DNA of 64,000 nt from Cenococcum geophilum 1.58 (Eukaryota > Ascomycota > Dothideomycetes > Gloniales > Gloniaceae). The translations under genes and the position numbers were made by a program. The notes beneath the pieces are model-generated. The model worked only from the letters and a program-made list of their open reading frames with translations. It ran no database searches and was not told the DNA's origin. Position 1 is the stretch's first letter, and each line of letters opens with the position of its first letter. Shown here in pieces: positions 1 to 64,000 of this stretch. The stretch covers positions 868,001 through 932,000 of the forward strand of contig KV748227.1 of NCBI GenBank assembly GCA_001692895.1, read 5' to 3'.

Positions 1-24
1 GATTTAATTAAGGTTTACCCTATC

Positions 25-445
25 TATTACGGACGCTTTAAGTACAATACTATGACTACTTAGAGAAGGGTTGAAAGAAGCTAGTTAGTTAATAAGAGCA
101 CGGTCTAGGATAGAGCCGGTAAAACTATATAATAAGGAATAATAAGCGAGTTATATAATATTGTATGCAGTATACGTAGTGTATAAAGGGAACGTACGTA
201 TAATATGTATAATATATACATTATGTACAAGAAGGATTTCTTAGGAGTACGGTTGCATATTTAAGGACCCTTAATCCCTACCTAGATAGTTCCTTCCTTA
301 TAGTAATTCTTAGAATATAATTAAAGTTAATTTATTAGGCAACTACTCCACTAGTTATTATTACGTTATTGACTTAATTTGCATTACCTATACACCTAGC
401 CTATTAATAAGCCTACTATAGTACTTGCTACAAGGTTTTGTTACA
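25..445 (+). repeat. Gypsy-1 5' LTR
   Basis: It is 421 bp, starts TATTACGG (a RIP form of TGTTACGG) and ends GTTACA. It aligns end to end with 13551-13971, and the differences seen are transitions. Confidence 0.92.
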
Positions 446-1026
446 TAATTACTACCTAGTTACGGTATTAAATATAAAAAGTTAAATAACATGCCACTAA
501 AAGCAGCTACTATAACGCTATTAACGGCGGCAACTACTTTAAGGTTAGGAGGTGATACTAGTATAGCAGATACTAACTTATAACGACCTGTAATAGTTAA
601 ATAACTATAAAAGATAGTTAACTAGTTAATAGAAAATAATATAACACTTAAATAAAGGATTAATGGGATAAGGGTAGTAAAGATTAAGTTACCTTTAATC
701 GAGAGATTTTTAGGGGAGAGATTAAAGCTTAAAGGGTTTCTTACATAAATGCACTTTAAGGTTACGTAAGAAGGAGCGAAACTGCTAATATTTATAAATC
801 GAATAGTATATACAGGACTATTCCTATTAGGAAGGGCACTTAAGTAGTTTAAGCCTTACTTTATAGAAATATAGGCGAATAGAATAACAACTACTAACTA
901 AGAGGTGCGGTTTATATTCTTAAGTTAGGAAGAATTTATAGAGCAACTTATATAAATATTTAGAGACCTAAAGGCGGTAACTATAGCAGAAAGAAAACTC
1001 TAAGACATTATATAATAAACGTTAGT

Positions 1027-1199
1027 TGTTGGGAATAAGGCAAGCGGTCGTCACGTATCGTCACGTATCGCCGCGGCACTAGCGTGGTGAGGAACCTTAG
1101 GTTCCTCACCCACCCCCTAATTCAAAACAATAAGCTTTACAACCAACATTCACTATATCTACTTAAGTAGCATTAGTGAGTTACCCTATAACACTAACA
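1027..1199 (+). repeat. Copia-1 5' LTR
   Basis: It is 173 bp, from TGTTGGGAATAAGGC to CACTAACA. All differences from the 3' LTR that I can see are transitions, and there are no indels. Confidence 0.92.
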
Positions 1200-4100
1200 C
1201 TAATTAGTGGTTAAATACACAGTTAACTATAGAGCAGCTAGGTTATTAATAGAAGAGATAGTCTTATATAGGGGTGCTATATGCGCTTATATGGAATGGA
1301 TCCCGGCAATATTATACTACCTTAGACTTACGGAAAACTAGTAATAGAAATATTACTAAGTACTAGGAGATACTAAGTTGCGTTTATTACGCAAAACAAT
1401 TACGTTTACGAAGATTTGGTCGAGTACTTTAGGTCAGAAGTATCACTAAACCTAAGGTCCTAAGTTAATGTCCGAAACGCGTCGAACAACATCTTAAATT
1501 GCCTACCTTTGGATAGCAAACCTACAAGATCCTATAAAACCAAAAATCCTGCCTACCTTTAACGTACGACACCTTATTAATTCTACCTACTATGGCGTTA
1601 ACCTATCTAAAGAAGTATAAGAAAGATATTAACCTAGAGATATAGGACAGAGCTATAACTAACTTTATAACCGCTAAGTAATAGGACCTAAATAGATTCT
1701 TAGTATACCGCATAAAATACTATAAAGACAGCGAATATAATAATACCGCGCTATAGTATTATATAAAGGAGGACTTTATTAAATGGATAAAAGAAATATA
1801 GGTTCCTATAAATAAAGATATCGTATAGGACTTCCGTAACTTCCTTTGGGAGTATAGAGTATTTATCCCTATAAATGGGGGTAATATTAGGGATAATATT
1901 CAGGAACACGTTATTAATATAAAGAAAGAGCATAAATGGACTTTATAAGAGATTAAGCACTAACTACACACTATAAAGAAGCTTAAATTATAATAAAACC
2001 CAAGTAATACACCACTAAAGACACGTTCTAACTCTATCGCTCTAGGTATAAGTTCTAACATTCCATATCTATCGCCTCCACCTCTATCTTTAACTCCCCT
2101 ATATTAACTAGCTTAACCTATAGCCTTAATTAATAACCCCTAATAAGCGCAAGATCCCCTTACTTTGCGGTTTAATAACCTTTAAACTCTGCCAACTAGA
2201 TCTACGTCACTATCGCAGCCTATAATATAATGCAGCTAAACACCAATTAGAGGCACCTTAAAAATGCTTATAGAGCTTATAAAGCTCTATTTAGAATAGG
2301 AGAAGAAATTTAGCGAAGAACTATATAATATCCTTAATTTAAAGTTACGCATCTTCTACGACTATTACTAAAAGGTTAGACTAGAACCCAATTAATACCA
2401 CATTACTTATTTAGTCATGCTTAAGGGCCAAGCTAGTACCTTCTATTATAATTATTTGGTAGAAAAAGGATATAATTTTAACCAAATAATATATAAAATA
2501 AGATGCTACTTTAAAACAAAGGAGAATAAGTAGCAGTATATATTAGAGTAGAGAGAGACTACCTTTCTAAGAATTATTGCTACAAACCTAGGTGCCTCTT
2601 AACTCAATTATCTTTAAAAGCTCTTTAATTAACTCTAGATAATTTAGCATAGTTTATCTAAATTATATTAAAAGGACTTTAGCCTACGCGATTAAGTTAT
2701 TAGCGCATACTAAGGTATTAAAGAATATAACCTTGCTCTCTTTAACCCTATAAGTACTTATAAAGGAGTATATACTTAATTAAGATCCTCTATTAGCACC
2801 GCCCTACGCTTTTAAGAAGTATAGCAATTTAACGCCTAACTTTAACCTACTTTAATTAACCCGGCCAACCAATACGATTATAACTAGACTAATTAAACAT
2901 ATAGTAGTTATAGTAGGGGATATAATAGAGGGTACGATTAATATTAACCATAAAGCAATTATAGAGGTCCTTATAAAGGTTCATTTCGCAATAATCAGTA
3001 AAAGAAATACTACGTTTATAAGAAGCCAAATTACTAGTTAACTAGACACCCCCTTAATAGACGAAAGGAGGCATATAATAAGTTTCGCCAGAGCGCACAA
3101 AACATTAGAAACTAAAAAGTTACTATAGCCTACTTTTAAAGCTTTCTGGTTTAATATAAAGGCAAAGAAGATCTTAAGGGTGAGATTAATAAGGCTAAAC
3201 AGCTCCTTATAGATATAGAAATTAAGGACTACTCTCCCGACCAATACTTTACTAAGTATAGTAAGGTAAATAGCGCATAAACCGTTGCTGTCCTTAATAA
3301 CTAATCTACGCTCTATTCTATTATAAGGTTAGATATCTTTAATAAGCTAAAGGAAAATTCCGCGTTCTCCTTTAACGGTAAATACTTAGCAAACATCTTT
3401 TATAGTATTATGCCAGATACTAGAGCCGTAGGAGTATCTATAGTAGGAGAACCTTAAGTCTAAGCTCTTTAGCAGCTTAATAGTTCTATCTAGATTAACT
3501 AATTAACGGCAGGCTAATATATAATTCGCTTTAGTAAGGGTACTATAATCTCTCTTAGCATAATTAAGGTCTAAACCCCATTAGAATATATTACTTTCTA
3601 TATTATTCTCGCGAATACCCTATTTCTATTCTGCATCCAAGATATAGATAAATTAGGCATTAAGCTTAATAACCTTAAGAATATACTTATTTAGGGAGAT
3701 AATTAGGTGCCCGTTATACGCAAGTAGGGTTACCCTTAGTTACTCCTTTAATAGCTAGAAAGGAGCGTTACTTAGAGTTACTTAACTAAGTTAGAGCTAC
3801 ATTAACTACATTATCGTTTTAGCCACCTATCCGTTTACTAATTACTTAGGGTTCTTTAATAAGTAGGTTATAAAGTTAAGGTTAAGGCGATTAAATATCT
3901 TATAAAGTACTACTATTACTACTAAATAAACCAGAAGTCCCCCGGCCGATTTAAGTTTACCCTTAAAAACAACTACGACTTTAACTTCTGTATTATTATA
4001 GATGTTATATATCTTAGCGGCAAGCCAGTACTCCAAGTTATTAACTTCTTAACCTCCTTTTAAGCCGCACGCTTTTTAAAAGATATATTAGCTAGGAACG

Positions 4101-6950
4101 CATAGAATACTCTTTAATTATACTAGATTACTAGATTAATATCTACCTAGAACCCCCTAATTAAATCGTTTATAACGCAGGAAAGAACTTCTTATCTACA
4201 GAGTTTTAATAATAGGTAAAGGCAATAATAATTAAGGTTAAGGAAGTCCCCGTTAAGGTATATAATAGTATTAAAAAGGTAGAATAATACTATACGCCAT
4301 TACGCCGCGCATATAAGATCATTTCTTTAGAACTAGAGGGTGCTAGTAAAGAGCTTATTCTATAGATGGCTGTTAAGGCTATTAACAATACCACTAGCCC
4401 AGATAGGCTCGTACCTACGTTGCTAGTCTTTAGCGCCTACCCTTAAATAACTAACGATTCTCTACTATCTCCCTCTATTGTGTAATAAGCTAAGGCGATT
4501 TATAAGGTAACGAAGGAAGTATAATATCTCTACGCTACGCGCTAGGTTAACAACGCACTAGAAATAAGAAATGGCCCAAATACCTTAACTATACTCGATC
4601 TACTACTCCAATCTAAGGTACGCGTATAGTATAAAAAGGGAGAATAGTTAGGCCTATATAAACTTATTGCAATTAATAGTTAGACTTATACTCTTTAAAT
4701 GCCCCATAGACCTACTTAATTCCATTTAATTATTATTAAGCCTTATTATAAAGATAACAGTTCCAAGCCTTTATAGGATACCCTAGAAGATACCCCAGGA
4801 GATACCCTAGAGGAGAACCACAATTAACATACCCTAGAAGGCGACTACGACCCCAATATAACTATAGTAGATACGCCGCAACTATAACGCGGTAGAGGTC
4901 GCCTAAAGGGATTACGAAACCGCTAATACCTTATTAATTTTAAAGAGCAACTTATTGCCGCCATTAAGAATAGAGTTAAGCTGTTAATGGCCTTTATAAC
5001 AGCTAAAGAGAAGGCTGACTTTAAGCTCGCAAAATAGCTCCAAAAGGAAGGCCGTATTATAACTCTAGGAGCTCCTTTTTAAGCATCTAATAAGTAGGAG
5101 ATTGACGGTCTTATTACAAGAGGAGTCTTTAAGTTTAAGAAATATAACCCTACCAAGTTTAATAGGGTTTGTATATTTAGGTTAAGAATAGTTAATAAGA
5201 TTAAAGGTAAAGCTACTAATACCCCATTCAAGAAGTTAAGGCTAGTTATTTAAGGTTATAACGACAACGGTAAGAAAGTAATTCTTATGTAATCCCCTAT
5301 AATTTAATAAGCTAGTTAGTAAGTTATTATTGCGCTAGCTCCCTCCTTAATAAAGAATAGAATAGCGGTTTATTTATAAGATATTACCTAGGCCTATACC
5401 TAATTAGAGATACGCCTTTAGCGCTTAATACTAGCATACCTTCTAAAGTAAATTCGCCACCAATATCCCGAAGATACGATTATAGTTATACTTAAGCCAC
5501 TATATAAAATCGCAGAGGCAGGAACTTATTAGTAGGCTATTTATAGTAAGCACCACAAAGAGAAGCTTTTAATAACTACTTCTATATTTAATCCCTACTT
5601 CCTCATTACAGCCATAGGAACTCCATTTGGAATCATCGGCATATAAACAGACAATACAATCATCTTAGGAGACGACTAATTCTTAGCTCTTAAAGAAGAT
5701 AAGCTAGTAAAGGTAAACCTTATAGCAAAGCCAAAGAAAAGACTTAATTTAATAACACTATTACTCTTTAATAGATGCATTATTTCCCTAAACAAGGATT
5801 CCATTGCCCTACGCCAGAAAGGTTAAGGTAAGAAGATCAATATTATTAACGTTAATTCTCTAAAGTAAGGATATATAGAGTAACGCGCTTATAGAGCTTA
5901 TATGGCTTCTATCTATCAACCTAAAGCTTCCTTTAATCTCTCTATTACCGCCTAACACCAGAAACTAATTAAGGATAATATTTTTAACCTAAATAAGCGT
6001 CTTTCCTAGTAAATAAACTATCTTAATCGGGGACTACTCTATATGCCTATTAATCTTCCTACCGCTAAGCTATTCGTATTTATTAATAGATCGTTTATAA
6101 ATAATAAAGATTTTAGCTCCTAGCTAGGATATAAGATTATTATAGCAAACAAATCTACTAGAGAGAATAACTTTATAATCTACGGCAATCTTATTTATTA
6201 AAGCTTAACTAAGAGTAAATACGTTACTTAAAGCGTTCTAGCGTCAGAGATATATAGAATAGTTAGTGGAGTTAATATGGCAATTGCAATTAGAACTACC
6301 CTTAAGATAATTATAGATCAACTCGAACTTCCTATTATCCCTATAATCGTGTACACTAACTCATATTCCCTCTATAAGTATTTAGTTAAGCTTAGTACTA
6401 TAAAGGAGAAGCGCCTTATAATCGATATTATAGTACTTCAGCAGTCCTACAAGCGTTAAAAACTCTTTAAGATCTAATAGATTAATGGCTAAGATAACCC
6501 GGCAGATATAATAACAAAGGCAAACCTAAATAAGGCACTAGAGACGTTCGTTAATACAAATACTCTATATATACGAGTTAAAGGTTAGGTTAAGAGGGAA
6601 ATTTAGAGAAATTAAGATCTTATAGAACTTTAACCGCTGGTTAAAGTTATTTAATTAGTTAGATTCTTGCTAAGAGCGCCACACCTAATTAATTTAGGTG
6701 GCGGTGTGGAGTTCTGCCAACGCTATTTATTAAGCTAGCCAATTAGGATTTTCCATCCCTAAAATAGAAAATCGCCATTAGCTTGGCTAAGAGCGGTAAG
6801 CGGAACTAACATCTTCGCACGAACCCGTATATCTACCTACACTACCTCTTCCCCTTTATTTCTTCTTCTTCTTCTCCTTAGCTTTATATCTTTATATGGT
6901 AGCAATCTATAAGTATATATAGATAGTAACTATAAAAGAAGAGTTGCCAG

Positions 6951-7123
6951 TGTCGGGAATGAGGCAAGCGGTCGTCACGTGTCGTTACGTATTACCGCGG
7001 CACTAGCGTGGTAAGGAACCTTAGGTTTCTTACCTACCCCCTAATTTAAAATAATAAGCTTTACAACTAACATTCACTGTATCTACTTAAGTAGCATTGG
7101 TGAGTTACCCTATGACACTAATA
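6951..7123 (+). repeat. Copia-1 3' LTR
   Basis: It is 173 bp, from TGTCGGGAATGAGGC to CACTAATA, followed directly by the TTAGT duplication. A related but longer LTR lies inverted at 52734-52928. Confidence 0.92.
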
Positions 7124-10100
7124 TTAGTAATAAAGTACATAATATAGTTCTAAACGTTAGCTATATAAGTTAAGTGGAATAATAAGGCTCTTATAGCATA
7201 GTATAAATAAGGACTTAAGGCTAAAGTCTAGGACGTAATTATCCTAATAGAAGATGCGGATACTCTAAGGGATTTAATAGATTAAGTGATTAAGATTAAT
7301 AATTAGATCTACTAAAGAGAATAGGCTAAAAGAGGTTAAGATAGAGTTCTATAGTTATATAAGACGCAGAGTATATAATAACTAAAGCTAAGTTATAAAC
7401 TATAGTATAGCGCAGAGCTAATAGATCTAAGTAGTACTAAAGAAACCTATAAGAGATGGAATAAATAACTATAAAAACCTAGAGGTTAAGGATTAAGTAA
7501 TTACAGGACTAAGAAGCAAAGGCTAAACTAAGGATCTTAGCAGCAGAAGACGTTTAAGCGGACTCTATAGTAAAAGTAATAGTTTAAAAATAGAGCTTAT
7601 ATAAATTACAAAAAATAGGGTTACTTTGCCAGAGATTATAAAGATAGTTAGAGTTACTATATAATAAAGGGAACTAGACTAGTAGCTAATATATATATAG
7701 AGAGAGATAATAGTATACTACAAAGAATAAAAGAATGTTTAATTAAAAGTTTTGCGTTTTATTATAATAACGCATACTAAATTTATAAAGACGCTAAGTA
7801 TAGCGTAAGCTATTAGCCACAGGAGCTAAAGTTAAGAGGACTTAAAGGAACTAAAGAGTTAGATAAAGAACAAGATTAACTCTATAAGCTAAATTAAGAT
7901 ATTATAGTAACGTGCGGATAAAGATTAGTAACAATAATAATAGAGTTAGAGTACTTATTAATTAATAGCAATAAGAAAGAAAAAGGAATTAACTAGGGGT
8001 ATTTAAACCTTAATAACGCAATAGAAGTAGAGACTAAGACCGCTATAGGGCAAGGTTTAGTAACGGGTATTATAACACCGTTAGATACGGCATCTATCGC
8101 TTTATAAGATAAAAGGAGTAATATTTAAAAGGGATTAAGTAAGTAGATGACTGCTAGTGCTAGCTTATTACTTAATAAAGGTAAAAGGCCAAAGACTTAA
8201 GATTCTTATAACGAGATATAAGAAACCTAAGGACCTACAACAGACGAAAACCAATAGAGTAGGGCAGTAGCTTAGTTTAAAGATATATAAATAAGCTTAG
8301 GATAAGAATTCCCAACGGTATAAGACTCTTAAGACGAGATAAGTAAGATTTAAGACTTTTAAAATAAGATGAGAACATTACAGACGCCTAGTTAGACTAA
8401 AGCGGGAGCTAAACTTAAGTTAGAAGCAAGCTTAGGATTAAGAATTCTATAGAACTAAGATTTTAATATATAAATAAGGACTATTAATAAGGGAATTAGG
8501 AAGTAAGTAGACTTTAAAGATTTACTTACAAGACGCGAAAAGAAAGAAACTATAGCAGAATTTAGGATAAGAATTACTATATAGCAAGAACAGAAACTAG
8601 ATAAGGGATTTAGTATACTAGGTTATATAAGGGACAAAGAACCTATATAAAGAGTTACTAATAGGCCTAAAGTAGGCATACTAAGAGCTAAGTAGCTTAC
8701 TAAACTAGAATAAGAAAAGGATTTAGGGATTTTAACTAGGTTTAAAGAATAATATATAAAAGGCTATTATAATGCAGTAATAAGGAGATACTTCTTAATA
8801 GATAAACCATATACACTTAAGGAGCTATACTAAAAGTAGTATAGGCAACGACATAATAATAAGTAGGAAGATTTCTATATATAGCTGGATAAAAAAAGTT
8901 ATCTAAGACTACCTAATTACGGAAAAAGCTATAACGTATATTAAAGGAGCCTTAATTATAATTTTAAAGGATTTAGAGGAGTAATTAGAGGACTAGAGGA
9001 GCGAAAGGCAAATCTTAGTACCTATAAATAAAGTTATAACGCTTAGATTAACACAATAAAGGTTTAAACTTAAGGATAAAGACGAGCTAAGAGTTAACCT
9101 AAGACACTAAGTATATTATATACTATTATAGATAGTATATATAGATAATGCGTGCAATATATATAGAGTACTAAAAGATAAAAACTAGAAGTACCTAGTA
9201 AGGATATATTAGGCACCGGATAAGGCGGAATATAAAAACACTAAGTATATATATAGTTAGCACCTAACGGAAGTTTAAGAATAAGGGGATTTAATACTTT
9301 AACTAGGAAGATTCCTTACAGAAGAATACCTAGATAGATAATAGTGGTGGGAATACCTAAAGAATACGTATCTATAGTATATTAAAGATAAAAAGCGAAC
9401 TAAGTATTAGCTAAAGTCGGACCAAGTATAAACAGGATTAAGTAGCCAATAATTAGGAAAAGTAGAGGCCTATAAAACTAGGGGGAACTAGTAGTAAAGC
9501 CTTAGACCCTTAAAGGAATTTAAGGATAATACCTAAATTTATAAATAAAATGGCAAGATTAGCAGTTTAAGGCGTTAATAGATAGTAGAGTAATAAGGAA
9601 CTATATCTTATTAGTAGTAGTTAAAAGAATAGGGTTACTATATAGGAGAAAAAAGCATCCTTACCTATTAGTGATAATTTTAGGAGATCCGATAGCCTAT
9701 AGAGGAAGCATTATTAATCTTAAAATAGGACCTATTTAATTAACCATTAAAGGGAGATAAGTTAAGATGTCTTTTAATATATTACTATTAGGAAATAATA
9801 AGGCAGTATTAGGAATGCCTTAGTTACAGGAATATAATCTAAAAATTAATTAGGTTATAGGTTAAGTTAATATTAAAGATACTTAATGCCGTAAGATATA
9901 ATAATAAACTAAGTTAGTATAGTACTAAGTAAAAGCGACCTATAAAGAAACTAAGAAAGGGTTAGATTATATACTAAAGAGATACTATAAGTATAGCAAA
10001 AAGCTATAGTTACCGGAAAGTAAAAAGCTGCTAAAGTATATAGTATAGGACTATAAGATAGAGTTAAAACTAGGAATAAGTTTAAGGTTCTTTTTAACCT

Positions 10101-13100
10101 ATAAGCTTACTAAAGAAGAAGGTAGAGTACTAAAAGAGTTTATCTAGGAGAACCTATAAAAGGGATATATTAGACTATTGTAGTTATTAGCGGGTTATCC
10201 AGTACTGTTCGTACTAAAGAAAAATGGAAAACTTAGGCTATATATTAACTATAAATAGTTAAACAGCATTATAAGAAAGAATAGGTATCTTTTACCCTTA
10301 ATTAGCGAAATCTAAGATAGGATAGGTAATATATAAATCTTTATAAAGATAGATCTAAGATAGGCATACTATTAGATTAGGATTAAAAAAGGTAACGAAT
10401 AAAAAGCAGCTTTTAGGTTAAAGGAAGGACTATATAAACTATTAATTATACAATTTAGGCTTATAAACGCACTAGCAACGTTTTAGAAGCGAATTAATAA
10501 TATATTAGGAGAACACCTTAATGAGTTTGTTATGGTATACCTTAATAATATTATTGTCTACTTAATGACTAAGGAAGAAAATAGAGAATACGTTAAATAG
10601 GTCTTAAAGAGACTACAAGAAGAATAGATACTAGTAGTAATTAAAAAATGCGAGTTCTTTATAAGGAAGACCGATTTTATTAAATTTATTATTAAACTAG
10701 GTAAGTTAAATATAGACCTAAAGAAAATCGAAGCTATAGTAAATTGGTAAGAACTAAAGAACGTTATATAGTTAAGATCGTTCCTAGGGTTTTGCAATTA
10801 CTATAGGAGGTTTATAGTATAATAGTTAAAGAATATTAAGCCGTTTACTTAATTAACAAAGAAAGAGGAACCGTGGGTATAGGTAAGCGAGTAAAAGAAG
10901 TTGTTTAGAGAACTTAAGGAGTTATTTACCTAGGAACTAATCCTTAAAATCTACCAACTAAAGCTAGAAACGGTTATAGAAATAAATATATTAGACTTTA
11001 TACTAGGAGTATACTTTATATAGAGATATAAAGACGGATGGCACCTAGTGGCATACTATAGTAGAAAGATAACACTACTAGAACTAAACTATAACATCTA
11101 TAATAAGGAGTTATTAGGTATAGTTATAGCATTAAAGAAATAGAGGGCATTCTTATAAGGTATAGAAAAACTATTTATAGTAAAAACGGATTATAAGAAC
11201 CTAATAGGATTCCTAATAACGAAGAAACTTAACTAAAGATAGGTTGGATGGGCAGAGACACTTATAGACTACTATTTTAAGATTTAGTATACTAAGGGTA
11301 TAGATAATATATAAGCAGACGCTCTAAGTAGAAAGGCTAAACTATAAAATAATAAAAAGCTATTAGGGGTTTTATTGCGAAAAGATATAGACGGATTAAT
11401 TAGGTACAATTATCTAAAAATCACAGTAACTTAAGAAGATAAGTTAGAAAGAGTCTACAAGATACTAGAAAGCTTTTAGGTATAAAGAATTCTAAAAGTA
11501 TAGCTAGAAGATTTATAAGCGGATATATACAAAAACTAAAAAGCATAGCAGAGCACTTTATAGAAGATTTCTCTAAGGGAGTAACTTAAAGACATAATAA
11601 AGCTATGGGCTTAGTGTTAAGACTCTAGAAGGAGTATATTATTAATAGAATCTAAAGTATAGTACGGAAAGTTATAAAAGAGTATTTAAATTGTTAAAGG
11701 AATAAACTAATAAGGTATAAGCTCTATAGAGGGCTACAACCTATTAAAATACCAGAAAGACTATAGGAGGTTATATTATAGGACTTTATTATTAAATTAC
11801 TAAAATTAAAAGATCTTATTATAGGACAAGACTATAATATAATCTTAGTAATAGTAGATAAGCTTATAAAGTAGGGATACTTTATAGCCTATACAAAAGA
11901 AATCTTAGCGGAAGATATTACTAAAATCTATATTAAAGAAGTATTTATAAGATACGGAGCACTAAGTAAGATTATATTAGATAGAGATTTAAGATTTATA
12001 ATAGTATTCTAGGAGGTATTCTTAGCGGAGTAAGAAGTTAGAGTAGTAACTTTTATTATATATTATCTACAGACAGATAGTTAAATAAAAAGATTAAATT
12101 AGACACTAGAGTAGTATTTAAAACACTATATTAATTACGTACAGAATAATTAGGTATTATTATTACCAGTTATATAGTTTATATATAATATAACACCTTA
12201 AGAAGGAATAGGTACGTCACTATTTAAGGCAAATTACGGATATAAGCTAAGAATATTATTATCGCCACGTTAAGTAAAGAAGATAAGTAGTATAGCTAAG
12301 TAAGGAATAGAGATTTTAATAAATCTTTATATAGACCTTATAGAAATAGCTAAGGTAGTATAGCAAAGAATAAAGAAATACTATAACGCTAAGAGATCTA
12401 AGGGACTAGATCTTAAGGAGGGGGATAAAGTATAGCTACTATATAAAAATTTTAAGAGTTGATAACTAAGTAAGAAGTTAGACTACGTTAGACTAGGACC
12501 TTTTAAAATTATATAAAGGATTTTACCAGTTACGTTTAAATTAAACCTACTAGCTAAAATAAGAATTTACCTAGTATAGTATATTGCAATGCTAGAGCTA
12601 GTATATAGGAATATTAAGCCACTAGTTTATAAAGTAGACACGTATAAAGGGTAAGAAGAGAATAAATAGTAAGTTTTAAAGATTATTAGTTATAAGAATA
12701 TAGATAATAAAACATAGTATAAAGTAAAGTAGATAGGCTATAATAAGACTACCTAAGAACTACTAGAAAATTTAAAGAACGCTATAGGAAAGGTATAGGA
12801 GTATTAAAGGAAAATAGGTTAGGTAATATTAATAAGGAAGAATCGCTAAAGAATAAGTTACCTAAGGGGGACCTAGGAAGAGCGACTGCTAAACTACTTA
12901 GAGTTATTTCCTTTATTAGAAGAGAGTTAGTTCTTTTATTACTAAGTTCCTATAGACCTTATTCTATAAGTTTCTACTTCTTAAAATAGACCTTCTTACA
13001 AACTTTCTTAAAACGAAGAAGATAGGTAGATGCTATAATTTAAATATTTAGGGCCTTTTATTCCGCATTATAAGAACGCTTAAGTTTAATAAGAGCTTAT

Positions 13101-13550
13101 AATAGCTTACTATTAAGCCTTATAGCGGTAAATTAAATATAAAACCCTATAATAAATTACTTAGGGAACTTAACGACTATTAAGAGTAATAGGACGTGTA
13201 TACTTAGCGTTAGAGATAAAGCGAATATTATAAGACAAATAAATATTCGCTTTAGTGCACTCTAAGTAAAAAGAGGGTTGCTAGGAGAAAGGACTTACTA
13301 ATATAATATAAACTAACCCCTTTTTCGCACAATGAGAATATAGAGATAGTATTATCTTACTAAGTGATAGTATGCTAGCAATAGTATAAGTATAGCGTTG
13401 CGCTTATAAAAATAAAGAAGGTTTAGAAACCTTAGAAGATATAATAAGTAATAATATTAACTAAATTAATTAGACGAATATTACACCTTTAGTAAACAAC
13501 TTAGAGATATTAGGAATCTTTAAGGACGAAGATAAAGAGAAGAGAGATAG

Positions 13551-13971
13551 TATTACGGACGCTTTAAGTATAATGCTATAACTACTTAGAGAAGGGTTAG
13601 AAGAAGCTAGTTAGTTAATAAGAGTACGGTCTAAGATAGAGCCGGTAGAACTATATAATAAGGAATAGTAAGCAAGTTATATAATATTATACGCAGTGTA
13701 CGTAGTGTATAAAGGGAATGTACGTATAATACGTATAACACGTACATTATATATAAGAAGGATTTCTTAGGAGTACGGTTGCGTATTTAAAGACCCTTAG
13801 TCCCTACCTAGATAGTTCCTTCCTTATAGTAATTCTTATAATATAATTGGAGTTAATCTATTAGGCAACCACTCTACTAGTTATTATTACGTTATTAACT
13901 TAATTTACATCACCTATACACCTAGCCTATTAACGAGCCTATTATAGTACTTGCTATAAGGTTCTATTACA
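13551..13971 (+). repeat. Gypsy-1 3' LTR
   Basis: 421 bp partner of 25-445, followed directly by the second copy of CTATC (13972-13976). Confidence 0.92.
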
Positions 13972-14659
13972 CTATCTTCTTACTAAATAAGTTATAAAAA
14001 GCTATAAATAACCCGTTACCCGGACAAAAAAACAAGCCTCCCCTACTAATTTAAGTAAACGGTAATAATAAATAGAAAGTTAATAAAGTACTAGCTAGTA
14101 AAATAGTATAGAAAATACTAAAATACCGTGTTTAATAGAAGGGCTATAATCTGGACCTAACTTAGTACCCTATATAGAACTTTATAGGCTGCCCCTAGAA
14201 GCTTAAGGAGTTCTATAGCTAATACCCTAATACATCCGGACCCCTAAAGTACCTAGATAAGTAGATAGAATACTAATATAATAAAGATAATAGGTTACTG
14301 AAAGAGTATAGGGATAAGAACGCCCTAAGGCCCTAATACAAAGAAAAAAAATAAAAGCCTATTACGACACACGTGTACCCAAATTCGCGCGTTACGTAAG
14401 ACCTTTAAATGTCTAGGAACTTCGACCGCTAGTTAAAGTTATCTAATTAGTTAAATCCTCGCCAAGAATTTTAGTGGCTACTCTTTATAGCCTAGTGTTT
14501 TTTTATATAACCTACTGTCGCTTTTTACACGTAGTTAGGACGTACTTGCGTCTCCTTTTCCCCCTTATCCTATACTTATAATATTACGTTTTATAAGCCT
14601 AGTGCTATCTTATTCCTAACTAAGCCTAAGGGCAGGCTTTCTTTTAAAGAGGGGGGTAA

Positions 14660-14870
14660 TGTAACGGCGCTGCGGCACGCTACCTGCCAAATTCTGCTAT
14701 ATTCTGCCAACCTATAATTAGCTCGCCTACTGCTAGCGCCTTAGCGGCTGCCCCTATATATTTGTTTATATTAGTCCTAGTAACCCCTTTTCCTTTCTCT
14801 TTAGCTTAGTATCTTCGTAATATAGTATTCTATAAGCTTTAGTTTAGAGGTATTTATATAAGCCGTAACA
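14660..14870 (+). repeat. Gypsy-3 LTR A
   Basis: It is 211 bp, TGTAACGG to CCGTAACA, and matches LTR B (38052-38262) end to end. It follows the purine tract of copy a, so it is that copy's 3' LTR. It is also followed by internal Gypsy sequence, so it may serve as the shared 5' LTR of copy b. Confidence 0.88.
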
Positions 14871-15074
14871 GTACGATTTAATTAATTGGTTAGTAGGTAG
14901 TGTAATTTATAAGTACGAGCCAAGCTTATAACTGTAAGCTTTATAGTATAGGAGAATTAAATAAGCAACTTAATTATAAATCTATAGAAATTAAGTAGTA
15001 TAAATATATAAAAGTAGACTCCTAACTCTAAAACCTATAACTTATTTTAACCATATCTAAAACATATAAGAGTA

Positions 15075-15118
15075 GTGCTGACGCTGTCTCAGAGCCTTCC
15101 AGGCGGCGATCTTGTGAC
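15075..15118. other. Short RIP-spared patch in Gypsy-3
   Basis: About 44 bp with normal GC and several CpA/TpG dinucleotides, in the middle of AT-rich RIP-altered DNA. It has no open frame or RNA fold that I recognise. It may be a post-RIP insertion, or chance survival. Confidence 0.4.
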
Positions 15119-16422
15119 TTAGTATAGTACTAGTAGTTAGTTATAAAAATTATCCTCCTTTATTAGGGAAATCTAAACTAACTATAAGATACTAGCTATA
15201 AAGGCTAACCCTACCTACTAATAGGATGTCTAGGCCTATAACCTAGTCTTTGCTTAAGAAAACGCCTGCTATAAAGTTAAAAAAAAAACTCTATACTAAT
15301 AAAGATACTCTCCTAAAGCACTATATTTAAAGAGGACTCTATATATAAAAGTAGGATAGATAATAATAAAGATAATATTTAAATTATATAGATCTAACTA
15401 GTATAGAATTTTTTTTAATAGGATATAAGAGATAACCTTTAAAAGATGCAATAGGAGCTAAAAGTAATAATAACGCTAGTACCTTAGAAGTCCCTAAAGT
15501 TATATACGCCCCTATTATTATATAACCCCCCTATAGTAAACATTACTATAATTAACGCTATATCGTTCCACTTTAATATATACTAGAAGAAGAATAAGGT
15601 CTTTATAATAAGCCTATATAAGATTAACTAAATTATTAATAATAGGGAGGAGAAGCTAGCTAAGAAAACCAATAAGGAACTAGTTAAATACCTCCTTTTT
15701 ACTATTTATATAAATTATAAAAATGTATTTTTAAAGGCGGCTTTAAATAAGTTACCCCCCCCCCCTTACTAGATATATAATTATAAGATTTAATTAAAGG
15801 CTAATAACTTACTAGGCTATAGCCCCCTCCACTAATAATTAATAGATAAGCTAAAAGCAATAAAGTAGTACTTAATTAATAACCTAGATAAAGGGTTTAT
15901 TAAGCTAAGTTAAGCCCCGTTTACTTCCCCTATCCTATTTATAAAAAAGCCTAATAAAGGCCTTTGTTTTTATATTAACTATTAAAAGCTAAGCGCTATT
16001 ACTTAAAAGGATTAATATCCTATTCCCTTAATTAACAAATCTTTTATATATTTAAGCCAGGTAAAGATCTTTACTAAACTTAATATTTACTAAGCTTTCT
16101 ACTAAATTAGAATAGACCCTATATTTAAATTTTTAATAATATTCTATACCTATTATAGTTTCTATAAATATAAAGTTTTTTCTTTTAAACTAATAAACGG
16201 ACTGGCTATATACTAAAGGCATATAAATAATGTTCTTTTTAATTACCTTAATAAGTTTTACACAGTATACCTAGATAATATCCTTATATACTTAAACAAT
16301 AAACTTAAATATTAAGTTTATATTAAAAAGTTCCTAAAGAGACTATAGAACGCGGGCTTATAAGTTAATATTAAGAAATATAAGTTTGGGGTAAAATATA
16401 TAAAATGCCTTAGGTTTATTGT

Positions 16423-16593
16423 TATCGGAACATTAGTTATATAATATAGTCACGAGACTACGAAGCGAGGCTAGCTAACCTGACCTTAGAGCAACCCCTT
16501 ACTTCTAAACAATAATAACTACCAACTTTAATACCGCATACGTATCGCAATACAGTGATATTTATATACGTTAATAATGCAAGTATACCGACA
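16423..16593 (+). repeat. Copia-2 5' LTR
   Basis: It is 171 bp, TATCGGAAC (RIP form of TGTCGGAAC) to ATACCGACA, and pairs with 22425-22595. Confidence 0.92.
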
Positions 16594-16830
16594 CTAATTA
16601 GTAGACGTATAGATTAGGAAATACGCAATAGCTAGTACTTGAGAAGTAGTACTAGAAACAGTTCACGATCGCCTAGTTCTTATCTGTTTTATCAAAGGAG
16701 AAGACTACAACTTCTACTCACGCTTAAGAGAATTTGTACTAGCTTTACAGCTAATATAACAGATCGCTAAGAGAATAGCAGCCTTGCTAAAAACTATTCT
16801 ATAGGCCCTACGGCTATAGAAACGTATATA

Positions 16831-16874
16831 AACCTTAACCTTAACTCCAACCTCAACCTTAACCTTAACCTCAA
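16831..16874 (+). repeat. Degenerate AACCTT hexamer tract
   Basis: Roughly seven units of AACCTT/AACCTC inside the Copia-2 5' coding region. In frame it gives a Thr-Leu alternation. It resembles fungal telomere repeats (CCCTAA) only loosely. Confidence 0.6.
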
Positions 16875-19800
16875 ACCTATAGACCTCTCTTCTAAAAATA
16901 GATTCCGAATGGGCCGAGAAGATCTTAAGGTACGGGGACGGGATTGATACAGTAAATGCTATGAAAGATAAATTAGGAGAATATATAGAAATAAAGGTCT
17001 ATATATATATACAGGAGAACTTTATAGACTACACATTATGGACAGTATTTAAGGAGGAATTTAAAGGCTTTACTACTGAGGATTTTAGACGCATGCAAAT
17101 CAATATAAGAGCAAAATTACGCACTTATCTACTTAAGAGGGGAGTGTATATAGGAAGGCACAATAATAGATATTCAATCTTAGAAGCATTATTCGACCTC
17201 CTTTAAGAGGAAGAACCTTATAAATGGATAGATGAGGAAATCATAGGAGCTCTTAAGGAAATCAGCCCTATAATTACAGTAGCATTATAAGAATAACTTA
17301 ACTCTACACAAATAGCTCTAACATTAAATTAAGCTATACCCCTATTAGTTATAGCCTCTTTAGTTCCTATAACCCCCTCTTATAGCTTACTACCTTCCTA
17401 TACGGTGCCAACGCCTATAAACCATCAACTACCCCTACTACCTCCAACGCTTGTGATTTAGCCTATAGCTACGGCTATAACACCTAGAACGTAAATACCT
17501 ACCCCTATAATACCCCAACCAGCTATTATATCTATACCCTAGCAAACTATACTAACCGCTACACAACAGCAAGCTACACCTACCTCTACCTAAGATCAAC
17601 TACTTACCCTCCTTACTTAACTCCTACAGACGCAGAATTAGCAATTATTGCCTGCGGTAACTGCCTCTACCCTCCCTTTAGTAACTACTTCTACCCTACC
17701 TAATGCTCCTCCCGCCTAGTATCTTTACCCTAGTACTGCTAATACTAATCCTACTATGTACTTGCCTATATATAGCAAAGAGGTAGCTACTATTACTAAG
17801 ATCTATACGGACGGCCAGAAGTATAATAGAGTAAGTGATAGCTTTAACTTCAAGTTAACTATCTTTTATAATATCTGCAAGAGAGCTAGTCTACCTCCTA
17901 AAGGCTATATAACTGCATTCCCAACTATACTAAAGGGACTTACTTAGGATCACTACTATAATAGCAGCCTTCTAACTAGATTATTTACTAAGGTATATAA
18001 CTATATACGTTACTTCTTTAAAGGACTAGAGTACTATTAGAGAAACCTTACTAAATGGAACGCCACTAACTTTTAAGAAATTATTAACGAAAACCCTAAT
18101 AAGCAAATCTATTAGAGTTTCCAACTACTTATTAATAAGCTCTTAAAATATCGCTATAGGTTACACCTAGAGTTTTGTATAGACCTCTTCCTTATAAATA
18201 AGCTAGTTACCGCTTGCTAAGGAGTACTAGTATACCGTATTACCATTTCCAACCCTTCTAAAGATCTCTCCCAGTTAATTAGTAAGTTATAATCTTCTAT
18301 AGTTATATAGGAGAAGGAACACCCTTTCTAAGCCTTAATGAGACCGTCTTAAGGAGCCTACTTTACGGATCGCATATACCGCTATAACACCTATAACAGC
18401 TATGATTAAACCCGCTCCTATAGATAAAACACCATTAGATCCCTAAAGGCCAAGTACTATATTTGCTAAAAGGAGAGCTGCCGCTTATAGAAATATATAA
18501 AGGAGGAGCGGAACCGTTCTAGAGATAAATATAAAAGACGTTTTAACAATAATAAGGGCCGTAACGGTAACTTTAAAGAACGCTTTAGACAATATACTAT
18601 CTACTATAAAGGAGATAATAACAATAAGTGTAATAAGACTTTTAAAGCTCTTGTGCTAGACATAAATGCTAATAAAAACCCTAATAACGATAATAGTAAA
18701 GAAGAATTAGAAGACCCTAACGGCTGCTACTTTATATTATTTGGGACTCTTACTATAGATAAAGTAACCTCTATAAGCGTAGAACTAGCCAATAAGGCTT
18801 ATGCTTACTTACTTACTATAACCTCTACGGAACCTACTACGGAAACTAACCCGTTTAACTATAATACAACAACCGCCGCTTTACGCTATACTTCCATGGT
18901 ATTTATAGGAATTATAATCGATACTAGTGCGTTAAAGAAGTTTACGGCCGGTTATAGACAATTTTAGGCACTATAGAACGCGGACTAATCTGTAAGACTT
19001 AATACCTTAACTAAAGGACAAGTTAACGTGCAGTTCGGTATTAGAATTGCTGCCTTCATTAGAACTACAGATGTTGCCACCCCTATAGGCAAGATACAGT
19101 TTTATATTATCTATATAGATACCCCCTTCTTACTCTATTTAGCGGATATAAATAAACTCTAAATTTACTACAATAACCTTAGAAACGTTATCATCACTTA
19201 TATTAAAAAAGTGCCAGTAGTGCAACGGTTTGGCTACCCATTTCTCTTATAGAACTTATTACTACAGTTATATTTATCTAAATCCTTTAACGCGAACCCC
19301 TGCTACTTAATAGATATAGAGCTACGGCGCCTATATCGCCGATTTAGATATCCCTTAATTAAGAAATTATAAAAGCTACTCTACTATGCTGGCCATAAAA
19401 CTAATAGAATGGCCATTAAGTAACTAACCAAGTTCTGCCACCACTATTAGAAGTTTAGTAAATTACTAGGTAGATTCCGCTTCACCCTATAAAACAACGT
19501 TAATTTTAACTACAATATTATCGTTGATATCATATACATTAGCAGATTACCCCTCCTATACATTGTTAATAAAGGAACGCGATTCTAAGCCGGTAGATAG
19601 CTATGAGATATTAGCGCTAAATACATATAGGACGTTCTATAGATGTGCTGAATTAATACCTACCTAGGGCTATTAAACCTAATTACCCACAACACCAGAA
19701 AAAACTTCGTTAGTAAGGAATTTAAGCAATACGCTACTATTATGGGAATTAGTATAAAGGGAGTACTAGTTAAAGCACATAACTCTATTAGAATGGTAGA

Positions 19801-22059
19801 GCGCTACTATAGTCTACTACGGCGAGCCTACTAGATTATTATAACTAAAATCCCTAAAATTAATAAGGAGATGGGACTCTAAATAGCGTTTAAAGCAATT
19901 AACGATTTAGCTAGCCTTAAAGGACTAGTTCCCATACTTCTAGTCTTTAGAGCCTATCCCCAAATGGTTAAATCCAATATACCATCCCCTACGGTTATAT
20001 AACGCGCTGCCGCAATTAAAAAGGCTATAGTAGAGATATAGAAGCTACGAGCTAAACGATAGATTGCTAATGCGCTAAATATGCGAAACGGACCTAATGC
20101 TGATGCGATTTATGATCTCCCACTAAATTTGCCCGTTTTAGTCTGGAGAGAAGGAAATACTAGCTAAAGCGGCCATTAGGACGGGCTATTTACCTTACTT
20201 ATTATTAAAGGTAAAACATATACCGTTAAGCTATCTAGCGGACCTATAGCCTTTTAATCTATGGTTATAAAACCCTACCTTTAAGCAACTAAACTGTAGG
20301 AGTAAATTGTTGGACCGGAATTGCTACCTAAACCTCTATTTAGGTCAGTCCTTTTTAAGACTATCCTAGAGAGACCTACTAAAGCTTAGTAATAACCCCT
20401 AAAATAAGGCAGAGGACGCCCTTATAAATACCCTCTATTTATAGCTATAACTAATATCACTATCTACCTACAGGATGACAGTTAATTTAGTACTTAATTC
20501 AGCGCCTTTTAACAAAGGGAGCTCACTAGTCTACTTAAGAAGGGAGTTTTTAAGATCGTGAGACTTACGGATATACTACAAGGCGTATAACTCTTTAATT
20601 TGTGATTTATTAACGAGATTAAGAATAAGGGAACCGATAAGGCCTTTAAGAAATCCCGACTAGTTATATAAGCTTATAATAACTTAAAAAAGGAACTGGT
20701 TCTTACCTAATCACTAACTATTTAATAAGTCAGCCAACGATTAATTCTTTATATCGCCGCCATAAAGCTTCTATAGGTATGACTTTACCTCTAAGATATT
20801 TTATAGGCCTATATATAATTAACCACTATACTAAATTAAGAGTTTTATATACGACCTCCGCATAAGCTAATTAAGCAACTTAGGATTAACGAGGCCTCCG
20901 TTTTAAAGGTTATAAAACCACTTTATAGAGTACCGGAAGCCGGTAACCACTGGTTTAAGACATATCACTTATATTACATCCAATAGTTATAAATAAACTA
21001 GTCTACGTACAACCCCTGTCTCCTATAGAGCAATAAACCCTTTAGTATTATAGGCCTATAAACCAATAATACTCTATTTCTAGTAGATAAGACCTTTATA
21101 AACGTAGAGCAAAACGAGCTGTATAAGGCTAAGTTTATAGCTAAGGAACGGGAACAACTTACCGTTAATACGCCCATTAAGTTCAATAGTGGAGTTATTC
21201 AGCTACTAACTAACGGGAGTATTACGCTTACTTAGGAACGACAATGCATAAACCTTAATATAATTAGTATAAAACTTGCTATAAGTATGGGATTAAGAGG
21301 AGCTACAAGAACCTTAACCCTAAAGGACTAGTATATCGCTTAACGTGCTAGAGGTACATATATTGCTTTAGTTTGCCAGCTAAAAGCCTTATTTAATTTA
21401 TCCTTTGCCGCCTAGGTAATTAACCCTAATAAGGAAGATATAAAACGGTTAAATAAGCGTCTAAACTGGTAAATTGAGAACGCTAATAGAGGCCTTAAGT
21501 TCGTTAAGTTAGATATTAAAACCCTATAGCTACTGGTATTTACAGACGCGTTATTTACTAATAATAAGGACCTCTCTTTGTAGATCGGCTACGTTATCGT
21601 ACTAGCTAATGCTATAAAGAAGGCCAATATTATTTATTGAAGCTTAGTTAAATGCAAAAGAGTTACTTGGAGCGTACTAGCTTCTAAACTCTACGGCACA
21701 GCCTATAGCTTTAACATTGGCGTTGCGATTAAGTCTATAGTAGATAAGATCCTATAAATTAACCTTTTACTTATACTTTATACTAACTTTAAGTCCTTAT
21801 ATAACTGTCTAGTACGACTTAAAACCACCTAAGAAAAACGCCTAATAATTAATGTAATGTGCCTCCGGCAAGCTTACGAACGGAGACAAATTATAGAGGT
21901 AAAATGGATTAATAAAGAGGCCAACCCTGCTAACGCTATAACGAAGGGAAAACCCTGCGCGGCTCTTTAATGACTTATTAATACGAACCGAATCGACCTA
22001 TAAGTTATAGGATAAGTTAAATAAGTAAACTTAGATTTAGCTTAGCGTTATATAACTAA

Positions 22060-22285
22060 TTATAATAGTATGGACCCTAAATTTAACTAGCTAATTAGGG
22101 TTTTCCATCCCCGGGATAAAAAATCGCTATTAGCTCGCTTACTACTAGCGCCTTAGCGGCCCTTGCGATATATTAACCTACTACCCCTAACAATTCTTCT
22201 TCTTCTCCTTAGCTTAGTATCTTCGTAATACAGCATTCTACAAGCTTTAGTTTAGAGGTATTTATATAAGCCATAACATAGGTTA
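22060..22285 (+). repeat. Gypsy-3-LTR-like segment inside Copia-2
   Basis: From AGCTCGCTTAC (about 22132) to AGCCATAACA (about 22281) this matches the second half of the 211-bp Gypsy-3 LTR. It may be a solo LTR of a related subfamily or a shared 3' module. No clean target duplication is visible, so the boundaries are approximate. Confidence 0.5.
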
Positions 22286-22424
22286 TATAATTACGGACCT
22301 ATAAAAGGAGCGTGAAAGCTACTGCGTATTAATTAGATCTCTAGCTATTACGTATACGCTATAAATAGTCTAGAAGTAAGCTTAACTTTAGAGTAGATTA
22401 GCCTTCTTTTTAGAGTTACTCTAG

Positions 22425-22595
22425 TGTCGGAACGTTAGTTATGTGATGTAGTTATAAGACCATAAAGCGAGGCTAGCTAACCTAACCTTAGAGTAACCCC
22501 TTACTTCTAGACAATAATAACTACTAACTTTAATACCGCATACGTATCGCAACATAGTGATATTCGTGCATGTTAATAATGCGAGTATACCGACA
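22425..22595 (+). repeat. Copia-2 3' LTR
   Basis: 171 bp, TGTCGGAACG to ATACCGACA, followed by the ATTGT duplication. Confidence 0.92.
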
Positions 22596-24528
22596 ATTGT
22601 AACTATAAAAGGAATTAAGGTTAATTCTAAAAAGGTAAAGGTAATCTATAATTAGGAGCCCTAGTCCTTCTTTAGCTTTTATAACTTCTACTACTAGTTT
22701 ATCTATAACTATAGAATTATAGCAAAAAACCTCTTATATAACTAACTAAGAAGAATACGCCTTTTATTTTTAATAATAGCTATATAAAAGCCTTTAAAGA
22801 GATAAAATATTAGCTTATCTCTTCCTTAATCCTTTATTACTGTAATCTAGACCTTAAATTAATACTAGAAACGGACGCTTCTAATAGGGTTATAGTAGGA
22901 ATCCTATTATAGCTATATCTAGACAGTAAATAGTACCCTATTACCTTTTTTTTTAATAATAAACCTAGCTAAGTATAACTATAAAGTATACAATAAAAAA
23001 ATGCTAGCTATTATTTAATTACTCTCTTAATAGCGCGTAGAGCTTAAAGGTATAAACTCCTGGATTAAGATATATACAAATTATAAAGCCTTAGAGTACT
23101 TTACAACCATAAAACAGCTTACTAAATAATAAGCCTAGTAGGCTAAAATACTCTTCTAATTCTTCTTTATAATTATACATTATTCTAATAAGTAAAACTC
23201 TAAGGCTAATATTTTAACCTAAAGAGAATAAGATATAGGACCCTAGAATAAGCTAAAACCCTAATATTAAATGCGTGCCCTCCTCTATCCTAAATAGCTT
23301 AACTTATAGATCCTTAAGGATTTAGACTTTTAGTAAAATAAGCTAGCACTAATAAAGGAGTCCTTAGATAAACTAATAGGGCTATTTAACTACCTTCTAA
23401 CCGCAAACCGCATAGCTAATACCCTAAAGGCCCTTCGCAATTAAGCTATAAAAAAAAAGGCCCTAATTTTAAAATAGAGGAAGGATTACTCCTATACTAG
23501 GAGCGGCTTATAGTCCCTAATATTAATAATTTATAGACTAAACTAATCCGCGAAGCTTATTACCAAGTTTTTATAGCATACCCTAGTAAGAATAAGACCT
23601 ATAAAATTATTAACTGCCACTACTATTAGCTAAGAATGGTTATAAATATTAATTAATATATATAGAACTGGAAAGACTACTAGAGAGCTACAACCCTATA
23701 AGATAAAACCCTAGGACTACTTAAGCCACTTTTAATACTAAAGCGCCCTTAATAGCATATCTCTATAGACTTTTTTAAACTACCCTTAGACTGTAACAGA
23801 TATAATATAGTTATAGTTATAATTAACCGCTTTAGCAAATACCTAGTCTTAATTCCCTATTATAAGAATATTAATGCTAAAAAGGTAGCCTAGCTATATA
23901 TTTACTATATCTATTAAATTTATAAACTACTAGATACTATTATATCTAATTATAGGCTATAGTTTATATTGGCCTTCTAGAATAAGTTTACCTAAATCCC
24001 AGGTATTATGCTAAAGCTTTTTATAGCTTACTACTCCTAAACAAATGATTAGACAGAGATTGTAAATTAGTACCTAGATTAAAGGCTTAGGCCCTTTATT
24101 AACTACTTTTAAGATAACTAGTTTAAACTACTACCCTTAATGGATTACGCCTAAGCAACCTTACTCTATAACTCTATTAAGTTTGCCCCAATTTAGCTAA
24201 AAATAGAATACTTACCTTATATAAACTTTAACTAGAAAAAGCTAGAAGAACCCTAGACTATATAAGAGAAGCTATTCTATAATAAGGCCTAATAGTATAC
24301 TAAGCGCTTAAAGGAAGCCTAAATAGTAGCCTATAAAAACTTAGAAAAAGCCTAAAGGTTAATAAAACAGTAGGTAAATAAACACTATTAAGAGCTTAAC
24401 TTTGCCCTTAGTAATATAGTCTAGGTTATAACAAGGAATTAAAAGACTAAATAACCTAGCTATAAGCTAGATTACTAAATAGCAGAACTATATAAGGTTC
24501 TTAAGAAGATAGGTAACTTATATAAGGT

Positions 24529-24898
24529 TGTTACGGAGTAAGTATAAGCAGCGGTAATATATAGCAAGGTAGATATTATTAAGCTATATATATAAACTAT
24601 ATAAGGAGGTTAAGACGTTATATAAGGAAAGAAGGTAGGAAAATAGGAAGAAAGGGTATATATTATGGACTTGGTTGCTTAATTAATATATATATAGAGC
24701 AGAATAGGATTTAGGTAGTAGTTCTAGCAGAACTTAGTAGGATTTAGTAGAACTTAGTAGAACTTAGTAGAATATAGTAAAATGTGGCAAGTTGCCGTTA
24801 AATTGTCATTAGATTGCCGTCTTATGGTCGGTCTTTGGTTACTAAGTTAGTGAAAATAGGTAGATATATATAAGGTATTATGGGGGTATCCTATAATA
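24529..24898 (-). repeat. Gypsy-4 3' LTR (left copy)
   Basis: It is 370 bp, TGTTACGGAG to CCTATAATA on the plus strand, and matches 36893-37262 end to end. It holds a run of ~11-bp AACTTAGTAG units at about 24728-24785. Confidence 0.9.
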
Positions 24899-27800
24899 GT
24901 ACTCCCCCTTTTAAACTTAAGCTTCTGCAAGATAGGGCTATAGTAGTTCTAGGTAGAGTTTATAAAAGTCTTCTATAGCTTATATAAGTCCTATAGAGTT
25001 AACAGGTTCTTATAAAGGCTTAATAAAGCCTCTCTATTTTATAAGATATATATATTAGCGTTTCCGTTTATTATACTTAATATTATTAATTCTTTTAATA
25101 AAGGACTTGTTTTTACCATCTACTTTAACTAGTAGGGGAGGGTCTTATATTTATCTGGGCAGGGCATCTAATATAGGAGTAGTAGGGTAAAGGACTAATA
25201 TATAGAATATGGGGTGGGTTTTAACCGTATTAGGGAGCTTTAGTTAGTAGGCGTAGGAGGAGATAACCTTCTTAACCTTATAAGGGCCAGCGTTCTTCTA
25301 ATTAAGCTTCTTAATAGGTTGTTTTATGTTTAGATTTTTTATATCTAGCTAAACAAAGTTACTAATTTAGTAGGCCGGTGCTAGGGTTTGTTTCTTATTT
25401 GCTGCGGCTTTATAGATAAATTAAGCCTATATTATTTTGTTAGTAAGAAACTGTTATAGTTCCTCTATCTTCTCTATAAATTTTATTTCCTTTTATAACT
25501 TATAAGGCGTAATAAGTAGGGCGAGGAACATTACTAAAGGGTTTAAACCCTATTTATAGATACTAGCCGTAGTTAGCTAGGAATAGGGAGACCTTTATAG
25601 TTTCTAAGGCGGAATTATTTATAGTGAACTTAGTAAATATAAGCTAATTGATCCAGTTATCTTATAAGTACGACGTATATATCCGAATATACTATTCTAT
25701 TATAGTATTTACACGTTCTATTTAGCTATCTATTTCTAAGTGGTATACTATAGATAATAGTACTTTAATATAGAGTTAGGTAGTTAGTTCTTTCTAAAAT
25801 ATAGAGATAAACTAGCTGCCTTTATTAGAGATAATTATTTTAGGGAGTCTATAGAGTTTCTATATATAATCTAGAAATAGTTAGGCAATGGTAAGTATTA
25901 ATATATTAGGGCAGGCAATTAAATATCTTATCTTAGATAGTTAGTCTATAACTACTATAATATTTATACAGCCCTTACTTATAGAAAGGTTAATAATAAA
26001 GTTAATTAAGATATCCTTTTATCTTTAGTTTAGAATAGGTAGTGGCTTTAAAAGGCCGTTATACGTCTTATATAAAGCTTTAGCTTATTAGTAAATATAG
26101 CAGCTAGAGATATACCTTTATATTATATTATACATATTTAGCTAATAGTATTCTTATTAGAGTAGTTCTAGGGTTTTTCCTTAGCCTAGGTGGTTGGCTA
26201 CTAATAAATTATATACGTGTTTAAGGAGCTTAAGCTTAAGTTTATTATAATTAGGGATAACTAGACGGTTTTAGTAATATAAGCGGTTTCCGCAAGCTTT
26301 ATATTTACTTAGAGAGATCTTCTTAAAGCGTCTAACGCCGTTATGGATTAGCTTAAGCGTCTCTTAGATAAACTTATTATTTAGGTATTTATCTATTATA
26401 ATCTATTTAATTAATTAATTAGTTATTTTAAGGACGTATACTATAAGGTCTTTAGTAAAAGGGTTAAATAGTTTAGGATAAAGTAGGGTTTAGTTTTAGT
26501 AAGAGCGCGCTTCTTCTAGTACTAGCGCGTCTTATAAATATTAGGTTAAAGTATTAGGCTTTTAACCTTAAACGCCTAGCCGGTATATAATTAAGAATTA
26601 AAAATAGGATAGATATTTTAACTAGCGGGCCTAATAATGGCTTAGCTATTTTATGGTTATAAAGTACTATAGATTCTTATAGTCGCTAAGGACCTTAATT
26701 AGAAATCCGGCGCCTTTTAGTTTGGGTTACTATTATTTAAAACATTTAATAATAGCTAGTAACTCCTTATTATAGATTTTATAGTTATATTTAGCTAGGT
26801 ATAATTATTTTAAGTAGTATGCTATAAGGTATAATACTCTATCTTTGTTATACTAAGACATAATACCTCTAGTAATATAGTCGGGTAAGTTAGCTTCTAT
26901 AATACTTATTTAGTTTAGGTTAAAGTATTAAAGTATAGGCGCGGTAGTAATAAGAAGCCTAAAGTATAGGACTTTTATTTTATAGAATTTGTATTTATCT
27001 ATATCTAATTATAGACTAGCTCCTTATAGGGCTTATAGGATAAGATTAACGTGTTTTTAGTATTTGGTTAGGTTATTACTATATATTAAGATGTTATTAA
27101 TATAAGTAGTATAGAAGATATTTAGGTAAGGATATAGGGTATTATTTACGTAATATTAAAATAAGCTTAGAGCGTTTATAAGGCTAAAGGGTATTACTAA
27201 GTACTTAAATAATCTATATCGAGTATAAAATGAAGTAAGCTATTTATCTCCTTTTATAATATAGAGGCGGTTAAATATAGAGATAATATTAAGCTTTATG
27301 TAGAAGCGAGCTTTATTTAGTTAATTTAGCATCTCTTATATTAGCGGGATTAGATATTAGTTCTTAACAGTAACCGCATTAAGAGCTTAGTAGTTTATAT
27401 AGAAGTATAGTCCGCCGCCTAGTTTCTTAATAAAGATTAATAGTGCAGTTATAGGTAAAGAGCTTACTTTAATAAATCCTTTACTTAAGTTCTTATCTAG
27501 ATATTTCCGTAGTACTTAGAGTTTATTTTAGGATATTCCGTATAGGGGTCTAAATCTAGGCTGCTTTCCTTCTTTAAGTATAATCTTATAGTTATATAAT
27601 TGGTATTTTAGTAGCTTATTAGCTTCCTTCTATAAAAATACTTTTAGGTGATTATAGTACTCTACTAGTACCTTTATAGCAGGGTTAGTGTACTTCTTTA
27701 GTACTAAGGCCTTCTTAATATTAGCTATAGTAACAGTAAAGATCGTATATTTAGGTTTCTTAGCGAGTTGCACTAGTAGAATAGCTCTAATTATATAGAT

Positions 27801-28017
27801 ATCTAGGGCGTTAAGCGGGCTTTAGTTATCTGTAGTTTTTTATATAGTTCCTTACTTAATTTTAGGTTCGGTATTAGGTATAGAGTTAGTATTAGATTTA
27901 AGGTTAGGTTCTTTAAGTATTCTTTTTATTATAGAGTACTAGTTCTTTTAGTAGTTTTATATACTAAGCTTAAGCTTCTACTTAGTTTAGGGCGGTATAG
28001 TACTTAGGGTCTATTTA

Positions 28018-31000
28018 AGCTCGGACCCCCGGAACTTGGTCACTATACCAAAATTAACTTACCTATTTTCTCCATAATAAGTTAATTAATATAGACCAAA
28101 ATTAGCAGAACTTATAAATGACTATTGTAGATTCCAAATCTGGTGTTTATAAGCCTGCGCGAAAAGCCGTGCTTGCATATAGTGTCCCTTTGTCGATTTT
28201 AAGCGATTAATTAAATAGCAAGCTATTAACCCGATTTATATATATAATTAACTCCTATATAGGAGGTCTTGTTTATAAATTGAATACTTAAATAGGACCT
28301 ATAAAGATTTACTCCCTTATATTTATAATTCTAAAAAAATAGTAGCTTAAATACCTAGTTAAAATAGTAATACTAAGCCCTTTAGTAAAATATAGATAAT
28401 TAGCCATTTTAACCAAAATCTTATTATTAAATATTAAACTATATAGTTAATAAAAAAGATATAGATTAATAGGGCATAATTAAAGCAAATTTAAAGTTTT
28501 ATAATCTTTATAAGAGGGGTAAAAGGGAAGGCTAATATAGAGGTAAAAAAAACCTATAATATAGATGAATTTAGAGTGATATTATGTATATATATAAACC
28601 TAATTACTATAAGAGGTTGCCTATAAAAGGAGGCTTTTATATAGTTACTAAATAACTATAAATATATGTCTATTACAGGGGTAATATTTACCCCTAGTTA
28701 ATTAATTAATTTTTATTATTACTAATATAGTTATACTAAGCTAAAATGCCTTATTAGACATATATAGCCTTAAGAAATAATTTACCTTAATTAATTTTAT
28801 TATATTTAGGTTATTTCTTAAACTTTTTTTTAACTTAAAACCAAATTATTTAGTAATAAACCCTAATTATTTTTACTTAATAGCTATATAAGCTATTATA
28901 TAATTAAGTTTTTATTAAAATATAAATTATTTAATATAATAATAAATTCAATTTACCGCCCGTTTCGGTCCCCCTAGTGGGTCTATATAGGCTAATACCT
29001 TCTATAGGAAAAACTCTAACTTAGAGAAAACCCTACCTTGGGCCGCGCTGGAGAGATAGCAGCGTTCTAATATTGGAGCGCCGGCGGCTCGCCTTTTACC
29101 TGCCTTTAAGTCTGCATATTAAGCCAACTAGCCGCGCTTCGCGGACAATCTTACTCTACCCCCTTCTTTCCTTATCCTTTTACCCTTATTCTTTTACCAG
29201 CCCTCTAGGCTTTAAAAGGGCTGGTATTTACTTATATCCTTTATATCTATTACCTTTACTACCTAAAACTAGGGTAACGCACCTAACTATACTAGCCATT
29301 TTGCTGCCGCTTAGGCGCTTTCTTTATTATTTAAAATATCCTAAAGGCGTTTAGAGGCGCATTTTGCTATAAAGTCTGCCCTTTAGTAGTGTGGATACTG
29401 GAATAGTATATAGTAAACTATCTGCCTTATTTAGCTATATTCGCACTATAGGAGAACCGCTAGTATACCGACGGATGCAAGCTATATATTAAGCCCTATT
29501 ACCTCTATACGAAGAAGAAATAGTGCTATAGCCTCTACTTTTGTTAGGCCTTTATATAATAGGATTATAGGTTTCCCCTATAGGGTCTTTTATATAGTTT
29601 TTATGCGGTCTTTAGCCTTTACCTACTACCGTTATTACTATTCTAAATCTGCCCATTTCGCGATAAAGGTAGTTACCTGCCTTTAGTGCTGGTGACCTCC
29701 TATATAGTGGCGGCGCTCCACCTACGCTCTACCGGTATTCCGCTGGCCGCGCTTATAGGGGTTTATTGTAGCTTCCCGCTCTATATAGTCCTTCTAGTAC
29801 GCGAGGAAGCCTTATATCTTATTTTTATGGTCCTTTACGCGTTCCCTAAGCGCTTCTAATAATACTAGTAGCCGTTTTATTTTTTACTGGCGCTTTACTA
29901 ATATATTCTAAATACCGTTAAGTACCTCTACTAATTCCTTTTCTACCCTATTAAAGGCCGTCTTAGCGGCTCTTTAAAGGGCTATCGTTTCAATATAGAG
30001 TTGGATTGGGGGAATAGCCGCTTCCTTCTCTATTGCAGCTATTAGTGTTTACTGGTATGCCCCTATAACCCTATGGAGACACTAGTTCTAGACTTTCTAT
30101 AGTGGTTTAAGTAAGCTTTTCGCTAGCGTTCCGCCGTCGTCCTATACTCCCCACACTTAGGCGCTATATAGCATCGCTAGTCGGACGGTGGCTGTATATA
30201 GGAGGCGTAAGCGGCGCATTAATGGGCCCTATATAGACGCGGTAATCCTTAATATCGCTTTAAAGGCTGCTAAGCCCTTACTCGCGGCCTTTTTAACCTA
30301 TTCTTTTTATTGGAGCTTAGGGTCTACCTAGATCCCTAGAACTCGCATACTGGTTTTCTAAGGGGCTGTCTCGCAGCCGGCGATACGCACGGTAGACGCG
30401 AGGTCTGCGGTGGCGTAGCGCTGTCGCTTTATAAAGTGCATAAGCTAGTACTTCTTAGGGGCGAACGCCGCCCTATATCAATTTGCCTATACAATATAGC
30501 AGTTATAGGCGGCCTCTAATTATTAATAGTTCTCTGCCGTGGAGTCCCCCTAAGTAATAAGGTTTATATTATCTATAAAGCTAAACCCTAGCGTGCCGCT
30601 GTTAGGGCGCTAGAATTCCTCTAACAGCTTTAATATAAAAAAGAGGAATAAGATTAGTAATAAGGGTAACCCCTAGGGGATACCTGTCTGTGTCTAAATC
30701 TAGTTGCTCTCGTATCCTATAAACTTAATGTAGGTTTTATATACTATTAGGAAGCTTTATACGAAGTTTATAAGCTACTTTAAAAAGCCTTTTTTTTTAG
30801 AATATGGAGGAGCCTTTTATAGGAGACGTTGTTAAATGCCCCTGCTAAGTCTAGGCTTAGCATTAACACCACATACCTGCGGCGTGTTTGCTACGCCGTC
30901 TATACGCAAGAGCTAAGTAGTCCTACCGCTAATAGTATAGATCGTTTACGCCTTGCTCCTATCTAGTTTTAAGGGAGTAGCCTATGCTCCTCCGCAGCCT

Positions 31001-34000
31001 TAGATATAATGTTGGCTATATACTTTTCTAGGACTTTTACTAGCGTGTTTTTAAGGGCAATTGGTCTATAGCTACCTAGGAAAGAGTAGTCTTTCTTTTC
31101 TTCTTTACGTAACACCACAGTTATGGATTCTTTAAGGCTTTTTAGTATTATTCCGCTGGTAAAGCAATAACTAGCTACTTTTGCTAAATCTTTTATAATA
31201 ATTAGGGCAGCCACTTTAAGGACCTTATTTAGTATACTATTTAGCCCTAGGGCTTTTCCATTTAGGAGACTTCTAATAAGCTTACCGATTTCTTCTATTA
31301 AGATAGTAGGGCTAATATTAAGCACATTTTGTTCCCTTATTGTCTCTATATCACTAAGGTCTACTATTCTAGTTTTAGGAAAGAACTTAGCTGCAAGGAT
31401 ATCGGCCTTTGTGATATTATTATCTATTAAGGGATCCTTAGTAGACCTCCTAAGGTCTAGTAGATAGGGGTCCGCCTTTGCTACGCTTACTTTTTTACTC
31501 CATTTTAATAGAGTCTAAAGTCCCTTATTATATGGTTTTAATTAATCTTTAGTAAGTTTATAAATAAAGCGTCTTTAGTTATTACAACTAACTCTCCTAG
31601 TCTCTTTTTATAGTTAATTATTTAATGCTAAATATCTTTAGTAGTCCTTAGGGTTGTTATAAGCTTAGAGCTGTCGTCGCGCCTATTAGGCGCCAGCGTG
31701 GAGCTATATGGCCTATAGCAACTATTCTTAACGGGCCTACCGGCTAGGCTATGCTTATAGGCAGTATTCTTTAAGTGCTTACTTAATCCCTTCCTAAAGG
31801 GCTTAAAAGGGGTCTTTAGATATAGTCTAGTTAAGCTCCTAGATGCTTTGGAGAAAGCCCTATAAGTTTAGCTTCTTAAGGGCGAGGCGCTGGCGTTCTG
31901 CTAGCGGATAGCCGGCGTTATTAATTTGGATGCGGATTGGTATATAGTCTCTTATAAGGGCCTATTCCTTAACTATACTATAAAAGTTAACTTTTCTGTA
32001 TAGATCTGGTGATATAAATATAAGGTCTATTACACTCTCCTATTACCCTCTTTTTTATATAGGCTCTCCTTTTAGTGTAGCGAGTACTAAGCCTTTAGCA
32101 TTAGTTTCGGCCAAAAGGCGTTCTGCCTGCTCTTCGCTAGCTATATGCTTTCCACCCTATATTAGATAGTAGGCGTTAAAGTTACCTAAGAGTATAATTT
32201 CTCCCTTAGCTTCCTTAATAGCCATTTTAACCTTAGGCTATGCCCTAATCTAAGGGCCATCTTCGCGCGGGTTATAGATATTGATAATTATAGCCTCTAG
32301 CCCCTTTAGGCGTACCTAGAGGGCTATAATAAAGGGGCCGTACTATTTACGCTTCTAATACGCAGCGTTAATATTCCGGCTAATTATAAAGCAGACCTTT
32401 ATTATGGGGAGAGCGTTATATATAAGTGTAAATCCCCTAGGGTAGTATATTAATTTAGTGTATTTATTATATACTGGCTTCTAGATTATAAGGACCTAGT
32501 AGTCCACTAATATAACGCTGTTAAAGAAGGGGCGACACGCCCCTTGGTTTACATTTCTGTAGTTATACTAGATAATTATATACTTACTTATTTAAAGTGG
32601 GTATAGGCTTATCTATATCTATATCCTGTTCCTTATTATTTTCGCTATTAACTATTATTACTCTATTAGCGTGAAGCCGGAGCCTTAATTGTAATCTGTC
32701 TCTGCTTACTATTTTAATAAAAGATAGTTTACCTGGTCCCCGTTTAAGTAGTTATTCTTAAATCTTTAGGTAAAACATTTCCCGTCCTCTTTTCTTATTA
32801 GTGCTAATTATAAGGTTTCCTAGTATTAAGGGTTAGTATATTATTTCTACGGCTTCTTATATATAGAGTAACTGCGTTAAAAGGGCCATCCTTTTTATTT
32901 AGATACCTTTAAGGTAGCTTTAAAAGGTCCTATACTTTTTTCTTTACTATACTTTATAGGCTTTACCGCAGTTAATATAGGATACCCTTTTCTTAGGGCA
33001 ATCTGTGGTGTTATATAGTCCCGCATATTACCTATATTTTATTTACTTTCCGTATACGCTTTATATATACCCCTATTAATTATAGCGGTAGTATTACTTT
33101 ATAATTACGCTATTCTTAAATAGCCTAGTCTTAAAAAGCTAGGATTTAATAACTATCCTACTTTTTATAATCTTTTACTAAATTGCTTGGGTTAGGACGC
33201 CAATTATAATTATTTCCCTAGTCTTCTTAGGTTCTCTCTAGGCGCTGCTAGAGTTTGCCTAGCATTTCGCCTGCGCTTTAGGGTTATATAGCTATTAGAT
33301 CTAGCTAATAGCTATCCTAAGCATAAGGCGCTTTATAGCTTTATAAATAGATTAAATTAATTCTAAATTATCTGTGTCCCTTCTACTATTAATTAGAGTC
33401 TTAAGTGGGACTCCTAGTACTTTTAGGAGGTAATCTTTCCTTAGTATTCTAAGTCCTAGTGCGTCTGGCCCGTTTAGGATTTAGTCCTTTATTATTTAAG
33501 AGGGGATATAGATATCTACGTCCCCACTATTAAGGGTGCGTACGGCGTATACGCTTAGTATTATTCTCTAAATAGTCTTAAGAAGCTCCCCTAGTTTGTG
33601 GCCCTGGGGCTCCTTAAGCCGGACGCGTATACTCGCTCTCTGTGGTGCCGCAACTACGTTTACCGTGCGGGCCGCCTGCGCAGCGACGGCTGCTTAGGTT
33701 TGGACCTGTACTAGGGGAACTCCTAGGCCTAGGGGTCCTCCTTTACGCGTTTCTTTTTAGATTTTCTTAATACTAGCTTTAATTCGGTTAAGCTAGGCCT
33801 TAGTTTTTTATTCTTAGGTTATTTGGGGGACTAGACGCGTTAAGAGGGCTTTAATATACTATATTGCCTCTTAAATAAAGGCAAGTATTTAGTGCTATAG
33901 AGTTTCTTCCTCCTCTTTTATAAGATCGTCTTTAATTTATTTAAGTATTTCCTTTAGTTTTTACTATTACTAGCAGCTGTCCTTTTCGCGTTATTGCCTA

Positions 34001-35027
34001 CCTAGTTCGTGGTTTAGTTCCTGCGCGTCACGACTCTTACAACTTTAGCGGGAAGCCTACGCCCCTCCGTCGTCCCCTATGCTCTAAATAGGGGCGACGT
34101 GGTTTTATAGGGTTTCTTGGTGCGGGGAATAGGATTCCGATATCGGGTTGCTTTATTAAGTGGTTTTGGGCTAGTTTCGCTGCTATTGCGGCTTTTTTTT
34201 AAATTTTGGCAGCTATATATATAATTATTTAATATATAACTTATTTTTTTACTACTTTATTTAATATAGTAACCTTTAAATTTATAATATTTCTCCTTTA
34301 TTAAATAAAAATATTAGGAGTAGATTATAAAGCTTATATTTCTTAATAATATAGCTTTAATTAAGAAGTACTACTTTACTAAGTATTACTATAAGACCTA
34401 AAGGGAAGGTCTTATGGCAAAGATAATTAAATTTAGATAGTATATCTTTAGTAGTTATCTATAAAATCTATATAATAGCTTAAATTTTTTATAGGTCAAA
34501 AATAAAGCTTTAATAGAGGTCCTAAGCCTTAAATAGGCTAGTAATAATTAGGTTAACATTATAGTTACCATAAAGAAGCCCTATAATAGATATTAAATAG
34601 ATATACACTTAATTAAAGATTTAGTTATTTTTATAAAAAGTAAATCAATAACTTCAGCAGCTTATTATAAAGGCTATATATATAGACCCTTAAATATATA
34701 GCCTGCAATTATAACTTAAAGACCTTAAAAGCGTAAAAATTTATAGGTAAGTACCTGTAGATCTAAATATAGACTCTAAATATAGAGATGGAATTAAGGA
34801 AGCTATAGAGGAGATAGAGGAGAAATAGGCTAAAATAAGGGCAAAGGAGTTAAAATCAAAGCCTTATAAGGTGTTAGCTAGAAAGAGCGAAGTCAATATA
34901 TTAAATATCATATAGGGGTAAATAGTTAATTTGATTTAGTTGGGTGTAGATAGCTTCCAAAGTGTTATAACCGATTTTGGTGGGGTAACCGAGTTTGGGC
35001 GGTAACTGAGTTCTGGGGGTCCGAGCT
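28018..35027 (+). mobile_element. Fot1/pogo-type DNA transposon, split by a LINE
   Basis: The ends are inverted repeats AGCTCGGACCCCC, continuing imperfectly (GAACT, then GGT/ACC-rich sub-repeats), flanked by TA (28016-28017 and 35028-35029). TA targets and such termini fit the Tc1/mariner-pogo group (Fot1, Pot2). Without the LINE the element is 1.7 kb, close to Fot1 length. Plus-strand traces of a transposase occur on both sides: near 28.15-28.9 kb a helix-turn-helix-like start, and at 34.3-34.9 kb a C-terminal part. Stops are frequent and of RIP type, so it is inactive. The patch 28130-28200 and the terminal 80 bp on the right keep more CpA/TpG than the rest. Confidence 0.82.
28939..34222 (-). 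mobile_element. Tad1-like LINE (non-LTR retrotransposon), RIP-damaged, minus strand
   Basis: A 14-bp target duplication AATTATTTAATATA flanks it (28925-28938 and 34223-34236). On the minus strand the order is: ORF1 with a basic/zinc-knuckle region (about 34.15-32.6 kb); ORF2 with an APE-type endonuclease (about 32.57-31.7 kb), reverse transcriptase (about 31.5-30.2 kb), and RNase H-like and C-terminal parts (29.8-29.0 kb). An open stretch at 30969-31325 contains the LINE RT hallmark SYRPIAL and the preceding NGKALG segment. The catalytic box near 30575 reads F-I-D-N, probably from F-x-D-D by RIP. Length 5.3 kb. There is no clear poly(A), only an A/T-rich tail. Many stops; inactive. GC is visibly higher than in its host. 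Confidence 0.87.
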
Positions 35028-36892
35028 TATAGGGTTTAGTGGAATTTTTATATCCTTAATAGATATTGGTAGAAATCTTATATTAGTAGAATTTAGTAAA
35101 ATTCCTAGCTTAGTAAAATCTAGTAAATTCCTTAGGCGTAGGGTAGATATTAGTAGAAATCTTAGGCTAATAGATTTTAGTAAATTTCCTAAATTTTAGT
35201 TTAGGGTTAGGATAGTGCGTTATAAGGCACTTCTACTTATAATAGGAGGCGGTAAATAGAAGCTTAAGGTTATTTTAATTAATAGTTACCTTATATAGCT
35301 TTATTTAGGGTTATTTAAGGATTATTAGGTAACCTAAGATAGTAATAAAGAGCTTAATTAGTTCTTTATAGTTTAGGTATTAAAGTCTTAGGTATACTAT
35401 ATAGGTAATTTAGCCTAAAACCGTGCGTTTTCTATTAAATCTAAATACGTTAATATACTAGTTAAGGAGGGTTAGGGTAAAACTATTATCTTACGCGAAG
35501 ATCTTATTAATAAATCCTATATTACTAACTTCTATATTAATTAGGACTTAAGTATTAGCCTATTAATTATTCTACTAAAGATAATAGTTAACGGTTATGC
35601 TACGATTCTAAAAGTTAGAGTTTATAATATCTAAAGTATTTAATAAAATCCTAAGGCAGAGCCGTTTTAAAGAGCAACTTAACTCTAAAATATACCTTTT
35701 AGTAGTAAGCAGGAAGGGGTTCCTATAAAATATTAGTTATAGCTTCGCCCTTATAAGTAGTGCTTATTAGATATAGGGCTATAACTAAGTAAAAATTAGG
35801 GGCGGTAAACGGTTGCTAGTATTAGCTGTTTATAAATTGTGTTTAGGTATAGGGATAAAGCAGTAGTTAGAGAGGTAGAAGTTACTTCTGTATTTAAAGC
35901 AGAGGCCTAGCTTAATACGTTATTCTTATTTAAAGGACTCTAGTAGGGCGTATCCTAGAGTTCTAGTGTTAATATCTATAGCGTTAAGGTGCTTAAATTA
36001 AGATAACTTAGTAGACGTTTGTAGGGCTATTATATTATATTAAGGAGCGTATTTCGGTATTAGGCGTAGTATATTATTATACCGTTTATTAATAACGTTT
36101 GCACAGGTATTAAGGGCTTTTAGTAGGTCTACACCTATTAGGGAGGTTTTTAGTTTAGGGCTTAGGGATTTAATAAAGCTGTTAACTAGTATAGAGTTGT
36201 TTTAGCTAGTTTCCTTTACGTAATAGTTAAATTCGAAGAAGTATACTAGGAAACTTTTCGTTCCTTAAGCTATATAGTTTATTTTCCTCTAAGTAGTAGC
36301 TTAGCGGTTTAGGTTACTATATATAGCTTTAAGAAGTATAACTAAGCTTTATACTAAGTTCGGTTAAAGAGGTTTAATAAGGTTAGCTACCTTTCCTTTT
36401 AGTTAACTTAGGGCGTAATAGAGTTAGTTAGCTTTAGTTAGGTAACGGTTAGCGTTACTAATTAGCTTATTTTTAAGCTAGCTTAAAAATAATTAAAGCT
36501 CTTATTATTTACCGGTAAATACTAGGAGATTTAGTAGTTATTTGGATTGTTATAGTATAGTAGTCGGCTTAGGGTAAAAGACTACTATAGGTTTAGGGCT
36601 TGCGTTCCGCATATTTATCTCTAGAGAAGGCGTTTAGTCTTAAGGTCCTAGTATAGGCATCTTAAGGGTATAGATTTCTTCTTAAAGGTCCTTAATTAAT
36701 TGCTAGTATTATACTTCTTATTTGGCTTATTGTTAATTTAAAATGGCTTAGTTCTATATAAAGGCGTCTATAAAAGACTTCTATATCCCTACTGATTGTT
36801 TTTAGAGTATAGGTATAATACTAGCGGCCATTATAGGAGTTTTAGGTTTGTTCTGCATATTAATAGTAGTATAGGTAGTTAACGTAATATAG

Positions 36893-37262
36893 TATTACAG
36901 AGTAAGTATAAGCGGCGATAATATATAGTAAGATAGATATTATTAAGCTATATATATAAACTATATAAGAAGGCTAAGACGTTATATAAGGAAATAAGGT
37001 AGGAAAATAGGAAAAAAGGGTATATATTATGGACTTAGTTGCTTAGTTAATATATATATAGAGTAGAATAGGATTTAGGTGGTAGTCCTAGCAAAACTTA
37101 GCAAGATTTAGTAGAACTTAGTAAAACTTAGTGGAATATAGTAGAATATAGCAAGTTATTATTAGATTGCCGTTAGATTGCCGTCTTATAGTTAGTCTTT
37201 AGTTGCTAAGTTAGTAGAAATAGGTAAATATATATAAGGTGTTACGGGGGTATCCTGTAACA
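36893..37262 (-). repeat. Gypsy-4 5' LTR (right copy)
   Basis: 370-bp partner of 24529-24898, ending CCTGTAACA on the plus strand, followed by AAGGT. Confidence 0.9.
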
Positions 37263-37635
37263 AAGGTAAAGCTCCTAAATTTAATTAAAGTTTACTCTAT
37301 TTTCTTACTAGATAAGCTATAAAAGGCTATAAATAACCTATTACCCAGATAAAAGAATAAGCCTCCCTTACTAATTTAAGTAAACGGTAATAATAAATAG
37401 GAAGTTAATAAAATAGTAGCCTATAAGATAGTATAGAGAATACTAAAATACTATATTTAATAGAAGGGCTATAACTTGGACCTAACCTAGTACTCTATAA
37501 AACTTTATAAGCTGCCCTTAAAAGCTTAAAGAGTTTTATAACTAATACCCTAATATACCTAGACCCCTAAAGTACCTAAAAAAGTAGATAGAATGCTGGT
37601 ATAATAAAGATAATAAGCTACTAAAAGAATGTAAG

Positions 37636-37731
37636 AGTATATATATTAGGTCCCGTCGCGCTTGCGACAAGTTCGCAAGCACTCTCAGTCTTTTTGGCCG
37701 TATGGCGACGTGGAGGCGGGCCACGTTACAA
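37636..37731. other. 96-bp GC-rich insertion in Gypsy-3 copy b
   Basis: Present here but absent from copy a at the matching place (about 14305). It is flanked by a near-perfect 10-bp duplication (AGAATGTAAG 37626-37635, AGAATATAAG 37732-37741). It keeps CpA/TpG and contains a hairpin, CTTGCGA-CAAGT-TCGCAAG (37661-37679). Family unknown; a small MITE or SINE fragment is possible. Confidence 0.65.
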
Positions 37732-38051
37732 AGAATATAAGAATAAAAACGCCCTAAAGCCCTAATACAGCTGCCTGCCAAATTCTGCTAGTACCGTAAC
37801 TTTAGATATTTAGGAACTTCTACTACTGGTTAAAGTTGTCTTATTAGTTAGATCCTTACCAAGATTTTTAGCGGCTCTTTTAGCCTATTACGTTCCACAT
37901 AACCTATAGTTACCTTTTATACTTAGTCCAGACGCACTTATGTCTTCTTCTTCTCCTTATCTTATATTTTGTAATCTTGCGTTTTATAAGCCTAGTGCTA
38001 TTTTATTCCTAACTAAGCCTAAAGATAGGCTTTCTTTCAAAAGGGGGGTAA

Positions 38052-38262
38052 TATAACGGCACTGTGGCACATTACCTACCAAATTCTGCCATATTCTGCC
38101 AACCTACGATTAGCTCGCCTATTATTAGCGCCTTGGCGGCTGCCCCTATATATTTGTTTATTTCGGTCCTAGCGACCCCTTTTTTCTTCTTTTTAGCTTA
38201 GTATCTTTATAATATAGCGTTCTATAAGCTTTAGTTTAGAGGCATTTATATAAGCCGTAACA
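38052..38262 (+). repeat. Gypsy-3 LTR B
   Basis: 211 bp, TATAACGG to CCGTAACA; end-to-end match to LTR A. It is the 3' LTR of copy b. Confidence 0.9.
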
Positions 38263-40610
38263 TTCTATATCCTTATCCTATTTATAGTTTTGTAAATATA
38301 TTTAAGTTCCTTTTTAGGAAGAAAGAGTAGTATAAGCCATAAATAATATTAGTAACTTAGTTAATTAAGGTATAAGTATAGCAAGAGGGATGCGTAAGCC
38401 TATATAATTAGGTTGTCTATAAACAAGGATCTAAAGCTAGAGAAAGGAAAAGATAAGTAGCGCCGCTTAAAGTTTTATACAATCTCTTAGTTATATAACT
38501 ACAGCTATCCGCCAAGTTCTGCCAGTGCTATAATATTACGTAGTAACTACTTTAATAACTCCCTAGCGGTAATTATTTCCAAAGGTTTTATAGGGTTAGA
38601 TAGACTAGCCGTGGCTTTTTAGTCTACTCTTTTATAAATAAAGGAGATGCGCTCCTCTAGGGAGACTCTGTTAGCCTCTTATAGTAAAGGCGTTATTTTA
38701 TAGGGTAAAGTAATATAGCCCGTTATTAATAATTAATAGCTATACATTCCTTCTATAATGGATTATAAGCGATTAGAATTATAAAAGGCTAGTTTAACTA
38801 GAATATCTAATTATCTAATTAATAGTATAGAATAAGAGTTGTAGGTAAGTAAAAGATAAGTTAAAGATAAGTTAAAGGTAGAATAAGCTTTACGTATTAA
38901 AGGACAAATACTTTCTAACTTCTTCTATTTAAAGACTAATTGCTAGTTCTTCTTTAGAGGAGAACTAGCTCCCTTTATAATCCTTTTAAACCATTAGTAA
39001 AACCCTTTACCCCTTATCTATCTAACTATATCTTCTTTAGGATATTAGTGGGATATTAGTAAAACCTTTATCTATTTTATCTAATATATACCTTTTAGGG
39101 GAGCCCGTTATATATTACTATACTATATATAAGTGCTATGTAGTATAATATAGGGTATATTATATAGGAGAAAGGGGGCGCCAAAGGTAGATATTATAAT
39201 TTAAATAATTAACTAGAATGTATACATAAAGACGTAATAGCTATATTACGTTTCCGTTAGGGTTTACCCTCCTAGTAAAAAAATTCCATAATACTACTAC
39301 GTCGCTACGCCCGCGCTGCGCCGCTATATATACGTCTTTATATTTACTTTAGTTTATTAATACGATTATAATAGAATACTAATAGTACTACTAGGCTTTT
39401 AGGCTTTACCATATAGAGGTATAAAGGCCGATTTTATAGAGCTTAGTACGTTAGGATATCTTTCTTCTATACCGTTTTAGAAGAAGTAGGAGCTTTAGAA
39501 GCTTTAAGAGCTTTATCTGCCTTAGGGGCTCTATAAGCTTACTATATTAGCGCTAAGCTAAGCTCTATTCTTCTATTATACGGCCTTTAATTATTATTAA
39601 TTTTAATATATTTCGACTAGTTAATATATAGATATTACGTAGTTACTGGCTTAGTTTTATTTATCAAATTTAACCCTTAAGGTTAAGGCCTAATTTGGTA
39701 ATACTAGCTCTACTACTAGTAAAAAGTCTTTAATTACTTGGTCACCTTATATGTCTAATAGTTTAATCCTTTAATAATTATTATATATCTTCTCCTACTA
39801 CTATAGCTAGGCTTTAAAATTCTATTTCTTTTGGCCCTTTTTAACCTTAGCGTATTAGTAGATGGGTAGAGCTAATATATAGTATCGGTAGAGGTAACCC
39901 TCTCCTTAAGAGCAACTAGAGTGTTATATACTAAGCCAATACCTAGTATATAGGTATTTAGATTTCTAGTTCCTTTACTAGTAATATAGCTTTGTAAAGA
40001 GGTTAAACCTACTTTTTACTTCTTATATTTCTTCTTTACTATTTTATACCTCTTATAGAGATTTAAAAGCTTATTCTTCTTATTTTTAGAAAGAGCTATA
40101 TATAAGGTTATTTCTAGCTTTACACCTAAAGGCTTAAGAAAGACTGGTTTATATAATTGGAGCAACTAATCCCATCTAGTTAAGGGGTTAACGTATTCCT
40201 ATGTCTTCTATTTGGGCTTAAAGCCTAATAAAGTCGATCTATTTATCTTAATTAGCTTAGCTTAATAATATTACAATTACAGCAATAACCTAGATAGGTA
40301 GCTAAGAAGTTATTTTAAAAGGTACTTATAGAAAGAACAAAGGATTTAGTAATAAATAGTAATTTAATAAGGTGTATAATTAATTAAATTAGTTAATTAA
40401 ATAGGGGCAATACGGCAAGTAACCTAGGCTTATAACTATTAATCGGAATATTAATAAATAAGGACTCTATCTATTAAATATGGCTCTAAGACCTTTATAT
40501 ATATATAAGGTATAGGCAATAGGAAAGAAAATGGGGGTAGTAATAGAAATAAGGGGTAGGTAATTAAGTTAGGGTGGCAAGACAACTTGATTCAGGTCGA
40601 CATATCTAGA
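38263..40610. other. AT-rich RIP-altered DNA, no gene identified
   Basis: No open frame of note and no paired termini found. A short tandem AAAGATAAGTTA occurs near 38855-38880. A small GC cluster occurs at 39301-39322. The minus strand at 39.4-40.2 kb has scattered coding-like stretches that I cannot place. It is probably remains of further elements. Composition changes to normal at about 40.6 kb. Confidence 0.5.
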
Positions 40611-41028
40611 CCATATACTTTATATTAATTCTCACGCTCAATCCTCCATGTTATCTCCACTCTGCCTAAAACAGTTACTCCCTGATCTAGTGACGGTCGT
40701 TTTCAATTTTCTAATACCCGACCGTAGAGTCATTCTTCGAAGTCCTCTTACTAGAGATCGAGGTTGGGTTTGCCTGCCAAGAATCAGTAAATTGCACTTC
40801 TCCATTAGAAATTGGCTGAAGGATTTGATGCTAGAGTATTCAAAAGACCCTGGCGCTGCTACGCAATCGTTCAAGTACACTGAAGCTATAATTGTCGTTT
40901 TGGTTTCGAAAATATGTATATATATATCCAGAGAAAACGAGGATGGAAGGGCAAGAGAAGAAAAAGAGACTTTCTGAGCCTCACATTTGAACTCTAAATA
41001 TCTTGACGTCGTGCGTTGCATGGGAAGG

Positions 41029-41445
41029 CTAATGTCTGTATGGCCGAGCGGGCGGCATTCCTCTCCCCGTTTGTTTTTTAATGGCCATGGTATCATAGAA
41101 AATCGTCGAATGTTGGGGTTCCATTATACCAACATCGACAAGGGTATTTGCCTGACCCCACGGTATTCCTTTATTAAGGTATCGGAGGAAACGCTGCAGG
41201 CTTGTCCAATAATGATATATATCCTTGGGTTCCTTCCTCCAAGCAGCTACATGTGATACATTGGATTCGGAAATCGAGTTTGGATTACGCCGACTGTATT
41301 GAAATGGAAGATTCCAAAGAACATCATGCTTAGTCTCGTTATAGCATGCCGGTAACGAATGTCGGATAGTATGGTACAAGAATCCTGTCTCAAGGATGTT
41401 ACTGACGACCTGCGGCGGCACGGTGTCTAGCGAATTTTCGAACAT
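41029..41445 (-). CDS. Hypothetical protein (138 aa)
   Basis: An open frame from ATG at 41445 to TAG, ending with a Gly-Arg-Gly-Met-Pro-Pro segment. The composition (many Trp/Tyr, normal codon use) is protein-like, but I do not recognise a family. It starts 30 bp downstream of the stop of the PD-(D/E)XK-like gene on the same strand, so it could be that gene's 3' exon, or the last exon of another gene; I found no in-phase splice linking them. No signal peptide or membrane segment. A second minus-strand frame and two plus-strand frames overlap it partly, and I could not decide between them for 40638-41028. Confidence 0.4.
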   Translation of the reverse strand: MFENSLDTVPPQVVSNILETGFLYHTIRHSLPACYNETKHDVLWNLPFQYSRRNPNSISESNVSHVAAWRKEPKDIYHYWTSLQRFLRYLNKGIPWGQANTLVDVGIMEPQHSTIFYDTMAIKKQTGRGMPPARPYRH

Positions 41446-41475
41446 ATTTCCATCCGTTGCAAATATGCAGATACA

Positions 41476-43892
41476 CTACCGATCCTCTCCTGGTAGGTTA
41501 ATCAACGATTCCACCATCAAAGTCCTAAACGGAGACAATATCAAACCTCTAGAAGACGGGAAGCGATAACAATCTCCCTTGAGTTCTTCTGCCTTTTTGC
41601 AACGAGTACAGAACTCTTTCTCGTGGTCTTGGGCCTTTGAGATTTCGCGCACCCTTTCGGACGTGCGAATAAAAGATATATTACGGATTGGAGGGACGTT
41701 TTTAAGGACAACAGCCGTAGTCGTACGAGTTTCACGAGAAGTGTTGGAGAACACGTTAGAGGGCACTGCGCTTCTCGACCCTTTTCGCATAAAGTGGTGG
41801 AACCTCTGGACAAATTTTGACATTTTTGGATTGCTATTGGCTTGGAATCCCAAGGCTTGGCAGTCCGATCCATGTTGTGGAAGAGCATACGCAGACAACC
41901 GAACACAGGAAACAGCAGCTATGAGAGCCTGATTTCGAGAAATATTTAGAAAGCAGTCCATGCTCTCTAAAACTATTCGTCCACTGCATAATCGAGCAGT
42001 TTGTGGTATTGACGTAATGTTGTTCATGCTATTTCTCCAACTCGCACTTGATACTAGCATTTTAAAGGCTGATTTGGAGATTTCTAGATAGGTTATTTCC
42101 CTTGCAATACGCCATGATGTGTTCAGAAAGGACCTGACCTCAAGGCAGATATAGAATGCGGTTGTCGACATATTTGTCTCATCTTCCGCTTTGATCCTTG
42201 CCCTCCCAGTCCAAGCTTCCTCGAGTAGGTCAAGATCTTTGCCACTAAGCTGGAGTATCTCGTCCCATCCAGAAAAAAATTAAGAATATCTCGCGCGGTT
42301 TTTTTTTATTTCGTTCCATTAGTATCTTTTCTAATTCCGCTCGTGGCCTGGAGGAGATGATTGATATTATCCTCAGTGACGTATAGAGCATCCAAACGAA
42401 ACGAAATATGGGATGCAAGCTTGAGCGTCGCAACTGCTCTGGATTGAATAGATAACGGTAACAGAGTCTGTTCATTTAATGCCACGGCTACAAAGCCGTC
42501 ACCAATGTCTAGAGGCGGCTGAATCCAATTTGATATGCTGGTCTTCTCTGCCTTCATTGAAGGAATATCGCTATCAGTAGTTAAGGTGACTTGATCGTAT
42601 GCCTTACCACTTGCAAGACATTTCAAGCGCCTTAAGATAGAAGGTCGATATAAATTCCTCGCCCAGTCAAAGACATAATTCACAATAAGGAGGAGTCGGA
42701 GGGCATCATCTTTTGATAATATACATCCATGCCAGAGCTGGGTAATCTCCTACCTAGCTTGTCAGTCACATAAAACTTACGGAGTCGAAGTATACAATAA
42801 AACAGGAGTAGGCGTCAACAATATACTCGTTTACTTACACACCCCGATTTTTCTCCGATCTTTTTGATATAGCACGTATACACCCGCCAGGCATCCCCGC
42901 GATAGGCGAAGAACCAAACAAGAGGTGGGGGACCTGATATTTGGTTGGCTGCTTTCTCCTGCAGCTTCTCCTGTAATTTCAACAGAAGCAATATTGGAAA
43001 GGAGGTCTGGACTCGTATATCATCGAAGCCATTGGGACTATGTTCAGACTTCGCTTCGACGACAAGGAAAGGGAAAAGAAGAGGATCTGGTTCGTATTTA
43101 AATGGGCTAGTCGCCACTAGATCCCCGATTGTGTTGCATGCAACCGTCGATGGAAAATCCATAGGCTTGGAGAGTAGTATCTCAAAAATTTTGGTGGCTC
43201 GTAGTCCATAGATTCGATCTGGCTTTTTCTTAGGAAGGGCCAACCCCTCGACAGGATTATGTCCAGCCGCTTCTTCGGCCCGATCATCAAATATGGAGTT
43301 TGTGCCGATCTCATAGTTTCCGATTATCTTAATTATGACCCAAGCGTTGGTGATGTTGTTCACTCACATGTCTTGCGGGCGAGTATCAGGTGGACATTCG
43401 CATGCCGTACGGGATTTCCTCCGTTCCTCTAGCTGACGGGCTATATTATCGTCGGGTTCGTAGATAGAAGCTTCAATTTCCGATCTCCAAATCCGAGCGC
43501 GACACGTAGGACTGCGATTCATGTCAGTAAGAAGCCCGAGGTCTTTCAGAATGCTTTATATACCAAGCAACTTCGAAGCTAAATCGGCGAAATACATCGT
43601 TCTCTAGCCCAAATCTCCAACCAGCCTCATTGCGTTCCTGCGTGAATAGCCGAGAAGCACGTTCGGTCAACCATTCAGCTCGAAGTTTGGTTTGCTCTCT
43701 CCAGGGTTCCTCGCTAGAACGGATTCCAATACTAGCACAAAAGGTATCAAAGCTCTGACTGCCGATTTTGCGGATATCCCCAAAGGTGCAACGATGCGCA
43801 GCTGGCCATTCCTCTGCAGATAGTGGAGGTTTGAAAATTATCCCATAACGCTTAGCTAGTCGACGGAGATCATTATCGGGCTGATTTTCCAT
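41476..43892 (-). pseudogene. Fungal multi-exon gene with PD-(D/E)XK nuclease-like motif, probably decayed
   Basis: Exon 1 is 43892-43564 (starts MENQPDND). A 52-bp intron (43563-43512, GTATAT...CTGAC...CGCAG) joins in phase to exon 2 (43511-43368), which ends at a GTGAGT. Exon 3 runs to 42839. A 101-bp GTAAGT...CCCAG intron (42838-42738) joins in phase to exon 4, then the frame continues to 41476. Exon 3 has a D...FPFLVVEAKSE segment, the E-x-K signature of PD-(D/E)XK nuclease folds, followed by a Gln/Leu-rich helix and WFFAYRGD. Exon 4 has a FDWARNLYR helix. The function of these fungal proteins is unknown. Signs of decay: no acceptor restores the frame after exon 2; an in-frame TAA (about 42308) sits beside an A9 run; and a one-base shift beside a T7 run (about 42272) precedes the WDEIL segment. 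It could instead be an assembly error at homopolymers. No membrane segment seen. Confidence 0.6.
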
Positions 43893-44389
43893 GAAGTTCT
43901 GGCTTCCAAAATAGAGCGCCTTAAAATGTATGGAGATTCAAAGTCACACCGGTTCTCGATCAGTAGTTATCACAGCGGGGCAGCTTGAAGGTTAAATGAG
44001 TGCCTTATTAACCACGCCGCACCAGCCCCATGGGCTGTACAAGCCACTAGCGCTTCAAGGTCCAGACCCAACCCCCTGCCTATCTAAATTTAGACTGATT
44101 TTAATTATGGCGACCATTAGCTATACAGACTCTCACAGCATGTCATGACGACTCCGATTTATGGAGGGGTGCGGATAGGAGTCTGAGTTCGGTAGGAGTG
44201 CAAAAAAACGAGAAACCATGACTAGTCAGCTACTACTATTTCTATACAATTCCGTACGTGCTACGTAGTCACCAGAAATATTTTATGTTTCTTTAAAGTG
44301 ACAATTCTTTCATCTTCTGTAGATTTCAAAGAACAAGTTTCGCCTTAACGTGGGTATGAAGCGCGATTTATTTTGTAGTTGCCATCAGG
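43893..44389. other. Intergenic region, upstream of the PD-(D/E)XK-like gene
   Basis: About 500 bp of normal composition. It should hold the promoter of the minus-strand gene. I see no clear TATA box, RNA gene or repeat. Confidence 0.5.
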
Positions 44390-44391
44390 TA

Positions 44392-44706
44392 TCCCCTAAC
44401 CCGTCAGGTATGTGGTCTGTGCGCGAATACCGGGAACGAGACTACGCGTGCTCTCTAGTTGTAAAATTCAACTATTGGCTCAATTTGGCTGTAGTATCCG
44501 CAAGATACCGTTCTGCAGGAACGATGCCTGACGGCAGCCTCATATTGAGCGACTTAACTCCAAAGGATAAGCTTGCATAGAGATTTTGTATAAGAATTAA
44601 GCAATATCAAAGGCTTCAAATATCTAAGCGCGGCTATCGAATCTGGTTAATCTAATGAGCTGGCGCTTATCGATAAGCTTCGGACCCAAATCGACGTGTT
44701 AAGGGA
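44392..44706. mobile_element. MITE-like element 1 (TA target, TCCC... termini)
   Basis: It starts TCCCCTAACCCGTC and ends GACGTGTTAAGGGA, flanked by TA on both sides (44390-44391, 44707-44708). Internal stretches (GTGGTCTGTGCG on the left; CTTATCGATAA then GGACCCA on the right) align with MITE 2, so it is a longer, diverged relative. 315 bp, no transposase. Confidence 0.65.
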
Positions 44707-44804
44707 TAGCAGTAAGCCTTTCAAGCTTACCACTGTCCTCTTAGCTCGGCGGACCCTCGGGGGTCAGCCACGGCAAGACCTAGAGGCAAAACCTAGAAGC
44801 AGCA

Positions 44805-44818
44805 AGGTAACGTTACCT
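44805..44818. repeat. 14-bp perfect palindrome
   Basis: AGGTAACGTTACCT between MITE 1 and MITE 3. No function is assigned; it could be a binding site or chance. Confidence 0.5.
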
Positions 44819-44864
44819 GGGTAGATAAATGGCAGATCACATCAGTAGCCAAGACTCTGATGTA

Positions 44865-45313
44865 TCCCATGCGCCGTCACGAAAGGTGCTTCTTTTCCTG
44901 ACCTAACTAGAGGCTCTAGATTTGATTAAGTCTTGGCAAAATTAAGTTGCAGATTTGATCAATTAATTATAACCCAATATTATATAGTAATAAAGCTTAA
45001 ATTTAATATATGATACGACTCCAGGTTAAACAAGGTCTGCATTATTGGAAGAACGTTTACAGCCTATTATGGTGGTTTAATCACGATAAGAAGCTATATC
45101 CCTTGCAACGTCAGGGTCCTCAGAGTAAGTGGTCCGTGCGGGAAAACCCACAAATTTCTAAGTACAGGCACCGAATCCAGCTAATTTGATTGGTTAGTTC
45201 TTATCGATAACCTGAGGACCCATTTTGACGTTGCAAGGGATAGAGACGCATGTTGATGTTTTGGTGTTCGCGCACGGGCCACAATAAAAGGAGCACCTTG
45301 ACGGCGCATGGGA
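44865..45313. mobile_element. MITE-like element 3, containing MITE 2
   Basis: The termini TCCCATGCGCCGTCA and TGACGGCGCATGGGA are perfect inverse complements, continued by AGGTGCT...TTTT against AAAAGGAGCACCT. TA flanks both ends (44863-44864, 45314-45315). It is 449 bp including the nested 142-bp element. No coding capacity. The TCCC(A/T)TGC..CGTCA terminus is shared with elements 1 and 2, so all three belong to one Tc1/mariner-like MITE group. Its right end lies 7 bp before the ATG of the next gene. Confidence 0.8.
45099..45240. mobile_element. MITE-like element 2, nested in element 3
   Basis: The perfect 15-bp terminal inverted repeats TCCCTTGCAACGTCA / TGACGTTGCAAGGGA extend imperfectly with GGGTCCTCAG / CTGAGGACCC. 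TA on both sides (45097-45098, 45241-45242). 142 bp, noncoding, and not RIP-altered. Confidence 0.85.
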
Positions 45314-45320
45314 TAAACAC

Positions 45321-46048
45321 ATGCTGAGCTGCATACCAACCTTACTCTCCTATTTATATCTGCTGAAAGCATCAAACCTCTCATTAACTCATCAATTCCT
45401 GTCCTACATTTCCGGACAGCCAATTAGCATACTGCTTATATTCAATCTCTTTCTCACCCTCGTCTTCTCCGCCCTCTGCACCACAGCTCCAGTTCTAGAT
45501 ACTCGTGTTGCCGTCCCCCACAAACGCGACATACCAAAACTGTCTTACGTCGTCGCCAACCTTGGCGTCTTTGAAGCAAACCCAAATCTCGGCGTCCAGT
45601 CTTTCATATCATTCCTCTTCTCCAACCCCAATCCCACCACCAAAATTGAAGCCGACTGTCTCCGCAGCCTCAATACGAGCTCTGGCCTCTACACAAACTC
45701 GTTCTTCTCCTGTGGTGCATCACCGTATGGCTTCAGGTATCGTAGTGACGGTATAGACCTGCAGAGAGTATGGAGCGACCCTCGTGAGTAGCGCCTTGAG
45801 CCTGAAACCTTACACGCAAATGAAAGCCCTCTCATTCCCTTCAAAATTCCAGAACTATCCCTGCTCCATCAAGCAACTGATTCCGCTCACATCCGTCTAG
45901 TTCGAATGGTGAACCGTCCACCACCATCATCGCCTATGCGGCTAACCAAACCTTCTGGGGATCTACCAACACGTTAACTTCGCCGTTCGGCAGGTTCTAC
46001 TTCCGCGAGGAGCCCTTCTACTTCCTTGTCACCCAACTTGTTGCTTAA
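45321..46048 (+). CDS. Unidentified two-exon gene, 204-aa predicted product
   Basis: Exon 1 is 45321-45787 and exon 2 is 45901-46048. The 113-bp intron uses GTAGCG...GTCTAG. A stronger-looking donor four bases earlier (GTGAGT at 45784) would put exon 2 out of frame, whereas 45788 keeps a clean reading to TAA with a Thr/Phe-rich end. The product has a hydrophobic segment at residues 36-55 (ISILLIFNLFLTLVFSA) that looks like a displaced signal peptide, then a soluble part with few Cys. So the true start may have been further in, or the first 35 residues may be former 5' leader. I do not recognise the family; a small secreted protein is a guess. The ATG lies 7 bp beyond the end of a MITE, so its promoter must lie in or beyond that element. 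Confidence 0.5.
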
Positions 46049-46683
46049 GTGGCCCCTGGATCTTCAGTCCGTAGGCAAATAGACGTCACCAGTTATAGCC
46101 GTTGCAGGATATTTGCAGGATCGAAGAAAGGGGATGGACTGACTGCATCTGAGCCAGTTGGTACAATGAACGAGGCTCAGAAGTTCCAAGCAATATGCTG
46201 TGTCGAGATTAATGTTTATAAGAATAAATAAATACCTGAAAAGCTTTAATACAATGAACTTATATATTTCAAAAATCTATATTATTATCAGAGAAGTCAT
46301 GGCAATGCTTCATGGTGCTACGAAATCTCTTAGGTTGCCAAAGTGACCCTGAAGGGGTGTACTTGACACTTAATGGGCTACTAGAGCAGTCTAGAGGATC
46401 GAGATGATTCAAGTCCGTTCAACAGACTACGTGAACAACCATGCGCCCTTCAGACTAAATAGCATCATGAATATTTATTGCAATTGCACATACTCGTCAG
46501 GGCATGTGTAGAGTTTTACGGTCTTTAGTCACAAACAAGAATGATTCAACTTAGAACCCACCACCGGACTCAGGTAATGCAAACGGGCGATCAGACGCGC
46601 TCAATTTCTATAACTCAGAGCATAAGGATACAGGTATGAACACTAGCAATACAGATTTCCATCACGAAAACAAGTCTACGAAT
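46049..46683. other. Intergenic region between convergent genes
   Basis: The 3' flanks of the plus-strand gene and of MIC60. AT-rich stretches such as 46210-46285 could carry polyadenylation signals. No further gene seen. Confidence 0.5.
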
Positions 46684-48711
46684 CTAGTCCACCAGCAGTG
46701 TCTGCAACCTCGCCTCCGTCGCAATTACGTCCAACGCCTGCCGCACCTCCAACACCCTTCTCACCTCCCCCAGCCAGTCCCGACTCAGCACCTTCGCCCA
46801 GCCGTCTAGCCCGTTCATCTCCCGCGCCGCGCCGTCCAGATCACCCTCCTCAAGAAGCACTTCTGTGCGTGCGAGCACGGCTTCGACATCCGCCCCCACC
46901 GCCAGTCCCGATTTCTTGAAGAGGAATTTGCTCATTGCTAGACTCGCCAGATGGCTTGCCACGCCCGCGTCTTCCGGCAATAGGGCTGCTTTGCGCACTT
47001 CGGCCGCGACTCGGCGGAAGCGGTCGATCAGCTGAGATGCCGTGGGGATGCCACGCTGGTAGGCAGCGGGGTTGATGCTCGCAATGGCGGCCGCGACAAC
47101 GGGATCATCTGCAGCGATCTCCTTCAGAGCAGCCAGCTCTGTGGTGAAGGGTTTCGGGGCGTCGGCCTTCTCGAGCGTGGTTTTCACAGCCTCGACCGCC
47201 ACTACGAGGTGCTGGGTTTTCAGGTTCGCGTCGACGACAGAGTTCCACTCGGCTGTGAGCTTCTCGAGTTCGTGAATAGAGTCGGATAATTCGGTCAACT
47301 TGGACAAGCGGCCATCGCGTTCGGTTTCGACGCGGTCACGAATGGTCGAGGAGAAGGAGCGCTGCAGGGCGATGGATTGTTCAAGCAGTTCGTTCTTCAG
47401 GCGCTGGTTGTGGACTTTCTGAGCAACCTCAAGCTCCGACTGCAGTTTCTGCTTGTAACTTTGGGCAAGTTTCTCGCGCTCACTCTCATACTCCTCTTTC
47501 CAGTGAGCTTCTTGCTCCTGCATTTGCTGATCAAGACGACTAATTAGCTCCCTGGCAGCAGAATCGAACTCAGTATGTGCCACACGGATTTTTTCCTCGG
47601 CCGCTTTCTGCTCATTTTCCTTCAGTGCGGTAATGTCCGAGATAACTTTCCCGAGGTCAGATTTCGCTTTGGAAATGACAGAGCTGTATTTCGAGGCAGC
47701 AGCATCAGCGTTAATAACCGTGATAATGTCATTGAGGATCTTGACGACGTCTTGAACTACAGGCTCTTTGGCAGATGGGACCTCGAGGTTGTCAACCAGA
47801 GGTGCGGTTGAAGCAGGCGCGGACACAGATTTTGCGGGTTCTTCTTTCTTGGGTTCCGCCTTCACGGCTCCCTTGGGCAGGAGATTATGTGTTGCAGATT
47901 CCGTGGGCTTCTCTTTAGCCGGAAGAGCCTCTTTCTTGGTTTCCTCCACAGGCTTCTGGGTTGCAGGTGTAGGCTGTGACGCAACATTCTGCGGCTCTTG
48001 TTTGCCCGAAGAAGTTGGAGGCTTGGCCTCTTCTACAGCGCTCAAATGCCTTCCTTTTAATGCCAGATCGCTGCGTTTGCTGTCCCCATTCTCAGCAACA
48101 CGCCACGAAAGCCCATGCTTGCTCGGAATTGTAATCTTGGGCTCGCCCTTGACTTGCGGATGCAAGCGTGGAGTGCCTGCCTGGCCGGGGAAACGTCTAC
48201 GGAATTCGCGCTCCTCAAAGTAGCCAACGGCATCCTCGCCAAAGGGTACATATTCGGTGAAGAAGTCGTGGAAGTTGTCAGAGACCAGCGAGTAGTATAC
48301 ACCACCTGCGTAACCAAGCGCAGACAAGATAAGCAATTGGATTATAAAGCGGCGGAATCGACGTTTCTTCGGCTTCGGAGCTTGAGGCTGGGGTGCTACA
48401 TTCGAAGAGCCAGTACCGGTGGGTGGAGTTGCAGCAGGACTCACAGCGGGTGCAGAGCGCACCTCTCCGGATGCTGGAGGGGTCTTCGGTACATCATTAG
48501 GAGGAATCGTGCCAGTTTTTATAGGTGATAGGTTTGATGGTGTTGTCAATGGCGGAGAAGGGATTTCGGCATTGGCGCTTGTGCTCTGAGAGCCGGGCAG
48601 CAGCGTCTCGTCGGGTTTCTTGCTATCAGCGAAGAAACGATGGGCGACACGCCATTGAAGGCGGGCAGCAGGTGCAATTGGCCTAGCTCTTAAAAAAGAG
48701 GCACGCAGCAT
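46684..48711 (-). CDS. MIC60: MICOS complex subunit MIC60 (mitofilin)
   Basis: A 675-aa inner mitochondrial membrane protein that holds cristae junctions and outer-membrane contacts in the MICOS complex. The ATG at 48711 is preferred over an in-frame one 81 bp upstream because it gives a typical mitochondrial presequence (MLRASFLRAR, Arg-rich, no acidic residues for 28 residues). Then come a Pro/Ser/Thr-rich linker (40-115), a basic KKRRFRRF stretch and a membrane segment (about 122-141, with GYAGGVYY). They are followed by a Lys/Glu/Pro-rich variable part (200-310), a long coiled coil (about 345-490) and the conserved C-terminal mitofilin domain (about 500-675, with IPTASQLIDRFR and LDGAAREMNGLDGWAK). 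Length and order are as usual for fungal Mic60. Single exon, intact. The TAG stop is at 46684-46686. Confidence 0.96.
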   Translation of the reverse strand: MLRASFLRARPIAPAARLQWRVAHRFFADSKKPDETLLPGSQSTSANAEIPSPPLTTPSNLSPIKTGTIPPNDVPKTPPASGEVRSAPAVSPAATPPTGTGSSNVAPQPQAPKPKKRRFRRFIIQLLILSALGYAGGVYYSLVSDNFHDFFTEYVPFGEDAVGYFEEREFRRRFPGQAGTPRLHPQVKGEPKITIPSKHGLSWRVAENGDSKRSDLALKGRHLSAVEEAKPPTSSGKQEPQNVASQPTPATQKPVEETKKEALPAKEKPTESATHNLLPKGAVKAEPKKEEPAKSVSAPASTAPLVDNLEVPSAKEPVVQDVVKILNDIITVINADAAASKYSSVISKAKSDLGKVISDITALKENEQKAAEEKIRVAHTEFDSAARELISRLDQQMQEQEAHWKEEYESEREKLAQSYKQKLQSELEVAQKVHNQRLKNELLEQSIALQRSFSSTIRDRVETERDGRLSKLTELSDSIHELEKLTAEWNSVVDANLKTQHLVVAVEAVKTTLEKADAPKPFTTELAALKEIAADDPVVAAAIASINPAAYQRGIPTASQLIDRFRRVAAEVRKAALLPEDAGVASHLASLAMSKFLFKKSGLAVGADVEAVLARTEVLLEEGDLDGAAREMNGLDGWAKVLSRDWLGEVRRVLEVRQALDVIATEARLQTLLVD

Positions 48712-49238
48712 GATGGGCTGCTCAAGAGCGCAAGGTGGTGACCGGTTGGGGGGTGTGACGATAGCTGCCCTGTCACACTCGGAAAGAAACAAAGTTGAAA
48801 TGCGGCCTATCCCGAGCTCCGCTGATCACGGGAAGTTGACGCGAACACCACAACCCGGTCACTATATTCAAGACGGCTATCATCAATTCAGACTTTTCTG
48901 CGAAAATTTTATCAACATACTGTAGGAGACTATTGTTCAGTCGGTCACCTTGAAAGCAAGACTTTTCATCATAGTTGAATTTCTTAAATATGGGTAGGCC
49001 CACTAGATATTTGTTGCTCATTCACTGCCTCATCAACAAAACATCCTTAACAAAACATCCTTACACAATACAGTTAGAATATATCCAGCAAGACTCCACA
49101 ACAGCTCCCTTAAACAAAACTTCCCTTCTCCTTCCAGGCGAGCAGATAAACACAGCAATAAGCCAACCCAAACGCTAACTTAAGGCGTTATACATACATC
49201 CAGAGCATCGGCTTAGTTATCATCCATCCAGGCCGCCA
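48712..49238. other. Upstream region of MIC60 / downstream of the VWA gene
   Basis: About 530 bp. It should hold the MIC60 promoter and 5' leader and the 3' end of the next minus-strand gene. A directly repeated AACAAAACATCCTTA occurs at about 49034-49061. No other gene recognised. Confidence 0.5.
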
Positions 49239-51437
49239 TTACTTCTGGAATTCCGCCTCGCCGACAGGCTTCCGATGAACCGGCGCCGGGCTCACCAGGC
49301 TTATAGGACTGACATTGTACGGCTGCTGGGGCGGCGGTGATCCAGAAGCAGCATACCGCTGCGGCGCTACCATTCCACCTGCAACAAGCTCGGGGACAGC
49401 ATATTGCTGCGATGGACTCATTGCACTCCCAACGACAGTCGCGTTTCCCGCTTGCGGAAACTGGGATTGCATTGGCACAGGCGGACGCTCTTGCTCATCG
49501 CTCTTCTTGCGGCGTCCGAACAATCGGACGCGAGGCAGATGATGAGGGCTATGAGGGCTATGAGACGGGTTCTGGCTGGGGTTCTGGCCTGGCTGAGATG
49601 GATCGGTGCCGTTTTGGTTTGGAGGTGGGTCACATTGATTTGGATGGGACGGATCAGCTTGATTTGGATGTGACGGATCAGCTTGGTTTGGATGTGACGG
49701 ATCAGCTTGGTTTGGATGGGACGGATCAGCTTGGTTTGGATGGGACGGATCGGCTTGGTTTGGATGGGACGGATCAGCTTGGTTTGGATGAGAAGGATCA
49801 TATTGATTAGGGTGCGAAGGATCGGCTTGGTTTGGATGTGAGGGATCAATTTGGTTTGGATGGGAAGGATCGGCTTGATTGGGGTGCGATGGATCAGCTT
49901 GGTTAGGGTGTGAAGGATCCGGTTGATTATAGTTTGGCTGTTGCTGTGATGGATCTGTTTGATTCGGGTGGGACGGATCTTGCTGATTCCAGTTTTGGTG
50001 ATTGGGATCTTGCTGATTGAAATTCTGGTGCGAGGGGTCGGACTGGTTGTAATTCTGGGGGGTGTTCCCATCGTTCTGAGGTTGGTTCGGATCACCATCT
50101 TTACCAGGTTTGCCTCCCTTGCCGGGTGGATGCACTGGCGGTGGCATCGCCCAACCAGGGTGCGTATTCATTGGCTGCGAAGTAGGCAGAGCAGAGGATG
50201 TTTGCACCATTGGCTGCTTAAAGGTGGGATCAATTTGGGGTGGACCCGGTGTATACGCTGGTGGTGAGGTCCCTAGGCCTGGAATGCTTTTCCAGTATTT
50301 CCAAAGGAAAAACGAGCCGGCCCCAATAAGGCCAACAATCAATGGTACTGAAATCCCAATGCCAGCTTTCGCACCAGCCGTGAGCCCACCGCTTGAGCCT
50401 GCTTGAGCCAGAGTGCAGTTCTCGATGGGAATGGATGAGTTGACACCGATGATGAACAAACCATTTACCTGGTTCGACGTGGTGGAGACTTGGAGTTTCA
50501 TATCGCCAGATGTAGCAGCGGTGACGACAAGAGTATCGGTGAAGTTTGAAAAAACCGATGTCTTGCCGAGTTGTTTACCATTTGCATCATCAGCTGTTAC
50601 GTCCATGTCGCCAGCAGTTACGCTGGTAATTGTGAACGTGACTCGCTCTTTGGCCTGCGCATTGTACATAAGAGTGCTGCTGCCCGAACCTGACAGAGCT
50701 GCAGCAAGAGATAGCCCGTTGACCAGAGTGGTGGAGTCTTTTGGAGAGGGATTGTCATCATCAGTCAACCCATGGACGATCATAAGATTAACAAAACTGT
50801 TCTGTGCTGTTGCGCCGTCGATCGTTGCATACATCCCACCGGTGCTCAGGATAGCAGTGAGAACAGAAGGATCTTGGAACGATGTATCGTAGGTAAGGAA
50901 GCCAAAAGACACTCGAATTCCTAGGCTGGTGCAATTGTTGATTGACTCAACCAGGGTAACTGTATCTGAATCTTCTCCATCGGTGAAGACGACAATGCCC
51001 GAGCGATTGGATGTTGTGCCATGGCCAGATTTAGTAAGCTCACTGGTGGCCATGTCAACACCATCAGCGATGAAAGTGCCTCCAAGAGCACCGATTTGGC
51101 TGAAAACGCCGTCCGCTCCCGACGGATCTCCGAGGGGGTAGAGAAGCGTCGCAGAATCGTCGAAGCTCACGACGGTAACCAAGTCTTCCTTCTTGCTCCC
51201 ACTCGCTTCTTTGGAGGTGATAAGCCAGTCATTTACAGCTCGCCCAGCAACTAAACGCAGGTCTTCAGGGTCCGTGGACGCCATTGAGCCGGAGCTGTCA
51301 ATGACAATGCCGATTTTTCGGTCTCCATTATTGGAATTTGCTTGGAGATTCTTGCAGGTCGGTTGGCCACGAGGAACAAGGGGCGATGCAGAGGTGATGG
51401 CTGCCAAAAAGAGGCACGCAACGAGACTGAACTTCAT
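49239..51437 (-). CDS. Von Willebrand factor A domain membrane protein with octapeptide repeats
   Basis: 732 aa from the ATG at 51437. It was chosen over an in-frame ATG 33 codons upstream because it begins directly with a signal peptide (MKFSLVACLFLAAITSAS). The VWA domain spans about 41-225 with an intact MIDAS metal site: D47-x-S49-x-S51, T121 and D153. A second, beta-rich extracellular part (250-345) has N-glycosylation sites. A single membrane helix (about 359-379, GISVPLIVGLIGAGSFF) ends in KYWK. The cytoplasmic tail is Pro/Gln/Asn-rich with twelve DPSHPNQ-x units (507-602), then a basic patch (FGRRKK, about 645) and a Pro-rich end. The topology suggests a surface adhesion or sensor protein with a disordered tail; ligand unknown. 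Single exon, intact. Confidence 0.85.
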   Translation of the reverse strand: MKFSLVACLFLAAITSASPLVPRGQPTCKNLQANSNNGDRKIGIVIDSSGSMASTDPEDLRLVAGRAVNDWLITSKEASGSKKEDLVTVVSFDDSATLLYPLGDPSGADGVFSQIGALGGTFIADGVDMATSELTKSGHGTTSNRSGIVVFTDGEDSDTVTLVESINNCTSLGIRVSFGFLTYDTSFQDPSVLTAILSTGGMYATIDGATAQNSFVNLMIVHGLTDDDNPSPKDSTTLVNGLSLAAALSGSGSSTLMYNAQAKERVTFTITSVTAGDMDVTADDANGKQLGKTSVFSNFTDTLVVTAATSGDMKLQVSTTSNQVNGLFIIGVNSSIPIENCTLAQAGSSGGLTAGAKAGIGISVPLIVGLIGAGSFFLWKYWKSIPGLGTSPPAYTPGPPQIDPTFKQPMVQTSSALPTSQPMNTHPGWAMPPPVHPPGKGGKPGKDGDPNQPQNDGNTPQNYNQSDPSHQNFNQQDPNHQNWNQQDPSHPNQTDPSQQQPNYNQPDPSHPNQADPSHPNQADPSHPNQIDPSHPNQADPSHPNQYDPSHPNQADPSHPNQADPSHPNQADPSHPNQADPSHPNQADPSHPNQADPSHPNQCDPPPNQNGTDPSQPGQNPSQNPSHSPHSPHHLPRVRLFGRRKKSDEQERPPVPMQSQFPQAGNATVVGSAMSPSQQYAVPELVAGGMVAPQRYAASGSPPPQQPYNVSPISLVSPAPVHRKPVGEAEFQK
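49632..49919 (-). repeat. 12 x 24-bp coding minisatellite
   Basis: Twelve uninterrupted units encode DPSHPNQ plus a variable eighth residue (mostly Ala; also Ile, Tyr, Cys). More degenerate DPxHQNxNQ units lie just upstream in the protein. The 24-bp unit keeps the frame when copy number changes. Confidence 0.92.
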
Positions 51438-52733
51438 AATGGCAAGATGGGCTTGCAAAGTCGCACAGAGCAGGCAACGAAGTGCGGGACAAGGCCATAA
51501 TAATAATAGAAGGCTCGCGAGGCCCCTTCCAGCCAAGGCTTTTCAGCCGTACGGGAGACCCATGTTGTCGAAGAGGATCGAGCGCGCGCGCCATCAAACC
51601 ATTGCGATAGAGACGTCTTAGCATGGCAGTTTAGTTACCTCGTGATAAGGCGCAGGCAAAGCCAATTGGTAGGGGATCAGGGCGATACGGGAGGACTGGA
51701 AGGGGCTCGAACAGGGAAGAGTAAACGATGGCTGAGGTCGAGCTCTTCAAATGAGTCGCGACATTCCCAGAATGAAAAGTTGTGGTGGTCTTGCCAAGCG
51801 CACGCCCCATACCCATCCATGCCCGTCTCGAATCAGCTCGCGAGAAGAGCGCGAACAGCTGCTCAGCCCCATTATTGCCAAGCAGGGGCCATAGGGGTTT
51901 CGGCGGCATCGGCCATTCTCGACCAGCGCTTTTGTGAGTAATAGGGCTGAGACAAGACGGGCAATTCCCTCGAAATACGAATTTTAGGCGATAACAACTG
52001 GTCGTATTGTGTGAAAGTACTAGGCCGCAATGCTTTTTAGAGCCGACATGATAAGAGAGCTGTCAATCAACCAAGCACCAAGACCGCCAGCTTGACTACT
52101 GACCTGACCTACCGCTGATGACCACCGCGTTTGATGTGATGCAAGGTGGAGGACCGAACCTCATTAGTGGAGGGCCTGTTAAGCTTACTGCCCTTAGTCC
52201 AGAACCTTAGTCTAGAACCTTATTATCACTTCCCGCCACTCACTTCTGCAGTAGCTGTGTTCGCCGTGGGGTTTTTCCTACCCTCTTTTTTTCCGTGGTA
52301 TAACTTGCGTGAACCAGGCGGATTTGGCCCAACGCGGGCTCCCTCAATCGTCGCCACGAAAAATTATCGCCAGAGTGTTGACACTTTCTAAACAGGATAT
52401 TGAGGGAGCTTTATACAGTTCTCTCGATTGGACAAACACCTCTTAAAGACCTCTCTGCAGCTGCAAAAGATGTACCTTAACTCTTCCGGTACTCACGCTA
52501 AACTACCACTATAATGTATGTCACTCCGATCCTCTAGTACGAACGCTAACTGTGCCTTGTACAACGTAGCATATATATAACTATTTCATCATACACCTTG
52601 GAGTCCTTTAGTATCTCTACAGGTCGAGTAGAGATTTGAAAATGAAATATATTACGCTTGAAGATTCTACACCTTGTAGATCACCAGATTGCCACCCTAG
52701 TAGGACTTGGAATTCTGTAGCTCTCGGTCATTC
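51438..52733. other. Upstream of the VWA gene to the edge of the island
   Basis: About 1.3 kb of normal composition. It should contain the VWA gene promoter; a (TAA)n run of four to five units occurs near 51497-51509. Short open frames exist on both strands (51631-51941, 52146-52391), but they overlap, have no recognisable features and no homologue I can name, so I do not call them. Confidence 0.5.
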
Positions 52734-52928
52734 TGTTGGTTACACAAGGGGATATCACGTAGCTACGGTTCGTAGATAGTATGATGATTGTTGTTTTCTT
52801 TCTTGAAGAAAGGGGTGAGGAACTTAAGGTTCCTCACCACGCTAGTGCCGCGGCGGCACGTGATGGCAACTTGCCACACGTGACGGCAATATGCCTCATA
52901 TGGTAACCATTTGCCTTTATTCCCAACA
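52734..52928 (-). repeat. Copia-3 3' LTR at the island boundary
   Basis: On the minus strand it runs from TGTTGGGAATAAAGGC (52928) to AACCAACA (52734), 195 bp. It is related to the 173-bp Copia-1 LTR: the first part and the GCGGCACTAGCGTGG block match. It keeps many CpA/TpG, so it is much less RIP-altered than the LTRs on the left. The next five island bases (52729-52733, CATTC) would be its target duplication. Confidence 0.8.
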
Positions 52929-55499
52929 CTGGCAACTCTTCTTTTATGGTTGCCATCTATATATATATACCGCTTAACTAGCGGAACAAAAATTAATCCT
53001 CCTTACTTACTATTGCCATTATAATATAAGTCTTGCTGTTCTAAAATTTACCTCTTAGCATGTGGTGCTTTCTTGCTTATAAGTTATAGGTAGGTATTAG
53101 AGGTCTAGGTTAGGCTTAGCATAACCTCGGGTTACGCACAACCCCCTAAGGTCCGCGACATATCGTCTAAATATCACCCCCCCCTTTTGGTAGTGGCCCC
53201 TACTTTTTAGACGCGTTTTTAAGGCCTAAGTTAGTACTAGGTTAGTATAGAGGACCTTGTCGCGCGCCTTCGACCTTATCATCGCCTCAATAATCCATTT
53301 TTTAACCCTCTTCCTATTCTTATACCTGCGCTAGCTCCTAGCTCGCGCGGGGCTTCTAGTTTTATATAGAACGGCCTACTATAATTCTAATTCTATAATA
53401 TAGAGCTCTCTTCTTCTCCTTCTCTATTAATATTTACACGTTTAGTAGCTTTATTTACCTATACCTACGCTACGCTTACGCGTCTTCCCCCTAACCTCTT
53501 ACAGAGATAGAGTCTTTTAAGAATCTTCTTACCCTATAGTCTACTTTGTAGTTAAAGGAAGCCCCCCTAGCCTCCTCCTCCCCCTCTTTCTATAGCCTCT
53601 AGAACGAATTCAAGGCCTAGATAGTATGGCTATACGATATTTATAAGGCCTAGCGCTTAAAGAATACTATAAGGGCGTATAAGCCAAAGTAGAAAGAGTA
53701 GAAAGACTAGTACGCAAGACTAAAAGGTAATATAGACAGCGCCCAGGTAACAGAAGATAAGCTTTACCTATTTTTAGAGTAGTAAGTTATTAACTAAAAA
53801 TTATGGGCTGCTAGTTATTAAAAATGGAAGTTAAAACGGAAAGAGATATAGAAAGATAGCGAGTAGGCGAAGAAGAGGTAGAAGACGGTTAAGCGGGTAG
53901 GGCAGCTAGAGGGAAAGTTAGCCGTAGGGGCAGCCGTAGGGGTAGCTATAGGGGCAGCTATAGGCACAGGGGAGGAAGCTATAAAGGAGGAAGGGGAGAT
54001 ATAGGATAAGGAGGCCCTAGACGCCCTATTTAACGAGATAGTCTAATACTTAGTTATAAATAGCTACGTCTTCGCTATTACCGAGCTTTACGTATAGTAG
54101 TTAAAAGGTAAAACCTTATAGCCGCTATAGGGGGCAAAGCTCTTAGCAGTACTAAATAGCGTCTGCTATAATAAGGACTAAATTTAACGCGTTAACTTTA
54201 TTAATTAAGGCCTATTTATAATTACTAGCGGCTATAACATTAAAGGGCTTAAAAAGGCAATTACTTAATGCTAGAAGACGGGCTCTAAGATACTAGGTTT
54301 AGTTAAGTCTTACCTTTAAACTATAGCTAAACATTTATTAGGTTTGTATATACCCTACCCAGTCTATATAGCTGCCGTTTTCTAACCCGTTCCTTAGGCT
54401 ATACTACTATTACCCGTAGTAAAAGTAGATAAGACGTTTAGCTTACTAACCTTATTCTTATTAAACTAGAGAATAAAAGGCCTAAACTGAATAAGTTAGC
54501 GCTGTATATAATTATATTAATAATATAAGGGAAGCAGAATTAGTATAGCAAGGTTAAGTATATAGACTATATACGGAACGCTAACCCTATCCTCTACCCC
54601 CTCTCTATAGTAGCCTTCTACTTCTTTAACCGCTAGGGTAAAGATAGCGCTAAGAGCTTCCTATCCTTTTAGTAGCTAAAGGACTACTATAACCTATATA
54701 TCTTCCCTAGCAATATTAAAGTACCATAACGGCCGCTAAGCTATTATATATAGTGTAAATAGAATAAAAAGATGTTTTAGGGGGTAGAAATTTACTTAAA
54801 GGAGAAGACCTATAGCGCCTATAAGTAGAGCGTCCGGTATACTAAGCTTAGCGGCGTTAAGGAGACCTAAATTAAATAGGCCGAACGCTAAAATATGGAT
54901 GCAATAATAGGAGCCTACCTTAGCTACCTACCCTATACGTTTATATGGTTGATTACCGGCTTCCTAAAGGAAGAAAAGGGCTACTTTCTCCCCTACGCAC
55001 GGAAGGTGCTAGAGGAGGCCCTCTATTTAAAGATATGGCCTAAGACTAATATCTAGCTAAAACGCATAGAGGCCTACTACCTAGGTAGGGCCAATAATAA
55101 GGTTATACGGCTTAACCTTACGGGCTTAGGATTTCTACGCCTCCTCTACGCGCTTAGGGTAATCCTATTATAGGACTTAGTAATCCTACGCAAGTAGTTC
55201 CCGCTCTACCCCCTATAGAAAAACCCCCTTTTTAGCTGTAAGGAGTACCGGAGGTTTACTACGCGGGTAAAAAGCTCGCTAGCTAATATAGTTACGCTAA
55301 ATAAGCTAATAATGCGGAAATACTAGCCTACCTATAAGGCTGTAGCTAAACTAAGATATAAGGCCGCAATCTCCAAGATAAAGGGGGTTTAATTACGCGT
55401 GTAGACGATTTTAGAACGCCTTAGCGAAATAGAAAGGTTATTAGTATTATTCGCACCTATATAAATTTAGTAAGGGAAGACAGGTATCTAAATAGGGCC

Positions 55500-55760
55500 T
55501 ATAGAGTCCGTACGTCCACCTTTAGGCAAGCCCGCGCCGTCTACTATAGCGTTTACTATATTTACGCCGCCTACTTTACCGTTTATAATATCTATACTAC
55601 CTACTTAGCCGCCGTCTATAATATCCGCACCGTCCGCTTAGCCGTCTACAATATCCGCACTATTTACTTAGCTGTCTATAATATCTGCACTATCCGCTTA
55701 GCTGTCTATAATATCCACACCACCTATTTAGCTATCTACTATATCCGTATCGCCCCTATT
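55500..55760 (+). repeat. Pro/Ser-rich coding repeats in Crypton-like copy 1
   Basis: About seven to eight units of roughly 30 bp (CCGTCTATAATATCCGCAC and variants), encoding a repeated S-x-I-S-A-P-x-x-Q-type linker between recombinase and DNA-binding domain. The same array occurs in copy 2 (about 59.12-59.37 kb) and copy 3 (about 62.70-62.93 kb). Confidence 0.75.
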
Positions 55761-56109
55761 AGCGCAGGTATAAGCTAATACTTAACTATCTCTCCTATTT
55801 ATCCTTAACCTATAGGCGCCGCTAAGGAAATATAAAATACTTTAAGGCGGTAATTTGGTCTTCTAGCTTTAGACTAAGTAGACTTTAGGGCTAGTAGGTA
55901 GGCCGTTAATTAAAGCTCTTAATCGCTACTAGGGGGCATACTAGTAGGTTAACGGCGAGGCTATATTCTATAGCCGTTACTATAGGATAATTAAGGATAT
56001 AAGATAGCGCGTAGAAGACGGTATGGTAAGAGATAAAAGATAGGCTATTAACCAGCTAGAACAGCTACAAGGTTAACGTTCTTTAAATTAGCTTTATAAG
56101 AATATCTAA

Positions 56110-56465
56110 ATAGTTATTTTACTATAGTAACTAAGACGCCTTAATATATAACTGCACTATAGTAACTAAGACGCCTCTATATACAATTGCACTGTAGTAA
56201 CTAAGACGCCTTAATATATAACTGTACTATAGTAACTAAGACGTCTTAATATAGGACTGTATTAGTAACCGAGACGTTTTAATATAGGACTACACTATAG
56301 TGACCGAGACGCCTTAATATACGACTGCACTATAGTGACTGAAACGTCTTAATATAGGACTGCACTACATTAACCGAGACGCCTTAATATAGGACTATAC
56401 TATAGTGACCGAGATGTCTTAATATAGGACTATATTATAGCAACTAAGACGCCTTAATATAGGAA
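56110..56465 (+). repeat. ~36-bp noncoding minisatellite, copy 1
   Basis: About ten units around a core of AGTAAC(T/C)(A/G)AGACG(C/T)CTTAATATA with an ACTGCACTAT-like lead. It lies just after the coding region. The units differ mostly by transitions. Confidence 0.85.
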
Positions 56466-56583
56466 TAGAGCCCGTTTAGGTGTTATAAATTTAGAGTAAT
56501 ATTACGCGACCGTCTAGAAGTACCGATTTAATATAAATTATATACCTTTTCGCCTAAAATCGCGTGCGAAAGTACTTGGGGGC

Positions 56584-56598
56584 GGTCGCTGCGCGACC
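56584..56598. repeat. Hairpin near the Crypton-like 3' end
   Basis: GGTCGC-TGC-GCGACC. Conserved in copy 2 (60190-60204, loop TAC) and copy 3 (63751-63765), about 100 bp before each TAGGTAT junction. Confidence 0.7.
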
Positions 56599-56700
56599 TT
56601 ATATAGGGTTTAGGCGCGTTATTAGTAGGAGTGGCCCTAACCTCGTATTAACCTGGGTTATAACCGCGCCAAATTAGCCCCCCTGATATGTGATAGGTAT

Positions 56701-59700
56701 TAAAGGTCTAGGTTAGGCTTAGTATAACCTTAGGTTACGCATAACCCCCTAAGGTCCGCGACATATCGTCTAAATATTACTCCCCCCTTTTAGTAGTGGC
56801 CCCTACTTTTTAGACGCGTTTTTAAGGCCTAGGTTAGTACTAGGTTAGTATAAAGGACCTTATTACGCGCCTTTAACCTTATTATCGCCTTAATAATCTA
56901 TTTTTTAACCCTCTTTCTATTCTTATACCCGCGCTAGCTCCTAGCTCGCGCGGGGCTTTTAGTTTTTTTATATAGAACGGCCTACTATAATTCTAATTCT
57001 ATAATATAGAGCTCTCTTCTTCTCCTTCTCTATTAATATTTACGCGTTTAGTAGCTTTATTTACCTATACCTACGCCACGCTTACGCGTCTTCCCCCTAA
57101 CCTCTTACGGAGATAGAGTCTTTTAAGAATCTTCTTACCCTATAGTCTACTTTATAGTTAAAGGAAGACCCCCTAGCCTCCTTCTCCTCCTCTTTCTATA
57201 GCCTCTAGAATGAATTTAAGGCCTAGACGGCACGGCTATACAATATTTATAAGGCCTAGCGCTTAAAGAATACTATAAGGGCGTATAAGCTAAAGTAGAA
57301 AGAGTAGGAAGACTAATACGTAAGACTAGAAGGTAATATAGATAGCGCCCAGGTAACAGAAGATAAGCTTTACCTATTTTTAGAGTAGTAAGTTATTAAC
57401 TAAAAATTATGGGCTGCTAGTTATTAAAAATGGAAGTTAAAACGGAAAGAGATATAAAAAGATAGCGAGCAGGCAAAGAAGAGGTAGAAGACGGTTAAGC
57501 GGGTAGGGCAGCTAAAGGGAAAGTTAGCCGTAGGGGCAGCCGTAGGGGCAGCTATAGGGGCAGCCGTAGGTATAGGGGAGGAAGCTATAAAGGAGGAAGG
57601 GGAGATATAGAACGAGGAGGCCCTAAACGCCCTATTTAACGAGATAGTCTAATACTTAGTTATAAATAGCTACGTCTTCACTATTACCGAGCTTTATATA
57701 TAGCAGTTAAAAGGTAAAACCTCATAGCCGCTACGGGGGGTAAAGCTCTTAGTAGTACTAGACAGCGTCTGCCGCAATAAGGACTAAATTTAACGCGTTA
57801 ACTTTATTAATTAAGGCCTATTTATAATTACTAGCGGCTATAACATTAAAGGGCTTAAAAAGGTAATTACTTAGTGCTAAAAGACGGGCTCTAAGATACC
57901 AGGTTTAGTTAAGTCTTACCTTTAAACTATAGCTAAGCATTTATTAGGTTTGTATATACCCTACCTAGTCTATATAGCTACCATTTTTTAACCCGTTCCT
58001 TAGGCCATACTACCGTTACCCGTAGTAAAAGTAGATAAGATATTTAGCTTACTAACCTTATTCTTATTAAACTAGAGAATAAAGGGCCTAAACTAGATAA
58101 GTTAGCGCCGTATATAATTATATTAATAATATAAGGGAAGCAGAATTAGTATAATAAGGTTAAGTATATAGGCTGTATACAAAACGCTAACCCTATCCTC
58201 TACCCCCTCTCTATAGTAGCCTTCTACTTCTTTAACCACTAGGGTAAAGATAGCGCTAAGAGCTTCCCATCCTTTTAGTAGCTAAAGGACTACTATAACC
58301 TATATATCTTCCCTAGCAGTATTAAAGTACCGTAACGGCCGCTAAGCTATTATACACAGTTTAAATAGAATAAAAAGATATTCTAGGGGGTAGGAATTTA
58401 CTTAAAGGAGAAGACCNATAGCGCCTGTAAGTAGAGCGTCTGGTATACTAAGCTTAGCGGCGTTAAAAAGACCTAAATTAGATAGGCCGAATGCTAGAAT
58501 ATAGACGCAATAATAAGAGCCTACCTTAGCTACCTACCCTATGCGTTTATATAGTCGATTACTAGCTTCCTAAAGAAAGAAAAGGGCTACTTTCTCCCCT
58601 ATACACGGAAGGTGCTAAAGGAGGCCCTCTATTTAAAGATATGGCCTAAGACTAACGTCTAGCTAAAACGCATAGAGGCCTACTACCTAGGTAGGGCCGA
58701 TAATAAGGTTATATAGCTTAACCTTATAGGCTTAGGATTTCTACGCCTCCTCTATACGCTTAGGGTAATCCTATTATAGGACTTAGTAATCCTACGTAAG
58801 TAGTTCCCGCTCTACCCCCTATAAAAGAACCCCTTTTTTAGCTGCGAGGAGTACCAAAGGTTCGCCGCGTGGGTAGAAAGCTCGCTAGCTAATATAGTTA
58901 CGCTAGATAAGCTAATAATGCGGAAATACTAGCCTACCTATAAGGCCGTAGCTAAACTAAGATATAAGGCCGCAATCTCCGAGATAAAGGGGGTTTAATT
59001 ACGCGTGTAGACGATTTTAGAACGCCTTAGCAAAATAGAAAGGTTATTAGTATTATTCGCACCTATATAGATCTAATAAGGGAAGACGGGTATCTAAATA
59101 GGGCCTATAGAGTCCGTATATCTACCTTTAGGCAAGCCCACGCCGTCTACTATAGCGTTTACTATATTCGCGCCGCCTACTCTACTATCTATAATATCCG
59201 TACTACCTATTTAGCCGCCGTCTATAATATCCGCACCGTTTACTTAGCCGTCTATAATATCCGCACTATCCGCTTAACCGTCTATAATATCCGCACTATC
59301 CGCTTAGCTATCTATAATATCCGCACCACCTACTTAGCCGTCTACTATATCTACATTACCCCTACTAGCGTAGGTATAAGCTAATACTTAACTATCTCTT
59401 CTATTTATCCTTAACCTATAGGCGCCGCTAAGGAAATATAAAATGCTTTAAGGCGGTAATTTAGTCTTCTAGCTCTAGACTAAGTAGACTTTAGGGCTAG
59501 TAGGTAGGCCGTTAATTAAAGCTCTTAATCGCTATTAGGGGGCATACTAGTAGGTTAATAGCGAGGCTATATTCTATAGCCGTTACTATAGGATAATTAA
59601 GGATATAAGACAGCGCGTAGAAGACGGTACGGCAAGAGATAAGAGATAGGCTATTAACCAGCTAGAACAGCTACAAGGTCGGCGTTCTTTAGATTGGCTT

Positions 59701-60306
59701 TATAAGAATATCTAAATAGTTATTTTACTACAGTAACTAAGACGCCTTAATATATAACTGCACTATAGTAACTAAGACGCCTCTATATACGATTATACTG
59801 CAATAACTAAGACGCCTTAATGTATAACTGTACTACAGTAACTAAGACGTCTTAATATAGGACTATACTAGTAACTAAGACGTCTTAATATAGGACTGCA
59901 CTATAGTAACCAAGACGCCTTAATATACGACTGCACTATAGTGACCAAAACGTCTTAATATAGGACTGCACTGCATTAACCGAGATGCCTTAATATAGGA
60001 CTATACTACAGTAACCGAGATATCTTAATATAGGACTATACTATAGCAACTAAGACGCCTTAATATAGGAATAGAGCCCGTTTAGGTATTGTAAATTCAA
60101 AGTAATATTATATAACCGTCCAGAAGTACCGATTTAACACAAATTATATACCTTTTCGCCCAAAATCGCGTGCAAAAGTACTTAGGGGCGGTCGCTACGC
60201 GACCTCATATGGGGTTCGGGCGCGTTATTAGTAGGGGTGGCCCTAACCTTATATTAACCTAGGTTATAACCGCGCCAAATTAGCCCCCCTAATATGTAAT
60301 AGGTAT
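56701..60306 (+). mobile_element. Crypton-like transposon, tandem copy 2
   Basis: 3606 bp, head-to-tail with copy 1, bounded by TAGGTAT at 56694-56700 and 60300-60306. Same order of parts as copy 1 along its whole length. Differences are mainly C/T and G/A, as from RIP. It contains the only ambiguous base of the window (58417). Inactive. Confidence 0.72.
59724..60072 (+). repeat. ~36-bp noncoding minisatellite, copy 2
   Basis: Same array as at 56110-56465 with the same number and order of variant units, including the short unit with a missing segment (ACTAGTAAC). Confidence 0.85.
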
Positions 60307-63300
60307 CGAAGGTCTAGGTTAGGCTTAGCATAACCTTAGGTTATATACAACCCCCTAAGGTCCGCGATATATCGTCTAAATATTACCCCCCCCTTTTGGT
60401 AGTAGCCCCTACTTTTTAGACGCGTTTTTAAGGCCTAGGTTAGTACTAGGTTAGTATAAAGGACCTTATCGCGCGCCTTTAACCTTATTATCGCCTTAAT
60501 AATCTATTTTTTAACCCTCTTCCTATTCTTATACCCGCGCTAGCTCCTAGCTTATATAGGGCTTCTAGTTTTATATAGAACGGCATACTATAATTCTAAT
60601 TCTATAATATAGAGCTCTCTTCTTTTCCTTCTCTATTAATATTTACGCGTCTTCCCCCTAACCTCTTACGGAGATAGAGTTTTTTAAGAATTTTCTTACC
60701 CTACAGTCTACTTTGTAGTTAAAGGAAGCCCCTTTAGCCTCCTCCTCCCCCTCTTTCTATAGCCTCTAGAACGAATTTAAGGCCCAGACAACACGGCTAT
60801 ATAATATTTATAAGGCCTAGCGCTTAAAGAATACTATAAGGGCGTATAAGCTAAAGTAGAAAGAGTAGGAAGACTAGTATATAAGACTAAAAGGTAATAT
60901 AGATAGCGCCTAGGTAACAGAAGATAAGCTTTACCTATTTTTAGAGCAGTAAGTTATTAACTAAAAATTATAGGCTGCTAGCTATTAAAAACGGAAGTTA
61001 AAACGGAAAGAGATATAGAAAGATGGTAAGTGGGCGAAGAAGAGGCAGAAGACGGTTAAGCAGGTAGGGCAGCTAGAGGGAAAGTTAGCCGTAGGGGCAG
61101 CCGTAGGGGTAGCTATAGGGGCAGCTGTAGGCACAGGGGAGGAAGCTATAAAGGAGGAAGGGGAGATATAGGATGAGGAGGCCCTAGACGCCCTATTTAA
61201 CAAGATAGTTTAATACTTAGTTATAAATAGCTACGTCTTTACTATTACTAAGCTTTATATATAGTAGTTAAAAGGCAAAACCTTATAGCCGCTATGGGGG
61301 GCAAAGCTCTTAGTAGTACTAGATAGTATCTACCGTAATAAGGACCAAATTTAACGCGTTAACTTTATTAATTAAGGCCTATTTATAATTACTAGCGGCT
61401 ATAACATTAAAGGGCTTAAAAAGGCAATTATTTAGTGCTAAAAGACGGGCTCTAAGATACTAGGTTTAGTTAAGTCTTACCTTTAAACTATAGCTAAGTA
61501 TTTATTAGGTTCGTATATACCCTACCTAGTCTATATAGCTGCCGTTTTCTAACCCGTTCCTTAAGCCATACTACTATTACCTATAGTAAAAGTAGATAAG
61601 ACGTTTAGCTTACTAACCTTATTTTTATTAAACTAGAGAATAAAGGGCCTAAACCGAATAAGTTAGCGCCGTATATAATTATATTAATAATATAAGGGAA
61701 GCAGAATTAGCACGGCAAGGTTAAGTATATAGGCTATATACAGAACGCTAACCCTATCCTCTACCCCCTCTTTATAGTAGCCTTCTACTTCTTTAACCGC
61801 TAGGGTAAAGATAGCGCTAAGAGCTTTCTATCCTTTTAGTAGCTAGAGGACTACTATAACCTATATATCTTCCCTAGCAGTATTAAAGTACCATAACGGC
61901 CGCTAAGCTATTATACGCAGTTTAAATAGAATAAAAAGATATTCTAGGGGGTAGGAATTTACTTAAAGGAGAAGACCTATAGCGCCTATAAGTAGAGCGT
62001 CTAGTATACTAAGCTTAGCGGCGTTAAGGAGACCTAAATTAGATGGGCTAAACGCTGGAATATAGACGCAATAATAGGAGCCTACCTTAGCTACCTACCC
62101 CGTGCGTTTATATAGTTAATTACCAGCTTCCTAAAGAAAGGAAAGGGCTACTTTCTTCCCTACACACGGGAGGTGCCAGAGGAGGCCCTTTATTTAAAGA
62201 TATAGCCTAAGACTAACGTCTGGCTAAAACGTATAGAGGCCTACTACCTAGGTAGGGCCAATAATAAGGTTATACAGCTTAACCTTACGGGCTTAGGATT
62301 TCTACGCCTCCTCTATACGCTTAGGGTAATCCTATTATAGGACTTAATAATTTTACATAAGCAGTTCCCGCTCTACCCCCTATAGAAGGACCCCCTCTTT
62401 AGCTATAAGGAGTACCAGAGGTTTGCTACGCGGGTAAAAAGCTCGCTAGCTAATATAGTTACGCTAGATAAGCTAATAATATAGAAATACTAGCCCGCCT
62501 ATAAAGCTGTAGCTAAACTAAGATATAAGGCCGCAATCTCTAAGATAAAGGGGGTTTAATTACGCGTGTAAATAATCTTAGAACGCCTTAGCGAAATAAA
62601 AAGGTTATTAGTATTATTCGCACCTATATAGATCTAGTAAGGGAAGACAGGTATCTAAATAGGGCCTATAGAGTCTGTATATCTACCTTTAGGCAAGCCC
62701 ACGCCGTCTACTATAGCGTCTACTATATTCGCGCCGCCTACTCTACTGTCTACAATATCTATACTACCTACTTAGCCGCTGTCTATAATATCCGCACCGT
62801 CCGCTTAGCCGTCTATAATATCTATACTATCTACTTAGCTATCTATAATATCCGCACTATTTACTTAGCTATTTATAATATCCGTACCGCCTGTTTAGCC
62901 GTCTACTATATCTATATTGCCCTTACTAGCGTAGGTATAAGCTAATACTTAACTATCTCTTCTATTTATCCTTAACCTATAGGCGCCGCTAAGGAAATAT
63001 AAAATGCTTTAAGGCGGTAATTTGGTCTTCTAGCTCTAGACTAAGTGGACTTTAGGGCTAGTAGGTAGGCCGTTAATTAAAGCTCTTAATTACTACTAGG
63101 GGGCATACTAGCGGGTTAACGGCGAGGCTATATTCTATAGCCGTTACCGTAGGATAATTAAGGATATAAGACAGCGCGTAAAAGACGGTACGGTAAGAGA
63201 TAAGAGATAGGCTATTAACCAGCTAGAACAGCTACGAGGTTGGCGTTCTTTAGATTAGCTTTATAAGAATATCTAAATAGTTATTTTACTATAGTGACTA

Positions 63301-63867
63301 AGACGCTTTAATATATAACTGCACTATAGTAACTAAGACGCCTCTATATACAATTATACTGTAATAACTAAGACGCCTTAATATACGACTATACTATAGT
63401 AACTAAGACGTCTTAATATAGGACTATACTAGTAACCGAGACATCTTAATATAGGACTACACTATAGTAACCGAGACGCCTTAATATATAACTGTACTAT
63501 AGTGACCAAAACGTCTTAATATAGGACTGCACTGTATTAACTGAGACGCCTTAATATAGGACTATACTATAGTGACCGAGATATCTTAATATAGGACTAT
63601 ACTATAGCAACTAAGACGCCTTAATATAGAAATAGAGCCCGTTTAGGTGTTGTAAATTTAGAGTAATATTACGCGACCGTCCAGAAGTACCGATCTAATA
63701 TAAATTATATACCTTTTCGCCCAAAATCGCGTGCGAAAGTACTTGGGGGCGGTCGCTGCGCGACCTTATGTGGGGTTCGGGCGCGTTATCAGCAGGGGTG
63801 GCCCTAACCTCGTATTAACCCAGGTCGTAACCACGCCAAATCAGCCCCCCCGATATGTGATAGGTAT
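60307..63867 (+). mobile_element. Crypton-like transposon, tandem copy 3
   Basis: 3561 bp, bounded by TAGGTAT at 60300-60306 and 63861-63867. It lacks about 42 bp near 60650 that copies 1 and 2 have. Otherwise collinear, with the same recombinase, linker and GCR1_C-type regions. It is followed directly by the continuation of Copia-3. Inactive. Confidence 0.72.
63287..63640 (+). repeat. ~36-bp noncoding minisatellite, copy 3
   Basis: Third copy of the array seen at 56110 and 59724, with matching variant order. Confidence 0.85.
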
Positions 63868-64000
63868 CTTATTAGTAGGGCCACTAAGGCGCTAGCGGTA
63901 AGCGAGCTAATAGCGATTTTCTATCCTGGGGATGGAAAATCCTAATTGGCTAGTTTAAGTTAGGGTCTGCAGAATCTAACTAATTAGATAACTTTAACCG

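Follow-up and report, generated by a model that had tools for sequence, protein, structure and literature searches.

CryptonF elements encode a recombinase-type protein together with a GCR1_C domain, have no terminal inverted repeats and are credited with a circular form, which was proposed by analogy (Kojima and Jurka 2011, PMC3212892). Fungal Cryptons mostly carry 6-bp terminal direct repeats, and a resemblance to CryptonF proteins has been noted for the C-terminal and central parts of Cbf2/Ndc10 (PMC3212892). In that paper the word 'tandem' occurs once, in the title of a P-element reference, and 'head-to-tail' is absent. The Starships are likewise moved by tyrosine recombinases, and no circle had been reported for them; amplification of a circle of the Starship Sanctuary was attempted by its authors and was unsuccessful (PMC12506042). 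The last six bases of Sanctuary, ATACCT, are conserved in the element, and its empty sites read ATWHCT (PMC12506042). The passages of that paper covered here contain no tandem array.

The window, a stretch of 64,000 nucleotides of Cenococcum geophilum (C52:868001-932000 in an assembly of 177.2 Mb and 162 contigs), contains three units of about 3.6 kb in direct tandem, with TAGGTAT at 53091, 56694, 60300 and 63861 and periods between successive motifs of 3603, 3606 and 3561. An earlier, sequence-only reading of this DNA had described three head-to-tail units bounded and joined by this motif; all four positions were confirmed, and in the BLAST alignments and end mapping the units abut with zero bases in between. 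Units 2 and 3 have 92.9 % and 91.5 % identity, respectively, to unit 1 over the length of unit 1 (BLAST). The features of the array and its flanks, with window coordinates, are as follows.

52893..53092, + strand: left flank, dispersed target repeat (200 bp compared), which aligns with the empty copy L039
53091..53097, + strand: left outer end, TA assigned to the target and GGTAT to the element (outer-left-end counts, empty sites)
53093..56695, + strand: putative Crypton unit 1, GGTAT ... GATA, 3603 bp (BLAST and end mapping)
54394..55248, + strand: Crypton recombinase region (NDC10_II) in unit 1, interrupted by stops (Pfam E 4.5e-20, stops as X)
55579..55747, + strand: 30-bp minisatellite of unit 1; further copies at 59188-59351 and 62749-62899
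56121..56464, + strand: 35-bp minisatellite of unit 1, close to its right end; further copies at 59727-60070 and 63288-63629
56694..56700, + strand: inner join 1, ..GATA directly on GGTAT.. (join pattern, C52:924681-924714)
56696..60301, + strand: putative Crypton unit 2, 3606 bp (BLAST and end mapping)
57997..58857, + strand: Crypton recombinase region (NDC10_II) in unit 2, interrupted by stops (Pfam E 1.7e-21, stops as X)
60300..60306, + strand: inner join 2, built as inner join 1 (join pattern, C52:928287-928320)
60302..63862, + strand: putative Crypton unit 3, 3561 bp (BLAST and end mapping), with a private 42-bp gap close to its left end
61558..62418, + strand: Crypton recombinase region (NDC10_II) in unit 3, interrupted by stops (Pfam E 1.6e-23, stops as X)
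62998..63237, + strand: possible remnant of GCR1_C in unit 3 (Pfam E 0.0023; at 18.6 bits below the cut-off of 23)
63861..63867, + strand: right outer end, TA assigned to the element and GGTAT on the target side (at other loci more often GATAT)
63863..64000, + strand: right flank, in which the same target repeat resumes (alignment with L039)

The frequency of TAGGTAT was dropped as evidence, because its count in the 64-kb window (36 observed, 41.5 expected) was not above chance. On the + strand of the array it is also found away from the unit ends, at 57567, 59371, 60083 and 62932. The non-random part is its position exactly where a right end (..RATATRTRATA) meets a left end (GGTATYRRAGG..). 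Unit 2 has one ambiguous base, N, at 58417, and a separate tandem repeat of 24 bp in about 12 copies (85 % matches) lies at 49635-49919 of the window.

Stops interrupt the forward frames of unit 1. With stops read as X, the NDC10_II domain (PF16787) was matched in all three units, in agreement with the sequence-only reading of them as Crypton-like, whereas the other domain expected of a Crypton, GCR1_C, was weak, sub-threshold and seen in unit 3 only. Both domains were above the Pfam cut-off in two less decayed copies (L016 and L027). In a relative on contig C137 (L041), with about 81 % DNA identity to unit 1 over two stretches, an open frame of 587 amino acids matched NDC10_II with E 1.2e-52 and GCR1_C with E 5e-16. 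Because a recombinase domain combined with GCR1_C is the CryptonF architecture, the window units are classified, on their predicted domains, as decayed CryptonF-type elements of one high-copy family. The protein of L041 contains THSAR, GRW and AYL in this order, putative catalytic motifs which may represent the R-H-R-Y catalytic set, a reading made by motif rather than from an alignment to a known Crypton. Of five read-through copies, four have another residue in place of the H of HxxR and the fifth cannot be read there (N), and none of the five retains the R; judged by the same motifs, an intact catalytic set appears to be visible solely in L041 among the sequences inspected.

Beyond NDC10_II and GCR1_C, the Pfam scan of the forward frames gave only sub-threshold matches (two Gly-zipper, one DUF3782). 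A Starship identity was rejected on the unit length of 3.6 kb and the absence of DUF3435 from the forward frames scanned, those of L041 included. No match was obtained in an NCBIfam search and no significant match in a PDB sequence search, which for L041 listed only CBF3A chains (E 1.6 and 1.9). Ndc10/CBF3A is the namesake of NDC10_II, but it is an immobile kinetochore protein of the host. The predicted structure of the read-through recombinase region had a mean pLDDT of 32.7 and was useless as a model. Inverted repeats of at least 40 nt were absent from positions 50000-64000. A 6-bp CCGATA/TATCGG pair straddles the fused ends, and a hairpin at this place was rejected as not significant (z -0.78). 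The ends themselves carry an imperfect 6-bp direct repeat, AGGTAT at the left and an AGRTAT-like sequence at the right. The likeness to CryptonF consists of an NDC10-like recombinase domain, GCR1_C, short direct repeats and the lack of terminal inverted repeats, whereas the repeats here are usually unequal (AGGTAT at the left, AGATAT or another sequence at the right) and the family here forms 53 clusters of head-to-tail joins.

These clusters were found with a 34-base pattern of a right end joined to a left end, which had 72 matches in the genome; the reversed pattern, used as a control, had 0. The matches form 53 same-strand clusters, of which 37 contain one join, 13 two and 3 three, with spacings of 3.4-4.1 kb between the joins of a cluster. 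Tandem arrangement is not rare in this genome. The earlier remark was that tandem Crypton arrays are not commonly described; among the papers listed in a literature search, titles and abstract beginnings gave no account of them, and no paper on Cryptons in C. geophilum was found. Odd inner joins among the matches listed include two with TAGATAT, and one, at C18:1086891, has AGGTAT twice in succession.

The clusters do not always consist of whole units, as both clusters on C78 pair a whole copy with a 291-bp fragment, and one locus may be represented by more than one cluster. Region L015 (C78:487041-495080) is an inverted duplication with two tail-to-tail copies; this 291-bp element fragment stands before each of them, as does an 820-bp flank, the two flanks being 94 % alike. 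The arrays on C113 and C119, at or near contig ends, have in common many mutation states and a 12-bp gap that is otherwise present only in the diverged subfamily; they are perhaps one locus on two contigs.

The two sides of the element differ in what they carry. Among copies found by BLAST, all 18 outer left ends read GGTAT, the base two positions before it being free. On the other side, only 2 of 21 outer right ends read GGTAT, with GATAT in 7 and other variants after ..GATA in the remainder, one of them CAGCT; a G follows the cut in 20 of the 21. Searches by pattern gave a similar picture. Left ends, inner and outer pooled, read GGTAT in 209 cases against GATAT in 5 (one control match each), three of the latter being outer. 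Among the matches listed, A preceded GGTAT in 67 of 71 outer left ends and T preceded that A in 40 of the 71. The right-end pattern retained 93 of the 100 matches listed, the other seven being other repeats; the 66 outer right ends among the listed matches comprised GATAT (29), GGTAT (10), GGTAG (7) and others (20), with the double join on C18 counted as inner (if it is included, outer right ends number 67 and GGTAT 11).

The target is a dispersed repeat whose empty sites resemble AGTTATAGGTAGATATCGTGTTAGGGCC (234 places in the genome with at most 3 mismatches, control 1). Among 100 listed empty sites, the sequence following TA or TG was GATAT in 83, AATAT in 9, GACAT in 5, GGTAT in 1 and another in 2. 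When joined, the window flanks align along an empty copy, L039, and the site itself has neither gained nor lost a base; L039 contains six extra bases 13 bases further right of the site. Window-like right flanks are also found at C7:324262 and C2:5930230, the left flank at the C7 locus being different. An empty target copy at C46:1179567 has GGTAT instead of the usual GATAT, possibly as an excision footprint or by substitution.

Since empty sites usually read TA|GATAT, the left TAGGTAT is assigned to the element and the outer right GGTAT to the target, and the single conserved TAGGTAT target of the sequence-only reading is not borne out by the empty-site check which that reading itself had proposed. 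By the end counts, the element is best described as GGTAT ... GATA with the crossover placed at AG, and what ends and target share is mainly the A before and the G after the cut. The four TAGGTATs of the window array are thus not equivalent, and its outer right GGTAT, the less usual form, may stem from a variant target or from the resolution of a mismatch. In a tetramer of the diverged subfamily on C43, three inner joins have GGTAT and the outer right end has GATAT, so that the element-borne and the target-borne motif can be told apart at one locus. On the opposite strand, the Sanctuary sequences ATACCT and ATWHCT read AGGTAT and AGDWAT, and both systems have the same hexamer with the same one-sided inheritance. 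Sanctuary, however, is a giant element that carries cargo and a captain recombinase, with forms of 47.5 and 72.7 kb, as against units of 3.6 kb here.

The fusion of element ends without target DNA points to a site-specific, circle-type reaction, as the sequence-only reading had proposed, with the 72 exact joins in its favour. If an inserted copy were simply duplicated, target DNA would be carried along, and the exact fusion fits a recombinase circle; a double-stranded circle as the transposition form is what we infer from the end-to-end joins. Excision of the element by a tyrosine recombinase would yield a circle that joins ..GATA to GGTAT.., and the circle would integrate at T-A|G-R-T-A-T with crossover at the shared AG. 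A crossover at this position would leave the new copy with the element's GGTAT on the left and with bases of the target on the right, as in the end counts and empty sites. Tn916-type conjugative transposons also integrate as circles, in a tyrosine recombinase reaction whose overlap ('coupling') sequences are unlike. They may serve as an analogy for circle integration with unlike overlaps, although they are bacterial and have another protein architecture.

Rolling-circle transposition of the Helitron type, which also leaves copies in head-to-tail order, would fit both the arrays and the inheritance of target bases on one side. Helitrons are marked by 5' TC, 3' CTRR and an A|T target; the ends and target found here do not resemble these, and the forward frames scanned gave no Pfam match to Rep or helicase, on which a Helitron identity was rejected. 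Transposition of this type is considered very improbable.

Among 31 aligned copies the mean difference was 10.7 % in transitions and 0.27 % in transversions, with few CpA/TpG, which points to a family of recent origin that has undergone RIP-like mutation. The mutator is called RIP-like rather than RIP because CG is the commonest context among sites still variable (508 of 1087). Array copies had mutated states at 0.46-0.49 of interior positions and single copies at 0.35, and GC was 0.385 in array copies against 0.426 in single copies (P 0.0005; 16 single and 15 array copies, partial ones included). In a hand-grouped sample of 9 single copies and of array ends (right, 7 outer and 7 inner; left, 3 outer and 10 inner), mutated states in the last 40 alignment columns rose from 19/90 (single copies) and 16/70 (outer right ends) to 37/70 (inner right ends); at the left end the corresponding figures were 8/81, 8/27 and 56/90. 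Over the 93 listed right ends, 2.9 of 4 positions were mutated at inner and 1.2 at outer ends (P 8e-7), and CG was intact in 34 of 66 outer but only 2 of 27 inner ends. Mutation thus fades toward the edge of the repeated block, and inner joins are treated as interior.

These figures bear on whether copies of a dispersed repeat were merely stacked by the assembly, which the high copy number and the arrays at or near contig ends on C113 and C119 might favour. A misjoin of normal ends would show the mutation level of outer ends, whereas inner joins are far more mutated both in the fetched copies and among the listed ends, and an artefact is therefore regarded as extremely improbable. With inner joins mutated like interiors and outer ends spared, the arrays look real, not misassembled, and older than much of the mutation.

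The origin of the copies within an array was assessed with 18 variable transversion and indel characters in the main subfamily of fetched copies (n = 27), which includes five arrays with 12 copies; the diverged copies C56, C80, C70 and C51p were omitted and the C43 array lies outside the alignment. The summed within-array haplotype distance was 3, compared with a permutation mean of 37 and minimum of 12, and none of 20,000 permutations was as low. Array-mates differed by 0 or 1, the mean over all pairs being 4.1, and window units 1-3 were the same in the haplotype characters, each with private changes. With one haplotype per array, each array seems to derive from a single progenitor, although gene conversion ahead of mutation could be an alternative source of the uniformity. 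The sequence-only reading had envisaged repeated integration of independent circles, in which circles of different copies integrate successively at a resident's AGGTAT. Exact TAGGTAT joins would then be expected, the resident's left end itself copying the site, but the family contains many haplotypes and each of the five arrays only one, so that this explanation is decidedly unlikely.

Alternatively, one dimer made by the recombinase could have grown to trimers and tetramers by unequal crossing-over, which is ordinary in any tandem repeat and would account for clonality and for up to four units. The first dimer is nevertheless beyond the reach of crossing-over, which needs a prior duplication, as had been pointed out before, and 37 of the 53 clusters contain a single inner join. 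Furthermore, the middle copy of the window trimer has no left/right hybrid pattern, and 13-32 % of variable sites differ in every 420-column bin, so no exchange after mutation is visible, although earlier exchange may have taken place. Growth by crossing-over is on balance unlikely. Mutation states common to mates and rare elsewhere exceeded the maximum of 60 random groups in only three of five groups, and of all pairs the oppositely oriented C21a and C21b have the most mutation states in common; common states of neighbours may therefore mean pairing or local mutation, not descent. This pair lies in region L009 (C21:1965958-1973143), its two copies tail to tail about 40 bp apart, with one haplotype and apparently unrelated outer flanks.

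Clonality argues for a local source, either the resident's circle or a multimeric circle. The preferred reading, to which a probability of about 0.65 is assigned, is local clonal build-up from one CryptonF-type element followed by RIP-like mutation. After excision and integration as above, a circle derived from the resident by excision or copying would rejoin the resident's end or, alternatively, a multimeric circle would integrate in one event; a RIP-like process would then mutate the array, joins included, and break the recombinase.

A bolder version, replicative transposition via concatemeric circles, would have the circle amplified and monomers to tetramers inserted at once, and is put forward as a tentative possibility, somewhat on the unlikely side. 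If it were true, every array would be a snapshot of one circular intermediate, overlap inheritance would be one-sided, and a second NDC10_II class in this genome would do likewise. In this class, 48 of 109 selected matches stand in 19 same-strand runs of 2-4, the 109 having been chosen by eye from 125 listed and the run count having no chance expectation behind it; the 16 dropped mostly matched the part of the profile that belongs to the window family, the others including two short pieces and the open frame on C17. The runs lie on contigs C70, C51, C37, C3, C80, C89, C49, C29, C21 and others, and the period is mostly near 2.9 kb, with 25 of 29 spacings in the range from 2.8 to 3.0 kb. No joins of this class were found, the left regions L009 and L018 aligning only partly and giving no clear end. 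The NDC10_II matches at C57:1085004 and C126:1152 have equal scores and stop counts, perhaps from a duplicated contig end.

Exact fusions of element ends, present by the dozen in a single genome, provide sequence evidence for a circular form, and the end counts locate the crossover at AG and indicate which repeat is element-borne. The contrast between spared outer ends and mutated inner joins offers a natural gauge of how far RIP-like mutation reaches toward a homology boundary. The apparently clonal arrays pose a new question, namely how an element modelled as cut-and-paste multiplies beside itself.
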